A DNA stretch of 64,000 bases. It comes from Porticoccaceae bacterium (GTDB lineage Bacteria > Pseudomonadota > Gammaproteobacteria > Pseudomonadales > Porticoccaceae). Below the pieces are notes generated by a model. The model made no database searches. It was not told the DNA's origin and saw only the letters and a program-made list of their open reading frames with translations. Below are positions 1-64,000 of the stretch, in pieces; position 1 is the stretch's first letter, and every line of letters starts with the position of its first letter. The translations under genes were made by a program, and so were the position numbers. Location of the stretch: the NCBI GenBank assembly GCA_024644595.1, contig JAHEHL010000004.1, forward strand, positions 201,224 to 265,223, read 5' to 3'.

Positions 1-334
1 CGACGTGTTCTTTGCCCTGCGGTGTCTGATGAATATGCAGTGCGCGCGCCTTGCGCTGAGTTTCCTGCGCCGCCTGAAGCGGACAGGATTCGCCGGCCTG
101 ATCACAGGGAACCTGATAGCCGTGGGATACATTAAAACAATTGGGTTTCTGTTCCAGCGCGAGTTCGCCGAAAGCATCGCGGTACTGGTTGTTGTAGGCC
201 AGAATTTCATAGTTGGCAGAGACTAATATCGCCGGGCAGTCGTAACCTTCGAGCATAGCCCCTAAATTGGCGCCCAAATTGGCACCTGTGCTGGCCTCAT
301 GATGGGGAGCACGGTCAGACTGTATTAGATCCAT
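1..334 (-). CDS. fisR: FisR-like sigma-54-dependent activator, N-terminal part (runs off the window)
   Basis: The minus strand reads open from an ATG at 334 to the window edge, giving 111 residues. The segment looks like a PAS-type sensor domain (residues about 28-105, with 'ILAYNNQYRDAF'). Three cysteines, C66, C77 and C84, are spaced 11 and 7 residues apart. This is the spacing of C53/C64/C71 in the sensor domain of FisR of Cupriavidus, which reacts with sulfane sulfur and then activates sigma-54 transcription of pdo-sqr. The AAA+ and Fis DNA-binding domains would lie outside the window. The gene is divergent from pdo/sqr and is followed by a sigma-54 promoter, which supports the role strongly. 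The Shine-Dalgarno sequence is weak. The N-terminus carries a small repeat (GANLGANLGA). The identity rests on cysteine spacing and context, not on an alignment. Confidence 0.75.
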   Translation of the reverse strand, partial: MDLIQSDRAPHHEASTGANLGANLGAMLEGYDCPAILVSANYEILAYNNQYRDAFGELALEQKPNCFNVSHGYQVPCDQAGESCPLQAAQETQRKARALHIHQTPQGKEHV

Positions 335-345
335 AGAACTGCCAT

Positions 346-377
346 TTTTGGTAATTGTTTTGCCAATTTTGGCAATT
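346..377. promoter_or_regulatory. Candidate FisR upstream activating sequence
   Basis: TTTTGGTAATT (346-356) and TTTTGGCAATT (367-377) are direct repeats exactly 21 bp apart, two helical turns, so both present the same face. The second overlaps an inverted repeat, TTGCCAA (360-366) and TTGGCAA (369-375), with a 2-bp spacer. The site is about 100 bp upstream of the sigma-54 promoter and just upstream of the fisR start. That is the usual place for an enhancer bound by a bacterial enhancer-binding protein, and it could also give autoregulation. Confidence 0.5.
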
Positions 378-445
378 AGTTTCACCACTGTCAATTTGGT
401 TTTCCATAATCGCAGGTAAATCAAGGCCTCCAGAACCGTTTAAAG

Positions 446-463
446 TTGGCATAGTTAATGCAA
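446..463 (+). promoter_or_regulatory. Sigma-54 (-24/-12) promoter of the sulfide-oxidation operon
   Basis: TTGGCATAGTTAATGCAA has GG at 448-449 and GC at 460-461, separated by exactly 10 bases as RpoN promoters require, with the flanking bases TTGGCA and TGCAA close to consensus. Transcription should begin near 473, about 85 bp before pdo. The downstream half is duplicated: AGTTAATGCAAT occurs at 453-464 and again at 469-480. The second copy lacks its own -24 GG at the right distance, so only the first is a good promoter. Confidence 0.7.
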
Positions 464-556
464 TACCCAGTTAATGCAATAGAACGTCTATACAAGGCGT
501 GGTTAAAAAATAGACATAAAAGCGCAGGTATCAGCTGACCGCAAAGGAGTAATCTT

Positions 557-1450
557 ATGAACAATCTGGCTCATCCATCCGAGATGCAACTAAATCCTGA
601 AGTCGCGGTTTTTTTCGATCAACAGAGCAACACTTTTTCCTATGTTATTCAGGACCCGACATCGGACGCCTGTGCCATTGTCGATTCAGTTCTCGATTTT
701 GACTACCCTTCCGGCCACTTTAGTACTGCCGGTGCCGATGCAATCAAAGAGTATATTCAGGAGCGCAACCTGCGAGTGGAGTGGCACATCGAGACCCATG
801 TTCACGCCGACCATCTGTCAGCAGCGCCGTATCTACAAGAGCACCTCGGCGGCAAGCTGGCTATAGGTGAGCAGATCATTACTGTGCAGGAGACCTTCGG
901 CAAGCTATTTAATGAAGGCACCGAATTTCAACGCGACGGCTCGCAGTTTGATCGCCTTCTCAAGGACGGTGATAGCTACACCATCGGCAATATGACCGCT
1001 ACCGCCATTCACACCCCCGGCCACACTCCCGCCTGCATGGTTCATATTGTCGGCAATGCCGCCTTTGTCGGTGACACCATCTTTATGCCGGATGCCGGCA
1101 CTGCTCGCGCCGATTTTCCCGGCGGCAGTGCACATGAGCTCTATCGGTCGGTGCAGAAAATTCTCGCTCTGCCGCCAGAAACGCGACTCTACCTGTGCCA
1201 CGATTACGGCCCCAACGGTCGTGAGGTGGATTATCAGACAACCGTCGCTGAACAGCGCCAACACAATATCCACGTCAATAAAAATATTGATGAGCAGCAG
1301 TATGTTGAAATGCGCGAAACCCGCGATAAGACACTTGGCATGCCCAGTCTTATCATGCCTTCAATACAGACCAATATGCGTGGTGGGCACTTCCCCGAAG
1401 CTGAAACAAATGGCGTGGTCTACCTCAAAGTACCTATTAATGTTTTTTAA
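557..1450 (+). CDS. pdo: Persulfide dioxygenase (ETHE1/Blh-type metallo-beta-lactamase fold)
   Basis: This non-haem iron enzyme would oxidise glutathione persulfide, the product of sulfide:quinone oxidoreductase, to sulfite and glutathione. The 297 residues have the metallo-beta-lactamase layout. The metal motif THVHADH has H81, H83, D85 and H86. HTPGH contains H156, and GDTIF contains D173. ETHE1 binds a single iron with two histidines and an aspartate drawn from these positions. 'DFPGGSA' and 'LCHDYGPNGR' near residues 190-220 are typical of the bacterial PDO/Blh group. AAAGGAG at 543-549 sets the ATG. It is the first gene after the sigma-54 promoter, 78 bp before the SQR fusion. Generic MBL hydrolase is the alternative, but the SQR neighbour makes PDO much more likely. 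Confidence 0.88.
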   Translation: MNNLAHPSEMQLNPEVAVFFDQQSNTFSYVIQDPTSDACAIVDSVLDFDYPSGHFSTAGADAIKEYIQERNLRVEWHIETHVHADHLSAAPYLQEHLGGKLAIGEQIITVQETFGKLFNEGTEFQRDGSQFDRLLKDGDSYTIGNMTATAIHTPGHTPACMVHIVGNAAFVGDTIFMPDAGTARADFPGGSAHELYRSVQKILALPPETRLYLCHDYGPNGREVDYQTTVAEQRQHNIHVNKNIDEQQYVEMRETRDKTLGMPSLIMPSIQTNMRGGHFPEAETNGVVYLKVPINVF

Positions 1451-1528
1451 CGGGTCAAACCAACGCTATAGTGAATCCGTTAAAGACAATCATAAGATAA
1501 ACAGAGTTAGCCAGGAGCAACTATAAAA

Positions 1529-3130
1529 ATGAATATCACTACTCTAACGAATCAAGTTTCGGTCTCTGAACAAATTCACACCGACGACATCCAGACACTG
1601 GCCTCCCAGGGTGTTCAGATAATTGTCTGCAACCGACCCGACGGTGAAGCCGCCGATCAGCCAAGTTTTGCTGAGATTAGTGCCGCAGCTGCGACACAGG
1701 GTATCAAAGCGGTTAACTTACCCTTTACTGCCGGTCAGATGAATGAAGATCAGGCTCTTGAGTTTGCCGAGCTACTGGCAAGCGGAGAGCGAATCCACGC
1801 CTATTGCCGCACGGGCAACCGCTCGACACAGATCTTTAACGCCGCTGCAGGCGACGCAGCTCCCGTGGCAGCAGCACCTCAACAAACACCTAAAAAAGCC
1901 GCCGCCACCTATGACGTGGTTATTATCGGTGCCGGATCCGGAGGCATCGCTGCCTGTTCAAGCCTGCTAAAGCGCGATCAAACACTGCGTATCGCACTGA
2001 TTGATCCCTCCAGCAAACACTATTATCAGCCCGGCTGGACGATGGTTGGCGGCGGGGTCTTTGACGCCAAAAGCACAGAGAGAGAGACCGCCCAGCTGGT
2101 CGATCGCCGTGCCAGCTTGTTAAACAATCGTGTTACTCAGGTGGTGGCCGATGCCAACAAAGTGGTGCTCGATGATGGCAGTGAAGTCCATTACAAGCAG
2201 CTGATTGTAGCGCCTGGCCTGGTCATTAACTGGGCCGCCATTGAAGGCCTTGAGGAGACTCTGGGCAAAAATGGTGTGACCTCTAATTATCGCTATGATC
2301 TGGCACCCTACACATGGGAGCTGGTTCAGCAAACCGAAAAAGGCACCGCCATCTTCACCCAGCCACCGATGCCGATTAAATGCGCCGGCGCCCCGCAGAA
2401 AGCGCTTTATCTATCCGCCGATTACTGGCTGAAAAACAAACGTTTAAACAATATCAATATCGACTTCTGCAATGCCGGTGGCGCACTGTTTGGGGTGCCC
2501 GCCTATGTCGATGCGTTGATGTCCTACATTAAAAAGTACCGTGCCGATCTCAGTTTTAACCACAATCTGGTCAAGGTTGACGGCGCCACTCGTAAAGCCT
2601 GGTTTGATGTGACTGATGCCGACGGCAACAAGACCCAAGTGTGTAAAGCGTTCGATATGCTGCATGTCTGCCCTCCTCAGAGTGCACCAGACTTTATCCG
2701 CACCAGCGGCCTCTCCGATCAGGCTGGCTGGCTGGATGTCAACCCGCAGACCCTGCGTCACAACCACTACAGCAATATCTGGGGCCTCGGCGATGTCATG
2801 AATACCACCAACGCCAAAACCATGGCCGCTGTGCGCAAGCAGGTGCCAGTGGTCGCCACCAATATCTGTGCTGTGCAGGCCGGCAAAGACCCACAAGCAG
2901 CCTATGATGGCTATGGCTCCTGCCCATTAACGGTAGAGCGCGGCAAAATTGTTCTCGCCGAGTTCTGTTACGGCGGACGGGTGGCACCCACCTTCCCGTC
3001 CTGGCTTAACAACGGCGTCAAGCCCACTCGACTGGCCTGGTTATTGAAATCCGTGGGACTGCCTTTCGTCTACTGGAACATGATGCTGAAAGGTCGCGAG
3101 TGGTTTACTGACTGTCCGGCGGAAAAGTAA
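1529..3130 (+). CDS. sqr: DUF442-sulfide:quinone oxidoreductase fusion (type II SQR)
   Basis: Two domains are joined. Residues 1-105 are a DUF442 (TIGR01244) domain of the protein-tyrosine-phosphatase/rhodanese-like fold, with the loop CRTGNRS at C93-S99. Residues 125-533 are a type II SQR like mitochondrial SQOR. They include the FAD motif VVIIGAGSGG, 'YYQPGWTMVGGG', 'KCAGAPQK' (C285), 'GSCPL' (C465) and the C-terminal 'FVYWNMMLKGREW'. C285 and C465 match human C201 and C379, the redox pair, so the enzyme should be competent. SQR oxidises sulfide, reduces quinone at the membrane and hands the sulfane sulfur to an acceptor. DUF442 is usually separate or fused to the dioxygenase (Blh), and could relay the persulfide. 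AGGAG at 1513 supports the start. SulP begins 3 bp after the stop. Confidence 0.88.
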   Translation: MNITTLTNQVSVSEQIHTDDIQTLASQGVQIIVCNRPDGEAADQPSFAEISAAAATQGIKAVNLPFTAGQMNEDQALEFAELLASGERIHAYCRTGNRSTQIFNAAAGDAAPVAAAPQQTPKKAAATYDVVIIGAGSGGIAACSSLLKRDQTLRIALIDPSSKHYYQPGWTMVGGGVFDAKSTERETAQLVDRRASLLNNRVTQVVADANKVVLDDGSEVHYKQLIVAPGLVINWAAIEGLEETLGKNGVTSNYRYDLAPYTWELVQQTEKGTAIFTQPPMPIKCAGAPQKALYLSADYWLKNKRLNNINIDFCNAGGALFGVPAYVDALMSYIKKYRADLSFNHNLVKVDGATRKAWFDVTDADGNKTQVCKAFDMLHVCPPQSAPDFIRTSGLSDQAGWLDVNPQTLRHNHYSNIWGLGDVMNTTNAKTMAAVRKQVPVVATNICAVQAGKDPQAAYDGYGSCPLTVERGKIVLAEFCYGGRVAPTFPSWLNNGVKPTRLAWLLKSVGLPFVYWNMMLKGREWFTDCPAEK

Positions 3131-3133
3131 ATT

Positions 3134-4858
3134 ATGTGGAGACGCCTGCTCAATGCTGTGCCCGCCGCTGCCTGGCTAGGCGGCTATAACAGCGCCACAT
3201 TCAAGGCAGATCTGGTCGCCGGTGCAGTGGTGACGATGATGCTGATCCCGCAGTCGCTGGCCTATGCACTGCTCGCCGGGCTGCCTGCGGAAACTGGCCT
3301 CTATGCCAGCATCTTTCCGCTGATCGCCTATGCCATCTTTGGCAGTAGTCGAACCTTATCCGTTGGCCCGGTAGCAGTGGTTTCACTGATGACCATGGTC
3401 GCTCTAAGCAAAGTGGTTGAGCCCGGCTCTGCCGATTATCTCGGTGCGGCCATTGTGCTGGCTTTGCTCACTGGTGGCATCTTGCTGATCATGGGAGTTT
3501 TTCGGCTCGGCTTTGTCGCCAACTTTTTATCTCACACCGTGGTCTCGGGATTTATAACCGCCTCAGGCATTCTGATTGCCCTCAGTCAGCTGCGACATAT
3601 TTTGGGTATATCAGCACATGGCGATACGATTCCTGAAATTCTCTCCACACTGGTTGCCAATCTCAACGGCATTAACAGCGTCACCGCGGCGCTGGGTCTG
3701 TTGGTGCTGGTCTTTTTATTCTGGGCCCGCTCAGGTGTTGCCCCCCTACTCAGCCGTTTCGGTGTCGAGCGAAACAATGCTGCACTGATCGCCAAAGCGG
3801 CACCGGTAATCGGCGTTGTTGTCACTATCCTCTGTGTCTGGGGCTGGCGTCTGGACAGCCAGGGTGTGGCCATCGTCGGCACTATTCCCGCCGGACTGCC
3901 AACACTTATATGGCCCACCATGACTCTAGAACTGGTCGAAAAACTCTGGCTTCCAGCCCTGAGCATTGCCATTATTGGCTATGTCGAATCAGTTTCAGTA
4001 GGCAAAACTCTGGCGGCAAAAAAGCGCGGCAGCATTAATGCTAATCATGAATTGTTTGGGCTTGGCGCCGCGAATATCGCCTCGGCCTTTTCCGGCGCTT
4101 TCCCGGTTACCGGCGGACTTTCTCGCTCTGTTGTCAATTTCGATGCCGGCGCAGTCACTCAGGCCGCAAGCATCTATGCTGCAATCGGCATTGCTCTGGC
4201 ATCCCTCTACCTGACCCCGATGCTCTACTTTCTGCCCAAGGCAACACTGGCGGCCACTATTATTGTTGCCGTATTATCAATTGTCGATTTTTCGATTCTG
4301 AAAAAAACCTGGCACTACTCCAGCAGCGATTTCCGCGCGGTGATGATTACCATTCTTGGCACACTGCTGTTTGGTGTTGAAGTCGGTGTTATCTGCGGCG
4401 TGATGCTATCGATCGGCCTCTATCTCTACCGCACCTCGGTACCCCATGTTGCCGAGGTTGGTCTGGTGGAAAACACTCAGCACTTTCGCAATGTGCGCCG
4501 CTACCATGTCACCACCAACGACAAGATTCTCAACCTGCGGGTCGATGAAAGCCTGTTTTTTGCCAACGCCTCGTTTCTGGAAAATTTGGTCTACAGCAAG
4601 GTTTACGAGAACGATCAGATCGCCCATGTGGTGTTGATGTGCAGCGCGGTCAACGAAATTGATTTCAGCGCATTGGAAGTCTTGGAAATGATTAATCAGC
4701 GTCTCAACGAGCAGGGCATCAAATTACATCTCTCGGAAGTCAAGGGTCCAGTGATGGATGCCCTGCGCTATTCCGGCTTTGGTGACCATCTGTGCGGCAA
4801 TATTTATCTGACCCAATTTGAGGCATTTGAAGATTTGACCCGTTCCGCCCAATACTAA
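3134..4858 (+). CDS. SulP-family inorganic anion transporter with STAS domain
   Basis: This 574-residue inner-membrane protein has the SulP signature near the N-terminus ('LIPQSLAYALLAGLPAETGLY'), about 10-14 hydrophobic segments, and a cytoplasmic STAS domain from about residue 440 ('NEIDFSALEVLEMINQRL'). SulP proteins move sulfate, bicarbonate or other anions. Only 3 bp separate it from the SQR fusion, so the two are certainly co-transcribed. By context it should handle the oxidised sulfur product (sulfite, thiosulfate or sulfate), or supply a counter-ion. Many related operons carry a TauE/SafE-type exporter in this place. The substrate cannot be read from the sequence, and direction of transport is an inference. 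Confidence 0.82.
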   Translation: MWRRLLNAVPAAAWLGGYNSATFKADLVAGAVVTMMLIPQSLAYALLAGLPAETGLYASIFPLIAYAIFGSSRTLSVGPVAVVSLMTMVALSKVVEPGSADYLGAAIVLALLTGGILLIMGVFRLGFVANFLSHTVVSGFITASGILIALSQLRHILGISAHGDTIPEILSTLVANLNGINSVTAALGLLVLVFLFWARSGVAPLLSRFGVERNNAALIAKAAPVIGVVVTILCVWGWRLDSQGVAIVGTIPAGLPTLIWPTMTLELVEKLWLPALSIAIIGYVESVSVGKTLAAKKRGSINANHELFGLGAANIASAFSGAFPVTGGLSRSVVNFDAGAVTQAASIYAAIGIALASLYLTPMLYFLPKATLAATIIVAVLSIVDFSILKKTWHYSSSDFRAVMITILGTLLFGVEVGVICGVMLSIGLYLYRTSVPHVAEVGLVENTQHFRNVRRYHVTTNDKILNLRVDESLFFANASFLENLVYSKVYENDQIAHVVLMCSAVNEIDFSALEVLEMINQRLNEQGIKLHLSEVKGPVMDALRYSGFGDHLCGNIYLTQFEAFEDLTRSAQY

Positions 4859-4945
4859 CGTACTGCTAAGAACTAAGACTCAGGTCAGCATTAAGGTACA
4901 GCCCAACAAACATTTATAACTCAACAGCAGTCTACAGAGGAAAAT

Positions 4946-6322
4946 ATGGAACTCGATCCATTTGTGCTATCCCGCATCCAGTTTGCCGCCAACATTAGTT
5001 TTCATATCCTTTTTCCCAGCATCACTATCGGACTTTGCTGGTTTTTGCTGTTCTTTCGCATCCAGTATCTGCGCAGCGGCGACAAGTCCTGGGAGTACGC
5101 CTATTTTTCCTGGGTGAAAATTTTCGCTCTGACTTTCGCTTTGGGTGTTGTCTCGGGTATTACCATGAGCTTTCAGTTTGGTACCAACTGGCCGGGCTTT
5201 ATGGAGCGTGTCGGCAATATCGCCGGCCCGCTACTGGGCTATGAAGTACTGACCGCGTTTTTTATGGAAGCCTCATTTCTCGGCATCATGCTATTTGGTA
5301 AAGATAAGGTCAGTGATCGTGTGCATATGATTGCGACCTTTCTCGTCGCGATCGGCACAACCTTTTCGGCATTCTGGATTCTCAGTCTCAACTCCTGGAT
5401 GCAGACACCGGTAGGCTACGAGATTCGCGATGGCGTTTTCTTTGCCACCGATTGGTGGGCGATCGTCTTTAACCCCTCGTTCCCCTACCGCATGACCCAT
5501 ATGCTAATCGCCAGCCTGCTGACCAGCGCCTTTATGATCGCCGGCATCAGCGCCTGGCGTGTGCTCAAGAGCAGCGACGGCCCCAGCACCTGGCTGCTGT
5601 TGCGTGTTAGCCTGATCTCCGCAGCCCTGCTTACGCCGCTGCAAATTTTTGTCGGCGACCTTCATGGGCTCAATACACTCGAACATCAGCCGGCCAAAAT
5701 CGCCGCCATGGAAGCGATCTGGGAGACGGAAAAAGGAGCTCCGTTTACCTTGATTGGCCTGCCCAATGAAGAAACGCGCACGACTGATTACGCAATCAAA
5801 ATTCCTAAAGCCGCCAGTTTGGTACTGACCCACGAAATCGATGGTGAACTGCCTGGTCTGGATCAGTTTGAAGGCGAGCATCCACCAGTCGCCTTGGTGT
5901 TCTGGTCCTTCCGTGTAATGGTGGGTATGGGCTGCCTGATGCTATTGATCAGCTGGATCGGCTGCTATCAGCTTTGGCGTCGCAAAACCTTGGGGAAAAC
6001 CTATCTGATGGCGTTGGCGCCGATGGGTTTCTCCGGCTGGATTGCAGTACTCGCTGGCTGGTGGGTCACCGAAATTGGGCGTCAGCCGTGGGTAGTTTAC
6101 GGCGTGCTCCGGGCCAAAGATGTTGTCGCCAACCACCCGCCGGCAGTGTTGGTCGGATCTTTGACCGGTTACTTGGCCCTGTACGGATTTCTTTTGGTGG
6201 CCTATATCGGCGCGTTGAACTATCTGTCCTCAAAGGCACCCCGCTCCGCGGTATTAGTGCATGAATATGGACTCAACTCATCCGACACTGATTCCAGACC
6301 AGCAACACAGGAGCAGAAATAA
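4946..6322 (+). CDS. cydA: Cytochrome bd ubiquinol oxidase subunit I (CydA/CioA, short Q-loop)
   Basis: Subunit I of the bd quinol oxidase carries the haems. H20 in 'NISFHILFP' is the high-spin haem ligand position, H185 in 'FPYRMTHML' is the haem b558 ligand, and 'GRQPW' is the invariant motif near the quinol site. At 458 residues it lacks the long Q-loop insert of E. coli CydA and resembles the cyanide-insensitive CioA group of Pseudomonas. bd oxidases are known to keep working in sulfide that blocks haem-copper oxidases. It starts 87 bp after SulP, with CAGAGG upstream and no terminator visible between, so it probably belongs to the same sulfide-responsive unit. cydDC assembly genes are not in the window. 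Confidence 0.9.
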   Translation: MELDPFVLSRIQFAANISFHILFPSITIGLCWFLLFFRIQYLRSGDKSWEYAYFSWVKIFALTFALGVVSGITMSFQFGTNWPGFMERVGNIAGPLLGYEVLTAFFMEASFLGIMLFGKDKVSDRVHMIATFLVAIGTTFSAFWILSLNSWMQTPVGYEIRDGVFFATDWWAIVFNPSFPYRMTHMLIASLLTSAFMIAGISAWRVLKSSDGPSTWLLLRVSLISAALLTPLQIFVGDLHGLNTLEHQPAKIAAMEAIWETEKGAPFTLIGLPNEETRTTDYAIKIPKAASLVLTHEIDGELPGLDQFEGEHPPVALVFWSFRVMVGMGCLMLLISWIGCYQLWRRKTLGKTYLMALAPMGFSGWIAVLAGWWVTEIGRQPWVVYGVLRAKDVVANHPPAVLVGSLTGYLALYGFLLVAYIGALNYLSSKAPRSAVLVHEYGLNSSDTDSRPATQEQK

Positions 6323-6323
6323 T

Positions 6324-7316
6324 ATGGAACAATTTTTACCCATTGCTTTTATGCTGGTTATGGGACTGGCGCTGCTAATCTATGTTTTGCTCGATGGTTA
6401 TGATCTTGGGGTTGGCGCACTGTTGCCACTGGCGACAGATGATGAAAAAGATCTGATGATCGCCTCAATCGGTCCGTTTTGGGATGCCAACGAAACCTGG
6501 ATTGTGCTCGGCGTCGGTGTATTGTTAATTGCCTTTCCAGCAGCCCATGGCGTCATTCTCACCGCATTGTATATCCCGATCACCATTATGCTATTTGGTT
6601 TGATCCTCAGGGGCGTGGCATTCGATTTTCGAGTCAAGGCTGGCGATATTCACAAGGCGCGCTGGAACCGCCTCTTTTTCCTCGGTTCAGTGATTGCGTC
6701 GGGTTCTCAGGGCTGGATGCTTGGATCTTATATCACTGGCCTGCAGTCCGGACTCACCAACACCCTGTTCTCATTCCTTATCGCCCTGACACTGCCCGCG
6801 CTGTATGTAATCCTGGGCGCCTCATGGCTAATGATGAAAACCGAGGGCGCACTGTTTGATAAAGCCATCAAGTGGGCCCAGGCGGCGATTATCCCCATGG
6901 GTGTAGGCTTACTGTTGGTGTCGATCGCCACACCAATCGTCAGCCAGAGCATTGCCGACAAGTGGTTTGTGCTGCCCAATGCGATTGGTCTGATGCCGAT
7001 TCCGTTGAGCTGTATGGTAGTTTATGCGGGGCTACTATGGATCTTGCGTCGCCCGGATTTGCTGGCCCGTGGTTACGCCTGGACAGTGTTTGCCGGCCTG
7101 GTACTTATCTGCCTGATGGCATCACTGGGCCTAGCCTACAGCCTGTTCCCCTATATTGTTATCGACCAACTCACCATCTGGGAAGCAGCTGCGGCGACAG
7201 AATCGCTACAACTGATTTTCTACGGTGTCGCAATTACCCTGCCGGCGATTATTGGCTACACCATTTTTATCTATAAAATCTTTCACGGCAAAGCGAGTGA
7301 GCTGTCTTATGAGTAA
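6324..7316 (+). CDS. cydB: Cytochrome bd ubiquinol oxidase subunit II (CydB/CioB)
   Basis: This 330-residue membrane partner of CydA has about eight to nine helices, opening with 'LPIAFMLVMGLALLIYVLLD' followed by 'GYDLGVGAL', and carries the family motif 'GPFWDANETWIV'. The ATG at 6324 has CAGGAG at 6308-6313 and starts 1 bp after the cydA stop, giving tight coupling. A longer in-frame reading from 6261 would overlap cydA by 62 bases and add 21 non-conserved residues, so I rejected it. No small CydX/CydZ-like frame is evident after it. Confidence 0.9.
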   Translation: MEQFLPIAFMLVMGLALLIYVLLDGYDLGVGALLPLATDDEKDLMIASIGPFWDANETWIVLGVGVLLIAFPAAHGVILTALYIPITIMLFGLILRGVAFDFRVKAGDIHKARWNRLFFLGSVIASGSQGWMLGSYITGLQSGLTNTLFSFLIALTLPALYVILGASWLMMKTEGALFDKAIKWAQAAIIPMGVGLLLVSIATPIVSQSIADKWFVLPNAIGLMPIPLSCMVVYAGLLWILRRPDLLARGYAWTVFAGLVLICLMASLGLAYSLFPYIVIDQLTIWEAAAATESLQLIFYGVAITLPAIIGYTIFIYKIFHGKASELSYE

Positions 7317-7346
7317 TTTTTTATCAGTAGCCGTAGGCGTTTTCAA

Positions 7347-7376
7347 TTGCCCATGGCGCTGGTAAAAAGCTATAGT
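7347..7376 (+). promoter_or_regulatory. Candidate sigma-70 promoter upstream of the TauD-like gene
   Basis: TTGCCC (7347-7352) and TATAGT (7371-7376) are 18 bp apart, a reasonable -35/-10 pair, 30 bp after cydB. Transcription would begin near 7383, just before the tandem repeat at 7392-7440. This would give the TauD-like and CoA ligase genes their own promoter separate from the sulfide operon. Confidence 0.4.
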
Positions 7377-7391
7377 ATCTGAGAGGGATAA

Positions 7392-7440
7392 CGCGACCAG
7401 ACAGCACGACTAGAGCGCGCGACCGGGCAGCAAGCCTAGA
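7392..7440. repeat. Imperfect 23-bp tandem direct repeat, period 26
   Basis: 7392-7414 and 7418-7440 share 19 of 23 bases; both begin CGCGACC and end CTAGA. They sit in the presumed 5' leader of the TauD-like gene, between its promoter and ribosome-binding site. They may be paired operator sites or leader RNA structure. No binding protein can be named. Confidence 0.5.
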
Positions 7441-7478
7441 TAGAAAAAAGTATTTAAAATAATAAAAAAGAGGTGAGC

Positions 7479-8315
7479 ATGTCTTTTAGCGTGACTGCAT
7501 CTGATGGCGCCTGTGGCGCCGAAATCACCGGCATCGACTTATCCCGGCCACTCGACAACCAGACTATTAAAGCGATTCGTCAAGCCTGGCTTGAACACCA
7601 TGTTGTGTGTTTCCCTGATCAAACCATCGATGATGACGACCTTGAGCGCTTTAGCCAATATTTTGGCGAGTTTGCTGGTGACCCATATATTGAGTCGCTA
7701 AAAGACCGCAAAAATATTATTGAACTACGACGCACGGCTGATGAGCAGACACCAATCTTTGCAGAAGCCTGGCACACCGACTGGAGCTTTGGCGAAAAGC
7801 CTCCAGCGGCCACTATTCTCTATGGCATAACCATTCCACCCCACGGCGGTCACACCAGCTTTATCAACCAGCATAAAGTGCTAGAGGCAATGCCGGAAGA
7901 GCTGTTCGATCGTCTTAAAGATAAAGTTGCTCTGCACTCTGCGCAAAAAGGCTATGCGCCGGACGGCCTCTACGGTGAGCAGGAAAAAGACGCCAACCGC
8001 GGCTTTAAAATCAACTTCTCTGACTCGGCCTATGCCGTGCAACCACACCCAATTATTCGGCAACATCCCGAGACCGGCGAAAAGTGTATCTACGGCTGTT
8101 TTGGTTACATTATTGGTATTGAGGGCATGGATGAAAGCGACGCTATGGCGCTGCTGGAAGAACTCTACCTGTGGCAGACTCGAGAAGAGTTTCAGTATCA
8201 ACACCACTGGAAGGCCGGCATGCTGATTATGTGGGATAACCGCTCGGTGCTGCATAAAGCCAATGGCGGCTATCAGGGTTATGAGCGAGTTTTACATCGC
8301 ACTGTTGTCGGTTAA
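7479..8315 (+). CDS. TauD/TfdA-family Fe(II)/2-oxoglutarate dioxygenase
   Basis: This 278-residue enzyme is of the taurine dioxygenase/TfdA type. It has the HxD iron motif in 'AWHTDWSF', the distal histidine in 'NRSVLHKA', and the 2-oxoglutarate-binding arginine in 'RVLHRTVVG' at the very C-terminus. The family hydroxylates small sulfonates, phenoxyacetates, sulfate esters, carnitine precursors and other carboxylates with 2-oxoglutarate and O2. The substrate is not evident. Taurine or alkylsulfonate would suit the sulfur genes on the left, but the acyl-CoA ligase to the right suggests a carboxylate. I use the ATG at 7479 because GAGGTG lies just upstream; an in-frame GTG at 7473 overlaps that ribosome-binding site. 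The gene probably has its own promoter at 7347-7376. Confidence 0.82.
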   Translation: MSFSVTASDGACGAEITGIDLSRPLDNQTIKAIRQAWLEHHVVCFPDQTIDDDDLERFSQYFGEFAGDPYIESLKDRKNIIELRRTADEQTPIFAEAWHTDWSFGEKPPAATILYGITIPPHGGHTSFINQHKVLEAMPEELFDRLKDKVALHSAQKGYAPDGLYGEQEKDANRGFKINFSDSAYAVQPHPIIRQHPETGEKCIYGCFGYIIGIEGMDESDAMALLEELYLWQTREEFQYQHHWKAGMLIMWDNRSVLHKANGGYQGYERVLHRTVVG

Positions 8316-8327
8316 TCAAAGTAAGTA

Positions 8328-8363
8328 AAAACTAGTAGGTTAAAACTAGCGTAATAAAACTAG
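8328..8363. repeat. Three AAAACTAG direct repeats with 14-bp period
   Basis: AAAACTAG occurs at 8328-8335, 8342-8349 and 8356-8363, each exactly 14 bp apart, in the 103-bp gap between the dioxygenase and the CoA ligase. The intervening six bases differ, so the repeated octamer looks selected or recently duplicated. It may be a regulator-binding array or a slippage product in AT-rich spacer. There is no origin-type context. Confidence 0.55.
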
Positions 8364-8418
8364 CCTGTTAAAAAAGTGTACCTAAAAAAAGCATAAAAAT
8401 AACAAGGGGAACAAAAAC

Positions 8419-9999
8419 GTGATTCCATTGGATAAACTTACCTGTGTAGCGGATATCACCCGCTATCAAGCCAGCATCAATGGCGAGCGTATCGCCCAGT
8501 TTTTTGAAGGTCGCGAAACCAGCTACAGCGAACTTGACCGGCGTGCCAGCCGAATTGCCAACGGCCTGATTGCAGCACAATGCACGCCCGGCACCCGTAT
8601 CGGCTATCTGGGTAAAAACAGCGACTACTACTTTGAAGTAATGAGTGGCGCCGCCAAAGCCAATGTTGTCATCGCCGCGGTCAACTGGCGGCTGGCGGCG
8701 CCGGAAATCGACTACGTGCTGACCAATGCCGAAGTCGAAATTCTCTTTGTCGGCCAAGAATTTTATTCACTGATTGAACAGCTAGCCCCATCCCTCACTA
8801 ATGTCCGAATGATCATTGCAGTCGACGGCGCAGAAGGCCATAGCCCAAAACAATGGCTCTCTTATACCGACTGGCGCGACCAGCAATCTGATCGTGACCC
8901 AATGTTGCCCATCGCTATGGATGACGATGTTATCCAGCTCTACACCAGCGGTACCACCGGCCACCCCAAAGGCGTTCAGCTCACCAACAGCAATTATCTC
9001 GACCTGCTGGACCAAGCCGCTAATGGAGGCTGGGGTGACTGGGTTGAAGGTGAGGCAAGCATTGTTGCTATGCCAATCTTCCATGTTGCCGGGGTAAATA
9101 TTGGCATGCTCGGGCTCGCTCAGGGCCTGAAAAATATCGTCCTACGGGATATCGATCCGGTGGTTATCTTAAATCTGTTGGAACAGCACCGTATTCGTTA
9201 TGCCTTTTTTGTTCCGGCGGTGATTCTATTTTTAAATTCAGTTCCAGATGTACGTCAACGGGATTTCTCCAATCTGGAGATGATTCTCTATGGCGCCAGC
9301 CCGATCTCGCAAGAGGTGCTGCTGACCGCAACGGATATCTTTAAGTGCGAGTTCTGCCAGGTTTATGGACTCACCGAAACCGCAGGCGCTGGCACCATCC
9401 TCATTCACGAAGATCACGATCCGGCTCGAGGCAAACTGCGCTCTTGCGGCAAGCCTGCCGCTACCGCGCAAATCCGTATTATTGATGATAAAGGACAGGA
9501 TATGCCCGCCAATCAAGTTGGTGAGATACTCTATCGCTCTGGCAGTGTCATGAAGGGCTACTGGAAAAATGACGAGGCCACCGCAAAGACAATTATCGAT
9601 GGCTGGTTTTACACCGGCGATGCCGGCTATCTCGATGACGAGGGCTACCTGTTTATCCACGACCGCATCAAGGACATGATTGTCTCCGGCGGCGAAAACG
9701 TCTACCCAGCCGAAGTGGAAAATGCCCTTTTCAGCCATCCCGCCATTGCCGATGTCGCCGTGATCGGTGTGCCTGACGAAAAATGGGGCGAAGCGGTGAA
9801 AGCCGTTGTGGTCTTAAAACCCGGCGCCACCGCCAACCAAGACGATATTATAAGCCACGCCAGAAAACACATCGCCGGATACAAGGTGCCAAAAAGTGTC
9901 GATTTTACCGACGCCCTACCGCGCAATCCGACCGGAAAGTTACTCAAGCGAGAGTTGCGAGCACCCTACTGGCAGGAAGGCGGAAGGCAGATTAATTAA
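8419..9999 (+). CDS. Acyl-CoA synthetase (AMP-forming, class I ligase)
   Basis: This 526-residue ANL-superfamily ligase activates a carboxylic acid through an acyl-adenylate and then transfers it to CoA. Motifs are the P-loop 'YTSGTTGHPKGV' (about residue 175), 'YGLTETAGAG', 'GWFYTGDAGYLDDEGY', the hinge 'DRIKDMIVSGGENVYP', and the catalytic lysine region 'PRNPTGKLLKREL' near the C-terminus. It most resembles medium/long-chain or aromatic fatty-acyl ligases; the exact acid is not readable. It starts with GTG; AAGGGG at 8404-8409 is well placed. A clear terminator follows. It is probably co-transcribed with the TauD-like dioxygenase, 103 bp upstream, so the pair could hydroxylate and activate one substrate. 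Confidence 0.85.
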   Translation: MIPLDKLTCVADITRYQASINGERIAQFFEGRETSYSELDRRASRIANGLIAAQCTPGTRIGYLGKNSDYYFEVMSGAAKANVVIAAVNWRLAAPEIDYVLTNAEVEILFVGQEFYSLIEQLAPSLTNVRMIIAVDGAEGHSPKQWLSYTDWRDQQSDRDPMLPIAMDDDVIQLYTSGTTGHPKGVQLTNSNYLDLLDQAANGGWGDWVEGEASIVAMPIFHVAGVNIGMLGLAQGLKNIVLRDIDPVVILNLLEQHRIRYAFFVPAVILFLNSVPDVRQRDFSNLEMILYGASPISQEVLLTATDIFKCEFCQVYGLTETAGAGTILIHEDHDPARGKLRSCGKPAATAQIRIIDDKGQDMPANQVGEILYRSGSVMKGYWKNDEATAKTIIDGWFYTGDAGYLDDEGYLFIHDRIKDMIVSGGENVYPAEVENALFSHPAIADVAVIGVPDEKWGEAVKAVVVLKPGATANQDDIISHARKHIAGYKVPKSVDFTDALPRNPTGKLLKRELRAPYWQEGGRQIN

Positions 10000-10019
10000 T
10001 TACATTAAAAGTAACAAAA

Positions 10020-10056
10020 AGCCCCGGCCTTTTAATTGAGAGCCGGGGCTTTTTTA
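10020..10056 (+). terminator. Rho-independent terminator after the acyl-CoA synthetase
   Basis: A 9-bp GC-rich stem, AGCCCCGGC (10020-10028) with GCCGGGGCT (10042-10050), has a 13-base loop and is followed by a T run. It lies 20 bp after the ligase stop. The A run upstream may let it work on the minus strand too, but no minus-strand gene ends there apart from the downstream side of the esterase region. Confidence 0.85.
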
Positions 10057-10140
10057 TTTGTCCTCGGGAGAGGAATTTTCCTTCACCCTTTGGTTCGACT
10101 AACCACTATTGACGAGGCCCTACCCTTCAACCTAAATCCC

Positions 10141-11682
10141 TTAAGGCTGTTCAAGTTTCTCTAGCGCGATTGGCATCAAGCGTTCAACAAATCTACTATA
10201 CGCGAGTTCTGAAGGGTGCAATCCATCCGTCGCTACTAATTCCGGATCGTTCAAACCCTCTCTGGTGATGTCAGTGATATCGACGTATGTGAGACCATTA
10301 TCTTCACAGTAATCTCGAGCATAGTTGTTATACAGGTCTATATCCGCACTGGTCCGAATGGGATTTCTAGCGTTGCCAAAAGGCGTAAAGGCGTAGTCGG
10401 GGATTGATAGCACAATTAATCTGGAGGCGTCTCCCCCTACTGAAGAAATCGCCCTATCTACCAGCGCGATAAACTCAGTCTCATAGACATCAAAAGCTTT
10501 ACCTTGAAACTGATTGTTAACACCAATAAGCAGCGTTACAAGATCAAAATCAGTCGCTGGATTTTCGATCTCTATAGCGCTGAGCAAATTAGTGGTAGTC
10601 CAACCGGTTTTAGCAATAACTTGCAAACCAATGCTATCCCGATCTGAGTATTCGAAGATCAGATTATCCTTTAACTGTTGAGGAAAGCTACAGGTCTCGC
10701 AGACTGATTGCCCGATAGTATAGCTGTCACCCAGAGACAGTAATTTAAGATTGAACGCACTGTCGCGGTCAGTCGATTGAAAAAATCGCCAGATCACTTC
10801 ATAGAGATTAAACTCGTCACCAAACTCTATGTTATGCCCGCCCCTTTCAACAACAACATAACGAACTTTTTTATTATTCAAACAGCCACTGTAGGTGAAT
10901 TCTTCTACTGTTTGTCGACCCCAAATTATTGTTCTGGTTGAGGGCGTCATAGTGCAGTTAAAGTTCAACGCCCAGTTTTCGGCGCTGTTTTTGGCTGACA
11001 AAAAGTTGTTATCACCCGCAGCAGCGCCAGCGCCGCCATTTATTGGTACTAGCTGATCATTGTCCCCATTTAACTGAAATACCGAGACAGGCTGCAGGGG
11101 TACTGAATCTCTGATAGAGAGAATCTGCTGATTCATCAAGGGTGCGATGCCCGCGAATACTGAGTTCTGCTTGGCGATTTTATTGACAAGGCCGGCACCG
11201 TTAGAAAAACCAACGCCGTAGATCTTATTCAGATCAAAACGACTATCAGCCTCTAAACTGTTAACCATGAGGGATAGAAATTCCAGATCATCGGCACCTG
11301 TCTCACCACTGACATTCCATTGCTGCTCATAGCCGTCGGGGAAAATACCGATAAATTCTCCGGCATCAATTAAAGCACCAATATCGGGGTTAGCATTTAA
11401 GAAGCCCTCACCATGATCACCCTCGCCATGGAAGAAAAAAACCACAGGATAAGCATCCCCAGCCTGGTCTGCAGGTGTTCGGATCAAAAATGTCCTCTCA
11501 ACAAGCTGTCCATCGATACTCTGGCTAATTGTATTCTGGCCAGACACTACAGCCGTTAACGTCTCAGAAGCGAGGATGACAGTCTGCGTCTGCAATGCTG
11601 GTGGAGAGGAGGAGCCACCACCACAGCCTGTTAGGAACAGGAGGTACAGGAGCAATGGTGACAACCGAATCGGGAATTTCAT
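10141..11682 (-). CDS. Lipoprotein with two esterase domains: PHB-depolymerase-like plus SGNH/GDSL hydrolase
   Basis: This 513-residue exported lipoprotein has a signal peptide ending in the lipobox LTGC (C20) and a short Gly/Ser linker. Residues about 45-300 form an alpha/beta-hydrolase of the LpqC/PHB-depolymerase type: 'VVFFFHGEGDHGEGF', 'GIFPDGYEQQW', the nucleophile elbow GFSNG, and a late 'GGHNIEFG' that may supply the histidine. Residues about 315-513 are an SGNH/GDSL hydrolase: GDSY (block I serine), 'LIGVNNQF' (block III) and 'DGLHPS' (block V Asp-His). Both catalytic sets look intact. The likely job is cleavage of two kinds of ester bond, for example acetyl or feruloyl groups on polysaccharides or polyesters. 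AAAGGG precedes the ATG. It lies 21 bp after a small gene and may be co-transcribed with it. Confidence 0.78.
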   Translation of the reverse strand: MKFPIRLSPLLLYLLFLTGCGGGSSSPPALQTQTVILASETLTAVVSGQNTISQSIDGQLVERTFLIRTPADQAGDAYPVVFFFHGEGDHGEGFLNANPDIGALIDAGEFIGIFPDGYEQQWNVSGETGADDLEFLSLMVNSLEADSRFDLNKIYGVGFSNGAGLVNKIAKQNSVFAGIAPLMNQQILSIRDSVPLQPVSVFQLNGDNDQLVPINGGAGAAAGDNNFLSAKNSAENWALNFNCTMTPSTRTIIWGRQTVEEFTYSGCLNNKKVRYVVVERGGHNIEFGDEFNLYEVIWRFFQSTDRDSAFNLKLLSLGDSYTIGQSVCETCSFPQQLKDNLIFEYSDRDSIGLQVIAKTGWTTTNLLSAIEIENPATDFDLVTLLIGVNNQFQGKAFDVYETEFIALVDRAISSVGGDASRLIVLSIPDYAFTPFGNARNPIRTSADIDLYNNYARDYCEDNGLTYVDITDITREGLNDPELVATDGLHPSELAYSRFVERLMPIALEKLEQP

Positions 11683-11703
11683 GCTTAGCCCTTTAGCAGT
11701 CTT

Positions 11704-11898
11704 TTAGCAGTCTTTTTTCTTACGAACGATAGTCGCCTCAAGCGTGTCATCCTGAAGACGCTTGTCAATTTCTTCCAGCGACATATAGTCAAGATCCCAG
11801 TGATTGCAGATGTCATTCCTGAACCTGGTGTGGTTTTTGTCGGTGGATTCTGATTTTTTTCGATTGAAATATCTGAGCAATCTATCGGTAATAGCCAT
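11704..11898 (-). CDS. Small charged hypothetical protein (64 aa)
   Basis: I do not recognise this protein. It is 64 residues, very rich in Lys, Arg, Asp and Glu, with no signal peptide or membrane segment, and ends in KKKDC. A GGAG/AAGGG stretch lies upstream of the ATG. An alternative frame on the same strand (11685-11924) also reads open, but its composition is less natural. The stop is 21 bp before the two-domain esterase gene. An 11-bp tandem duplication (TTTAGCAGTCT, from about 11692) spans the stop and the esterase leader, so the 3' end may be recently altered. Confidence 0.45.
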   Translation of the reverse strand: MAITDRLLRYFNRKKSESTDKNHTRFRNDICNHWDLDYMSLEEIDKRLQDDTLEATIVRKKKDC

Positions 11899-12037
11899 GC
11901 CCTTTGTACTCCGCAGCTCGCCAATTGGATTGCTTATGTAATCCCCCGGAAAAATAATCGCGGATTTTGAGTAGAGACTTTTATGACGTTAATCGAAGGA
12001 GTTATCTATTGTTTCGGTTAATGGGGATTACAAGCAC

Positions 12038-12074
12038 AAAAAAGCCCCAGTAACATCGCAGTTACTGGGACTTG
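12038..12074 (-). terminator. Rho-independent terminator after the tRNA-tail repeat
   Basis: On the minus strand, CCCAGTAAC pairs with GTTACTGGG (12061-12069 with 12046-12054) around a 6-base loop and is followed by GCTTTTTT. It lies directly downstream of the duplicated tRNA-Ser tail at 12081-12100, just as the terminator at 12209-12243 follows the real tRNA. Confidence 0.75.
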
Positions 12075-12080
12075 ATATAT

Positions 12081-12208
12081 TGGCGGTGAGAGAGGGATTG
12101 GTGTCTATCAGCCTAGAAGGCTGATAGAAAGTCCTGCGGACCGCCTGCGGCGCCCAAAATGCTTTCGCATTTTGTCGAACCGGCGAGGGTTCTCACCCTC
12201 TTACACCT
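12081..12208 (-). ncRNA. tRNA-tail-containing repeat unit, RtT-like candidate
   Basis: This unit lies on the minus strand downstream of tRNA-Ser. It ends with 19 bases identical to the 3' end of that tRNA including CCA (12081-12099 matches 12251-12269, exactly 170 bp apart) and is followed by its own terminator. The body has three strong hairpins: GAGGGT/ACCCTC, AAAATGC/GCATTTT with a GAAA loop, and CTATCAGCCT/AGGCTGATAG. It is not a tRNA, since no cloverleaf or anticodon arm can be drawn. In E. coli tyrT a repeat of about 178 bp that includes 19 bp of the tRNA 3' end produces RtT RNA. The architecture here is the same, and assignment to that family is an inference. Confidence 0.5.
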
Positions 12209-12243
12209 GAAAAAAAATCCCCCGCATCGATAATGCGGGGGAT
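12209..12243 (-). terminator. Rho-independent terminator after tRNA-Ser
   Basis: On the minus strand an 11-bp stem (ATCCCCCGCAT with ATGCGGGGGAT; 12217-12227 and 12233-12243) has a 5-base loop and is followed by eight Ts. It begins 7 bp after the tRNA CCA end. Confidence 0.88.
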
Positions 12244-12250
12244 CTCTTTT

Positions 12251-12341
12251 TGGCGGTGAGAGAGGGATTCGAACCCTCGAAACGCTATTAACGCTTACAC
12301 ACTTTCCAGGCGTGCTCCTTCAGCCACTCGGACACCTCACC
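12251..12341 (-). tRNA. tRNA-Ser (anticodon GGA)
   Basis: This 91-base minus-strand gene begins GGTGAGG and ends with encoded CCA. The acceptor stem GGTGAGG pairs with the 3' CTCACC region. The anticodon loop reads CTGGAAA, giving anticodon GGA for UCC/UCU serine codons. The long variable arm (GCGTT...AGCGTTT) is typical of class II tRNA-Ser, and the T loop is GGTTCGAATCC. Its 3' 19 bases recur 170 bp downstream. It is followed by a strong terminator. Confidence 0.95.
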
Positions 12342-12457
12342 ATAAACTATTACTGCAACCGTTTTCTGTCCACTACTAACTGGAAAGGAGCACGGCGATC
12401 TCTTGAGCGGCGGAACTGTACACAACCATTCCTGCAAAAGCAATCAGGCCTTCCGGG

Positions 12458-15331
12458 TTAGGCTATATCGCTTTCATAGTCGGCGATTGATGGGCAGGAA
12501 CAGACCAGGTTGCGGTCGCCATACACATGATCGAGACGGCCAACAGGTGGCCAGTATTTATTCTCTCGGAGCGATTCCAGTGGATAGGCGGCCTGACTTC
12601 GGCTGTAACTGCGTTTCCAGTGGTCACTACTGACTGTGGCCGCGGTGTGCGGTGCGTGTACCAGTGGGTTGTCGGCGAGTTCGAACTGCCCTGCTGCGAC
12701 CTGATTGATTTCTTGTTTAATGGCAATCATGGCGTCGCAGAACCGATCTAGCTCGGCTTTTGATTCACTTTCGGTGGGTTCGATCATCAGGGTACCTGCG
12801 ACCGGAAATGACATGGTGGGTGCGTGAAAACCATAATCGATCAGGCGCTTGGCGATATCATCAACACTGATGCCGATCTCGTCTTTGATTGTCCGTACGT
12901 CAAGAATACATTCGTGGGCGATGCGACCCTGAGCTCCGGTGTAAAGAATCTCATAATCATTCTGCAGCCTGGTGGCAACATAATTGGCGTTGAGGATGGC
13001 CACTTCGGTAGCTTGCTTAAGTCCGGCGCGGCCCATCATGCGAATATACATCCAGGTGATCGGCAGAATGCTGGCACTGCCGTAGGGTGCCGCTGATATC
13101 TGCCCGCCCCTGCGTTCGCCAGCGTCATTCTCGCGCGGCATAAACGGTGCCAGATGGGCTCCGACGCCGATTGGGCCAACACCTGGGCCGCCGCCGCCGT
13201 GAGGTATGCAGAAGGTTTTATGCAGGTTGAGGTGTGAGACATCGCCGCCAAACTTACCAGGCTGGCAGAGACCAACCATGGCGTTGAGGTTGGCGCCGTC
13301 GATATAGACCTGGCCGCCGTGCTGATGAACAATTTCGCAGATCTCGCCAATACGCTCTTCAAACACGCCGTGGGTGGAGGGATAGGTGACCATTATCGCT
13401 GACAGTTTGTCGGCGTGGATTTCGGCCTTGGCTTTAAGGTCATCGACGTCGACATTGCCCTGTTCGTCACATTTAACCACCACCACTTGCATACCACACA
13501 TCTGTGCGGAAGCCGGATTGGTGCCATGAGCGGAGCTGGGAATCAGACAGATAGTGCGCTGCCCTTCTCCGCGACTTTCGTGGTAGCCGCGAATAGCCAG
13601 CAGCCCGGCATATTCGCCCTGAGAGCCTGCATTGGGTTGCAGTGACATAGCATCATAGCCAGTGGCGGCACAGAGCATGGATTCAAGATCGTCGATCAGT
13701 GCGCGATAACCAAGGGTCTGATCGTTGGGCGCAAACGGGTGCATACAGGCAAATTCGGGCCAGCTAATGGGCAACATTTCGGCCGTTGCATTGAGTTTCA
13801 TGGTGCACGAGCCGAGCGGAATCATGGCTCGGTCAAGGGCGATATCCTTGTCAGAAAGTTTGCGCAGATAGCGCAGCATTTCTGTTTCCGAGTGATAGTG
13901 GTTAAATGTTGGATGGCTTAAAAAATCGTCCGTACGTTGAATGTCTCCAGGTATTGAATCGATAATATCCACAGCCAGCTGGTCTACCTGAAGCTGATGC
14001 TCTCCAATAAAGATAGTCCACAGGTCGCTAATCTCTTTGCGGGTTACGGTTTCATCCAACGAGATACCGAGAGTGTTTTCATCGATTCTGCGAAGATTAA
14101 TTTTGCCAGTTTCGGCAGCCTGTAAAATAGCGCTTGTACGGCTACCCGTATCAAAGGTCAAAGTGTCAAACCAGTTGCTGTTGATGGGTTTGATACCGTG
14201 CAGGGCGAGTCCCTTTGCCAGTATCGAGGTCATCAGGTTGACTCGGCGGGCAATCCGCTCGAGACCTGCCGGACCATGATAGACCGCATACATACTGGCG
14301 ATGACTGCCAACAGCACCTGCGCAGTGCAGATGTTCGATGTCGCTTTCTCACGGCGAATATGCTGCTCGCGAGTTTGCAGTGCCAGACGATATGCAGGCT
14401 GACCATTGGCGTCCTGAGACAGGCCAACCAGACGTCCGGGCAAGTTGCGTTTAAAGGCTTCACGGGTCGCCATATAGGCGGCGTGGGGGCCGCCAAATCC
14501 GAGTGGCACACCAAAGCGCTGGGTTGAACCAATCGCTACGTCGGCGCCAAGAGAACCGGGGGATTCAAGCAATACCAAGCTGAGTATATCGGCGGCCATC
14601 ACCACCAGCGCACCCTGCCCCTGCAGCTGCTGGATCAGGGCTCTAAAGTTACGAATTTCACCGCTGGCACCCGGGTATTGCAGCAGCGCACCAAACAGAT
14701 CATCCGGCACTTGATGAGAGTCGCCAATGACCACTTCAATGCCGACCGGTTCAGCACGGGTTTTAATAATCTCTATGGTCTGCGGCAGGCAATCACTATC
14801 GACAAAGAAACGCAGTGATTTTGATTTCGACATACGTTGGCACAGCGCCATGGCCTCTGCTGCTGCAGTGCCCTCATCGAGCATCGAGGCATTCGCCATC
14901 TGCATGCCGGTGAGGTCAGTGATCATAGTCTGGAAATTGATCAACGCCTCCAGACGGCCCTGGGATATCTCTGGCTGATAAGGTGTGTACGCTGTGTACC
15001 AAGCCGGATTTTCGAGAATATTGCGCTGCACTACATTAGGCGTAATGCAGTTGTAGTAACCCTGCCCGATAAAGCTGCGGAAGACCTTGTTCTGCTGGGC
15101 GATATGGCGAAGTTCGGCAAGAGCCTGAGCTTCACTGCAACCATCGTCGATCGCCAGTGGCTGGGTCATGGCAATCGCTTCCGGCACAACCTGTCGGGTT
15201 AGCTGTTGCAGACTGGTGCAGCCCAATGCCTCCAGCATCTGCTGTTGGTCATCAACACCTGGCCCAATATGGCGGGCGATAAATTCTGCCTGGTTTTCCA
15301 GATCGGTGAGACTGCGGGTTTTCTGTAGCAT
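12458..15331 (-). CDS. gcvP: Glycine dehydrogenase (decarboxylating), glycine cleavage P protein
   Basis: This PLP enzyme decarboxylates glycine and passes the aminomethyl group to lipoyl-GcvH. It is a single-chain P protein with two homologous halves; the PLP lysine lies in '[19 protein letters not shown]'. Conserved 'FIARHIGP' near the N-terminus aligns with E. coli GcvP. I take the ATG at 15331, because it gives 957 residues, the E. coli length, and GAGAG lies 8 bp upstream. In-frame ATG 15346 and GTG 15394 add only unconserved residues. It follows gcvT directly; gcvH is absent from this locus, so lipoyl carrier protein must come from elsewhere. Confidence 0.95.
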
Positions 15332-15383
15332 TGATTGGGCTCTCATGTTGGTCAGCAGCGTCAGGCCACTGAAATGTTTACTC

Positions 15384-16508
15384 TCAGGGACCACGAAAAT
15401 AGCGTTGTTCTACCAGAGGCATAGCCGTTACGGTGATCGGTCGCGGCACACCGCGGACCAATGCATTAAGCTTGGTGCCCACTGCGGATTGCTCACTCAG
15501 CACATAACCCATGGCCACCGGTTTCTGAAGGGTTGGACCAAAACCACCACTGGTGATGTGGCCGACAATGGTGCCCTGGTCATCAACGATCTCGGCGCCT
15601 TCTCGCACCGGAGCGCGGCCATCGACAATAAAGCCAACGCGTTTTTTGGCGACGCCATCAGCCATCTGTTGAAGAATAATGTCAGCACCAGGGAAACCAC
15701 CGGCTTTGGCGCCGTTGGCGCGACGTGATCTGCTGATACTCCAGCTAAGACCCGCTTCTATCGGCGTCGTCTGCTGGTCAAGCTCGTGGCCGTATAGGCA
15801 CAGGCCGGCTTCAAGACGCAGGGAATCACGAGCACCGAGACCAATCCACTGAACGCAGTCGAAACTGAGCAGTTTTTCCACCAGCTTGTGGGCGTCTTCA
15901 GGCGCAACCGAAATCTCAAAACCGTCTTCACCGGTATAGCCAGAGCGAGTGATATAGCAGTCAACTCCAGCAATAGTGCTGTGACAGCCGTGCATAAACG
16001 ACAGCTGACTGGCAGCATCTGACAAGTCCGCCATCACCTGTTTCGCAAGCAGACCTTGCAGGGCCACCAGACCCTGCTCAGCGAGATAGTCAATTTTGAA
16101 CCCAGATAGATGACGGCGAAAATGCTCGAGGTCCTCAGCCTTGCAGCCCGCATTAACCACCAGAAAAAATTGATCTTCAGCCCAGCGGGTAATAATCAGA
16201 TCGTCGAGCACCCCACCCTGCTCATTGGTCAACACCGCATAGGTTTGCTGATTGATAGCCAGCGACTCCAGATCGACCGGCAGCAGTTTTTCCAGCGCTG
16301 CGGCAACACCATCACCAGCAATAATAATCTGGCCCATATGCGAGACATCGAAGAGGCCGGCATTGTCCCTGCAGTGGAGGTGCTCTTGCATAATCCCAGC
16401 ACTGTATTGCACGGGCATCAGATAACCGGCAAAAGGTACCATTTTGCCACCTGCGGCGAGATGGTAATCGTTGAAAACGGTGGTCTGAACCGGTCTGTCT
16501 GTCGACAT
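15384..16508 (-). CDS. gcvT: Aminomethyltransferase, glycine cleavage T protein
   Basis: GcvT transfers the methylene group from aminomethyl-lipoyl-GcvH to tetrahydrofolate and releases ammonia. The 374 residues show the family landmarks '[16 protein letters not shown]', '[10 protein letters not shown]', '[11 protein letters not shown]', '[21 protein letters not shown]' and '[12 protein letters not shown]'. AGGG precedes the ATG. It is first in the gcvT-gcvP pair, with gcvP starting about 50 bp after its stop. The 148-bp space to the divergent LysR gene holds the promoter. I looked there for a glycine riboswitch and saw none, so control is probably by protein. Confidence 0.93.
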
Positions 16509-16656
16509 AAATTACCCTACTATTGAAACCTAAAAAAACCACAGGCTGAATTGAGTCGACATTCTATGACGTCGGATGTGATTTGTTAAATTAATAGATT
16601 CAATGGTAGCATTAATAATATTAATACCTAAATGAGTGCTACTCAGGCTGGAAACG

Positions 16657-17508
16657 ATGAAAAATTTACCTATGGATCTACTGCGCGCATTTGTCTCTGT
16701 GGCGCAACTAGGAAGCTTTACCAAGGCAGGTGAACTTCTTGGCCGCTCGCAGCCGGCTGTGAGCTTGCAGTTGCGGCGGCTGGAAGAACTGGTCGGTGAA
16801 GGATTACTAGTGCGCAATGGCAAAACGCTTGAACTCAGCGAGGTAGGTGAAAACCTCTACGGCTACGCCAATCAGATTTTGAGCCTCAATGACCTGGCGA
16901 TTAGCCAGCTATCCAAGAGCACGATCGAGGGTAAAATCCGTCTTGGTATTCCGAGTGAATTTGCCACCGTCTTGATGCCCAAAATCGTCAGCCGCTTTGC
17001 CAAGGCCTACCCCAATGTCACCCTAGAAGTAAACTGTGAGCTAAGTAAGAGTCTGTTATCAAAGACAGGCAAAGCGACCCACGATCTCATTCTGGCACTT
17101 GAAGATAATCCTTCCAGCACTGATTCAAATTTACTGAGAACGGATGAGCTGGTGTGGGTTACCGGCGCCGATCAGCAGATGCCGCGAGTGGGTGTGGTGC
17201 CGCTGATCGCAGCGGCCCAGGGCTGCATCTATCGCAATCGCGCAATCAAAACCCTCGAGCAGGTTAATCAACCCTGGCAGATTGTCTACACCATTCCAGA
17301 TCTAACCGGCATTCAGTACGCTATTCAGGAGGGGCTTGGCGTGACGGTTCTGGCCAAGAGCACTGTGCCGGAAAATCTGAAAATACTGCCTCCGTCGGTG
17401 CGGTTTCCCGAGCTCGGAGAGGTCGGCATCAGCCTCATTAATTCCACGAACAATAAAAATGAAGCGGTTCAACTGCTTATCGACTTTTTAAAAACCAGTC
17501 TGGCATAG
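16657..17508 (+). CDS. LysR-type transcriptional regulator
   Basis: This 283-residue LTTR has an N-terminal winged helix-turn-helix ('DLLRAFVSVAQLGSFTKAGELL' up to 'LEELVGEGLLVRN', residues 5-65) and a periplasmic-binding-protein-like effector domain ('GKIRLGIPSEFATVLMPKIV'). It is divergent from gcvT. The gap contains an AT-rich palindromic stretch at 16611-16625 (ATTAAT-AAT-ATTAAT), a plausible LTTR site of the T-N11-A kind. It may regulate gcvTP, as GcvA does in enterics, or itself; the target is an inference. I use the ATG at 16657 rather than the GTG at 16636 because LTTRs typically begin a few residues before 'LPMDLLRAF'. Confidence 0.85.
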   Translation: MKNLPMDLLRAFVSVAQLGSFTKAGELLGRSQPAVSLQLRRLEELVGEGLLVRNGKTLELSEVGENLYGYANQILSLNDLAISQLSKSTIEGKIRLGIPSEFATVLMPKIVSRFAKAYPNVTLEVNCELSKSLLSKTGKATHDLILALEDNPSSTDSNLLRTDELVWVTGADQQMPRVGVVPLIAAAQGCIYRNRAIKTLEQVNQPWQIVYTIPDLTGIQYAIQEGLGVTVLAKSTVPENLKILPPSVRFPELGEVGISLINSTNNKNEAVQLLIDFLKTSLA

Positions 17509-17551
17509 TCATTTAATAGACCTATGCCATGCTGCAAAGACAGCATCACGA

Positions 17552-18019
17552 TTACAACGGCTTCCAGAATTGATAGGGGTAGTCTTCCACTGACATGGCT
17601 TTCAGCTGTGTCAGACCACAACTTTCGAAGAATCCAACGGCGACTCGTTCGGCCTTGATCAGAAGCCCGTCCAGTGATGGATCTGACTGCAGTGCGCGCC
17701 GCGCCACTTCGTCGATCAGTCGCTTCCCGATGCCCCTGCCCTGAAAATCGGGTGAGACATAGAGGCCATGGAGCAAGTTAGCTTTGCCGTTTACCGTTTC
17801 GATACGTCGGCTGATATCCCAGGTGGCCAGCCCGACAATTTTCTGATTCGCCTCCCACACCAGGGCCTGATAATAATCGAGGTCTTCAGCATCGCTGTAT
17901 CTGAGCACAGGCATAATCAGTCTTTTGGCGCGCTCAGCTAGAGGCCAGTTCATGATCGCCACGTCAATAACCTGATTGATGGCAACAAGATCATTTTTAC
18001 TGGCTATTCGGATACTCAT
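17552..18019 (-). CDS. GNAT-family N-acetyltransferase
   Basis: This 155-residue acetyltransferase has the acetyl-CoA-binding motif A 'YVSPDFQGRGIGKRLIDE' at about residues 95-112, and a C-terminal 'VGFFESCGLTQLKAM' typical of the family. The substrate is unknown. The ATG at 18019 starts the family-like 'IRIASKNDL'; a longer reading from 18082 would run into the end of the upstream lipoprotein gene and has no support. It is last in a row of four closely spaced minus-strand genes from 19919. Confidence 0.78.
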   Translation of the reverse strand: MSIRIASKNDLVAINQVIDVAIMNWPLAERAKRLIMPVLRYSDAEDLDYYQALVWEANQKIVGLATWDISRRIETVNGKANLLHGLYVSPDFQGRGIGKRLIDEVARRALQSDPSLDGLLIKAERVAVGFFESCGLTQLKAMSVEDYPYQFWKPL

Positions 18020-18056
18020 ACTCAATTCGGTTGGCAGTATTTTTAGGTCACACCAT

Positions 18057-19268
18057 CTAGGTTTCAGATGGACAGACAACAATCGAAAACGGTTCCGTAT
18101 CAGCTAAAAAGTCGGCCACTGCAGTTAACTGATTGGACTCGTCACAAAAATGTACATAATGGAAGTAGCCGGCATTATAGCCATCGTTGCTATCGGGGTT
18201 GCCCGCAAGATAGAGGTTAAATGACAGCGACGCGGCAAGAGTGTCCATCACGCTGGCCCCGTGGGCCAAAGTGTCGTTCTGATTGTAGTCACGACGTCTA
18301 ATTGAGTCGCCATCCAGATCACAGTTAGTCAATGAAACCGTGGTTTCAAAAACCTGTAGCGCCTCTTTTAAATCATCGATCTCGTAGTCGGCAAACACGG
18401 GGTCGGCGTTCAGGTTACCGGACAATTCACAACGGCTGCTCTTGCTTTGGAATCCGACATCTTCCGGAGCCAGTGCCGTTAACTCGCCTTCAGCGTTGAC
18501 TTCAACCAATGAAATTCCGCTGTTATAGTCAGAGTATTCAACATAGATACCGGGAGTGATGGTGCCAAAATTAAACACCTCAGCCGCGGTTTGAAATACA
18601 AACACGCTGTCTTGCCCTGTATCCAAACCGGCCAATGTGATGCGGCTTCCCTCCACCACTGTGCCGGAGACCACCACGCTATTATCACTGGTGCTGGACC
18701 CATCAGCGCTGCGCTGTGAACAGGCCAATTCAGCCGTAAAACGGTCCCCGACGATATCTGCTTGCCCGTGACAAACGGCATTCATAACGCCACTCGCCGA
18801 GCGCGTGATCAGGCTGACCAGACCATTGCGCGACACCACCAGCATCAAATTTTCATTGCTCTCTGTTCGCTCGAGAGTCCAGTGTCCGGCGACAAACGCA
18901 TTACTGGTAAAGTTGAAAGTTGCCGAGGTGGAACCCCCCGCGCTATCGCTGGCGTCGATGGTTAACTCGTAAACTCCAGGAGGGGTTGCAGTACCCTGAA
19001 TCACACCAGTCGTTGAATCAATTTCCAAACCGGAACCATCATCACTGAGAGCAAACGAAACGCTGGTGCTATTTAGGTCACTGGCACTCGCGGTCAGCGT
19101 CCAATTGATTTGATCAGACCAGACCTCGGTTTCTCCTGAGAGTGTTACCGTGCCGTAATCCACTGCGGCGTCCTGACCATTGCCTGACGAAGCTGAAGAG
19201 CTATCACCCCCGCCACCACATGAGCCCAGTAACAATAGCGACACAACTAACAAAGCGTGTGATTTCAT
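18057..19268 (-). CDS. Lipoprotein with Ig/cadherin-like domain, function unknown
   Basis: This 403-residue exported lipoprotein has signal 'LLVVSLLLLGSC' with C17 as the lipidated cysteine, then a GGGG/Ser-rich tether. Residues about 40-125 resemble a putative Ig/cadherin-like repeat ('VSFALSDDGSGLEIDSTTGVIQGT', 'YELTIDASDSAGGS'). The rest has no family I recognise and contains several cysteines that may form disulfides. It overlaps nothing once the GNAT start is set at 18019. The neighbours are small proteins of unknown role, so the function is open. Confidence 0.65.
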   Translation of the reverse strand: MKSHALLVVSLLLLGSCGGGGDSSSASSGNGQDAAVDYGTVTLSGETEVWSDQINWTLTASASDLNSTSVSFALSDDGSGLEIDSTTGVIQGTATPPGVYELTIDASDSAGGSTSATFNFTSNAFVAGHWTLERTESNENLMLVVSRNGLVSLITRSASGVMNAVCHGQADIVGDRFTAELACSQRSADGSSTSDNSVVVSGTVVEGSRITLAGLDTGQDSVFVFQTAAEVFNFGTITPGIYVEYSDYNSGISLVEVNAEGELTALAPEDVGFQSKSSRCELSGNLNADPVFADYEIDDLKEALQVFETTVSLTNCDLDGDSIRRRDYNQNDTLAHGASVMDTLAASLSFNLYLAGNPDSNDGYNAGYFHYVHFCDESNQLTAVADFLADTEPFSIVVCPSET

Positions 19269-19300
19269 AAATAGATTTCTTTGTGGTCAGTATTAGCGGT

Positions 19301-19609
19301 TTATTTAAAAATTCCATTGGTACGTAAGAACGCGCCAACATCAAACTCTTTGGCAAATTGCATACCTAACTCTGTGGCATCCACTCCGCGTTCAAATGCC
19401 TCTCGCAACGGCTGCTGATCCATATAATCGATAATATTTTCATTGCTACCCTGCAACTGTAATCTTGGATTGCCACTGGTCGCGACGACCTTAAATTTGC
19501 CGTACCAGAGATCCCATGAGGGAGTCAGCGCCGACGCAGTCGTTGGCGGCACCGGAACGTCACTCGACTGAACCTTGCGGGTTTGTGATCGCTTCTTGAA
19601 AAGACTCAT
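19301..19609 (-). CDS. Hypothetical protein (102 aa)
   Basis: I do not recognise this protein. It has a basic N-terminus (MSLFKKRSQTRKV), a Pro/Thr-rich linker and a folded-looking C-terminal two thirds with 'WDLWYGKFKVVATSGNPRLQLQ' and 'LREAFERGVDATELGMQFAKEF'. There is no signal peptide or membrane segment. It sits 32 bp before the lipoprotein and 40 bp after the DUF1145 gene on the same strand, so it is probably in the same transcript. Confidence 0.55.
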   Translation of the reverse strand: MSLFKKRSQTRKVQSSDVPVPPTTASALTPSWDLWYGKFKVVATSGNPRLQLQGSNENIIDYMDQQPLREAFERGVDATELGMQFAKEFDVGAFLRTNGIFK

Positions 19610-19649
19610 GATTAACTCACTAACAACTTTTGATTACTGGCTAAAGAGG

Positions 19650-19919
19650 CTATTCCTCTAACAGGGGCTTCCAGTAAATAATGCCAAACAGCATCACCAA
19701 GACGAAATTCATTACACCTGAGTGCCCGCGAACCTTTAATATGTTGCGCTTGATGAAAAACTCCAACAGATGCACAACAAGCAGGAGGATGCCTATCCAG
19801 TTAATCCACTGGCTAGACTCGGCGCTTATCGGCAGCAAATCAGGGGCTAGCAGGAGCGTCACAAATACCAGCCAAAAGCCCGCCAGAAGATATTTGTTTA
19901 GAGTGATAAAGATCTTCAT
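19650..19919 (-). CDS. DUF1145-type small membrane protein
   Basis: This 89-residue inner-membrane protein has three hydrophobic segments ('LLAGFWLVFVTLLLAP', 'WINWIGILLLVVHLLEFFI', 'VMNFVLVMLFGIIYW'), the pattern of the DUF1145 family that includes E. coli YhhL. The function is unknown. It is the first gene of the minus-strand row running to the GNAT gene. Confidence 0.65.
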   Translation of the reverse strand: MKIFITLNKYLLAGFWLVFVTLLLAPDLLPISAESSQWINWIGILLLVVHLLEFFIKRNILKVRGHSGVMNFVLVMLFGIIYWKPLLEE

Positions 19920-20085
19920 GATTTAATTTTTCTCGTTATTATGTTTGTAATTATTATTGTTGCGTCGTTGATAGTCTCAAACCTTCTGCGACTATGCAAA
20001 TATCACCACAGCCAGTATACGCAGTGCAATCGCTACTGACGATAATAATCAGTAGCCTTTAAATCTCAGTGCTAGACTACTGTGT

Positions 20086-21342
20086 ATGACATGGAAAGCA
20101 TTTATCTACCCCTCACCAAAACTGCAGGAACTCTATCGTCTGGCGCTAGGCGTATGCGGTGTTACGGTTTTACTCGGCGCCTGGCGCGATATCGGTTACC
20201 ACGCGGGGCTGTTAGGTGTGCTGCTTGCCCTATTTCTCTATCAACTCGGCAGTTACCTCACCATCGGCACACAACTGACTAATATCAATCGACAACGACT
20301 CGCTCTGGGAATTGAGTTTAGCGACAGTTTAATTACTGGGTTGCTCATTGCTCTGGTGGCTTTTGATCCTACCATCACGGTGGCACTGGGAGCCGCTCTT
20401 CTGGTTACCATTATCGGCGCCATGAAGGCCTCTGCGCCGCTTGATCTGTTTGGCGCCTTTCTCGGAGCGACTCTGGGCTATTGGCTGTTGCCATTATCCA
20501 TTTCAGCTTCGACACCAGTGCAGCTTCTGGTTGTATGTACCAGCTTTGCCTACTGTTTAATCAACGTCAATATGGCTCGACACACTCATTGCCGGCTCGC
20601 TGATCAGCATGAATCGGTGCTCAGGCAGAATGATTGGCTGACGTTGCGGACATTTCATCTGTCAAAATATCTCTCTCCGGCACTGCGCAAAGCGATTTTG
20701 ACCGGTAAAGATGTCAAGGCCGGCACCCAGGAAAAAACATTGACGGTATTTTTCTCCGATATGGAGGGTTTTACCAAACTCGCTGAAGAACTTGATCCCG
20801 AGCAACTGACATCCCTTCTAAATACCTATTTAACGGAAATGTCGGAAATCGCGTTTCGCTTTGGCGGCACCGTAGACAAGGTGATTGGTGACTCGATTAT
20901 GGTCTTTTTCGGTGACCCCGAAAGCCGCGGTGTGCGCTCCGACGCCATAAGCTGTGTCTCCATGGCTCTGGCGATGCAAGGAGCAATGAAGGAGCTTCAG
21001 TCGCGCTGGCGCAAGGAAGGCATTATCAATCCACCCGGGCTGCGAATGGGAATCAACAGTGGCGCCTGCAAGGTAGGCAACTTCGGCACCGAAAATCGTC
21101 TCGACTATACCCTGCTCGGTCGTGCCGTCAATCTCGCCAGCCGTCTCGAATCCGCAGCACAGAACAATGAAATTCTGATCTCAAAAGATACCTTTGATCT
21201 GGTCAAGGATGCTGTCCACTGCCAGGATAAAGGGCGCATAAGCGTCAAGGGTTTCACCGATCCGATCAATGTATTCAGCGTCACCGATCTGCATAAAAAC
21301 ATCGCCAGCCGTCAGGCGATCAATCAAGAAGTACCCGCTTGA
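20086..21342 (+). CDS. Membrane-bound class III adenylate cyclase
   Basis: This 418-residue protein has about six N-terminal membrane helices (residues 18-165) and a C-terminal class III cyclase domain (about 215-405). The metal-binding aspartates are D225 ('FFSDMEGFT') and D269 ('IGDSIMVFFGDP'). The purine-selecting residues K265 and D340 ('RLDYTLLGR') are those of adenylate rather than guanylate cyclases. The transition-state Asn/Arg lie in 'AVNLASR'. All needed residues are present, so it should make cAMP when dimerised. The membrane part presumably senses a signal, but it is not a sensor domain I can name. It is divergent from DUF1145; the ribosome-binding site is poor. Confidence 0.85.
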   Translation: MTWKAFIYPSPKLQELYRLALGVCGVTVLLGAWRDIGYHAGLLGVLLALFLYQLGSYLTIGTQLTNINRQRLALGIEFSDSLITGLLIALVAFDPTITVALGAALLVTIIGAMKASAPLDLFGAFLGATLGYWLLPLSISASTPVQLLVVCTSFAYCLINVNMARHTHCRLADQHESVLRQNDWLTLRTFHLSKYLSPALRKAILTGKDVKAGTQEKTLTVFFSDMEGFTKLAEELDPEQLTSLLNTYLTEMSEIAFRFGGTVDKVIGDSIMVFFGDPESRGVRSDAISCVSMALAMQGAMKELQSRWRKEGIINPPGLRMGINSGACKVGNFGTENRLDYTLLGRAVNLASRLESAAQNNEILISKDTFDLVKDAVHCQDKGRISVKGFTDPINVFSVTDLHKNIASRQAINQEVPA

Positions 21343-21348
21343 TCCCAA

Positions 21349-22191
21349 TTATTGTCGCACCTGCCGCAAGCTGGGGGGAAAACTATAGCGACTGCTGCGC
21401 CAGGGATTAATATCCAGACCACCACGTCGCATGTAACGCGCATAGACATCCAGCTGCAGCGGCTTACAACGTTGCATAATATCGCTGTAAATTTTCTCTA
21501 CGCACTGTTCATGAAAGTCCTGATGCTGACGAAATGAAACCAGATATTTCAACAATCCGGCGCGGTCGATCGGCGCACCTTCATAGCTGATATAGACCGA
21601 TGCCCAATCAGGCTGATCGGTAACCGGACAATTGGTTCTAAGCAGGTGGGAATACAATAGCTCACTACATGCTGATGCATCTTTCCGATCTTGATCACAT
21701 TGCAAAAAGTCTGCATTTGGCGTGTAGCAATCAATCGCAATTTCCTGTTGATCCAGGCAGTGGCCGTCAGGCTCGGTAATCGGGCGGAAACCATTATATT
21801 CCGCGAGTTGATAAAAAATCACTTCGACATCGCCCTGCGCAACGGCAGATAGGTCCGCCACCATAATCTCTCGAACCGCGTGCAGCGAACCATAGCTACT
21901 CTGGTTAAACGAGTTGAGGTAGAGCTTAAAGGATTTGGACTCAATAATATTGACACTGGTGCAGGGCAGTAAAAACTCAGCGATCACAACCTGCGGCAAA
22001 CCATCACCGTTTAGCCAAGAAACCTCAAAACCGGTCCACAGGTCGATGCCGATAAAATCCGGCAGCGGACCCGACTCCGACTGCAGTTGTTCACGAGCTC
22101 GAGCGCGCGGGATAGGATCGAGCAGAGATGCATCATAGCGATCGCTGTAGCGAGTGGCTTTACCCAGTTCAGTATCGGAATAATCTGTCAT
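21349..22191 (-). CDS. queF: NADPH-dependent 7-cyano-7-deazaguanine reductase (long QueF)
   Basis: QueF reduces preQ0 to preQ1 in queuosine synthesis. The 280 residues match the long, two-module proteobacterial form (E. coli about 282). The first module carries the specificity motif 'ESKSFKLYLNSFNQSSYGS'. The second carries the catalytic cysteine in 'TNCPVTDQPDWASVYISYEG' and 'SFRQHQDFHEQCVEKIY'. Its ATG shares a base with the stop of the ABC permease gene (TAATG), so translation is probably coupled. It is third in the yadG-yadH-queF unit and converges with the cyclase gene 6 bp away. Confidence 0.93.
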   Translation of the reverse strand: MTDYSDTELGKATRYSDRYDASLLDPIPRARAREQLQSESGPLPDFIGIDLWTGFEVSWLNGDGLPQVVIAEFLLPCTSVNIIESKSFKLYLNSFNQSSYGSLHAVREIMVADLSAVAQGDVEVIFYQLAEYNGFRPITEPDGHCLDQQEIAIDCYTPNADFLQCDQDRKDASACSELLYSHLLRTNCPVTDQPDWASVYISYEGAPIDRAGLLKYLVSFRQHQDFHEQCVEKIYSDIMQRCKPLQLDVYARYMRRGGLDINPWRSSRYSFPPSLRQVRQ

Positions 22192-22964
22192 TAGCTGCGT
22201 AATCTCGAGCCTTTTTCCAACAGATAGAGCGCTGCGGCAAACAGGATCGTGGAAAACAATGCAACCATCACAAATGCCCAGACAATATCGATATCGCTGA
22301 TGCCGGCAATGCCATAACGGAAGGCATTGACCATGTACAACACCGGATTGACCATTGAGACATTGCCCCAGAACTCGCCGAGTAAGTCGATGGAATAGAA
22401 CACGCCGCCAAGATAAGTCAGCGGGGTTAAAACAAATGTCGGGATAATCGATATATCATCAAAGTTGCGGGCAAACACTGCATTGATCAGACCGGCCAGC
22501 GAGAACATCAATGAGGTCATCAGTACAATCCCGATAGTAATCGGCACACTGTGTACACTGAAGTCGGCAAAATAGAGTGACAAAACTGTAACGATCAAAC
22601 CGACACCGAGACCGCGACTCATTCCGCCAACCACATAGCCTGCGAGAATAATCCAGCTCGGCACTGGTGACACCAACAGCTCTTCGATATTGCGCTGAAA
22701 CTTGGAGCCAAAAAACGAAGACACCACATTGGAATAGGAGTTGGTGATCACCGACATCATAATCAGCCCCGGCGCCACAAACTGGATATAGGGCAGGCCC
22801 GACATTTCGCCGATCCGTGAGCCAATCAATTTTCCGAAGATGACAAAGTAGAGAACAATAGTGATAACCGGCGGCAACAGCGTCTGTGGCCAGATACGCA
22901 GAAAGCGGTGAATCTCACGCCGCACAATGGTGATAAAGGCAATCCATTTTTGCTTATTAGTCAT
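22191..22964 (-). CDS. yadH: ABC-2 type transporter permease (YadH-like)
   Basis: This 257-residue inner-membrane permease has six hydrophobic segments and the ABC-2 pattern ('LPPVITIVLYFVIFGKLIGSRIG', 'YLGGVFYSIDLLGEFW'). It pairs with the ATPase immediately upstream; its ATG lies inside the last codons of that gene (8-bp overlap). The closest well-known relative is E. coli YadH, whose substrate is not established. Confidence 0.85.
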   Translation of the reverse strand: MTNKQKWIAFITIVRREIHRFLRIWPQTLLPPVITIVLYFVIFGKLIGSRIGEMSGLPYIQFVAPGLIMMSVITNSYSNVVSSFFGSKFQRNIEELLVSPVPSWIILAGYVVGGMSRGLGVGLIVTVLSLYFADFSVHSVPITIGIVLMTSLMFSLAGLINAVFARNFDDISIIPTFVLTPLTYLGGVFYSIDLLGEFWGNVSMVNPVLYMVNAFRYGIAGISDIDIVWAFVMVALFSTILFAAALYLLEKGSRLRS

Positions 22965-23892
22965 GGCTCTCTCCCGTCAGATTTTTCGCCACCATATCGA
23001 AAAACAACTCCTCAAGTCGATTGGTCTTGTTGCGCATGCTTAGCACATGGATGCCCTTCTCGCTCAGCGCCGCGAACAGTGCATTGATTGACTGGGATTT
23101 CTCTACTTCCACTTCCAGGGTGTGCGGGTCTACCAGAGTTAACGGATAGCCTTCTATTTCAGGACAATCGCTGAGCTGCTCACGAATATCCAGCACAAAT
23201 AACTCTTTGTTCAACTGTAAAAGCAACTCGCGAATACTGGTGTTTTTCACAATCTGGCCATGATCGATAATCGCTACATTGCGACACAGACTTTCAGCTT
23301 CTTCGAGATAGTGAGTAGTCAGGATAATGGTGGTGCCAGTGGCATTAATCTGCCGCAAAAAGTCCCACATGGACCGTCGCAATTCTATATCGACCCCAGC
23401 GGTGGGCTCATCGAGCACCAGTAATTTGGGCTCATGCATCAGTGCGCGGGCAATCATCAGACGCCGTTTCATACCTCCGGAAAGAGTTCGCGACGGGACC
23501 TCACGTTTATCCCAAAGACCCAGCTGACGGAGGTACTTCTCCGCTCGGCCAATCGCAATATCACGAGGAATTCCGTAATAGCCGGCCTGATTGATAAGGA
23601 TATCGACCGGCTTTTCAAACTGGTTAAAGTTAAACTCCTGAGGCACCACGCCAACCAGCTGTTTTGCCTGAGAGAAGTCCGTGTCGATATCGCAGCCAAA
23701 GATACTCACGCTGCCACTGGTTTTAAGCACCAGCGAGCAGATAATACCGATAGTCGTCGATTTTCCTGCCCCATTGGGCCCCAGCAGCGCAAAAAAATCT
23801 CCCTGCTGAACGGTCAGAGAAATCCCTTTTAATGCCTGAAAATTACCCTGATAGGTTTTGCTCAGCTGCTCAATTACCAGTGCCGGTTGCAT
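22957..23892 (-). CDS. yadG: ABC transporter ATP-binding protein (YadG-like)
   Basis: This nucleotide-binding subunit has Walker A 'GPNGAGKST', signature 'LSGGMKRRL', Walker B 'LLVLDEPTAGVD' and the switch histidine in 'ILTTHYLEEAE'. The C-terminal 90 residues form the extra domain of ABC-2 exporters. I take the ATG at 23892 (311 aa), with AGGTGG upstream; a GTG at 23904 overlaps that site. It heads the compact yadG-yadH-queF cluster. Confidence 0.87.
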   Translation of the reverse strand: MQPALVIEQLSKTYQGNFQALKGISLTVQQGDFFALLGPNGAGKSTTIGIICSLVLKTSGSVSIFGCDIDTDFSQAKQLVGVVPQEFNFNQFEKPVDILINQAGYYGIPRDIAIGRAEKYLRQLGLWDKREVPSRTLSGGMKRRLMIARALMHEPKLLVLDEPTAGVDIELRRSMWDFLRQINATGTTIILTTHYLEEAESLCRNVAIIDHGQIVKNTSIRELLLQLNKELFVLDIREQLSDCPEIEGYPLTLVDPHTLEVEVEKSQSINALFAALSEKGIHVLSMRNKTNRLEELFFDMVAKNLTGESHD

Positions 23893-24060
23893 AGATATTT
23901 CCACCTGTTAGATCAGGCCCTATTGTAGCCCCGAAGAGCTGATATGTCCGAATTTCGTCGCCTGGGGAGGCTTATTTTTTACCGCGCCGACTTAATTTTG
24001 TAGTTCAAAATCAGTATTCAGGTCATAATGATAAAATTGAAGTCATTACCTTCTAAAAAT

Positions 24061-24588
24061 ATGCCACGAAAATTTATCCGCCGATTGCTGCCCGATCTGA
24101 CAGCAGCGTTAAAACATCCTTCGATGCGCTGGGCTGCTCCGTTAATCCGCGACCCGAACATTATGCACCTCAATCGAGAGTCAGTTTCCCTGGCGGTCTT
24201 TATCGGTGTTTTGATTGCTTTTCTGCCGATTCCCGGCCAGACATTTGTCGCAGCAGGACTGGCAATATGGTGGGGCGCTAACCTGCCAATCTCAATCAGC
24301 CTGATCTGGATCAGCAACCCGTTGACCATCGCGCCGCTATTTTATCTTACCTATAAAGTTGGAGCTGCTCTGCTGGGCAGCGAGCATATTGTGTTTACGG
24401 TGTCATTAACCTGGGAGTGGTTTTCCGGCCTCGGCCATCAGATCCTGCTACCCTTGATGGTCGGCAGTGCGCTCTGCGGCATGGTGTTTGCGGTCACAGG
24501 CTATCTGCTTATCAACTACCTGTGGCGCTGGAAAGTAATTAGCAACTGGGAAAAACGTAAGCTGGCACGGCAGCGTCTAAAACCTTAA
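24061..24588 (+). CDS. DUF2062 membrane protein
   Basis: This 175-residue protein of the DUF2062 family has a basic N-terminus ('MPRKFIRRLLPD'), a conserved 'RESVSLAVFIGVLIAFLPIPGQ' segment, 'WISNPLTIAPLFYLTYKVG' and three to four membrane helices. Family members are widespread in gammaproteobacteria; the role is unknown. I use the ATG at 24061, because the family begins at MPR; the in-frame ATG at 24028 adds 11 residues and has AGGT closely upstream, so it cannot be excluded. It converges with lolE. Confidence 0.75.
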   Translation: MPRKFIRRLLPDLTAALKHPSMRWAAPLIRDPNIMHLNRESVSLAVFIGVLIAFLPIPGQTFVAAGLAIWWGANLPISISLIWISNPLTIAPLFYLTYKVGAALLGSEHIVFTVSLTWEWFSGLGHQILLPLMVGSALCGMVFAVTGYLLINYLWRWKVISNWEKRKLARQRLKP

Positions 24589-24608
24589 CTGCCACCTGAA
24601 GCCCGCGA

Positions 24609-25826
24609 CTACTGATAACGCAACTCTTCGGCTGGTACCACTCGACTCGCGCGCAGCGCTGGATAAACAGTCGCCAACAGATTCAGAACCACCGCCGACA
24701 AAGCCACTTTTAAAACATCCGAGCCACGCAGATCGACTGGAATATAGTCGATCGGATAGACTTCGGTGTTGAGCAAGCTAACCCCTAACAGTGACTCCAC
24801 CCAGGTGACTAAATCAGCCACCCAAAGACAGCCAAGCAAGCCCATCAGCACACCGAGTACAATCCCAAACAAACCAATCAACGCCCCCTGAGTCAAAAAC
24901 AACCGCAGAATATCGCCGCGTGCCAAACCCAGCGTCTGCAAGATGGCGATATCCTTGCGCTTGTCTATCACCGACATCATCAACATTGAAATAACATTGA
25001 ACGCAGCGACAGCAATAATCATAAAGATCAGCAGGCCAACCATGTTGCGTGACAACTGGATCGCCTGATAGAGGTTGCCGTGAGTCTGAAACCAGTCGCG
25101 AAAACCGTAGCCAAAAGGCAACTGTTCGATCAACTGATAGCCCAGCTGACGCGCATTAAACTGGTCGTTTATCTGCACCCGGAAGCCTTTTATCCGTCCG
25201 GGCATAGCGGCAAGCTCTGCAACTTTTGCGCTGGAGGCGATGGCTAGGAGCTGGTCGATTTCAGTGTGTGTGGCAAACACGCCCGCCACAATGAAGGTCT
25301 GTGCGACTGTGGCACCCTGCGCCTCTGGCACAATAATTGTCATTCGCTGGCCCGGCTGCACGTCGAGGCTGCTTGCCAACACCTCGGAGAGCAGTACCTG
25401 ATTATCTTCGGGAAGTCTAACTGCGGCCTCGACAAGCACTTGATTGAGTCCGGCTGGAATCGCGTTTGCATCCAGGCCCAATAATTGCACTGGTCTGCTG
25501 TGTTGACGAAAATGTAACAGTCCGTTGACCTCAGTGTACGGTGTCACCTCTGTCACCGCAGGATGCCTCGCTAACAGCGCCGCATCACTTCGCCAGTCGA
25601 TCACGCCCTGCTGGTGAATAATTTGCACATGAGGTACCACTGACAAAATACGCTCACGCAACTCGCGATCGAAACCATTCATCACCGAGAGCACAATTAT
25701 TAACAGCCCAACACCAAGCACCAGCCCACTGATGGCCAGAAGAGAAATAAATGACACCAGCCGGTTACCCGCGCCTCCCGCCGAAAAATAACGCAGCCCG
25801 AGAAACAGTGGCAGTGGCTTAAACAA
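24609..25826 (-). CDS. lolE: Lipoprotein-releasing system transmembrane protein LolE
   Basis: This is one of the two membrane subunits of the LolCDE ABC transporter, which extracts outer-membrane lipoproteins from the inner membrane and passes them to LolA. It has the MacB-like layout: helix 1 ('VSFISLLAISGLVLGVGLLIIVLSVMNGFDREL'), a large periplasmic domain (about 55-260), then three helices ending in 'SRVVPAEELRYQ'. The start is probably the TTG at 25826, which gives the family N-terminus 'FKPLPLFLGLRYF', has GGGAG upstream and overlaps the lolD stop by 8 bases. An ATG at 25859 would add 11 residues not seen in the family. It is third gene of lolC-lolD-lolE. Confidence 0.88.
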   Translation of the reverse strand: MFKPLPLFLGLRYFSAGGAGNRLVSFISLLAISGLVLGVGLLIIVLSVMNGFDRELRERILSVVPHVQIIHQQGVIDWRSDAALLARHPAVTEVTPYTEVNGLLHFRQHSRPVQLLGLDANAIPAGLNQVLVEAAVRLPEDNQVLLSEVLASSLDVQPGQRMTIIVPEAQGATVAQTFIVAGVFATHTEIDQLLAIASSAKVAELAAMPGRIKGFRVQINDQFNARQLGYQLIEQLPFGYGFRDWFQTHGNLYQAIQLSRNMVGLLIFMIIAVAAFNVISMLMMSVIDKRKDIAILQTLGLARGDILRLFLTQGALIGLFGIVLGVLMGLLGCLWVADLVTWVESLLGVSLLNTEVYPIDYIPVDLRGSDVLKVALSAVVLNLLATVYPALRASRVVPAEELRYQ

Positions 25827-26517
25827 GCGCGGCTCCCTGCTCCACCAACTGGCCATCAATTAAACTGACCTGACGATCCATACGTGCGGCAATCGCAGGG
25901 TCATGGGTAACCACGACAAAGGAGATATTCAGTGACTGGTTAAGCTCCAGCAGTAAGGCCAGAATAACCTCTGCCGTAGCAGGGTCGAGATTACCGGTAG
26001 GTTCGTCCATCAGCACCACCGCGGGCGAGGTAACTAACGCCCGCGCAATAGCAACCCGTTGGCGCTCACCACCGGATAGCTCCGCCGGCTTGTGCTGCAC
26101 ACGCCGGGCAAGACCTACTTTCCCGAGCATCTGCTCTGCCCGCTGACGCGCTTGTGCTACAGATGCTCCCCCGATTAGGCAAGGTAAAGCAACATTTTCC
26201 AGAGCGCTAAATTCGCCGAGTAGATGATGAAACTGGTAGACAAAGCCAACATGTTTATTACGCCATTCTGCCCGCTCGGAAACGCTCAATTGCTGCCAGT
26301 CCATACCGCAGACCTTAACGGTCCCGGCGCTGGGGTCATCGAGTCCGCCAAGCAGGTTGAGCAGTGTTGTTTTGCCCGACCCGGAGACGCCAACCACTGC
26401 CAGTTTTTCTCCGGCATTGACGGCAATATGGGTATTTTTAAGAACCGGTAGCAAGCTTTCACCCTGGTAGTAGTCACGCTCCAAGGCACGGGCCTCTAAC
26501 ACAGTATTAGTGGTCAT
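25819..26517 (-). CDS. lolD: Lipoprotein-releasing system ATPase LolD
   Basis: This 232-residue ABC ATPase powers lipoprotein release. It has Walker A 'GVSGSGKTT', the Q-loop region 'FVYQFHHLLGEFSALENVALP' containing the LolD motif, signature 'LSGGERQR', Walker B 'VVLMDEPTGNLD' and the H-loop 'VVTHD'. The ATG at 26517 overlaps the lolC stop by 11 bases; the longer reading from 26577 lies wholly inside lolC and was rejected. Overlap on both sides indicates coupled translation of the three genes. Confidence 0.93.
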   Translation of the reverse strand: MTTNTVLEARALERDYYQGESLLPVLKNTHIAVNAGEKLAVVGVSGSGKTTLLNLLGGLDDPSAGTVKVCGMDWQQLSVSERAEWRNKHVGFVYQFHHLLGEFSALENVALPCLIGGASVAQARQRAEQMLGKVGLARRVQHKPAELSGGERQRVAIARALVTSPAVVLMDEPTGNLDPATAEVILALLLELNQSLNISFVVVTHDPAIAARMDRQVSLIDGQLVEQGAALV

Positions 26518-27766
26518 AGCGTAAGGCCTCCGCAGGTAAGACTTTGCCCGCTCGCCAAGCGGGATAAAGCGTTGCAACCAAGCTAATCATCCAGGCGCCA
26601 AGCACCACAGCTAGCACATCGGTGAATAGTATTTTTGAAGGCAACGCACTGATCATATAGATCGATGGGTCAAACATATAGCTGCCGCTTAGCTGTTCAA
26701 TTCCGGCGACAATATCACCAATAAAATAGGCCAGCAGACAACCCAACACGGTGCCGAGCAAAATCCCCAAACTCCCCACTGCCAAACCTTGTATCACAAA
26801 TATTTTCACCACCATCGAGGAGGTTGCACCGAGGGTGCGTACCACTGCAATATCTTTCCGTTTATCCGCCACCATCAACACTAGACTGGCGACGATATTA
26901 AATGCTGCCACCGCAATAATGACCGACAGCAGCAAACTGACTATGACCTTTTCCATACGCATGGCGCGAAACAGTGTACCCATCTCCTCACTCCAGCTGC
27001 GCCATTGCAGTCCTGTATCGAGACCCTCACGTTTAGCGCTCAGCCAACGATCAGCCATAAACGCGTCAGACAGTTCGACATGCGCACCATGAAAGCGCTC
27101 ACCCAGTTGCAGCAGCTTTTGCCCATCGCGGTAGTGAATAAATGCCAGCGAGGAGTCGACCTGGGCGCCGACCTGAAAGATGCCTGTGACCGTCACGCGT
27201 TTAATGCGAGGGAAAACCCCTGCCGGTGTAATGGTTACCTTGGGAAGTGTTAACTGCAGGCTATCACCGACAAAAAGATCCAGCTTGCGCGCAATTTGGC
27301 TGCCGATTACGACGCCAAAATGCCCTTCCTGCAATTGCCCAACATGGCCGCTGATCATATTCTCTGTCAGCCTTTGCGCCGTTTTCGATACCGGGTCCAG
27401 GCCCTGCAGCACCAGACCGGTTTGATGATCTGCTTTTGAGGCCATAACAAAACTCTGCAACATCGGAACAACCGAGACCACTGTCTGCTGCTGACCAGTA
27501 TCAGCCTGCAACTCTCGTTCGAGCTGTTGAATCTCACTTGCAGTCAGCCCCTGGCGACTGGTCACTGTGACATGCGGCACCACCTTGAGCAGCCGCATTT
27601 TGATCTCGCGATCAAAGCCATTCATCACCGATAACACAACGATCAACGCCATCACCCCCAACGCCATGGCGGCCAGGGAAAATACCGAGATAAACGAGAC
27701 AAAGCCATCGCGTCGTTTGCTGCGCATATAGCGCAAACCGATAAATAGCGGGAGGTTGGTTAACAT
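26507..27766 (-). CDS. lolC: Lipoprotein-releasing system transmembrane protein LolC
   Basis: This 419-residue membrane subunit of LolCDE has the N-terminal 'LPLFIGLRYMRSKRRDGFVSFIS' typical of LolC, a first helix ending in 'VVLSVMNGFDREI', a periplasmic domain of about 210 residues, and three C-terminal helices ending 'AWRAGKVLPAEALRYD'. LolC contacts LolA through a periplasmic hook. It heads the lolCDE operon on the minus strand, divergent from the small periplasmic protein at 27925. Confidence 0.92.
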   Translation of the reverse strand: MLTNLPLFIGLRYMRSKRRDGFVSFISVFSLAAMALGVMALIVVLSVMNGFDREIKMRLLKVVPHVTVTSRQGLTASEIQQLERELQADTGQQQTVVSVVPMLQSFVMASKADHQTGLVLQGLDPVSKTAQRLTENMISGHVGQLQEGHFGVVIGSQIARKLDLFVGDSLQLTLPKVTITPAGVFPRIKRVTVTGIFQVGAQVDSSLAFIHYRDGQKLLQLGERFHGAHVELSDAFMADRWLSAKREGLDTGLQWRSWSEEMGTLFRAMRMEKVIVSLLLSVIIAVAAFNIVASLVLMVADKRKDIAVVRTLGATSSMVVKIFVIQGLAVGSLGILLGTVLGCLLAYFIGDIVAGIEQLSGSYMFDPSIYMISALPSKILFTDVLAVVLGAWMISLVATLYPAWRAGKVLPAEALRYDH

Positions 27767-27924
27767 GCAGGGATTAAACCCGAAAGCGCTGAGACAAACA
27801 ACAATCCGCGGATTTCAACAATGATAATCCTGCCCTGTAACTGTTTGCAGTGTGTCCTACAATTAAGCTGTTAAGTTGATCGCAAAGGAATGTTGTAACG
27901 AAACGTTGTAAAGGAAATGTCGTT

Positions 27925-28239
27925 ATGAAAAAACTGGTATTAACTGCAGCTATCACTGCTTTCTTTAGTCTTCAAGGCACTCTATTTAGTTCGATGCTGG
28001 CAGCGGAGCAACTTGTTCTTCCTGTGGGCGAGCAAACCGAGAAATCAGCGCTGCCACTGCCCCAAAGGGGCATGCATAAAGAGTCAGTGCGCCGCGACTT
28101 CGGTGACCCAGAAGAGGTCACCGACGCGGTGGGCGAGCCGCCGATCAGTCAGTGGCGCTATGCGCAATACGTGGTCTATTTCGAGGGCAACCAGGTGATC
28201 CGCGCCGTGGTCAAACATCCGGCGCGAGAGACCGATTAA
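27925..28239 (+). CDS. Small periplasmic protein, conserved hypothetical (104 aa)
   Basis: A cleavable signal peptide (about residues 1-27, ending 'SSMLAAEQ') is followed by a 75-residue domain with '[21 protein letters not shown]' and '[27 protein letters not shown]'. This resembles the short SmpA/OmlA-like periplasmic proteins found between lolC and sthA in Pseudomonas. The function is unknown. It converges with sthA, with stops sharing TTAA. Confidence 0.7.
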
Positions 28240-29663
28240 CGCTGTTTGTCTTCAAAGTGGCGATGTTCACGACTCACGCGGTTGAGCCCGTTCATCGAGG
28301 CAATCCGGTAGGCTTCGGCCATCGTCGGATAGTTAAAGGTTGTGCGCACAAAGTACTTGATGCTGTTAGCCTCACCTTCCTGATTCATAATCGCCTGACC
28401 AATATGGATAATTTCTGCAGCCTCTGCGCCAAAGCAGTGAATGCCGAGTATCTCCAGTGTGTCTTGATGGAAGAGAATCTTTAACATCCCCACCTCTTCA
28501 CCTGAAATATGCGCCCGCGCAGTATCCTTAAAGTAAGCGCGACCAATTTCATAGGGAATCTTCTGCTCAGTCAGTTCGCGCTCATTTTTGCCAACGTAGC
28601 TGATCTCCGGAATCGTCCAGATTCCGGTGGCCACATCCTTCACCCGATACTGATCAGCCATGCCACACATATGCGACGCAGCAAAGCGCCCCTGATCATA
28701 GGCAGCACCGGCGAGAGCAGGCCAACCGATCACATCGCCCGCGGCATAGATATGTGGCACAGCGGTCTGATAGTCTTTATTGACTTCAATCTGACCCCGT
28801 TGATCGACCTCGAGACCCACCGTTTCAAGCCCCAAGTCTCGTGTGTTACCGCTGCGGCCATTGCACCACAGTAGTGCCTCAGCATGGATGCGTTTGCCCG
28901 ATTTCAATTCAAGGGTGACACCATTTTCACTGGTTACCACGCGATCGTACTCTTCATTGTGACGGACCATCACATTGAGATCGCGCAGATGATAGCTCAA
29001 CGCATCGGAAATCTCGTCATCGAGAAAGCTCATCAGCCACTCTCGAGTGTTGACCAGATCCACCCGGGTATCGAGTCCCGAGAAGATCGAGGCATATTCA
29101 CAACCGATCACACCCGCACCGTAAATAATGATATTGCGCGGCGTGCTGTCTAGATCAAGAATCGTATCGCTGTCAAAAATGCTCGGATGAGTAAAGTCGA
29201 TATCATCTGGCCGATAAGGGCTCGAGCCAGTCGCCAGAAGGAAATTTCTGGCAGAGATAGAGATTACTTTTCCACCCGCTGTAGTAATCGCAATTTTGTG
29301 CGGACCGGTAAACTTGGCGCGACCGTTATAGGTCTGTACCCTGTTGCGCGCATACCCTTTGGTGCGCCCCTGCACCTGCTTCATAATCACATCATCAGCA
29401 GCCTTCATCACCTCCGGAAACGAGAACCACCGCGGTTCGCCAATAGCACGAAACATTGGCATGGTGTTGTACTGCATCATGCGCCTGATAGACTGGCGCA
29501 AGGCCTTTGAGGGGATCGTGCCGAGGTGGGTACAGTTGCCTCCAACCATGGCTCGCTCGTCAACTACAGCAACCCGCCAGCCCTGTTTTACTGCATTCAT
29601 TGCCGCGCCTTCGCCAGCGGGACCACTACCGATCACCACCAGGTCATATTGATAATTGGGCAT
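28236..29663 (-). CDS. sthA: Soluble pyridine nucleotide transhydrogenase (Si-specific NAD(P)+ transhydrogenase)
   Basis: SthA is a soluble FAD enzyme that moves hydride between NADPH and NAD+. The 475 residues have the FAD motif '[13 protein letters not shown]', and the site '[15 protein letters not shown]', where one redox cysteine of the disulfide reductases is replaced by Thr. That is diagnostic of SthA against lipoamide dehydrogenase. The NAD(P) fold starts at '[17 protein letters not shown]'. Its ATG is 2 bp after the nqrM stop, with GAGAAG upstream, so it is the last gene of the nqr run. It would balance NADPH against the NADH that NQR consumes. Confidence 0.93.
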
Positions 29664-29665
29664 AA

Positions 29666-29941
29666 TTACTTCTCGCTCTGAACCGTAGACTGACTTGCCT
29701 CTGCGGCGTTATAGGTTAACCCTGCGTCACCATTCTGGTAATCGGGATTTTGCACAATAGTTTGTTCGTCACATTTATTTGGATCACCACCGCAGATATC
29801 ACAGCTGTAGTTGGCTTCGCCAAGGGCCGCTCCGACACCTCCGCAGGAACCTGAAATTGGCTTGCGGCCCATCAACACGCCCACGGCCATGGCCGTGATC
29901 AGCAACGCAAAAACAATAATGGTAAGGAACATTTCAGTCAT
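29666..29941 (-). CDS. nqrM: Na+-NQR maturation protein NqrM
   Basis: NqrM is needed to build the iron centre between the NqrD and NqrE subunits. The 91 residues have one N-terminal membrane helix ('[22 protein letters not shown]') and the four-cysteine signature 'SCGG', 'CDICGG' and 'NKC' (formerly DUF539). It lies between apbE and sthA, 2 bp from each. Confidence 0.93.
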
Positions 29942-29943
29942 GA

Positions 29944-31011
29944 TTATTGCGCCGGTCGGGATTGAGTTGTGTGCGAGTCCGTCAAGTAGGGTGCGAAGGC
30001 ATCACTGTACACGGCCTCAAACTGATTGTTGCGTCTGACTATCATATACACGGCCAATGACCGCTCATTGGCCAACTCCAACGCGGCCTTATCACCCATT
30101 ACCAAAAAGGCGGTTGCCCAGGCATCAGCATCACTGCAGCGCTCGGTGACAACCGTAACTGATGCCAGACTGTGAGTTATCGGCCTGCCCGTTCGCGGGT
30201 CAATAGTATGGGAATAGCGCACACCCTCTTTTTCAAAATAGTTGCGATAGTCGCCAGAGGTGGCGATGGCACCATGCTGTAGCCCGATAATCTGCTCCAC
30301 CTGACCCAGAGCATTGGGTGTTTCAATGGCAATTTGCCATGGCTGGCCATTTGGATTGACACCGTTTACACGCATCTCACCACCCACTTCCACAAGATAA
30401 TCCGGTAGCGCCAGCATCTCCAGCAAGTCGGCGACCTTATCTACAGCATAACCCTTGGCGACTGCAGACAGGTCGAGGCGAATTGGTAACTTTTTACCGA
30501 CAAGTTTGTTTTCAACACTGATCAATAAATATTCAAAGCCACTGTTGGTGAGCGCCTGATCAATTTCATCCTGACTGGGAATTCGACCGTCGGTAACCAC
30601 TGGACCAAAACCCCAGAGATCTACAATCGGCCCAACACTGGGATCAAACGCCCCATCACTCTGCTGCCAGACCCGGCGACTGATCTGCAACACATCCCAG
30701 AGGCCATCTGACACCGACACACCCTGCTGCACTGGCAGACGGTTAAACTGACTTAACTCAGATTCGCTCTTGTAGGTCGACATGGAAAGATCAACCTTAT
30801 TCAGCACGTCGTCGATCTGCTCAGCAAGATCCTCTGGCGCCAGCTGATCGGCAACCACGGTGATATGGTAACTGGTGCCCATTTTGGCACCGGAGATATG
30901 AATAACCTCGGGCCCATGGTCACAGCCTGCAAGGGAAACAACTGTGAGCGAGACAAAAAGCAAAAACGAGGCTCTTGTGAGCCCCGTTACTGTAGCGACC
31001 GGAAATATCAT
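29944..31011 (-). CDS. apbE: FAD:protein FMN transferase (ApbE)
   Basis: ApbE attaches FMN through a phosphoester bond to threonines of NqrB and NqrC. It is exported as a lipoprotein (lipobox 'SLAGC', C30). The 355 residues include 'GAKMGTSYHITVV', 'FDPSVGPIVDLWGFGP', 'DLSAVAKGYAVDKVADLL', 'VEVGGEMRVNGVNP' and 'YSHTIDPRTGRPI', all ApbE hallmarks including the FAD and Mg2+ sites. It is located directly after nqrF, as in other NQR-bearing gammaproteobacteria. Confidence 0.94.
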   Translation of the reverse strand: MIFPVATVTGLTRASFLLFVSLTVVSLAGCDHGPEVIHISGAKMGTSYHITVVADQLAPEDLAEQIDDVLNKVDLSMSTYKSESELSQFNRLPVQQGVSVSDGLWDVLQISRRVWQQSDGAFDPSVGPIVDLWGFGPVVTDGRIPSQDEIDQALTNSGFEYLLISVENKLVGKKLPIRLDLSAVAKGYAVDKVADLLEMLALPDYLVEVGGEMRVNGVNPNGQPWQIAIETPNALGQVEQIIGLQHGAIATSGDYRNYFEKEGVRYSHTIDPRTGRPITHSLASVTVVTERCSDADAWATAFLVMGDKAALELANERSLAVYMIVRRNNQFEAVYSDAFAPYLTDSHTTQSRPAQ

Positions 31012-31020
31012 TGCGAAGGC

Positions 31021-32244
31021 TTACCCGCCGAAGTCATCGAGAAGAATATTTTCATCTTCAACGCCCAGATCCTGCAGCATTTTCACGACTGCTGCGTTCA
31101 TCATCGGCGGTCCACACATGTAAAATTCACAGTCTTCTGGCGCTTCGTGATTCTTCAGGTACTGTTCGTAAAGCACATTGTGAATAAAGCCCGTGAGCCC
31201 ATCCCAGTTATCTTCAGGCTGAGGGTCAGACAGTGCCAGATGCCATTCAAAATTATCATTTTCCGCGGCCAACGCATCGTACTCGTCGTCATAGAAGCAC
31301 TCACGCAGTGAGCGCGCGCCGTACCAGAAGCTGATCTTACGATCGGTTTTAAGACGCTTGAGCTGGTCGAAAATATGCGAGCGCATCGGCGCCATTCCTG
31401 CACCACCGCCGATAAAGATCATCTCATTATCTGATTCCCTGGCAAAAAACTCGCCAAACGGACCGTATACAGTGACTTTATCGCCCGGCTTAAGGCTAAA
31501 CACATAAGCAGACATTTGGCCTGGAGGAATACCCTCAGAGCGCGGCGGTGGCGTCGCAATACGAATATTGAACTTAACCACACCCTTCTCATCCGGGTAG
31601 TTTGCCATTGAGTACGCACGGATCACAGGCTCAGTGACTTTTGACTCAAGATTAAAGAACCCAAAGTGCTCCCAGTCGCCACGGTACTCTGGTTCAATAT
31701 CAAAATCAGAGAACTTTATATGGTGTGGCGGGCACTCCAACTGCACGTAACCACCGGCGCGGAACTTGACGTCTTCACCTTCAGGCAGATTCAGAGTCAG
31801 CTCTTTGATAAAGGTTGCAACATTGGGATTTGACTCAACCGTACACTCCCAACGCTTAACGCCGAAGACCTCCTCCGGCACTTCAATTTTCATGTCGTGC
31901 TTGACGGCAACCTGACAAGAGAGTCTCCAACCTTCCGCCGCTTCACGGCGATTAAAATGGCTCTCTTCGGTCGGCAACATTGAGCCACCACCCTCAGATA
32001 TCACACATTTACACTGCGCACAGCTACCGCCGCCACCACAGGCGGAAGGAAGAAACAGCCCGGCACCGGACAGCGTCTGCAGCAATTTGTCGCCAGCCGG
32101 CACGGTAATTGTCTTTTCGCCGTTGATCTCGATACTGACAGCGCCGGACGCCACCAGCTTGCTACGAGCGGCCAGAATAAAGGCCACGAGAGCGAGAATT
32201 ACCACGGTAAACATGGCCACGCCTAGAATAATTTCAATACTCAT
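31021..32244 (-). CDS. nqrF: Na+-translocating NADH:quinone reductase subunit F
   Basis: NqrF is the NADH entry point: one N-terminal membrane helix, a [2Fe-2S] ferredoxin domain ('[14 protein letters not shown]' plus the fourth cysteine in 'RLSCQV'), then FAD ('RAYSMANYP') and NADH-binding ('[15 protein letters not shown]') reductase domains, ending 'LLDDFGG'. The 407 residues match the usual length. It is last of the six structural genes, 9 bp before apbE. Confidence 0.96.
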
Positions 32245-32264
32245 GAGTCTTTACTTCTCCGTAA

Positions 32265-32873
32265 TCAGAGGTCAATGCCGCCAAACGACATAAAGCCCAG
32301 GGATATCAGGCCTACAGTAATAAATACGATCCCCAGACCTTGCAGGCCTTCTGGGATATCGCTGTATTTGAGTTTTTCACGGATTCCGGCGAGAACGGCA
32401 ATCGCCAGCGCCCAGGACATACCCGAACCAAATCCGTACACCACGCTCTCGGAAAAATCATAACCGCGCTCCATCATCAGCAACGAGCCACCGAGAATTG
32501 CGCAATTCACCGTGATCAGTGGCAAAAACACGCCCAGCGCGTTGTACAGTGCCGGGACATACTTATCGAGAAACATCTCGAGAATCTGCACGATCGAAGC
32601 AATTACACCGATAAAGCACAGATAGACCAGAAAACTCAGATCAACATCGGGCAGACCGGCCCAGGCCAGTGCACCATCCGACAACAGGTAGCCGAGCAGC
32701 AGATTGTTGACTGGCACAGTAATGGTCTGTACCACTATCACAGCAATACCCAGACCAATCGCCGCATCGATTTTTTTCGACAGCGCGATAAAGGTACACA
32801 TTCCCAGAAACATGCTCAGGGCGATATTATCAATAAAGATCGACCTGACCAGCAGGCTTAAATAATGTTCCAT
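32265..32873 (-). CDS. nqrE: Na+-translocating NADH:quinone reductase subunit E
   Basis: This 202-residue membrane subunit has six helices and is paralogous to NqrD in inverted topology. '[17 protein letters not shown]' and 'VNCAILGG' carry the cysteines that, with NqrD, bind the intramembrane iron centre. It abuts nqrD by sharing a base (start at 32873). Confidence 0.95.
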
Positions 32874-33535
32874 TACGCCACCTCACTGGGTCGACTGTTA
32901 GCCGTTATCTTGAAGTCTGCAGCTTCGACCTGATTCTTTTTCCAGGTGCGCAGCACCCAGATCAACAAGCCGATAAGGAAGAATGCGCTCGGCGGCATCA
33001 GCATCATGCCGTTGGCGACATACCAGCCACCGTCTGTGGTCAATGAGAGCACTTCATAACCCCAGATCTTGCCAGCGCCAAACAATTCGCGGATAAATGC
33101 CAGCAACATCAAAATCGCACTGTAGCCAAGTCCGTTACCGATACCGTCCATAAAGCTCGGCAGCGGTGGGTTCTTCATGGCGAAGGCCTCTGCGCGGCCC
33201 ATCACGATACAGTTGGTGATAATCAAGCCTACAAAAACCGACAGCTGCTTGCTGATATCGTAAGCCACTGCTTTTAATATCTGATCCACCACAATGACCA
33301 GCGAAGCGATAATTGTCATCTGAACAATAATACGGATGCTGTTAGGTATATGGTTTCGAATAACCGAAACAAACAGGTTGGAAAAGGCCGTTACCGCGGT
33401 CAGTGCCAAGCACATTACAAAGGCAACCTTCATGCTTGAGGTCACCGCCAGTGCGGAACAGATACCCAGTATCTGCAGCGCAATTGGGTTGTTGTTAAAT
33501 ACCGGCTCTAACAGCGTGTCTTTCATCTTAGCCAT
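32873..33535 (-). CDS. nqrD: Na+-translocating NADH:quinone reductase subunit D
   Basis: This 220-residue membrane subunit opens '[22 protein letters not shown]' and has '[16 protein letters not shown]', each with a conserved cysteine for the iron centre. It forms the Na+ pathway core with NqrB and NqrE. It is 2 bp after nqrC. Confidence 0.95.
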
Positions 33536-33537
33536 GA

Positions 33538-34305
33538 TCAGGCCTCCCCAGATTTTAAGTGGCTGATCAGTGACTGGAAGCCCTGATCACCAAGCCAGTA
33601 CTGCACCAGATTATCGACACCACGGGTAGTCAATGTAGCGCCGGCAAGTCCATCGATCTGCGACTCGGCGCCAGCACGGTCAGGATCGACCTTACCTTTG
33701 ATCACTTTCAGCACAACGTCGCTATTACTGTAGGCTTGCTTGCCAATCCAACTGGCTTTCCAGTTCGGATTGTCCACTTCCCCGCCCAGACCCGGTGTCT
33801 CGGCATGCTCGTAGAAGCCAATACCCGCAACGGTCTCGAGATCCGACTCTAGGGCCAAAAAGCCGTATAAAGTCGACCACAGGCCATAGCCTTTAATCGG
33901 CAGGATAATCTTGTCGATGCCCTGTTCACCTTCCACTATATATACCGTGGCGTATTTAGCACGGCGCTTTAACTTGGCGATATCACTATCGGCATCAATA
34001 GCAATCGATAGCGCTGGATCTTTTGACGCTTTGCGCTGATCGTAGTTAGCAGGGTCCACAGCATCGGTAAAACGACCAGTCTCCAGATCGACGACTCGCG
34101 TCGTGATCTGCTCAAACTGGGTTTCAACGTCGACGCCCTGCTCAAGCAAACCAGCCGAGGCGAGGATATTGGTTTTCAGATCCAGTAATTTGTTGGCCTG
34201 TTGCGTCGGTCGCAACAGAACCGCAGCACTGGAGACCACCACCGCACAGACCACACAGAGCAGCAGTGCAACACCAAAGGTCTTTTTAATAGAGTCATTA
34301 GCCAC
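33538..34305 (-). CDS. nqrC: Na+-translocating NADH:quinone reductase subunit C
   Basis: NqrC carries covalent FMN on a periplasmic domain anchored by one helix ('[21 protein letters not shown]'). The flavinylation motif is '[12 protein letters not shown]' near residue 225, the site used by ApbE. I take the GTG at 34305 (255 aa, like the usual 255-260), which has AAGGAG 8 bp upstream and overlaps the nqrB stop by 8 bases. A reading from 34374 would add 23 residues from inside nqrB. Confidence 0.93.
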
Positions 34306-35491
34306 GGGCCAGTCTCCTTTTGATATTTCCTTGAACCACCGCATGATCGAACAGCGGAGCAAACAGGTTGGCAAACAGAATTGCCAGCATCATGCCCTCG
34401 GGGAATGCAGGATTGACCACTCGAATAAGGATAACCATCACCCCGATCAACATACCAAACCAGAACTTACCGGTGTTGGTCATTGCCGCAGAAACCGGAT
34501 CGGTCGCCATGAATATCGCGCCAAAGGCGAACCCGCCAATCACCCAGTGCCAGTAAAATGGCAGTGCAAACATCGGATTGGTTGAGTCAATGCTATTGAA
34601 CACCAGTGACAGCAGCGCAGAGCCAATCAAGACACCGCTGATAATCCGCCATGAGGCAATACGCATGGTTACCAGCACCACTCCGCCAATCAAAATTGCC
34701 AGCGTCGAGGTTTCACCGATAGAGCCCTGAATAGTTCCCACAAATGCCTGCGTCCAGCTGGCACTCTGCTCAAGTGCGGTGACACCTGCAGTCGCAGCAA
34801 CCGACAACATAGTCGCTCCGGTGTAACCATCTACCGCAGTCCACACCGCATCGCCAGACATATAGGCCGGATAAGCAAAGTAGAGGAATGCACGTCCGGT
34901 CAGTGCCGGGTTAAGGAAGTTTTTGCCGGTTCCGCCAAACACCTCTTTACCAATCACAATACCAAAGCTGATACCCACGGCGACCATCCACAATGGCAGA
35001 TCGGGCGGACAACAGAGCGCGAACAACACAGAGGTGACAAAGAAGCCTTCGTTGACTTCGTGGCCGCGAATACTGGCAAACAACACTTCCCAGAAACCAC
35101 CAACAATAAAGGTGACCATATAGATAGGCAGAAAGTAAGCGGCACCATGCACCAGGTTATCCCAGAGGCTGGTTGGATCATAGCCAGCCAGCATCGCGAT
35201 AAACACACCGCGTCCGCCGTCTTGAGCCATCATGCCCATGTCAGCCATGATGGTGTTGGCCTGAAAACCGACATTCCACATACCGAAGAACATGGTTGGA
35301 AAAGTTGCCAACCAAACGGTGATCATCACTCGTTTGAGATCGATTGAATCACGCACATGAGAGCTGTTTTTGGTTACATCAGCCGGTTTAAACAGACCGG
35401 TATCAACTGCTTCGAATAGTGCATACCACTTTTCCCACTTGCCGCCCTTGTGGAAATGAGGCTCTAACTTATCGAGAAGATTGCGCAACAT
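34298..35491 (-). CDS. nqrB: Na+-translocating NADH:quinone reductase subunit B
   Basis: This 397-residue subunit is the largest membrane component; it carries covalent FMN and riboflavin and forms part of the Na+ channel. The FMN site is '[10 protein letters not shown]'. It has about ten helices, with '[21 protein letters not shown]' and '[16 protein letters not shown]' conserved. It begins 4 bp after nqrA, with its own AAGGAGG-like site. Confidence 0.96.
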
Positions 35492-35495
35492 GGTC

Positions 35496-36836
35496 TTAAC
35501 CCTCCTTCTCTATTGTGGTCAAATTATCACGCAGGATCGGACCGTATTCGTACTTGCCAACGCAAACATAGGTGTAGAGGCCAACATCATCCTCATCCAA
35601 CTCCAGACAACCGAGCTTTTGGGCCATCTCGGTGTCGCCCACGATCAGTGCGCGCAGCAGCTGAACCGGCAGAATATCCAGAGCGGTGACATCTTCATAA
35701 CCGCCCACGGGCACCATGGCACGCTCGCTACCATTGGTACTTGTCGTCATATTGAAGAGCTTCTTGCTGAGTGAAGAAATATAAATTGGCAGCGCCGAGT
35801 GATTGTTCACCCCCGCCCTGAGATAGTGCAGAAATGGTCGCTCGCGACCTTCGCGAATCACTGAAACCTGATTGTGGTAGCGGCCGAGGAAAGCAAATTC
35901 GCCCGCCGCTTTGCGACCAGAGAGAACCGAACCTGAGATCACTCGATTTTCGTCATTTTTCAACTCACCAATCACCAGCTGATTCAAATTGGCGCCTAAC
36001 CGCGTCTTCAACAGTCTTGGCTGGTTGACCTGAGGACCACCCAACGCAACCACGCGGCTGGTATCAACCGTACCTGAGGTAAACAGCGCTCCTATTGCAA
36101 TCACCTCCTGATAGCCGATCGTCCAAACTGTTTTCTCGGCGCTGACTGGATCGATAAAATGAACATGGGTTCCGGCCAGACCTGCCGGATGCGGGCCAGC
36201 AAATTGGTGACTCTCAACACCCTCAACCGTATCACCGGTTACTGCTGCTCCAGCGGCCGTACACAGATGCACCGGACCATCGGTCAGACGGGTTAACACT
36301 TTCAAACCATTGGCAAAATCGTCGCCGCGCTGAGCAATAATCAGTGCGGGATCTGCAGCCAGAGGATTGGTGTCCATCGCTGTGACAAAAATCGAGGAAG
36401 GGCTGGTTTCTGGCGCTGGCACTTTGGCATAGGGTCGCGTTCGCAATGCCACCCATTGACCCGAGTTAACCAGATTATCCACAACCAGACTGCGCTCCAA
36501 AGAGGTCAGTTGATCAGCCGAATACCGAGTGAAGCTTTCAGCCTCATCACCGTCGATATCGATCACCAGCGATTGAAATACGCGACGCTCGCCACGATTA
36601 ATCGCTACCACGACACCGGACGCAGGTGCGGTGAATCTAACACCGGCGGTTTTCTTGTCGGTAAACAGCAACTGACCCAATTTAACGCGATCACCTTCAC
36701 GCACAGCCATGGTGGGCTTCATGCCCGGGTAGTCAGAACCGACCACCGCAACTTGACTGACCATTGGGCCATCGTGAACAACCTGCTCGGGCTTTCCAGC
36801 TATCGGCAGGTCTAATCCGCGACGGATTTTTATCAT
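35496..36836 (-). CDS. nqrA: Na+-translocating NADH:quinone reductase subunit A
   Basis: This 446-residue cytoplasmic subunit opens '[18 protein letters not shown]' and includes '[20 protein letters not shown]', '[20 protein letters not shown]' and 'RERPFLHYL'. It takes part in quinone binding. It is first gene of the nqrABCDEF-apbE-nqrM-sthA run; AGGAG lies upstream of the ATG. Confidence 0.96.
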
Positions 36837-37188
36837 AGGAGATACCTAATATTCAAAATTTGATGTTTGGACTGTTCAGCTACATTTTGCTCGGTTTAAA
36901 AGTAGTCGTATCGACCCTTTTTAACGCAAAACGCGAGCAATTTCGGCTTAGTGTCGGCAGACAGCTTGAGCGCAGTGTTTGCCGTTGTTAAGAACGGCGG
37001 GATTATAAAGGTCTGAGCGCTGTGATTCCAGTCTCATTAGGGTTTGGAAAAGCCAAAATGGGCAATAAATGCGTTATTTAAATTACCGCTGTACGGTTTT
37101 CATTGAAGGGTTGCACAGAGGCCACTTAATCCAGTCACAGAGACACGACGCAATGGCCGCCCCGAGTCCCTGTAAATGACTGTTATCA
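36837..37188. other. Intergenic region upstream of nqrA (352 bp), no gene seen
   Basis: This stretch between nqrA and the GAPDH gene, both on the minus strand, must hold the nqr promoter and the end of the GAPDH transcript. I see no reading frame with a credible start, no tRNA and no strong terminator hairpin followed by Ts. Several AT-rich patches (about 36890-36930 and 37075-37100) could hold promoter elements, but none is near consensus. Confidence 0.5.
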
Positions 37189-38655
37189 CTAAGCTATTTT
37201 AGCTCGAGGATAGGTTGGCCAGCTGACGCCGGCAAATTTCTCCAGACAGCGAACCACCTGGCAGCTGTAGCCGAACTCATTGTCATACCAGCAATATAAA
37301 ACGCAGCTATTGCCCTCGACGATGGTTGCCTGAGAATCAAAAACACAGGCCTGTCGTGAGCCCACAAAGTCAGTAGAAACCGCCTCGCTAGAAATGGTGT
37401 AACCAATCTGCTGCTGCAGCTCTGAATGCAGCGCTTTTTGACGCATAAATTCATTGAGTTCTGCAACATTGGTGTCACGCCCCAACTGCAAATTGAGGAT
37501 CGCCATCGATACATTGGGTGTCGGCACTCGGATTGCATTACCCGTCAATTTGCCCTTTAGTTCCGGAATCGCCTTGGCCACAGCCTTGGCAGCACCGGTG
37601 GAGGTAAGAACCATATTCAACGGCGCACTTCGACCTCGGCGATCACCTTTGTGGTAGTTATCAATCAGGTTTTGGTCGTTGGTGTAGGCGTGAACCGTTT
37701 CCACATGGCCGCTATTGACGCCATATTCATCCAGCAGACATTTGAGAACCGGAACAATTGCATTGGTAGTACAGGATGCCGCAGAGATAATCTTGCGCTC
37801 AGGCGTGATCTCGCTGTCATTGATGCCAAACACAATATTGGGAATATCATCGCCCGCAGGCGCCGTCAGCAACACCTTGGCAGCACCCGGTCGAAGGTGG
37901 CCACCGAGCCCGGCATTGTCTTTCCAGACTCCGGTATTATCGACGATCAGGGCGTTATTGATGCCATAGTCGGTGTAGTCGACCTCGTCTGGCGAGTTGG
38001 CATAAATCACCTTGATCGGATTGCCATTAACGACCAAAGTACTCTCCTCTTCCAATACCCGAATAGTACCCTTGAAAGAACCATGCACCGAGTCGCGACG
38101 CAGCAGTGCGGCGCGTTTTTCCAGATCGTTGTCGACCTTGCTCTTGCGAATCACAATGGCGCGCAGTCGAAGCACATCGCCACCGCCCGCCTTGTCGATC
38201 AAAATTCTCGCCACTAATCGGCCAATTCGACCAAAACCGTAGAGCACCACATCTTGTGGCTGAGGCAGCGGCTTGATATCAGAACCAATAATATCTTTCA
38301 GCTCCTCACTGACAAACTCATCAACACTGCGACCATCACCAATCGATTGATATTTGACGACCATCTTGCCCAGATCGATGTGTGCCGGCCCAAGGTGCTG
38401 TCTGGCAATCGCTTCGATCATAGGGAACGAGTCAAACTCGGATAATTCGTTATGCTCAACCTGGCGCACGCGACGATGAGACTTCATCAAATCGGTGACC
38501 GACTTGTTAACCATGCTGTTGCCATACATATAAGTGGAGACATTACGCTCGCGATAGAGCTTGCCAATAATCGGAATCATGCCCTCAGCAAGGGCTTCGC
38601 GCTGCTTCCAGTCTTTAAAAAAATCGTCGGGGAGAGGTCTCTTCTGGTCAATCAC
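37189..38655 (-). CDS. gap: Glyceraldehyde-3-phosphate dehydrogenase, long form with N-terminal extension
   Basis: This 488-residue phosphorylating GAPDH has an extra region of about 130 residues before the Rossmann motif 'VVLYGFGRIGRLVARIL'. The catalytic cysteine is C295 in 'SAASCTTNAIVP', and the phosphate-binding 'TSTGAAKAVAKAIPELKGKLTGNAIRVPTPN' region is present. The long type is found beside mfd in Pseudomonas. It may serve gluconeogenesis or act with a different cofactor preference; the sequence alone does not tell. It is divergent from mfd. Its leader contains an inverted repeat TTATCCGG/CCGGATAA (38692-38699 and 38739-38746). Confidence 0.9.
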   Translation of the reverse strand: MIDQKRPLPDDFFKDWKQREALAEGMIPIIGKLYRERNVSTYMYGNSMVNKSVTDLMKSHRRVRQVEHNELSEFDSFPMIEAIARQHLGPAHIDLGKMVVKYQSIGDGRSVDEFVSEELKDIIGSDIKPLPQPQDVVLYGFGRIGRLVARILIDKAGGGDVLRLRAIVIRKSKVDNDLEKRAALLRRDSVHGSFKGTIRVLEEESTLVVNGNPIKVIYANSPDEVDYTDYGINNALIVDNTGVWKDNAGLGGHLRPGAAKVLLTAPAGDDIPNIVFGINDSEITPERKIISAASCTTNAIVPVLKCLLDEYGVNSGHVETVHAYTNDQNLIDNYHKGDRRGRSAPLNMVLTSTGAAKAVAKAIPELKGKLTGNAIRVPTPNVSMAILNLQLGRDTNVAELNEFMRQKALHSELQQQIGYTISSEAVSTDFVGSRQACVFDSQATIVEGNSCVLYCWYDNEFGYSCQVVRCLEKFAGVSWPTYPRAKIA

Positions 38656-38874
38656 TGGCCGGTCCTTTTAAGGGAGTTTTGGAGCTCGGTATTATCCGGA
38701 ACATCTAGCTGGGGAGCAACTCCGAATGGACTACAAAACCGGATAAAGAATATTCCTACTATCAATGGCCAACCCCAAGTAAAATGCCGAGCCAGGCACG
38801 TTGAAATAAAGCTAGTAAAGAATTAGTGCACCCCCAATCACGTTAGCGCGACAATCCAATAACATAGCCGACCT

Positions 38875-41800
38875 ATGACACCTCGAGATTCGACAACTAT
38901 CCTCAATTTAATCCCAACCGCTAAGGCGGGTGACAAAAACCGCTGGGGAGAGCTCCAGGCTGCTGGCCGAGCGCTGGCCATAGCCGAGGCGGCACGGCAG
39001 TTTGATGGCCTGACTGTGTTGGTTACCGAAACTGCGCGCGAGGCATCGGCGCAGAGCCGAACGCTGTCATTTTTCAGCGCTCAGCAGCAACTGCCGATTC
39101 TCAACTTCCCCGACTGGGAAACCCTGCCCTACGATATTTTTTCACCGCACCAGGATATTGTCTCGGCACGACTGCAAACTCTGTCCAACCTGCCTCATGC
39201 CCAGCACGCACTGCTGATTGTACCCCTGCCAACCCTGATGCACAGGCTGGCACCAACCGACTTTATCGCCTCACGCACATTTTCCTATAGGGTGGGTGAA
39301 CTGATTGATCGTGACCAATTACAGGAACAACTCTCCCGAGCAGGCTACAACCGAGTAGAGACTGTCTACGAACACGGCGAATATGCCTTCCGCGGTTCAC
39401 TGATTGATATTTTCCCGATGGGCACCAAACAGCCTTTCCGCATCGACCTGTTGGACAACGACATCGAGAGTCTGCGCCTGTTCGATGCCGAGTCCCAGCG
39501 CACCACCGAGAGTGTCAACCAGATTGAACTATTACCCGCGCGGGAGTTTCCTCTCGACAAACAAGCCTGCAACCAATTTTTGAACAATTGGCATAGCCAT
39601 TTTGACCAGGACCCGAGCAAATGTCCGGTCTATCGCGATATTAAAGATGGCGTGGCACCCCAGGGTATTGAGTATTATCTGAGCCTGTTTTTTCAGCACA
39701 CCGCAACACTCTTCGATTATCTGCCGCAGCATGTGCAGTTATTTAGTCACGTCGGGATTGAGGATGCCGCCCTCGCCTTCTGGCAGGATACCCATGCTCG
39801 CTACAGCGAATACGGGGTTGATCCGACGCGGCCGATATTGCCTCCGAAAGAGCTCTTTCTCGGGGTTGAAGAGGTCTTTCAACATATTAAAAAATTACCC
39901 CGAACCGAGATTGACCGTCAACCAACCGATGCCGGCGCCGGCCGCGTCAACCTTAACCTGCGCGCGGTGCCCGATGTTGCGGTCAACTCGAAGCTCAGCA
40001 ACCCTCTGTCAAAGCTAGCAGAATTTCTCGATGGCTTTGAGGGCCGCGTGCTGTTCTGCGCCGAGTCGGCAGGACGCCGTGAAGTACTCGCCGGTCTGCT
40101 GAAAAAAATTGACGTGGTCGCCACAGAGGTCGATAGCTGGCAGGAATTTCTGCAAAGCGAGCGGCGATTTTCGGTCACCACCTATCCGATCGATCAGGGC
40201 GTCTACTGTCCGGACCAGCGAATTTGCCTAATCACCGAAGGCGAACTGTTTGGTCAACAGGTGATGCAGCGTCGTCGTCGTTCTCGAGCCTCGGAATCCC
40301 CCGACCAAATATTTAAAAGCCTAGCCGAGCTGCAACACGGCGCTCCAGTTGTCCATATGGATCACGGTATCGGGCGCTTTCAGGGGCTGGTCACTCTCGA
40401 GGTCGACAAGTCTGTCCAGGAATTTTTGATGTTGGTCTATGCCAATGACGCCAAGCTCTATGTGCCGGTGTCGTCGCTGCATTTAATCAGTCGCTTTGGC
40501 GGCAGTGATCAGTCGATGGCGCCCCTGCATAAACTCGGCACCGACAAGTGGAGCAAGGCCAAGGAGAAGGCCGCCAAACAGGTCCGCGATACCGCCGTAG
40601 AGCTACTCGACATTTACGCTCGACGCGCGGCGCGCATTGGCTTTGCCTGTGATAACAATGAGGAAGATTACCGCAAGTTCAGTGCAGATTTCCCGTTCGA
40701 AGAGACCGCTGACCAGCTCGAGGCCATCGATGCGGTGCGCAGCGACCTGCTCAGTCCACAACCGATGGATCGACTAGTCTGTGGTGATGTCGGTTTTGGT
40801 AAAACTGAAGTAGCGATGCGGGCCGCCTTTACTGCCGTATCCAGCAGCAAGCAAGTGGTGGTCCTGGTACCAACTACCCTGCTCGCCCATCAACACCTGC
40901 AAAACTTTCGCGATCGATTTGCCAATTGGCCAGTGACCATCGAAGAGCTTTCGCGCTTCCGCACTAATCAGGAACAGGAGCAGGTAATTGCCGACACTGA
41001 AAATGGCAAAGTCGACATTTTGATCAGCACCCATAAGCTGCTCCACGCGCAGATTGATTTCAAACGTCTCGGGCTGTTGATTATCGATGAAGAACACCGC
41101 TTTGGCGTCCGTCAAAAGGACAAGATTAAATCTCTGCGCAGCTCGGTGGATATTCTCACCATGACCGCAACACCCATCCCGCGCACGCTCAACCTGTCGA
41201 TGCACGCAGTTCGCGATCTCTCGATTATCGCCACACCGCCGGCGCGACGGCTGTCGGTTAAGACCTTTATCCGACAACAGGAAGATCGCGTTACGCGCGA
41301 GGCAGTTCTGCGTGAAATTCTGCGCGGCGGTCAGGTCTACTTTCTGCACAACGATGTCAAATCGATCCAGCGCACTGCCGATGAGCTTCAGCAATTGGTT
41401 CCCGAAGCGCGAATCAATATTGCCCACGGTCAGATGCGTGAGCGCGAGCTGGAACAGGTGATGTCGGACTTTTACCACCAGCGTTTTAATCTGCTGGTCT
41501 GCACCACCATTATTGAAACCGGTATTGATATCCCCAGTGCCAATACCATACTGATTGAGCGCGCCGATAAATTTGGCCTGGCGCAACTTCATCAACTGCG
41601 CGGTCGCGTCGGTCGCTCTCACCATCAGGCCTATGCTTATCTGTTAACGCCCCCACCGAAAGTCATGAGTGCCGACGCCTTAAAACGACTGGAGGCAATT
41701 TCTGCGGCCGATCATCTTGGCTCTGGCTTTACTCTGGCGACCAATGATCTGGAAATTCGCGGTGCCGGAGAATTGCTCGGCGAAGAACAGAGCGGTCACA

Positions 41801-42351
41801 TCCAAGCTATCGGGTTTACCCTTTATTTGGAAATGCTCGAGCGCGCTGTGAATGCCATTAAGTCGGGCAAACAACCCGAGCTGGGAGCAGCCCTGGACGA
41901 GGGTATCGAGGTCAACCTGCATCTGCCCGCGCTGATTCCAGACGACTATCTGCCCGACGTCAATATGCGCCTCACGCTCTACAAGCGACTGGCCAATTGC
42001 CAGACCGAAAATCATCTGCATGAACTTCAGGTAGAAATGATCGATCGCTTCGGCCTGCTGCCCGAGCCGGTAAAAACATTGTTTGAGCTGGCCAGATTAC
42101 GTCAGACCGGTGAGCATCTGGGACTTCTAAAAATAGAAGCCGGACCCAATGGCGGGCGTCTGAAGTTTAGTGCCAGCACCAGTGTAGAACCGATTACTAT
42201 TATTAAAATGGTGCAAGCGAAACCGGGGACATTCCGCTTGCAAAGCAACGATCAACTGAGTTTCACTATGGCTATGGAAAGTGCTGAGGAGCGCGTCGAA
42301 AAGTTGACCGCTATACTGGATCAATTGAAACCCGCCTCAAGCGCCAGTTAA
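38875..42351 (+). CDS. mfd: Transcription-repair coupling factor
   Basis: Mfd removes RNA polymerase stalled at DNA damage and recruits UvrA. The 1158 residues show the UvrB-homology module ('LNFPDWETLPYDIFSPHQD', 'YEHGEYAFRGSLIDIFP'), the CarD-like polymerase-interaction domain ('VVHMDHGIGRFQGLVTLE', about 490), and the RecG-like translocase with Walker A 'CGDVGFGKTEVA', DEEH box 'LLIIDEEHRFG', motif III 'TMTATPIPRTL' and TRG/motif VI 'HQLRGRVGRS'. The C-terminal autoinhibitory domain follows. Length is standard. csiV follows 15 bp later. Confidence 0.97.
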   Translation: MTPRDSTTILNLIPTAKAGDKNRWGELQAAGRALAIAEAARQFDGLTVLVTETAREASAQSRTLSFFSAQQQLPILNFPDWETLPYDIFSPHQDIVSARLQTLSNLPHAQHALLIVPLPTLMHRLAPTDFIASRTFSYRVGELIDRDQLQEQLSRAGYNRVETVYEHGEYAFRGSLIDIFPMGTKQPFRIDLLDNDIESLRLFDAESQRTTESVNQIELLPAREFPLDKQACNQFLNNWHSHFDQDPSKCPVYRDIKDGVAPQGIEYYLSLFFQHTATLFDYLPQHVQLFSHVGIEDAALAFWQDTHARYSEYGVDPTRPILPPKELFLGVEEVFQHIKKLPRTEIDRQPTDAGAGRVNLNLRAVPDVAVNSKLSNPLSKLAEFLDGFEGRVLFCAESAGRREVLAGLLKKIDVVATEVDSWQEFLQSERRFSVTTYPIDQGVYCPDQRICLITEGELFGQQVMQRRRRSRASESPDQIFKSLAELQHGAPVVHMDHGIGRFQGLVTLEVDKSVQEFLMLVYANDAKLYVPVSSLHLISRFGGSDQSMAPLHKLGTDKWSKAKEKAAKQVRDTAVELLDIYARRAARIGFACDNNEEDYRKFSADFPFEETADQLEAIDAVRSDLLSPQPMDRLVCGDVGFGKTEVAMRAAFTAVSSSKQVVVLVPTTLLAHQHLQNFRDRFANWPVTIEELSRFRTNQEQEQVIADTENGKVDILISTHKLLHAQIDFKRLGLLIIDEEHRFGVRQKDKIKSLRSSVDILTMTATPIPRTLNLSMHAVRDLSIIATPPARRLSVKTFIRQQEDRVTREAVLREILRGGQVYFLHNDVKSIQRTADELQQLVPEARINIAHGQMRERELEQVMSDFYHQRFNLLVCTTIIETGIDIPSANTILIERADKFGLAQLHQLRGRVGRSHHQAYAYLLTPPPKVMSADALKRLEAISAADHLGSGFTLATNDLEIRGAGELLGEEQSGHIQAIGFTLYLEMLERAVNAIKSGKQPELGAALDEGIEVNLHLPALIPDDYLPDVNMRLTLYKRLANCQTENHLHELQVEMIDRFGLLPEPVKTLFELARLRQTGEHLGLLKIEAGPNGGRLKFSASTSVEPITIIKMVQAKPGTFRLQSNDQLSFTMAMESAEERVEKLTAILDQLKPASSAS

Positions 42352-42366
42352 ACACAGGGACATTTT

Positions 42367-43539
42367 ATGTCGCCAATAAAAAGCAGCGTGATAATGACAA
42401 CAGCCAAACCAGAGAGAAAAGTGCGACAAGCAATTCTGGCACTGCTGACGATAGCTCTGTTGCCATCTGGCTTAAGTCAGGCTCAGGAAAGCGATGACCC
42501 GGCTGGCAAAGAAGCACCATCCTGGTATCAGGTTGAGGTGGTGATCTTCACGCAGCAAGGCTATGCCGGCAACGAGCAACCTCCGCGGGAAGTCGTTCTC
42601 GAGTTTCACGACAACACTGTTGAACTGCTCGACCCCGAGGAGAGCGCATCACACAGTTTTCCGTTGGCCGCAGGCGTTATTTCAACCCTGAACCAACCAC
42701 TGATACCGTATGTTGAAGCGCAGGACCCCGCCCTGGCTATTGCTGACACACAGAGCCCATCAGCACCGGATGAGTATGATCTGGCGCTGGCGCTGGCGAA
42801 CAGCGAAGATGCCGTTTATCTTGCCAACAACCTGCCTGCCAATATAGCCGCCGTTGAACAACCCTATGTTGCTCAATACGAACCAACCTTTATCAAACTG
42901 CCGCGGGAAGCCCGCAATCTCAATGAGAGCGCGGCAGCACTGGATCGACAGCTTCAATACAATCTACTGTTCCATGAAGCCTGGCGCTTCTCCGCCACAG
43001 AAAATGGCGATGATCCCTGGATTTTAATCAGGGCGGGAAAACAATATCTGGATCGCTTTGAAATTGAGGGCAGTCTGCGCTTTTACAAATCGCGCTTTCT
43101 GCACTTTCAATCCGATCTCTGGTTAGTGGAATTTGATCCGCAGAATGCGGCGGACAAAATGATCGAACTGCCCGAATTTCCCGTTTATGACAAACCCGAT
43201 CTGGCCGAGTATCCGATAATTGGTGAACTACAGTTCGACCCTGACCGCATCGAAGACTTTTTTATCGATCAGCCCCATAACGCGATTGACGAGAACAGTG
43301 ACCTGGCTGCTTCAAACGGCGGCGAGATAAATTCCTCAACCTCACCGCAACAGACCGATCAGGTGAAAACCTATCCAATCGCATCACTTTGGACCTTCGA
43401 CCAGTCAAAGCGCATCGAAGAGCAGCAGAGCTATTATATTGATCACCCTAAAATGGGTATCCTGCTGACTGTTATCCCCTATCAACCGCAGCCGCTCAAC
43501 TCACCCAAACCAGAGCAACAGTCGGACCCAGCCCCTTAA
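42367..43539 (+). CDS. csiV: Peptidoglycan-binding protein CsiV
   Basis: This 390-residue exported protein has a signal peptide ending near 'GLSQAQE' and is followed by 'WYQVEVVIFTQQG', the hallmark N-terminus of CsiV. In Vibrio, CsiV works with LpoA and PBP1a and affects resistance to D-amino acids. 'FHEAWRF' and 'GSLRFYKSRFLHFQSDLWL' mark the conserved core, and 'IEEQQSYYIDHPKMGILLTVIPY' the conserved end. Its place directly after mfd is the usual one. The C-terminus is Pro/Gln-rich. It converges with the lipocalin gene, sharing TTAA. Confidence 0.85.
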   Translation: MSPIKSSVIMTTAKPERKVRQAILALLTIALLPSGLSQAQESDDPAGKEAPSWYQVEVVIFTQQGYAGNEQPPREVVLEFHDNTVELLDPEESASHSFPLAAGVISTLNQPLIPYVEAQDPALAIADTQSPSAPDEYDLALALANSEDAVYLANNLPANIAAVEQPYVAQYEPTFIKLPREARNLNESAAALDRQLQYNLLFHEAWRFSATENGDDPWILIRAGKQYLDRFEIEGSLRFYKSRFLHFQSDLWLVEFDPQNAADKMIELPEFPVYDKPDLAEYPIIGELQFDPDRIEDFFIDQPHNAIDENSDLAASNGGEINSSTSPQQTDQVKTYPIASLWTFDQSKRIEEQQSYYIDHPKMGILLTVIPYQPQPLNSPKPEQQSDPAP

Positions 43540-44057
43540 ATATTTAAACCCTGGTCGACAAAAATTAGGGTTTCGGGATTAAATCCCAGCGCTGTGGCGC
43601 GCTGTAAGAACTGTTCCTTAAGCTCATTACTGATAGTCGGCGTACGCGCCAACAGCCAGAGATAGTCGGTATTATTGCCGGCAACAAAAGCATACTCATA
43701 GCTGTCGCCCAGCTCAAAGACAATATAGGAACCGTAGAAGGGGCCAAAAAAGGAGACCTTGAAATGACCTTTTTGGTTATCTTCCAATCGATAAGCCTTG
43801 CCCTCAGCCTGCTGCCACGCCCCTCCCTCTGCCGAGTAGCCACGGTTGATAACCCGCAAACCACCATCTTCACGCAGTGAATAGACCGCGGTCACATTAC
43901 TCAAACCCCGCTCAAAAGAGTGATCCAGTCGCGCCACCTCATACCAGGTTCCCAGATAGCGCGGCGTGTCCAACTCTGCCACAGGGATGACGCCGTCGGG
44001 ACGCCCGAGACAGGCAACCAACAGCACACAGCTGCAAAATATAGCGAGACGTTTCAT
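43536..44057 (-). CDS. blc: Outer-membrane lipocalin (Blc-like lipoprotein)
   Basis: This 173-residue lipoprotein has lipobox 'LLVAC' (C16) and the lipocalin signature 'YLGTWYEVARLDHSFERGLSNV'. It also has 'VINRGY', 'FKVSFFGPFYGSYIVFEL' and 'YLWLLARTP' of the bacterial Blc group. Blc binds lysophospholipids or fatty acids at the outer membrane under envelope stress. I take the ATG at 44057; the longer reading adds five residues before the signal. Confidence 0.9.
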   Translation of the reverse strand: MKRLAIFCSCVLLVACLGRPDGVIPVAELDTPRYLGTWYEVARLDHSFERGLSNVTAVYSLREDGGLRVINRGYSAEGGAWQQAEGKAYRLEDNQKGHFKVSFFGPFYGSYIVFELGDSYEYAFVAGNNTDYLWLLARTPTISNELKEQFLQRATALGFNPETLIFVDQGLNI

Positions 44058-44111
44058 TATAGGGACGACCATTTTTTCAGTTTCAAATGGCGATTATAAG
44101 ACAATTGGCTA

Positions 44112-45026
44112 TCAGTGTTGCCAGGACAGTTTTAAAAAATACCGCCAGTCAGATGACAGCGCCGGCTCTCTGTCAGCGGTGTCCTGCCAGTAGCCGTCAA
44201 GCAACGCTATCCCTACGCCGATAAAAAGCATATGCACATTGATATGGCCAACCATCATATCGGCGACAATAGCCAGCAGAGGAATAGCCATCAGCAAGCA
44301 CCCGAGCAACAGATAGTTACTGAAGATCGCACGGCTAAAATGCACCGGTTCAGAGATTACCCGCAGACCATGGCGGCGAACCAGAAGATAAACAATCAGC
44401 ACCAAACCGAGCGCCGGCAACAACGCACTCAAGGCCTCGGTCGTCATGTTGGAAATAGTGTCCTGAACTACTGCAGGTGCGATAAAGGGGTACATCATCA
44501 TATCCGCCGAAAGCAACCAGTAACCAAAAAAGTAACCAAGCGCCAACAGCCTCACGAGGTTGCTGTACAGTCCGGCGAAAAATATCGTTGATATTATGCA
44601 GCAGTAAATCAGGAACCCGACATAACTGACTTCATCGATCAACCACCAGCCCGCCGATGCTGAAACAATCAACAGCGGCGTGCCGACACAAAACAGCACA
44701 TCGCCCAGCAGATAGATATTGATATAGGCTGATCGCAGTGCGGAGCGCACCAGACGTGACCCAACTGCAGCTTTTGCGCATAGTCTAGAACCCAGAGTCG
44801 TGGTCGACAACCATCGCAACAACTCGACATGACTTCGTCGAAGCCTGACACTGCGAGAGAGCATAATGACCAGTAACAGCAGCCAGATCTGTGTCTTCTC
44901 TGCCAGAGGGGATATCGTGCTGAGATCAGCTCCGAAATAAGCTGCAAATAAAACAGTCATCAGGGCCCAGCCACTGATCACAATCAACGCTAAAATGGCG
45001 CGCCTGAAAACAGTTGTCAACTCCAT
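44112..45026 (-). CDS. Polytopic membrane protein of unknown function (304 aa)
   Basis: I do not recognise the family. About seven hydrophobic segments are visible, including 'ALIVISGWALMTVLFAAYFG', 'IWLLLLVIMLS', 'YVGFLIYCCIISTIFFAG', 'LLPALGLVLIVYLLV' and 'LLLGCLLMAIPLLAIVADMMVG'. A cytoplasmic Arg-rich stretch ('SRSVRLRRSHVELLRWL') follows helix 2. AAGGAG stands 8 bp before the ATG, so it is clearly translated. It stands alone between the lipocalin and MscS genes. Confidence 0.7.
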   Translation of the reverse strand: MELTTVFRRAILALIVISGWALMTVLFAAYFGADLSTISPLAEKTQIWLLLLVIMLSRSVRLRRSHVELLRWLSTTTLGSRLCAKAAVGSRLVRSALRSAYINIYLLGDVLFCVGTPLLIVSASAGWWLIDEVSYVGFLIYCCIISTIFFAGLYSNLVRLLALGYFFGYWLLSADMMMYPFIAPAVVQDTISNMTTEALSALLPALGLVLIVYLLVRRHGLRVISEPVHFSRAIFSNYLLLGCLLMAIPLLAIVADMMVGHINVHMLFIGVGIALLDGYWQDTADREPALSSDWRYFLKLSWQH

Positions 45027-45273
45027 GACATGATCTCCTTATCCTGTATCCGCTCAGCTGGCACGATTCCTGGGCGGCTCGCGCCGCAGGACTCCCTACT
45101 CCGTGCACTCCTCAAGCGTTCAACATATCCCTGTTATTGTCACCGACATTCGACTTTTTCAACATTGCTCGAACATCTAGATAAAATGTAGTTAAAACCT
45201 CGGCCTGATACCAAGAAATTATTCACTCATTATCTTCCCGCGACACTCACTGCGATCGTTACCGGACTCAATC

Positions 45274-46389
45274 TCAGGAGCCCGCCCTCTCCATCACCTG
45301 TTCACCACTTAACGCCAGCCCATGAGGCATATGCAGTGTAGAAGTTGGGTAGGCAACTTCCGCCTGATTGGCCGCAATAATCTCTGCGATTTTAAGCAGT
45401 ACATCCTGCTTGACCTGATGATAGGTCGCCCAGTCAGTTGTCTTGGTAAAGGTATAGATAAAAAAGTCCAGTGAGCTGGCGGCAAATTTATTGAAATTGA
45501 CCATCATGGTCTGAGTTGTATCGATATCCGGGTGCGCACTTAACATCGCTTTAACCTGATCGACAATGTTCTGAACCTGTTCTAAATCTTCATAGCGGAC
45601 ACCGATGGTTTCATAGATTCTGCGATTGGTCATACGCGACGGGTTCTCTACCGAGATACTGGCGAACGCAGCATTGGGAATATACAGCGGTCGCTTGTCA
45701 AATGTCCGTATCCGCGTCAGTCGCCAGCCGATATCTTCCACTGTCCCCTCTATTTCCTTGTCTGGTGAACGCACCCAGTCGCCGACAGAAAATGGCCTGT
45801 CGAGATAGATCATCATGCCACCAAAGAAATTCGCCAGCAGGTCCTTGGCAGCGAAACCAACAGCGATTCCGCCAATACCACCAAATGCCAGCAGGCCAGA
45901 GATGCTGTAGCCAAACAGCTGCATAGCGATCAGCAACCCGGTAATAATCACCGCGGCGCGGAGTAGCTTGCCAACTGCCCTGACAGTCGTTTCGTCCAGC
46001 GGCTTGGCAATATAGTCCGGGTGCACCAAATTGCGCTCAGCGCGCTTGATAAAATTGTTTAAAAACAGAACACCCAGAAAGATCAGCGCCAGGCGATTGA
46101 TCGGGTCAACCAGAGCATAGAGCCCGGAGTCCATTTTTTGAGCAGCAATGCCTGCAGAAAAATTGATGCCTAGAATCCACACCAGCCAGATCAACGGACG
46201 ACGACAGGCCTCAATTAGCGCATCATCCCAGACTGTCTGGGTTTTGGCGGCATGAACTTCGAGCCTGTCGACCACGCGGTTGACGGCATAACCCAGACCC
46301 AGCGCCAGGACCACAATAAAAAAGAGTTCCAAAATCCATAGATAATGTTCACCGGTTAAATTTACCAGCCAGCTTTCTATTTTTGCCAT
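45274..46389 (-). CDS. MscS-family mechanosensitive ion channel
   Basis: This 371-residue channel protein has four N-terminal hydrophobic segments, the pore-lining helix region 'LLAFGGIGGIAVGFAAKDLLANFFGG', and the beta domain 'DRPFSVGDWV' and 'GTVEDIGWRLTRIRTFDKRPLYIPN'. It would open under membrane tension to release solutes during osmotic downshock, which suits a marine cell meeting fresh water. It has an extended membrane part compared with E. coli MscS (286 aa) and is closer to YbdG/YnaI-sized members. Confidence 0.88.
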   Translation of the reverse strand: MAKIESWLVNLTGEHYLWILELFFIVVLALGLGYAVNRVVDRLEVHAAKTQTVWDDALIEACRRPLIWLVWILGINFSAGIAAQKMDSGLYALVDPINRLALIFLGVLFLNNFIKRAERNLVHPDYIAKPLDETTVRAVGKLLRAAVIITGLLIAMQLFGYSISGLLAFGGIGGIAVGFAAKDLLANFFGGMMIYLDRPFSVGDWVRSPDKEIEGTVEDIGWRLTRIRTFDKRPLYIPNAAFASISVENPSRMTNRRIYETIGVRYEDLEQVQNIVDQVKAMLSAHPDIDTTQTMMVNFNKFAASSLDFFIYTFTKTTDWATYHQVKQDVLLKIAEIIAANQAEVAYPTSTLHMPHGLALSGEQVMERAGS

Positions 46390-46513
46390 ACTACAAACCT
46401 ACCTTTTTTGGTTCCGACTACCTGTTTCTCTTGCTTCTACCTGTGCCCCAGCACCACTGATCGGTCACCGTGTTTAACTTCTTCGGCTACGCAGATAAGC
46501 CCTGCAGCCAGTT

Positions 46514-47530
46514 CTATAACAACCCAAGCTGCGCCATGGTATCAACTCTTCGCGGATCATTCTCCAGTTGAGACCAACTGACTGATTGTGTTTTCAACAT
46601 AGCCGCAATTTTATCGCTGCCACTGACCCGCTGCTCGGTCATATACTTTAAAACTTCCTGCGCACCTGCCCGATCATTGCACACCAAAATCATGTCACAA
46701 CCCGCGCTCAGGGCACGCTCAGCTTTTTGCACATAACCTCCGGCAATATCTGCGCCTTTCATAGCCAGATCATCACTGAAGATCACTCCGTTAAAACCGA
46801 GCTGGCTGCGCAAAATCTGCTGTAGCCAAAATGGAGAAAATCCCACTGAATCGGGATCAATCTCCGGGTAGGTTATATGCGCCGGCATGACACCACCTAG
46901 TTGGTCGGCGAGCGCCACAAAAGGCACCAGGTCGTGCTCACTGAGTTCAGCCCAGCTGCGCTGATCTATTGGCGCCTCAAGATGGCTGTCGGCAACAATA
47001 CCGCCGTGTCCTGGAAAATGTTTACCGGTGGCAGCCATCCCCGCCTCATTCATTCCGGCGATAAAGGCGCCAGCCACATCACAGACTAGCTGCGGCTGAT
47101 CAGAAAAGGCGCGATCACCGATAATGCTGCTGGTGTCCCGATCGACATCCAGTACTGGGGCAAAACTAATGTCGAGACCACAGGCAATCACTTCCGAGGC
47201 CATCAACCAGCCACAGTCACGGGCCAGGCTCAGCCCCAAGGCTCTGTCTCGTAGTGTCAAATCACCCAACTGCTGCATGGCAGGCAGACGGGTAAAACCC
47301 TGCTTAAAGCGCTGTACACGGCCGCCCTCCTGATCCACGGCGATCAGTAAATCCGGCGCCGCTGCACGAATTTCTGCGACCAGCTCTTCAACCTGATGCC
47401 GGCTCTCAACATTGCGGGCAAATAAAATAACGCCGCCAACCTGAGGATTTTGCAGCAGACCGACCTCATCATCCATTAGAGAGGTCCCGGTCAGATCAAG
47501 CATCAGGCGTCCATGTTGATTTACAGTCAT
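46514..47530 (-). CDS. nagZ: Beta-N-acetylhexosaminidase NagZ (GH3)
   Basis: NagZ is a cytoplasmic GH3 enzyme that removes GlcNAc from anhydro-muropeptides in cell-wall recycling. The 338 residues have 'VGGVILFARN', 'AVDQEGGRVQRFKQGFTRLP', the acid/base loop histidine in 'KHFPGHGGIVADSH', and the nucleophile aspartate in 'IFSDDLAMKGA'. It has no signal peptide, as expected. The ATG at 47530 is preferred to a GTG 9 bp upstream. Single-domain length is normal for gammaproteobacteria. Confidence 0.94.
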   Translation of the reverse strand: MTVNQHGRLMLDLTGTSLMDDEVGLLQNPQVGGVILFARNVESRHQVEELVAEIRAAAPDLLIAVDQEGGRVQRFKQGFTRLPAMQQLGDLTLRDRALGLSLARDCGWLMASEVIACGLDISFAPVLDVDRDTSSIIGDRAFSDQPQLVCDVAGAFIAGMNEAGMAATGKHFPGHGGIVADSHLEAPIDQRSWAELSEHDLVPFVALADQLGGVMPAHITYPEIDPDSVGFSPFWLQQILRSQLGFNGVIFSDDLAMKGADIAGGYVQKAERALSAGCDMILVCNDRAGAQEVLKYMTEQRVSGSDKIAAMLKTQSVSWSQLENDPRRVDTMAQLGLL

Positions 47531-47851
47531 AGAGTTCACACTAACAGTTTGAGGGATTGTGTTGGCACCACAAATTTGTGCCCGAATATTTATTTTTAGA
47601 CAATTTTATTCTTTCACAAAGATCGGCTATTCGATAGGGAAATTATACTGACAGAGAGGTTTATTACAGGTAAAAATTTTATCTCCATTTTTCAATTGCT
47701 TGGAAAAACAACCTCGACGGGGTGATCGATTGACAACGCAACTGCACTAAAACGCCTGTTATCGAAACGGATGCATTGCTAAAGCCAAATTGCTATTTTC
47801 CTCAGGCAAGATAAAAAAAGCCCGGACAGGATGACAAAGGAGAGAAGAGTT
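47531..47851. other. Intergenic region between nagZ and the small 95-aa gene (321 bp)
   Basis: This region lies between divergent genes and is AT-rich on the nagZ side. I see no reading frame with a plausible start, no RNA gene and no clear repeat. It ends with AAAGGAG at 47836-47842, the ribosome-binding site of the downstream gene. Confidence 0.5.
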
Positions 47852-48139
47852 ATGGCTAAAACGATTCCCATCATCAATCAGCGTTATCACGATATTGCGA
47901 GCGGCAGAACCTTTGAAGTACTTTTAATTGATGAATACAGCGCCACGATTGAACTCCATTTTGACGATGGCGATTTCGACCAGATCAACTTTGACGACTG
48001 GTCAAGAATGGCTGCGATCCCCGTCAACAGTCTTTCTGAACTGGGATCAGACGCACCAAAGGATGCCCAGGAATCTAACCTCTGGAGCGTCAGCGGCATA
48101 CGGGATTCACGCTATATGTTTGGCTGGGATGAATTCTGA
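47852..48139 (+). CDS. Small acidic conserved protein (95 aa), possibly DUF6763-like
   Basis: This is a 95-residue cytoplasmic protein. The N-terminal half ('PIINQRYHDIASGRTFEVLLIDEYSATIELHFDDGDFDQ') looks like a small beta-barrel that reads as a 'what is written in the field' sensor or RNA-associated fold, but no motif proves it. The C-terminal tail is acidic and aromatic. AAAGGAG lies about 9 bp before the ATG at 47852; an upstream in-frame ATG at 47831 precedes that site. The family name is a tentative recollection. It converges with the LOG gene. Confidence 0.6.
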   Translation: MAKTIPIINQRYHDIASGRTFEVLLIDEYSATIELHFDDGDFDQINFDDWSRMAAIPVNSLSELGSDAPKDAQESNLWSVSGIRDSRYMFGWDEF

Positions 48140-48165
48140 AGCCGCTTCTATCCGGCCCGGCCTCG

Positions 48166-48819
48166 CTACTCTTCTACGGCAAATTCTCCCATGCGGATAT
48201 GCTTGAGAATAATCTGAGCAGCATCGTTAGCACTGTCGACTAATTCGAACAGATTTAGGTCCGCAGCACTTAGACAACCCTCGGCAAGCATCCTCTGCTG
48301 CATCCACTCCAAAAGACCCTGCCAGAACGACTTACCCACCAGAATAATCGGGAATGGGGGCACCTTCCGCGTCTGCACCAACGTCAGCGCTTCGAACAGT
48401 TCATCCATGGTGCCAAAGCCACCCGGGAAAATCACAAAACCCACCGCGTGTTTAACAAACAGATATTTTCGAACAAAAAAGTAACGGAAATCGAGCGCAA
48501 TATCCTGATAGGGATTGGGAGTCTGCTCGAATGGCAGATCAATATTTAATCCTACCGAGGGTGTAGGTGTGGCAAAACAGCCGCGGTTGGCTCCCTCCAT
48601 AATGCCGGGACCGCCACCTGTAATCACCGGAATATTTTCTTCGCCGAGCAACTGGCCCAACAACTGCGCCTCGTGATAGTAGCGATTGGTGGAGTCCAGT
48701 CGCGCTCCACCAAAGACCGTCACAGCCACACCCAACTTGAGCAATTTATCCGTGCCGTCGACCAATTCAGACTGTATACGTAGCACGCGCCATGCTTCTT
48801 GTACTTTTGCTTCCAGCAT
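48166..48819 (-). CDS. LOG-family nucleotide 5'-monophosphate phosphoribohydrolase (TIGR00730-like)
   Basis: This 217-residue Rossmann-like protein has the lysine-decarboxylase-like/LOG signatures 'ITGGGPGIMEGANRGCF' and 'PGGFGTMDELFEALTLVQT'. Characterised members hydrolyse nucleoside 5'-monophosphates, including cytokinin ribotides in plants, to base and ribose phosphate. The bacterial role is often nucleotide salvage. AAGGAG is 7 bp before the ATG. It is divergent from lexA and shares the 94-bp region with the SOS box, so it could be weakly SOS-linked. Confidence 0.87.
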   Translation of the reverse strand: MLEAKVQEAWRVLRIQSELVDGTDKLLKLGVAVTVFGGARLDSTNRYYHEAQLLGQLLGEENIPVITGGGPGIMEGANRGCFATPTPSVGLNIDLPFEQTPNPYQDIALDFRYFFVRKYLFVKHAVGFVIFPGGFGTMDELFEALTLVQTRKVPPFPIILVGKSFWQGLLEWMQQRMLAEGCLSAADLNLFELVDSANDAAQIILKHIRMGEFAVEE

Positions 48820-48872
48820 AAAATTCTCCTTATTATTTTATTTAAATATAGATTAACTTGCGCGAAACCGAT

Positions 48873-48892
48873 TACTGTATATAATTACAGTT
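48873..48892. promoter_or_regulatory. LexA-binding SOS box
   Basis: TACTGTATATAATTACAGTT contains CTG-N10-CAG (48875-48890) and differs little from the E. coli consensus. It lies 21 bp before the lexA ATG, in the place expected for autorepression, and is also about 55 bp upstream of the divergent LOG gene. Confidence 0.9.
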
Positions 48893-48913
48893 ACCTGTTA
48901 AGAGGAAATCATC

Positions 48914-49519
48914 ATGGAACGCCTGACTGCCAGACAACAACAAATCTTCGACCTGATTCGCGACAACCTCGATGCCACCGGCTACCCGCCAACCCGTGCA
49001 GAGATTGCTCAGCAGCTCGGCTTTAAATCCGCTAATGCGGCTGAGGATCACTTGCGTGCCTTGGCCCGTAAAGGGGTCATTGAGATGATTCCCGGCGCCT
49101 CACGAGGCATTCGTATCGTTGAGCAGTTCTCCGGCATTCCGATTGTTGGGCGAGTGGCTGCCGGTGAGCCGATTCTGGCCGAGCAGAATATTGAAGATTA
49201 TCAGGAAGTCCCTTCGAGTACCTTCCACCCACATGCCGATTACTTCCTGCGGGTTCAGGGTCAGAGCATGGTCGATGTCGGGATTATGGACGGTGACCTG
49301 CTTGCTGTGCACCAGCAGCCAACCGCAGAAAACCAACAGATTGTTGTGGCCCGTGTTGATGGCGAAGTCACCGTCAAGCGACTCAAGCGCACACGCAGCA
49401 AACATGAAATTCAGCTGCTACCGGAAAATCGCGACTACTCTCCGATTCTGGTTGATCTGCGTGCCCAGGACTTTGCTATTGAGGGTCTGGCCGTTGGCGT
49501 GGTGCGAGTCAGCATTTAG
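48914..49519 (+). CDS. lexA: SOS-response repressor LexA
   Basis: LexA represses DNA-damage genes and cleaves itself with RecA help. The 201 residues have a winged helix ('[29 protein letters not shown]'), the Ala83-Gly84 cleavage site in 'GRVAAGEPI', nucleophile S118 in 'QGQSMVD', and general base K155 in 'EVTVKRLKR', each one residue below E. coli numbering. It is autoregulated by the SOS box just upstream. AGAGGA gives the start. No sulA or psrA is adjacent, unlike Pseudomonas. Confidence 0.97.
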
Positions 49520-49599
49520 GTAAAAAACTGCCTACAAGGACGATTGAGCGAGCCTAAGCGAGTAGGCATCTGGATCTGAGAACGCAGGAATGCGGGGAT

Positions 49600-49965
49600 T
49601 TACGTATTAAATAGGGGACTCTCGGCGAACGCGTACTCTTCTACGATACAACCACCGATTACATGTTCCTGCAAGATACGTTCAATAATTTCTGGAGAGC
49701 AGCTGTGATACCAGGTGCCATCCGGATAGCTCAGCATAATTGGTCCCTGCCGGCAGATACGAAGACAGTCGGCCTTGGAGCGGTAGACACCGCTTTCGAC
49801 ATCAAGCATATCCAACTCTCGAATACGCCGCTTTAAATAATCCCACGACTCGGCAGCCTCTTCTTCAGACGCGCACTTCCCGGCCGTACAGAGCAGCAGA
49901 TGCTGGCGGTAGCTGCGTAACTTGCGAGCCTCGGCAAGCTGGTTAAGAATCTTATCGGAGTTCAT
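49600..49965 (-). CDS. Thioredoxin-like [2Fe-2S] ferredoxin domain protein
   Basis: This 121-residue protein has the cysteine pattern of thioredoxin-like ferredoxins (COG3411): '[14 protein letters not shown]' and '[23 protein letters not shown]'. It probably carries a [2Fe-2S] cluster for electron transfer. I take the ATG at 49965; the reading from 50034 adds 23 residues with no family match. It ends about 80 bp from lexA, converging with it. Confidence 0.75.
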
Positions 49966-50052
49966 ATAAGTGCCATCTTCGGCCGTTAGAATAGCTTTCC
50001 AGGACCCGCTGAAGCCACTTGAGCACCATGGCAAGCCAGCTACATGATCAAT

Positions 50053-50298
50053 TTAGTGTACTGTGTGAGCCTTTCCCTGGACTGACTCGCTCAGCACAAC
50101 TCGCTCTTCACCAAGCTCAAACGCCATCTGAATACCGGCATCCATCATGCTTTTTGCAACTTCTAAATGACGTCCATCAAGATAGGCCATCACTTCCGGT
50201 GAGAAATTAATCGTCACCAAAGCGTCATCAGCCCCGGAGCGCTGCAGTGCAACCTCACCGCTTTCCAACATCACTAATTCAAATTCTGCAAGGGGCAT
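50053..50298 (-). CDS. Small conserved protein of the lexA-topA neighbourhood (81 aa)
   Basis: The protein begins 'MPLAEFELVMLESGEVALQR', followed by 'VTINFSPEVMAYLDGRHLEVAKSMMDAGI'. It resembles the short hypothetical that lies between sulA and the DUF6586 gene in Pseudomonas. The function is unknown; it has no signal peptide. It is the third gene downstream of topA on the same strand, after a 160-bp gap. Confidence 0.75.
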   Translation of the reverse strand: MPLAEFELVMLESGEVALQRSGADDALVTINFSPEVMAYLDGRHLEVAKSMMDAGIQMAFELGEERVVLSESVQGKAHTVH

Positions 50299-50458
50299 AA
50301 ATCGCTATCCGTTTTAATCAGTTGTGTAAAATTTGCTACTCGCTTTAGGGCTCGATTCCAATCTTGTGCGCCCCCGGCGAAGACATCGAAAGTCGCTCGA
50401 CGTCAGACTGCAGTTTATCAGCTGAGGCAGCCACTGTTAACCATCAACCTAGAGATTG

Positions 50459-50965
50459 CTAAAACTCAAGCATCATTTCTCGCTGTCTATCGATCAACTC
50501 TTCCAGGCTATGCAACCAGATTTCCGCTCGCTCGAGACTCCAATCAATGCTCTCTGGAGCATCCAGCGCAATCATTGGCAAGCGGTCGACATCCATTTCC
50601 GCTCTGCGCACGATAGGCAACTGATAAATATGTCGATAAGCATTGAGAAGCTCACTGAGCCAAGAGCCAGGAGTATGTTGCAGAGTTTGTAACTCACTCG
50701 CTTCACCGGGAGATTTGCCCTGTTCTGCCAACAAAGTCACCAGCAGGTCACCATCGGTTACCGCTTCCGGGTTCTGCAGTTTGTAGGTTTCAGCCACGTG
50801 GCAACAATGCCACAACCAGGCCTGGTGCAACTGCACAGCAACTGACTGTGTTGTGGCAGCTTGCTGATGTACATTAGCCACCGTTCCAGGGGCCCTGGCC
50901 AGTGCCAGTAATTGTCGGGCATAAAGCAGTTTTTGATTAACTGCAGAAATATAACTCGACACCAC
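50459..50965 (-). CDS. DUF6586-type protein, topA-linked (168 aa)
   Basis: This 168-residue helical cytoplasmic protein has 'NQKLLYARQLLALA', 'VAVQLHQAWLWHCCHVAETY' and a C-terminal 'WSLERAEIWLHSLEELIDRQREMMLEF'. It matches the small topA-linked family of Pseudomonas and relatives. The function is not known. It starts with GTG (50965 or 50962), 5 bp after the topA stop, with AAAGG just upstream, so it is translationally linked to topA. Confidence 0.75.
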   Translation of the reverse strand: MVSSYISAVNQKLLYARQLLALARAPGTVANVHQQAATTQSVAVQLHQAWLWHCCHVAETYKLQNPEAVTDGDLLVTLLAEQGKSPGEASELQTLQHTPGSWLSELLNAYRHIYQLPIVRRAEMDVDRLPMIALDAPESIDWSLERAEIWLHSLEELIDRQREMMLEF

Positions 50966-50970
50966 CGCCT

Positions 50971-53640
50971 TTACTTACCGCCCTTTTCTGCGGCGACCCA
51001 TTTACCGCTGTTGTAAAACGCACTCCAACCGCTGGGCTTGCCCTCATTTTCACTGCGTACATACTGCTCTTTGGTTTTGCGGCTGTAACGGATAATGGTC
51101 GGCAACCCGTCTGGGTCAGTGATCGGCGCAGTCAACAGGAACTGGTATTTTTCATCGATCTGATCTTTGTATGGCAACAGCTCCTCAACACTCGGCGCAC
51201 GAGTCTCGCGATGTTTGGGAAACTGGCTGGCGGCTAAAAACAGGCCCGATGCGCCATCGCGCAAGACATAGTGATCATCAACCTTGTCACAGCGCAGCTC
51301 AGGCATCGAAATTGGATCAACCTTAGGTGGCGCGGCCTGACCATTGCGCAACAGTTTACGCGTGTTCTTGCACGGTTCACCGGGGGCGCTCTCGCCGGTA
51401 CAGCCGAAGTATTTACCAAAACGGCCGGTCTTGAGTTGCATCTCACTGGAGCACTTATCACACTCAATCACAGGCCCTTCATAGCCCTTGATCACATATT
51501 GTCCCGCTTCAATTTCGAAGCCACTGCAGTCTGGGTTATTGCCGCAGACATGCAGCTTGCGCTTTTCGTCGATCAAATAGCTGTCCATTACGGTATTGCA
51601 AAGCTTGCAGCGATGCTTGTGCATCAACTGCTTGGATTCAGCCTCGTCATCTTCATCAATATTGACCGCCTCATCACCTGCAGTGAGATTGATAGTCTGT
51701 TTGCAGCGCTCTTTTGGCGGCAGTGCGTAACCCGAACAGCCAAGAAAGACGCCGGTTCCTGCGGTACGAATCATCATCGGTCGACCACATTGGGCGCAGG
51801 GAATATCGGTCTCAGTAGGTTTGTTGGGGCGCATCCCCGACTCACTGGCTTTGGCCGATTCAACCCTCTCGCTAAAGTCGCGATAGAAACGATTGAGCAA
51901 CTCCTTCCAGTTAAGCTTGCCGCTGGCGATTTCATCCAAATGTTCTTCCATGGTTGCGGTAAATCCGTAATCCATCAGATCAGTGAAATTTTCGGCCAAT
52001 CGGTCAGTGACAATGTCGCCAATTTTTTCGGCGAAGATACGCTTGTTTTCGATGCGGACATATCCGCGGTCCTGAATCGTTGAGATAATCGCGGCATAGG
52101 TTGATGGGCGGCCAATACCGCGCTTCTCAAGCTCTTTGACCAACGATGCCTCAGAGAAGCGGGCAATCGGCTTGGTGAAGTGCTGCTGCGGGACCAGCAC
52201 CAGCATATTCATCTTGTCACCCTGCTGTAGATCGGGAAGTTCGCGATCATCATCTCCCTTACGGTTGGCGGGCATCACCGCCAGATAACCATCAAAGCGT
52301 GTCACCCGCCCTTTGGCAGTCATTTCATAATCAGCTGCAGCAACCGTAATCAACGTTGCAGTAAATTCAGCATTGGTCATTTGGCAGGCGACAAACTGCT
52401 GCCAGATCAACTGATAGAGTCTGCGTGCATCCACTTCCATATCGTCCAGACTGCCTGGCATGATATCGATATTGGAGGGTCTTATCGCTTCGTGGGCTTC
52501 CTGAGCGCCAGACTTGCTGCTGTAGATCTTGGGCTGATCCGGCAAATAACGGTCGCCATGGCGCAGCTTGATATATTCGCGACAGGCGTTAACGGCATCC
52601 TCGCTGAGATTGGTCGAGTCGGTTCGCATATACGTGATATAGCCAGCCTCATAGAGACGCTGGGCCATCATCATGGTCTTTTTGACGCCATAACCAAGTC
52701 TGGTGCTGGCTGCCTGCTGCAGAGTAGATGTGATAAATGGCGCCGACGGCTTGGATGAGGTCGGTTTATCTTCGCGCTTGACCACTGCGTACTCAGCATC
52801 ACGCAGTGCAGTCAGGGCGGTGTCCGTGTCAGCTTTGCTGGTCGGACGGAAAGCAGCACCAAGGTGCCGCTTAACCTCAAACCGAATTTTGTCGTCGTCG
52901 CTGCCATCAGTTTCCAGATTGGCCGCTTCAAGGTCAGTGTGTACTGTCCAGTACTCTTCGGGCTGGAATGCACGAATTTCCCGCTCGCGCTCAACAATCA
53001 TTTTCAACGCCACAGATTGCACGCGGCCCGCGGAAAGACCGCGACCCACTTTTTCCCAAAGCAGCGGGGACACCATGAATCCGACCACCCGATCGAGGAA
53101 GCGGCGCGCCTGCTGAGCCTCTACCCGATTGGTATTGACTACCCCCGGCTTATCAAAGGCGGCGCGAATGGCTTTTTTAGTGATTTCGTTAAACACCACG
53201 CGCTTGTAGCGACTGTCATCGCCGCCGATAACCTGAGTTAGATGCCAGGCAATGGCCTCTCCCTCGCGATCCAAATCCGTCGCCAGATAGACAGTGTCAG
53301 CATTTTTGGCAAGCTTCTTCAGCTCTGCAACAACCTTTTCTTTGCCGGGCAGCGTTGCATATTCTGCTTTCCAATCATTTTCCGGATCGATACCCATACT
53401 TTTGATCAGTTGCGATTTTGCCTTGGCGGCGCGGTGGGTGATTTTATCTTCCGGTGACAGCTTGCGTGTCAGCGCCGCCTGACGCGCACGTTCTTTAGGA
53501 TCCGATGGCGTTCGATTGCCACCCGTCGGCAGGTCCCGAACATGGCCGACACTGGATTTAACGATAAAATCGTCACCCAGATAACGGTTGATCGTTTTGG
53601 CTTTTGCCGGTGACTCTACGATAACTAGCGACTTTCCCAT
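50971..53640 (-). CDS. topA: DNA topoisomerase I
   Basis: This type IA topoisomerase relaxes negative supercoils. The 889 residues have a TOPRIM domain at the N-terminus ('[18 protein letters not shown]', '[13 protein letters not shown]'), the active-site tyrosine Y337 in '[14 protein letters not shown]', and three C-terminal four-cysteine zinc ribbons starting at 'CAQCGRPM', 'CKLCNTVM' and 'CDKCSSEM', the last with '[10 protein letters not shown]'. AGGGAA supports the ATG at 53640; 11 extra residues upstream were dropped. Confidence 0.96.
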
Positions 53641-53772
53641 GAAGGCTTTCCCTGATTTGGCACGCACCACCATGGCACAATGCGGATAACAATTTGGCTA
53701 ACTAAGTGGCGAATCTCGCCATGAAGGTGCGCATATATACGTGCTTGGGCAACCTTGGGTCAAGTTTCAAGG

Positions 53773-54252
53773 CTATATTTTTTTTGCCCAGCTCTGCAAT
53801 TTTTTTAAATTTTCGACAATTTTGACTAAATCATCAGCGTCCTCGCGCTCGTTCCAAATCACCCCTATGCCTGTGTTATTGGCGACAATCGCACTGACAC
53901 CAGAAGGCAGACTTGTTACTAGTTCCGGTAGTTTGTGGTCCCACTCTGGGGGCGCTTGACTAATTGTCCACAGCCAACCCGAACAAGCCGACTCCCAACC
54001 GCGACCACTGTAGCGGTGTAAGACCCAGCTCTGCCGACAGCTATCGTCCGGCCAGGGAATACGATAACAGACCGTCTCTAGGCGTGTTTCATCCTCGCGC
54101 GCATCCGGACGACGGTGCAGCGTTACCTGAATGCCTTGACTGCTCGCCTCACGCCGCAGCTCGGTAATCAGTTTTTGTCGCGGCGATTGCCGGAACCACA
54201 TCAGCGGCGAGACCACAATCGCGACACCCAAGACTATTAACAACCATGTCAT
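53773..54252 (-). CDS. Membrane-anchored hypothetical protein (159 aa)
   Basis: One N-terminal helix ('WLLIVLGVAIVVSPLMWF') is followed by a soluble domain with 'VTLHRRPDAREDETRLETVCYRIPW', 'WVLHRYSGRGW' and 'GVIWNEREDADDLVKIVENLKKL'. There are two or three cysteines. It is not a family I can name, but similar proteins occur upstream of topA in related genomes as I recall. It is on the same strand as topA, 130 bp upstream of it. Confidence 0.65.
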   Translation of the reverse strand: MTWLLIVLGVAIVVSPLMWFRQSPRQKLITELRREASSQGIQVTLHRRPDAREDETRLETVCYRIPWPDDSCRQSWVLHRYSGRGWESACSGWLWTISQAPPEWDHKLPELVTSLPSGVSAIVANNTGIGVIWNEREDADDLVKIVENLKKLQSWAKKI

Positions 54253-54358
54253 TTCGTACTACTCTTATACTAGTGATTTGTGCCGATGGCGAGACAACAC
54301 CCTATTTAGCCATTGACCCACCACGCACCCCAATTAATATTCGAAAAGGAGCCATCAT

Positions 54359-54799
54359 ATGTCTACATACAAACACCTGCTGATCGGGCTTGATCTGTCT
54401 CCAGAATCACAGCAAGTGGTAGACCGCGTCAAGCAACTTTTTGCCGACCGCGAAGTAAAGATCTCTGTCTGTCACATTCTTGAACCCTTAGCCTTCACAT
54501 ACGGCGGCGATATACCGGTAGATTTATCAGATGTTCAATCACAGCTGGAACAGCAGGCCAGGGAACGACTGGCAAAGCTGGCTCAAGAAATTAATGTGCC
54601 CACAGAAGACCAGCATATCGTGCTCGGCCAGCCCGCTAATGAGATGCACCGCATGGCACGCGAGTCCGACGTCGATCTGATTATTGTTGGCAGTCATGGC
54701 CGTCATGGTCTGGCATTAATTTTTGGCTCTACCAGCAACAGCGTTCTGCACGGTGCCCAGTGCGATGTTCTCGCCGTACGCATTAATGAGCCAACGTAA
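54359..54799 (+). CDS. Universal stress protein (UspA family)
   Basis: This 146-residue single Usp domain has 'HLLIGLDLSPESQQVVDRV' at the N-terminus and the ATP-binding motif G-2x-G-9x-GS in 'GSHGRHGLALIFGSTSNSVLH' near residue 118. The family responds to stasis and stress. AAAAGGAG is 8 bp before the ATG. It is probably monocistronic. Confidence 0.9.
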   Translation: MSTYKHLLIGLDLSPESQQVVDRVKQLFADREVKISVCHILEPLAFTYGGDIPVDLSDVQSQLEQQARERLAKLAQEINVPTEDQHIVLGQPANEMHRMARESDVDLIIVGSHGRHGLALIFGSTSNSVLHGAQCDVLAVRINEPT

Positions 54800-54938
54800 A
54801 TATATCCGCTCACAACAGCCTCCTGCGGCGACTTTATCAAAGTAGCATCCAATCTGGCGCTCTATCGCCTTACACTCTCACAGGGCAGGTAAACTTTCAG
54901 GTAGACTTGATCAACGGCGGGATTGCTCAGATGGTCAA

Positions 54939-57035
54939 TTGCCATTAAAGTCTGCTGGCAAAAAACCTGCCCCTCAATGCACTGTTTGTAAGGTTGTCGC
55001 TATTCTCACTATCACTTTTTCCAGTGACCTGAAGATTCGTCTTCGGCACACACTTGCCGCAGTGATCACTGTGCTCTGCTGCTCAGTCACAGGAGCCGGC
55101 GCGGAGACCACCGAGGCACAGCGCGCGAATGATCTGCTTGTGCAACAGCGGGCGCTCTACGCCGACGCGATCGAACTGATTCGAAAAGGCAAGCGGCAGC
55201 GTGTGACACAGATACGCAATCAACTCGTCGACTACCCGCTCTATCCCTATCTTGTCTACGCCGATCTTGCCGCCAATATGCATTATTCGAGAAAGTCCGA
55301 CATTAGCCAGTATCTGGACAACTATGCTGGCAGCGTCAAGGCCCAGCACCTGCGTAAACGCTGGCTCGATTATCTCGCGCGGCGTACCTACTGGACAACA
55401 TTTATGGCGTTTTATGATCCAGACGAGGCGTCGGTCAAGCACCAGTGCCAATATCAGCTGGCCCGCTACTATGGTGATCCCAAAGACCCTGCCCAGCCCG
55501 CGCGCCGCGCGCAGGCTCTGGATGCCGCGCTGGAATTATGGAATATCGAGCAATCACAGCCGAGTGAGTGCGACAAACTATTTAGCCGCTTACAGGCTGA
55601 AAACAAGATAAGTCAATCGCTGGTGTGGGAGCGATTCAATAAGGCCCTCCTCAATCATGAGTACCAACTCGCCCGATACCTGCAGCGCTCTCTAACCAGC
55701 CAACGTTACCAAGCGCTGAGCCAACTTTACTATGAGGTCGACCGCAATCCAGCCAGCATCTCCGAATTTGGCCAGTCAGCTCAGAACAGTCGTGAAGAAC
55801 TGCAAATTATTCGCCATGGGCTGATTCATCTCGCCCGCAAGGACAGTCACGCTGCCTTAAAACAATGGAGCCGCTATCAACAGACTCATGAATTTAGTCA
55901 TAGCGATCGCAGTGACATCGTCACGGCCATTATTAAAGGACTGTTTGAACAGGGCTTTGCCGCTATCGCCGACACCTACTTTGTCGATCACCTGCAACTA
56001 CTGAACGACACTCTGGACGGAAGCTTGGTGGAATGGCGTATTCGCCGAGCCCTCGAGAAGAGAGATTGGCCCGCGGTGCAGCTGTGGCTAAAACGACTCC
56101 CCAAACAACGGCAAACCAGTTCAGTCTGGCGCTACTGGACTATTCGCAGTATGCAGAGCGACCCGACCACTACACGCGATCCGGCGATTACCGAGCTGAC
56201 CGCAAGTCTCGCCAAGGAACGTGATTTTTATGGTTTTCTGGCCAGTGACATGCTCGACCGGGAATACAGTCTCAATCACAACCCAATTACCATAAATCAG
56301 CAACAGCTCGCTGCTATTGAGGCCATCCCCGCAATGGCTCGTGCACGAGAATTGTACTTTCACGGCGACACGCTCGATGCCAATCGCGAATGGAATCAGG
56401 CTTCTGCCAACTTCAACTATGAGGAATGGCTTGCCAGCGCGATGGTGAGCGGCAAGTGGCAATGGCACAGCAAAGCTATTGCCAGCCTTGGTCGCGCGCG
56501 CTACTGGGATGATATCGAGCTGCGCTTTCCACTAGCCTATGCAGCAGACATCGATAAAGCCGCTCAGGCAACTGGCATAGAAAACTACTTATTGTTTGCT
56601 TTGGCACGACAAGAGAGCGCCTTTGAATCCTCAGCAACCTCCTCGGCTGGCGCGCGAGGGCTGATGCAGGTGATGCCGGCGACGGCCAAGAGCACTGCGC
56701 GAAAGTATAAAATACCCTATCGCAAGCGCTCACAGCTCCTGGATGCGAAGACCAACATCGCTATTGCCAGCCGCTATTATCAGGAATTGTTGGCGCGTTA
56801 CAGCGGCAACCGCATTGCTGCGACCGCAGCCTACAATGCGGGCCCTTACCGGGTTGACCAGTGGCTAAAGAACAGTGATGGTCAACTGCCTTTCGACATC
56901 TGGATTGAGGTAATTCCCTACCGCGAAACCCGATCTTATGTGCGGAATGTTTTGATGTATTCAATTATCTACTCACGCAAACTAGGTGCTGAACCACCGA
57001 TGGTGCTGCGCGATGAAACCTACAGGCTGCTGTGA
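54939..57035 (+). CDS. slt: Soluble lytic murein transglycosylase (Slt70)
   Basis: Slt70 is a periplasmic muramidase that forms anhydro-muropeptides, which NagZ later trims. A superhelical U-domain covers about residues 55-500, and the catalytic SLT domain has glutamate E559 in 'ARQESAFES', then 'AGARGLMQVMPATAKSTA' and 'ATAAYNAGPYRV'. The start is uncertain. The frame opens at TTG 54939 with a weak ribosome-binding site, and the signal peptide hydrophobic core ('LAAVITVLCCSVTGAGA') lies at about residues 38-54, unusually far in. A start within 54990-55045 would be more usual, but no ATG is in frame there. tatD overlaps the stop by TGATG. Confidence 0.9.
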   Translation: MPLKSAGKKPAPQCTVCKVVAILTITFSSDLKIRLRHTLAAVITVLCCSVTGAGAETTEAQRANDLLVQQRALYADAIELIRKGKRQRVTQIRNQLVDYPLYPYLVYADLAANMHYSRKSDISQYLDNYAGSVKAQHLRKRWLDYLARRTYWTTFMAFYDPDEASVKHQCQYQLARYYGDPKDPAQPARRAQALDAALELWNIEQSQPSECDKLFSRLQAENKISQSLVWERFNKALLNHEYQLARYLQRSLTSQRYQALSQLYYEVDRNPASISEFGQSAQNSREELQIIRHGLIHLARKDSHAALKQWSRYQQTHEFSHSDRSDIVTAIIKGLFEQGFAAIADTYFVDHLQLLNDTLDGSLVEWRIRRALEKRDWPAVQLWLKRLPKQRQTSSVWRYWTIRSMQSDPTTTRDPAITELTASLAKERDFYGFLASDMLDREYSLNHNPITINQQQLAAIEAIPAMARARELYFHGDTLDANREWNQASANFNYEEWLASAMVSGKWQWHSKAIASLGRARYWDDIELRFPLAYAADIDKAAQATGIENYLLFALARQESAFESSATSSAGARGLMQVMPATAKSTARKYKIPYRKRSQLLDAKTNIAIASRYYQELLARYSGNRIAATAAYNAGPYRVDQWLKNSDGQLPFDIWIEVIPYRETRSYVRNVLMYSIIYSRKLGAEPPMVLRDETYRLL

Positions 57036-57859
57036 TGCAATTGATTGATATTGGCGTCAACCTCTCCAACGCGCGCTTCGATAATGACCGCGGTGAACTA
57101 CTGGAGCGGGCTCGAGATGCCGGAGTTGAGAAACTGATTCTGACAGGGACATCCATCAGTGAAAGCGAGCATGTCGTCGCACTCTGCAGCGAGTATGCAG
57201 AGCGCTTCCCGGAGATGCTCTATGCCACCGCTGGAATACACCCGCATGATGCCAAGTCATTAAACAGTGAGTCGATCGCCACATTGAAAGCGCTAGCAAC
57301 ACAGCCCTGCGTGGTCGCACTGGGCGAGATGGGGTTGGACTTTAACCGCAATTTTTCTAACCCAGCTGCCCAAGAGAAAGCCTTTGAGGCCCAGCTTGAA
57401 CTCGCTGTGGCACTGCAACTTCCCGTGTTTCTTCATGAGCGCGACGCTGCCGATAGACAGCTACAGATTCTACGGGTATACCGAGATCATTTGTCAGATG
57501 CAGTTCTACATTGCTTTACAGGTACTAGAGAGGCTCTCTACGGTTATTTAGATCTCGATCTACACATCGGCATCACCGGCTGGATCTGCGACGACAGGCG
57601 CGGTGAGGCACTGCAAAAGCTGGTTGTTGACATTCCTCGACATCGATTAATGGTAGAGACCGATGCGCCGTATCTTTCACCCAAGAATCTACCGAAAAAT
57701 CAGTTACCCTATCCAATCTCTGGAAGCCGCAATGAACCCTGCACCCTTCCTTTTATTGTCAGGACAATTGCACACCACAGAGAGGAAACCGCCGAACAGG
57801 TTGCTCGGCAGACCACAGCGAATGCAACAAGGTTTTTTAGACTCGACTCAGTCGTTTAG
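57035..57859 (+). CDS. tatD: TatD-family 3'-5' exonuclease / metal-dependent hydrolase
   Basis: This 274-residue TIM-barrel enzyme trims DNA or RNA. Metal ligands fit 'DIGVNLSN' (replacing the usual DxHxH), 'GEMGLDFNRNF', 'PVFLHERDA', 'VLHCFTG' and the final aspartate in 'VETDAPYLSP'. The DIGVNL start and 'AGIHPHDA' match E. coli TatD better than the YcfH or YjjV branches. Its ATG overlaps the slt stop (TGATG). Confidence 0.9.
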   Translation: MQLIDIGVNLSNARFDNDRGELLERARDAGVEKLILTGTSISESEHVVALCSEYAERFPEMLYATAGIHPHDAKSLNSESIATLKALATQPCVVALGEMGLDFNRNFSNPAAQEKAFEAQLELAVALQLPVFLHERDAADRQLQILRVYRDHLSDAVLHCFTGTREALYGYLDLDLHIGITGWICDDRRGEALQKLVVDIPRHRLMVETDAPYLSPKNLPKNQLPYPISGSRNEPCTLPFIVRTIAHHREETAEQVARQTTANATRFFRLDSVV

Positions 57860-57893
57860 CTCACTGCAAAAGCGGGTCATGTAGGCGAGTCAT

Positions 57894-58367
57894 TTACTCT
57901 GCGCAGACAAGCCTGTCGCCCACGGCAATCAAACCATTACTGCGGATCTGTGCTCGCAGCCCCCCCTTGCCCAACAGCTCGGGAAGAATTTTTACCCCAA
58001 GGCGCCTCTGCAGGCTCGCGCAGGGTTCACACAACTGGACACCATAGAAACTGATGTTATTGATGGTAAAGGTTTTACCCACTAAATCATTCAGGCCAAT
58101 TCCCGTGGTTATCAGGTTGCGACGAAAGTCACTTTCATGAAAGGTGTAACCGTGACTGCGATTAAATGTCTCGATCACTTCTGATTCGATAAAGGTGATT
58201 TCCCAATCGGGCTGACCTTTATAGTTCGAACGACTCTTGCCGGTTCTGGAAAAATAGCGGTCCCCCTCGATGCCCTGACCTGCGCGCACCGAAACCTTGT
58301 CATAACCCATGACACCAGCGCCTTTTGATGGCGCCAGATAGATCCCAGTAATTTTTCCCTGGCTCAC
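57894..58367 (-). CDS. MOSC domain-containing protein
   Basis: This 157-residue stand-alone MOSC (molybdenum cofactor sulfurase C-terminal) domain has 'GIEGDRYF', 'ITFIESEVIETF', 'FRRNLITTGIGLNDLVGKTF', 'LCEPC' and 'GLRAQI'. MOSC proteins use molybdenum cofactor or a persulfide cysteine to reduce N-hydroxylated compounds or to carry sulfur; YiiM is a well-known member. 'CEPC' offers a candidate active cysteine. It begins 3 bp after the HD gene stop, so the two form an operon. Confidence 0.87.
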   Translation of the reverse strand: MSQGKITGIYLAPSKGAGVMGYDKVSVRAGQGIEGDRYFSRTGKSRSNYKGQPDWEITFIESEVIETFNRSHGYTFHESDFRRNLITTGIGLNDLVGKTFTINNISFYGVQLCEPCASLQRRLGVKILPELLGKGGLRAQIRSNGLIAVGDRLVCAE

Positions 58368-58370
58368 AGC

Positions 58371-58949
58371 CTACTCCATAAAGCTTTTGTAAAGGCTCTG
58401 CTTAGGCGAACTGAAAACACTGCGAACCATTGGTTCAAAAAGAGATAAATCCAACTTCGCCATCTTGGGATCAAATGATGGATCATCGTACTTGGCAATA
58501 AAGCGAGCAGTGCGCTTATAGTTTGGATTTTCCAGAAACTGTTCGCGCATATTGCGATCGGCCCCGAGAAAGTGGAAGAAGTTATAACCCTGAAAAATCG
58601 CGTGATGTTTGATCATCCAATGATTTTCCTCCGACACGAAGGGCTGCAAAATAACCGCTGCCAAATCGGCATGATTGGTGCTGCCCAATGTATCGCCAAT
58701 ATCATGCAGCAGCGCACAGACTATATACTCTTCGTCCTCACCCGCCTCGGCTGCGCGGTGGGCTGTCTGCAGTGAATGCTGCAAGCGATCAATAGCGAAG
58801 CCACCATAGTCACCGTCGAGCAACTCGAGATGGGTCAAAATACGATCGGGAAGTTTTTTGGCAAACGCTATCTGCTCGGGGAGGATGATCTGCCAATCCT
58901 CTGCGGTGCTGTCTGACATTTTGGAAAAAGTGGCTTGTGTTGCTTGCAT
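58371..58949 (-). CDS. HD-domain protein, possibly a PhnZ-like diiron oxygenase
   Basis: This 192-residue HD-superfamily protein has candidate metal ligands H58, H82-D83 ('LLHDIG'), H93, H115/H116 ('KHH') and D155/D156. A tyrosine, Y48 in 'YGGFAIDRLQHSLQTA', is 10 residues before H58, and H58 is 24 before HD. These are the spacings of Y24, H34 and H58-D59 in PhnZ, the oxygenase that cleaves 2-amino-1-hydroxyethylphosphonate. PhnZ's glutamate three residues after the tyrosine is Phe51 here, so the substrate must differ, or it is a plain phosphohydrolase. I use the ATG at 58949; the TTG at 58985 lacks support. It is co-transcribed with the MOSC gene. Confidence 0.72.
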   Translation of the reverse strand: MQATQATFSKMSDSTAEDWQIILPEQIAFAKKLPDRILTHLELLDGDYGGFAIDRLQHSLQTAHRAAEAGEDEEYIVCALLHDIGDTLGSTNHADLAAVILQPFVSEENHWMIKHHAIFQGYNFFHFLGADRNMREQFLENPNYKRTARFIAKYDDPSFDPKMAKLDLSLFEPMVRSVFSSPKQSLYKSFME

Positions 58950-59072
58950 ATCGGGTGGCCCCCATTGAGCGCTCGTCCTGTGCAATATTTTTTTGCACTG
59001 CCAATAAAGACACCAGCGAGCTTTTTATTTGTGAGCCCGGATACTAGCACCACAGAACCCTTTTTTCTAATC

Positions 59073-59098
59073 AAAAAGAGCTCTCACGAGAGAGTCAA
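59073..59098 (-). terminator. Possible weak terminator after the GH3 gene
   Basis: On the minus strand CTCTC and GAGAG (59090-59094 with 59081-59085) form a 5-bp stem with a 4-base loop, followed after CT by TTTTT. It is just past the GH3 stop. The short stem makes it a weak candidate. Confidence 0.35.
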
Positions 59099-61594
59099 TT
59101 AACTACAGCTCATCACCATCACTTCAGCAATCTCCGAGGTAATTCGAAGATCGGAAATGGTCATAGAAAACTCCGCCGAGCTCGACAGCGCTAAAGGTGT
59201 ATCAACTCGACTGAGGTCAACCCCAATTGCGTCGAAGCAATCGAGTGCAATCCCCATACGCACCTGCTGGCCAATCGGCACAGCGCTGACAAAACGGGTC
59301 AGATCGAGACTCCCGGAACAGGGCCAGCCACAGTCCATTCGCAGCGTCACAGCACCATCAGGATGTTTATTGACCACAAACTCCATCGCCAGTGAGGCAC
59401 CCTCTTCGCGAAGGGCGGAAAGATCAACGGAAACTTCAGATTGCCAATAGAACAGACTCTCACGACCACCGCTCCATTCCAGCAGGCGCGAATCCTCCTG
59501 AACGGCACCGTCCACGGTGGTCACGGAGAGGTCGCCAAATGCGGTCACCGTTTTATTACCGCTAACAGGCTTAGCCCAGTTACTGGAATCTCCAACAAAG
59601 GTTTTAAACGGCGGTCTGGTGCTACCGTTAAACACAATGCGTGCCGCCTTGGAGCTATCTATGATAGACCGATCAGAGAGGTTGTCAGCAACGATTGCCT
59701 CATCGCCATAGCCCAGCCCCTGCCCTATTGAGAGCAGATCATCAGCCACAGGCAAATTTTTATCCGCAGTATTAAGCTCGACATTGGGCCAGTCGAAAGA
59801 CAGACGACCAGCGAAATCATGACGTATGTTGCCTTGCTTGTCGGCCACGAGCACGTCGGCAATCCCACCACCCTCGCTGCCTGGCAACCAGGCGACCACA
59901 AAGGCATCAGAGTGATTAATTTCAGCATTCACCCACAACGGACGGCCCGTCAAGAACACCGAAACCACCGGGATATCCTGCGCCTGCAGCGATTTTAAAA
60001 GATTCAGGTCCGCGCGAGATCCATTATTCAGCAGCAGTGATTCAATGTCGCCCACCCCTTCCGCATAGGGTTCTTCACCAAACACCACAACGGCTACGTC
60101 AGGCTTTTTAGACCAGCTGCCGTCCACACTTAACTCGGTAGAGCCGCCATTATTTTCAATCGCCTCTTTAAGTCCTGCATAGATCGACGTAGCACCGGGG
60201 AAATCGCTATTCTTGTTTTCGGTGCCCTGCCAAGTAATTGTCCAGCCACCATTCTGCTTGCCAATATTGTCGGCGCCATCGCCACTCACCAGAACATGCA
60301 GCGGGCCTTTTAACGGCAACACATTGTCACGATTCTTCAACAACACGAGTGACTTTCGCACTGCCTCTCGAGCCACCGCACGATGCTCAGCCGCACCGAT
60401 TAATTCGGTCTGACCGACTATGCCTCGCGATGAAGGCGCCCCCTTTTCGAACATGCCAGCACGCATCTTGACTTTGAGGATACGGGTCACAGCGTCGTCA
60501 ATACGCGCCATTGGGATTTCACCGCTCTCGACCTGCTGCTGAGTATTAGCCAACAGTTCCTTCCAGTCCTCAGGCACCATAATCATATCGATACCGGCGT
60601 TGATCGCCTGCGGACAGCTTTCGGTGTTACAGCCATCTACCTGGCCGACTCCATCCCAATCACTGATCACAAACCCGTCAAAACCGAGCTGACCTTTAAG
60701 CACATCGGTTAACAGCGTTTTATTACCGTGAATCTTGTCGCCGTTCCAGCTATTAAACGAAGCCATAACCGTTGCGACACCAGCGTCAATTGCTTCAAGG
60801 TAGCCCTGACCATGCAGCTCCATCAGCTGATCCAGCTTAAGCACGGCATCACCCTGATCTATGCCGCGATAAGTGCCACCATCACCGATAAAATGTTTCG
60901 CCGTCGCGATGACTTTTCTGGGATTGCTGCGCAACTCGTTTTCGCTGCCTTGCATTCCCAAAACAATTTCAGCCGCATAGGATTTAACAATCGCAGCATC
61001 GCTGCTATACCCTTCGTAAGTACGTCCCCAACGATTATCTTTGACCACCGCAACAGTGGGCGCAAATATCCAGTCAATTCCGGTCACCGCAACTTCTGTG
61101 GCTGTAATTTCACCGATTTTACGCATTAGCTGGGGATCGTTGGCTGCGCCTAAACCAATGTTGTGTGGAAACAGTGTCGCCCCAATCACATTGTTATGAC
61201 CGTGCACAGCATCTGTGCCCCAAATTACCGGAATCGCCAAACCGCCGTCCGAAATATCCATAGACGCATAGTAGTAGTCATCCGCCAGATCAACCCACTC
61301 CTGGATTGATGCGTTTTTGTGCATGCTTGGGAAAGATCCACCACCATTTAACACAGAACCCAGGTGATATTTTTTAACCTCGGCCGGCGTAGTAAACTTG
61401 ATTTCCGGCTGGATCATCTGACCCACTTTCTGGGCAACCGACATTTTGGCTACCAGTTCTGCCACGCGTTGATCAATATCGTCTGCGGCCACCACATCGG
61501 ATGCCACCAGTTTGACTGGAAACATCAAGACAACTGCGAAAGCCACAATCAACATCAAGCCTTTGACTGAGGGTGCGGTTTTTCCGTTAAACAT
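59099..61594 (-). CDS. Secreted GH3 exo-beta-glucanase (ExoP-like)
   Basis: This 831-residue glycoside hydrolase is exported by an N-terminal signal ('GLMLIVAFAVVLMFPVKLVAS'). Residues 40-400 form the GH3 barrel ('WGTDAVHGHNNVIGATLFPHNIGLG', 'KHFIGDGGT'), with nucleophile D312 in 'VISDWDGVGQ'. Residues 420-620 are the second GH3 domain ('VLVSGDGADNIGKQNGGWTITWQG', 'VVVFGEEPYAEGVGD'). The rest resembles the ExoP galactose-binding-like domain of the Pseudoalteromonas exo-1,3/1,4-beta-glucanase. It would release glucose from laminarin-type beta-glucans, fitting an algal-polysaccharide consumer. No TonB receptor or other polysaccharide genes are beside it. Confidence 0.9.
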   Translation of the reverse strand: MFNGKTAPSVKGLMLIVAFAVVLMFPVKLVASDVVAADDIDQRVAELVAKMSVAQKVGQMIQPEIKFTTPAEVKKYHLGSVLNGGGSFPSMHKNASIQEWVDLADDYYYASMDISDGGLAIPVIWGTDAVHGHNNVIGATLFPHNIGLGAANDPQLMRKIGEITATEVAVTGIDWIFAPTVAVVKDNRWGRTYEGYSSDAAIVKSYAAEIVLGMQGSENELRSNPRKVIATAKHFIGDGGTYRGIDQGDAVLKLDQLMELHGQGYLEAIDAGVATVMASFNSWNGDKIHGNKTLLTDVLKGQLGFDGFVISDWDGVGQVDGCNTESCPQAINAGIDMIMVPEDWKELLANTQQQVESGEIPMARIDDAVTRILKVKMRAGMFEKGAPSSRGIVGQTELIGAAEHRAVAREAVRKSLVLLKNRDNVLPLKGPLHVLVSGDGADNIGKQNGGWTITWQGTENKNSDFPGATSIYAGLKEAIENNGGSTELSVDGSWSKKPDVAVVVFGEEPYAEGVGDIESLLLNNGSRADLNLLKSLQAQDIPVVSVFLTGRPLWVNAEINHSDAFVVAWLPGSEGGGIADVLVADKQGNIRHDFAGRLSFDWPNVELNTADKNLPVADDLLSIGQGLGYGDEAIVADNLSDRSIIDSSKAARIVFNGSTRPPFKTFVGDSSNWAKPVSGNKTVTAFGDLSVTTVDGAVQEDSRLLEWSGGRESLFYWQSEVSVDLSALREEGASLAMEFVVNKHPDGAVTLRMDCGWPCSGSLDLTRFVSAVPIGQQVRMGIALDCFDAIGVDLSRVDTPLALSSSAEFSMTISDLRITSEIAEVMVMSCS

Positions 61595-61738
61595 ATTGGG
61601 GGGACTCCTTGAAAACCATAGATCCTATGCGTTGAAACGATGGTTTCACGTCGCCCGGCATGGCGGAAGTGCAGATGCGACAACTAGCAAGTCAACTGCG
61701 ATAAGCGGGGAACCCTCGTTGACTGACTGATTGAAATG

Positions 61739-62548
61739 TTATTGGAATAACTGGCGAATCGCTTCTCTGTAGTTGCGGCTCACCTTGAGCGTATGGCCCT
61801 CTGATAAATGCAATAGGCTGCCGCCTTTCTGCAGCGGCGTAATAGTAACCACACGCTCGATATTGACCACTGTTGAACGATGAATGCGGACAAAAATCTT
61901 ATCATCTAGCTTTTCCAGCAGCTCGCGCAGAGTACTCCTTACTATGTGGGTCTCATTATTGGCGTGAACACACATATAGTCTCCTGCAGCATCTACCCAA
62001 TCGATACTATCAAACGGAATTACCTTCACTACACCACTGTCACGGATAAGAAGCTTGCGCTTCATTCCGTCCGGGACCTCGTCATTCGATTGCGAGCGTG
62101 CTTCGTTCTCGCTATCAAGGCGTTTGGATATTTCATCAATTGCGCCAATTAACGGTGTCTTATGCCCTTCATCACCAACAGCTGCATGCCGCTCAACAGC
62201 CCGCGCCACCGCTCGCTGAACACGCTCTGAATCCAACGGCTTGAGGACATAATCAACTGCATGCAGATCAAAGGCATCAATGGCAAACTGATTAAAGGCG
62301 GTGGCGAAAATCACCATTGGCATAACATCCGCTTGCATCGCCTTAACCACTTCGAAACCATTGACCCCCGGCATTTGAATATCCAGAAACATCAGATCCG
62401 GAAGCAGTTCAGCAGCCGCAGCGATAGCATCGCGCCCATTTCTGAACTCTGCGATCACCTCGACATGATCATTTTCACTTAAAATCGAGCGCAGCAACTG
62501 CAGGGCGAGAGGCTCGTCGTCAACAATTATGGTTTTTAATTTCGACAT
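61739..62548 (-). CDS. LytTR-family response regulator
   Basis: This 269-residue regulator has an N-terminal receiver ('IIVDDEPLALQLL', phosphoacceptor aspartate in 'DLMFLDIQMPG', lysine in 'YVLKPLD') and a C-terminal LytTR DNA-binding domain ('VDAAGDYMCVHANNETHIVRSTL', 'FVRIHRSTVVNIERV', ending 'LKVSRNYREAIRQLF'). LytTR regulators bind paired direct repeats upstream of targets. I use the ATG at 62548. It follows the histidine kinase by 41 bp and lies upstream of the GH3 gene on the same strand. Confidence 0.9.
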   Translation of the reverse strand: MSKLKTIIVDDEPLALQLLRSILSENDHVEVIAEFRNGRDAIAAAAELLPDLMFLDIQMPGVNGFEVVKAMQADVMPMVIFATAFNQFAIDAFDLHAVDYVLKPLDSERVQRAVARAVERHAAVGDEGHKTPLIGAIDEISKRLDSENEARSQSNDEVPDGMKRKLLIRDSGVVKVIPFDSIDWVDAAGDYMCVHANNETHIVRSTLRELLEKLDDKIFVRIHRSTVVNIERVVTITPLQKGGSLLHLSEGHTLKVSRNYREAIRQLFQ

Positions 62549-62589
62549 AGTTATCGGTTTTGAGTTATTCAATCAGTAAGTCTCAGAGC

Positions 62590-63735
62590 TTAAGCGCTCT
62601 GTAACAGTAATTCATCAGTCTTTTTTATTGGGGCTTCAAGTGGCACACAAATACGTACCGTCAATCCACCCTCGTCAGGCTCGAAAAAATCGAACTGATA
62701 GGCATCTGCATAAAAAGCCCTGAGCCGGTCAACAGTATTTTTTAACCCTATGCCCGCTCCATGCTCGGCGCGATTCTCAGTTTCACGGAAGCCCGGACCC
62801 GTATCAGAAATTTCCACAACCAACTGATCTGCATCAACCTTGGCAATAACGTTTATCTTACCGCCGCTCACAGACGGTGCAATGGCATATTTGATGGCAT
62901 TTTCAACCAACGGCTGAAGCAGCAGGCTCGGCACCTTAACATTTCTGGAGGCTTTATCGATATCAAACTCCAGCTCAAGCCGATCGGCGAACCGGGTTTG
63001 CTCAATACTCAGATAATGCTTCAACGCATTGATCTCCTCGTCCAAAGCAACCATTTCAACCGGGTCATTCTCCAGTGAATAGCGTAAAAAACTGCTCAAC
63101 TGTACAATCATAGTATTGGCGTTTTTGGCATCACGCCCCACGACTAAGGCTGAAATTGCATTGAGTGTGTTAAACAGGAAGTGCGGATTAAGCTGATAGC
63201 GAAGCATTTTTAATTGTGCCTGCTGAGCCATCGTCTCGGCCTGGCTGCGCTTGAGCTGCTCCTGCTGATTGGCCGCCGCAACCTTCAACAATGTTTCATG
63301 CTCGCTCTGCAGCAGCAAATAGTACTTGATGCCATGATAAAACGCCGTCCAGCAGAGAAAAATAATAATCGAACTAAACAACCATCCGCCGAAATCGGCC
63401 CACAGGTTAGTCTCATCAGTCATCCACATAAAGGTACCAAGCCTGAGCACCGACCATACCAACGAACAGGCCATTACGGCGAGAACAGTTAGCGTCAAAC
63501 GCCTCCATGCCGGCTTATCCCAGAGGTCAGTAAACACAGTACGCAGCGGCCATGACACACCAACCCCTAATAATGACTGCAGTAATGTGTGGCCCACATA
63601 GGCAAAGCTCTGTTGGTTATACCACAGCGTCAAACTAAAAAAGCTAATCAGGGAAAGACTAAACCAACCAATTATCTGCAACAGCAAAAATTGCGTATCT
63701 CGATCGTGATAAATATTTTTAAGCACAGGGCGCAT
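62590..63735 (-). CDS. LytS-like sensor histidine kinase
   Basis: This 381-residue kinase has four membrane helices (residues about 15-145), a coiled-coil linker rich in Gln ('AANQQEQLKRSQAETMAQQAQLKML'), the PF06580 phosphoacceptor histidine in 'QLNPHFLFNTLNAISALV', and an HATPase_c domain ('LQPLVENAIKYAIAPS', 'EISDTGPGF', 'GAGIGLKNTVDRL'). It has no extracellular sensor domain, so the signal is presumably felt in the membrane. It is partner to the LytTR regulator downstream. Confidence 0.9.
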   Translation of the reverse strand: MRPVLKNIYHDRDTQFLLLQIIGWFSLSLISFFSLTLWYNQQSFAYVGHTLLQSLLGVGVSWPLRTVFTDLWDKPAWRRLTLTVLAVMACSLVWSVLRLGTFMWMTDETNLWADFGGWLFSSIIIFLCWTAFYHGIKYYLLLQSEHETLLKVAAANQQEQLKRSQAETMAQQAQLKMLRYQLNPHFLFNTLNAISALVVGRDAKNANTMIVQLSSFLRYSLENDPVEMVALDEEINALKHYLSIEQTRFADRLELEFDIDKASRNVKVPSLLLQPLVENAIKYAIAPSVSGGKINVIAKVDADQLVVEISDTGPGFRETENRAEHGAGIGLKNTVDRLRAFYADAYQFDFFEPDEGGLTVRICVPLEAPIKKTDELLLQSA

Positions 63736-63895
63736 AAGGTTTGCCTTTATAGGTATTTTCTATCAACTGCGACATAATTTTCGGCCTATCATAGAGCCTC
63801 AACAGCAAAACACCAATAATTGGGGCTTAATACCAGTGCGTTGAAACCTCATATTTACTGTTAGAATTACAACCCAAAAACATAGAACCCGCACT

Positions 63896-64000
63896 ATGCC
63901 AATCACGTCAGTACCCTCTTCTCATCAAATATCCTACATGGGTGTTCAGGCTCTGAAGTCCTCACACCCCCAGGTACGCAAACTGAAGCGCCAGCAACAG
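63896..64000 (+). CDS. Start of a gene cut by the window end (35 codons seen)
   Basis: An ATG at 63896 opens a frame that runs to the end: 'MPITSVPSSHQISYMGVQAL' followed by a basic stretch 'HPQVRKLKRQQQ'. It is divergent from the histidine kinase with a 160-bp gap. The pattern '(S/G)HP.(V/I)RKLKR' reminds me of the N-terminus of a group of class I SAM-dependent methyltransferases, but too little is visible to name it. Confidence 0.5.
   Translation, partial: MPITSVPSSHQISYMGVQALKSSHPQVRKLKRQQQ

Follow-up and report, generated by a model that had tools for sequence, protein, structure and literature searches.

Does a bacterium that oxidizes sulfide place a sulfide-tolerant terminal oxidase under the same sulfur-sensing switch? 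The question is raised by a locus of a Porticoccaceae bacterium (GCA_024644595.1, contig JAHEHL010000004.1) at the start of the window, i.e., the whole 64,000-nt stretch of DNA analyzed here (positions 201,224 to 265,223, forward strand). A gene for a FisR-type activator on the minus strand is followed there by pdo, DUF442-sqr, sulP, cydA, and cydB on the plus strand. Reading the sequence evidence as a whole, we put at roughly four in five the probability that a single FisR/sigma-54 unit comprises both the sulfide-oxidation genes and those of a short-Q-loop bd oxidase. The genes, strands, and family signatures named in a preliminary description of this DNA were all present as claimed, with two small corrections of gene starts.

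The activator gene enters the window at 1..334 (minus strand) with its N-terminal part, a PAS-like domain with a cysteine triad; most of the 1,359-base gene (genome C1:200199-201557), about 1,025 bases, lies to the left of the window (C1:200199-201223). Its start is most likely at 334 and not at the TTG at 424, the alignments with G001 and G023 beginning at residue 31. The protein contains an AAA+ sigma-54 interaction domain (Pfam Sigma54_activat, PF00158, 1.2e-64) with the GAFTGA motif, found in 37 of 38 aligned regulators including this one. Cysteines 96, 107, and 114 of the sensing domain are invariant in all 38 (one genome counted twice), and their spacing of 11 and 7 is the same as in the Cupriavidus FisR triad. 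Pfam matches at E 0.001 included no helix-turn-helix family; the C-terminus reads like a helix-turn-helix. By analogy with its homologues, the activator would sense persulfide or sulfane sulfur through this triad, much like the FisR of Cupriavidus pinatubonensis, which has three conserved cysteines and activates sulfide-oxidizing genes via sigma-54 according to the excerpted text of a review (PMC9774590, citing Li et al. 2017).

The pdo gene (557..1450, plus strand; Lactamase_B) encodes an ETHE1-like persulfide dioxygenase with an MBL fold and the sequence HVHADH, conforming to HxHxDH. Its best solved matches were 9g8t and 4ysk/4ysl (E 1e-111 to 1e-107), and it also matched ETHE1 (4chl). According to Pfam, the sqr product (1529..3130, plus strand) joins a DUF442 domain (BLH_phosphatase, residues 3-104) to a type-II-like sulfide:quinone oxidoreductase. 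Its closest solved relative is the human mitochondrial SQOR (5e-92), with which the KCAGAPQK and SCPL stretches, which hold the redox cysteines, can be aligned, as expected of a type II enzyme. The sulP gene (3134..4858, plus strand) encodes a SulP anion transporter with a STAS domain (Sulfate_transp, 9e-99, plus STAS) and scored above the cut-off of TIGR00815.

Subunit I of the bd quinol oxidase is encoded by cydA (4946..6322, plus strand; PF01654, 6e-161) and subunit II by cydB (6324..7316, plus strand; PF02322, 2.9e-78). We placed the cydB start at ATG 6324, one base past the cydA stop, because aligned relatives begin there; the ATG at 6261 proposed by the ORF caller is less likely. That the oxidase is short-loop, as first described (here classed as CIO-like), fits the 458-residue CydA, which lacks a long insertion and matches the short-loop Geobacillus enzyme 5doq in one stretch and the two long-loop E. 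coli enzymes in two. Residues His20, His185, Met325, Glu100, Glu108, Lys251, and Glu256, to which we assign roles as heme ligands or in the quinol site by E. coli numbering, are invariant in 13 aligned homologues. E. coli bd-I and bd-II have a long Q loop and are not known to lie in a sulfide operon. Since the genome also encodes aa3-like and cbb3-like oxidases, with cydA its only PF01654 match, the cell is better said to add a third terminal oxidase than to switch its terminal oxidase, as had been proposed. CydAB belongs to a type known to resist sulfide and would presumably do so here: bd-I and bd-II of E. coli are quinol oxidases insensitive to sulfide (PMC4815019, abstract), and CioAB, also a short-Q-loop bd oxidase, protects Chromobacterium violaceum from sulfide (PMC11837568, excerpted text).

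Other genes were considered as parts of the operon and rejected. The downstream tauD and AMP ligase genes (7473-9999) were not found near the operon in G002, G023, and G331, the same-genus relatives whose fetched stretches reach past cydB. A CydX-like small subunit is unsupported, the candidate seen by eye being merely an 18-codon frame overlapping the cydB stop. A CydA-CydB fusion, suggested by open frames of 632 to 798 aa in three genomes, was dismissed: the same loci have cydA and cydB as separate ORFs, so the extra length of these frames comes from sequence beyond the gene that happens to lack stop codons.

Upstream of pdo, two putative FisR sites form a pair with a spacing of 21: dyad 1 (TGCCATTTTTGGTA, 340..353), with one mismatch to TGYCA-N4-TGRCA, and dyad 2 (TGCCAATTTTGGCA, 361..374), which was the sole zero-mismatch match to TGYCAWWWWTGRCA in the genome among the matches listed. 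Single dyads are common (at least 57 sites with up to one mismatch in this genome versus 17 for a reversed control), so only the tandem pair, similar ones of which occur in relatives, was used as evidence. A sigma-54 (-24/-12) promoter-like site (TGGCATAGTTAATGCA) follows at 447..462 on the plus strand. The sigma-54 consensus is of the TGGCACG-N4-TTGCW type; the site scored 14.9, which was equalled in 2 of 200 Markov shuffles, and the genome contains rpoN (Sigma54_DBD match, 1.3e-65). The sulP-cydA gap (4859..4945, plus strand) was devoid of sigma-70-like sites on the plus strand, sigma-54-like sites, and terminator-like signals in a sequence scan. Its RNA contains no stable hairpin and is predicted to fold less stably than shuffled versions do on average (z +1.18), bearing out the claim that no terminator precedes cydA. 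This gap measures 87 bp in the window, 25 to 26 bp in five genus relatives, and 70 bp in a sixth. Co-transcription across sulP and cydA, together with induction by sulfide, appears probable, the former being indirectly backed by the signal-free gap, the short gap in kin, and promoter signals that follow the first gene.

Among 37 genomes of the same genus, all seven that bear cydA have sulP 25 to 87 bp upstream, and none has the unlinked cydAB that had been named beforehand as evidence against the coupling. At the order level, the two genes lay within 15 kb of each other in 29 of 77 genomes having both (drawn from the best 150 cydA matches listed), always on the same strand. Compared with the roughly 1% per genome that we estimate for chance linkage, this frequency argues against coincidence, even if the counts are not independent, many of the genomes being close kin. 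Twenty-three of the linked genomes have cydAB first (order B, FisR | cydA-cydB-pdo-sqr-sulP; complete in Zhongshania aquimaris) and six have the order of the window (order A, with pdo first and cydAB last). The proposed FisR/sigma-54 sulfide module with cydAB in a single transcription direction is supported. The coupling is not general, since 48 of the 77 genomes showed no linkage within 15 kb (contig breaks may hide some links) and, outside the order but within the same class, 1 of 11 genomes with both genes had them linked (G672, divergent). Among the best 80 named CydA loci, five had an SQR match of at least 30% identity in the available stretch of up to 9 kb on either side. The linkage of cydAB, viewed as the unusual part of the locus, spans several families of the order and is not peculiar to this genome. 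SulP, also regarded as unusual, is not: in a follow-up set of 20 sqr loci, 16 have sulP behind sqr, almost none of them with cydAB.

Promoter signals were then compared between the two gene orders, counting sigma-54 sites with a score of at least 13 within 300 bp upstream and dyad pairs with at most three mismatches in all within 500 bp upstream. Before cydA, order-B loci had such a sigma-54 site in 25 of 27 cases and a dyad pair in 24 of 27, i.e., the signals there are themselves of the FisR/sigma-54 kind. Neither was found before cydA in any of the nine order-A loci; together with the lack of a sigma-70-like site in the gap, this speaks against the separate cydAB promoter that the preliminary description had considered. 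Unlinked cydA genes had a sigma-54 site in 1 of 18 loci and a dyad pair in none of the 18. Before pdo, each signal was present in five of the seven order-A loci with FisR; G169 lacked a dyad pair and scored 10.8 for sigma-54, the pair of G001 had four mismatches, and that of G400 had a spacing of 27 and sites further upstream. Among the order-A loci, no FisR was found in the fetched stretch of G155. In order B, G115, G195, and Spongiibacter had no dyad pair within 500 bp, and FisR was not found in the fetched stretch of Spongiibacter. A second dyad pair, before pdo, was present in all six order-B loci with a cydB-pdo gap above 200 bp and in none of the 21 with smaller gaps; these six pairs accompany weaker sigma-54 sites (4.9 to 12.9, none reaching 13 within 300 bp). 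In the 20 follow-up sqr loci, fetched once the dyad motif was fixed, a dyad pair preceded the first gene in 6/6 with a neighboring FisR and 0/14 without, two of the six falling below a sigma-54 score of 13 (G035, 12.8; G125, 8.3). Candidate FisR/sigma-54 signals thus mostly precede the leading gene of the cluster, be it cydA or pdo. By eye, the unlinked cydAB of G074 shows one sigma-54-like site and imperfect dyads.

These features suggest how the unit would operate. Upon sensing its ligand, the activator would bind the dyad pair (340-374) and drive sigma-54 RNA polymerase at 447-462, yielding a single pdo-sqr-sulP-cydAB message. SQR would oxidize sulfide and hand the electrons to ubiquinone, while the fused DUF442 domain and PDO would process persulfide to sulfite. 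SulP would move an anion, probably the product sulfite, thiosulfate, or sulfate. Sulfide would poison the aa3 and cbb3 enzymes, whereas CydAB would go on delivering the electrons of quinol to oxygen. In some marine bacteria, one sulfur-sensing promoter may govern sulfide-burning enzymes as well as a back-up oxidase of a type that tolerates sulfide, a combination retained in many of their relatives.

The oxidase might instead serve mainly as an electron sink for SQR, its co-expression helping the cell to gain energy from sulfide when oxygen is low and not to protect respiration. We regard this alternative as possible, if the less probable of the two: SQR reduces the quinone whose quinol CydAB oxidizes, and a link between SQR and cydAB via the quinone pool is predicted for Acinetobacter baumannii (PMC7315123, excerpted text), but the FisR operons of G339 and G322 consist of cydA-cydB-pdo-sulP and contain no sqr, and neither genome belongs to the 135 whose SQR match reaches E 1e-60, though both may encode a more distant SQR. 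Protection is favored because cydAB keeps its FisR-type signals in these operons. It is unlikely that the activator answers another signal, such as nitric oxide, oxygen, or thiols, making the operon a general oxidative or nitrosative module. Its PAS_4 match in Pfam is weak and not diagnostic, CioAB also protects C. violaceum from nitric oxide and cyanide (PMC11837568, excerpted text), and A. baumannii FisR responds to sulfide without the Cupriavidus cysteines (PMC7315123, excerpted text); however, the window's activator has the triad, which is unchanged in every aligned regulator and shared with Cupriavidus FisR. Least probable of all is that cydAB simply lies downstream as a by-product of gene-block transfer, and has a promoter within the gap that answers to oxygen or redox state (the gap is longer here than in five relatives, and other promoter types would escape the scan), given the lack of sigma-70-like and terminator signals there, the FisR/sigma-54 signals directly before cydA in order B, the dyad pairs on both halves wherever these are more than 200 bp apart (6/6), and the linkage seen with several CydA lineages.

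The coupling of sulfide oxidation to the bd oxidase can be set against known systems. To our knowledge, the FisR pdo-sqr operon of C. pinatubonensis contains neither cydAB nor SulP. In A. baumannii, FisR drives pdo-sqr, and the FisR-pdo1-sqr-tauE-hsd locus resembles the window in having a divergent sigma-54 activator and an anion exporter gene, albeit TauE instead of SulP (PMC7315123, excerpted text). There, pdo and sqr are sulfide-induced and so is cydAB, which unlike in the window forms a separate locus (A1S_1433-1434) outside the FisR operon and for which the excerpted text names no regulator (PMC7315123). The C. violaceum oxidase is encoded by a cioR-cioA-cioB operon controlled by the repressor CioR and quorum sensing, with cyanide as the sole inducer among the compounds tested there (PMC11837568, excerpted text). 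No report of a shared FisR-sqr-cydAB operon was found among the matches listed from an open-access library. Likewise, none of the excerpted texts of PMC12856154, PMC10100682, PMC8014003, PMC12345210, PMC12170894, PMC8657789, PMC8148161, and PMC5322542 places cydAB within an operon of FisR or sqr, the last being a bd gene-cluster survey whose main text does not contain the word "sulfide." The individual parts have thus been described before, as has the induction by sulfide of a cydAB that is not linked.

A broader reading, toward which we lean with some reserve, is that in one order the persulfide sensor owns a terminal oxidase: FisR, via paired TGYCA-N4-TGRCA enhancer dyads and sigma-54, would control the sulfide-resistant bd oxidase as a core member of its regulon, sometimes first in the operon, sometimes without SQR, and perhaps unlinked (G074), and SQR would have been paired repeatedly with bd oxidases, each time from another lineage. 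If so, sulfide detoxification and respiratory rerouting would form one regulatory unit, and the locus would be a marker of heterotrophs equipped to keep respiring when exposed to sulfide. The analysis also predicts a specific binding motif for FisR, which can be tested in cultured marine bacteria. Linkage of sqr and cydAB with other CydA lineages was seen in G155, G334, and G385. In G334 and G385, DUF442-sqr and cydAB are adjacent on the same strand as in the window, but neither a FisR neighbor nor a dyad pair was found, and their CydA proteins (520 to 547 aa) belong to another lineage, with 35 to 39% identity over the best stretch and, by eye, an E. coli-like appearance.

The gene set of the preliminary description, a FisR-type activator on the minus strand beside pdo, DUF442-sqr, sulP, cydA, and cydB on the plus strand, was borne out by the open reading frames (ORFs) and family matches in the window. 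PDO matched solved persulfide dioxygenases and ETHE1, and the sqr product carried an N-terminal DUF442 domain and an SQR half closest to human mitochondrial SQOR (E value of 5e-92). The haem and quinol residues of CydA, whose roles we assigned from presumed E. coli equivalents, were kept in 13/13 aligned homologues. CydA (458 amino acids) aligned in one stretch with the Geobacillus enzyme and in two with the E. coli enzymes, as expected if the Q loop is short. The most likely start of cydB is 6324, one base past cydA. Because the source genome (G000; 2.38 Mb, 98.9% complete, window at C1:201224-265223) had one PF01654 (cydA) match and two haem-copper oxidases, CydAB is the sole bd oxidase found there and its third terminal oxidase; the other two were read as aa3-like (coxB adjoins) and cbb3-like (ccoO adjoins). 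The regulator, truncated at the window edge, has about 452 residues in the genome sequence; it matched the sigma-54 interaction domain clearly and PAS weakly. The genome had one Sigma54_DBD (rpoN) match. In an alignment of 38 regulators that counts one genome twice (G391 is Zhongshania locus L083), Cys 96, 107, and 114 (482-residue ORF numbering) were kept in 38/38 and GAFTGA in 37/38. The cysteine spacing of 11 and 7 equals what we take to be that of the Cupriavidus FisR triad. Cupriavidus FisR is described, in a review, as using three conserved cysteines to sense reactive sulfur (PMC9774590). ORFs resembling a phosphonate-type binding protein, an ABC ATPase, and a permease adjoin the regulator 3′ end, left of the window (L002:3991-7139).

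CydA and SQR were used as queries against 390 genomes of the order; CydA matched in 228 at an E value of 1e-60 or better, the best 150 of which were used, and SQR in 135. Among these best 150 of 228 cydA genomes, SQR was also present in 77, and both genes lay within 15 kb in 29, always on the same strand (29/29), with sqr downstream of cydA in 23 and upstream in 6. With chance linkage at about 1% per genome by our own estimate, about 1 linked genome was expected versus 29 observed. The gene-neighbourhood search proposed in the preliminary description thus recovered pdo-sqr-sulP-cydAB linkage elsewhere, in two layouts: order A, as in the window, and order B (FisR with cydA-cydB-pdo-sqr-sulP), the latter including Zhongshania aquimaris, Spongiibacter thalassae, and UBA4495. 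The Spongiibacter stretch showed no regulator, and no sulP was seen in the fetched stretches of two order-B genomes (G257 and G195). Two further genomes (G339 and G322; loci L205 and L206) carried a FisR operon with cydA-cydB-pdo-sulP, i.e., order B without sqr. Both genes were present but not within 15 kb in 48/77 order genomes, and among class genomes outside the order they were linked in 1/11 (G672, divergent). These 48/77 order and 10/11 class genomes without the link count against generality; some links may be hidden by draft contigs. Within the genus, cydA was found in 7/37 genomes (6/35 in a first set, a second search adding G331 with and G215 without it). Unlinked cydAB was sought in these close relatives, and sulP lay 25 to 87 bp upstream of cydA in all seven cydA-bearing genomes. 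The regulator was matched at an E value of 1e-110 in 4/35 and also adjoins the operon in G331, and the contigs of G013 and G032 stop short of its position. SQR was present and both regulator and cydA absent in G016, which kept sqr-sulP, and G025, which kept pdo-sqr.

Membership of cydAB in the FisR regulon predicts FisR and sigma-54 signals before whichever gene comes first. Sigma-54 sites were scored within 300 bp of gene starts with approximate weights. The order-B set (n = 27) comprised 23 linked genomes plus G339, G322, Spongiibacter, and UBA4495, Zhongshania L083 being left out since the same genome was already in as G391; the unlinked-cydA controls (n = 18) were 20 fetched loci minus G339 and G322, which lie in FisR operons. 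Scores of at least 13 preceded cydA in 25/27 order-B loci (exceptions G265, 9.5, and G195, 9.8) and pdo in 5/7 regulator-bearing order-A loci (all but G169, 10.8, and G400, 9.4, the latter scoring 16.3 at -321, beyond the limit), versus cydA in 0/9 order-A loci and 1/18 controls (G074). Two TGYCA-N4-TGRCA dyads, the putative FisR sites, were visible by eye in the same upstream regions, spaced 21 to 22 bp apart in most loci (18 in G333 and G350; 27 in G400). Counting pairs with at most 3 mismatches within 500 bp, we found them before cydA in 24/27 order-B loci (not G115, G195, or Spongiibacter), before pdo in 5/7 order-A loci (G001 had 4 mismatches and G169 no pair), and before cydA in 0/9 order-A loci and 0/18 controls, two of which had a 4-mismatch pair. 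In the window, the dyads occupy 340-353 and 361-374, and 447-462 holds the sigma-54 site. Among the matches listed for the genome (at least 57 sites with at most 1 mismatch), none but the second dyad has 0 mismatches. Across the genome, TGYCAWWWWTGRCA-like dyads with at most 1 mismatch numbered 57 versus 17 for the reversed pattern among the matches listed, and single dyads seem over-represented. The G074 cydAB (L211) lies away from the FisR operon, its cydA being sister to an order-B cydA in the tree, and its upstream region holds a sigma-54-like site (14.0 at -110) and imperfect dyads seen by eye and uncounted by the script; it could possibly be under FisR control in trans. Four f44-family genomes also have a 29-codon frame encoding a hydrophobic single-span peptide, located past the sigma-54 site and ahead of the first gene, before cydA in order B (L175, L176, and L179) and before pdo in order A (L184:5052-5138). 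These peptides, 41 to 46% identical between layouts, are possibly small oxidase or membrane subunits.

A second dyad pair preceded pdo in 6/6 order-B loci with a cydB-pdo gap above 200 bp (G182, G097, G357, G144, G226, and G265) and in 0/21 with a smaller gap (Spongiibacter had a 4-mismatch pair); the sigma-54 sites at these six pairs were weaker (4.9 to 12.9, 0/6 reaching 13 within 300 bp). Once the motif was fixed, 20 more sqr loci were fetched from the same 390 genomes. The dyad pair preceded the first gene in 6/6 loci flanked by a FisR-like gene of above 50% identity and in 0/14 of the others (Fisher test, 2.6e-5, which overstates independence as many genomes are close kin), and sigma-54 scores of at least 13 were reached in 4/6 versus 0/14. 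Here G277, with a 35% identical regulator, was classed as lacking FisR, and G254 had a weak pair before sqr and none before its first gene, pdo. Among earlier-fetched pdo/sqr loci without cydAB, the pair preceded pdo in 3/3 with a FisR neighbour (G037, G050, and G074) and 0/8 without (G025 offering only 192 bp upstream).

E. coli bd enzymes are reported as insensitive to sulfide up to 58 μM, with a bo3 50% inhibitory concentration of 1.1 μM (PMC4815019), and CioAB of C. violaceum, a short-loop enzyme, as protecting against sulfide (PMC11837568). From these homologues, the operon is predicted to supply sulfide removal and a sulfide-resistant respiratory exit jointly. That CydAB is a mere electron sink for SQR is less favoured than such protection, since the operons without sqr (G339 and G322) favour the latter; in A. 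baumannii, a link of the sulfide-induced cydAB to SQR via the quinone pool has been predicted (PMC7315123). That study describes FisR control of pdo1-sqr-tauE-hsd with cydAB at a separate locus, whereas in the window and its order-A and order-B relatives cydAB stands beside the sulfide-oxidation genes. Among the open-access literature matches listed, none described cydAB as part of a FisR operon. The parts are known, and we call the predicted inclusion of cydAB in the FisR operon a new variation on the known FisR sulfide operon.

A CydA tree of 140 rows, built by a quick method with SH-aLRT as its sole support measure, placed 36/37 order-A and order-B rows in one well-supported group of 58, together with 21 unlinked rows and Pseudohongiella, and linkage state changed at least 12 times. 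G155 carried pdo-sqr-sulP-cydAB with a CydA outside this group. In G334 and G385 (L243 and L247), DUF442-sqr directly precedes a different cydAB lineage, E. coli-like by eye; FisR and dyads were looked for at both loci and neither was found. SQR and a bd oxidase are paired separately here. That such pairings recur with distinct lineages of the oxidase speaks for a function behind them.
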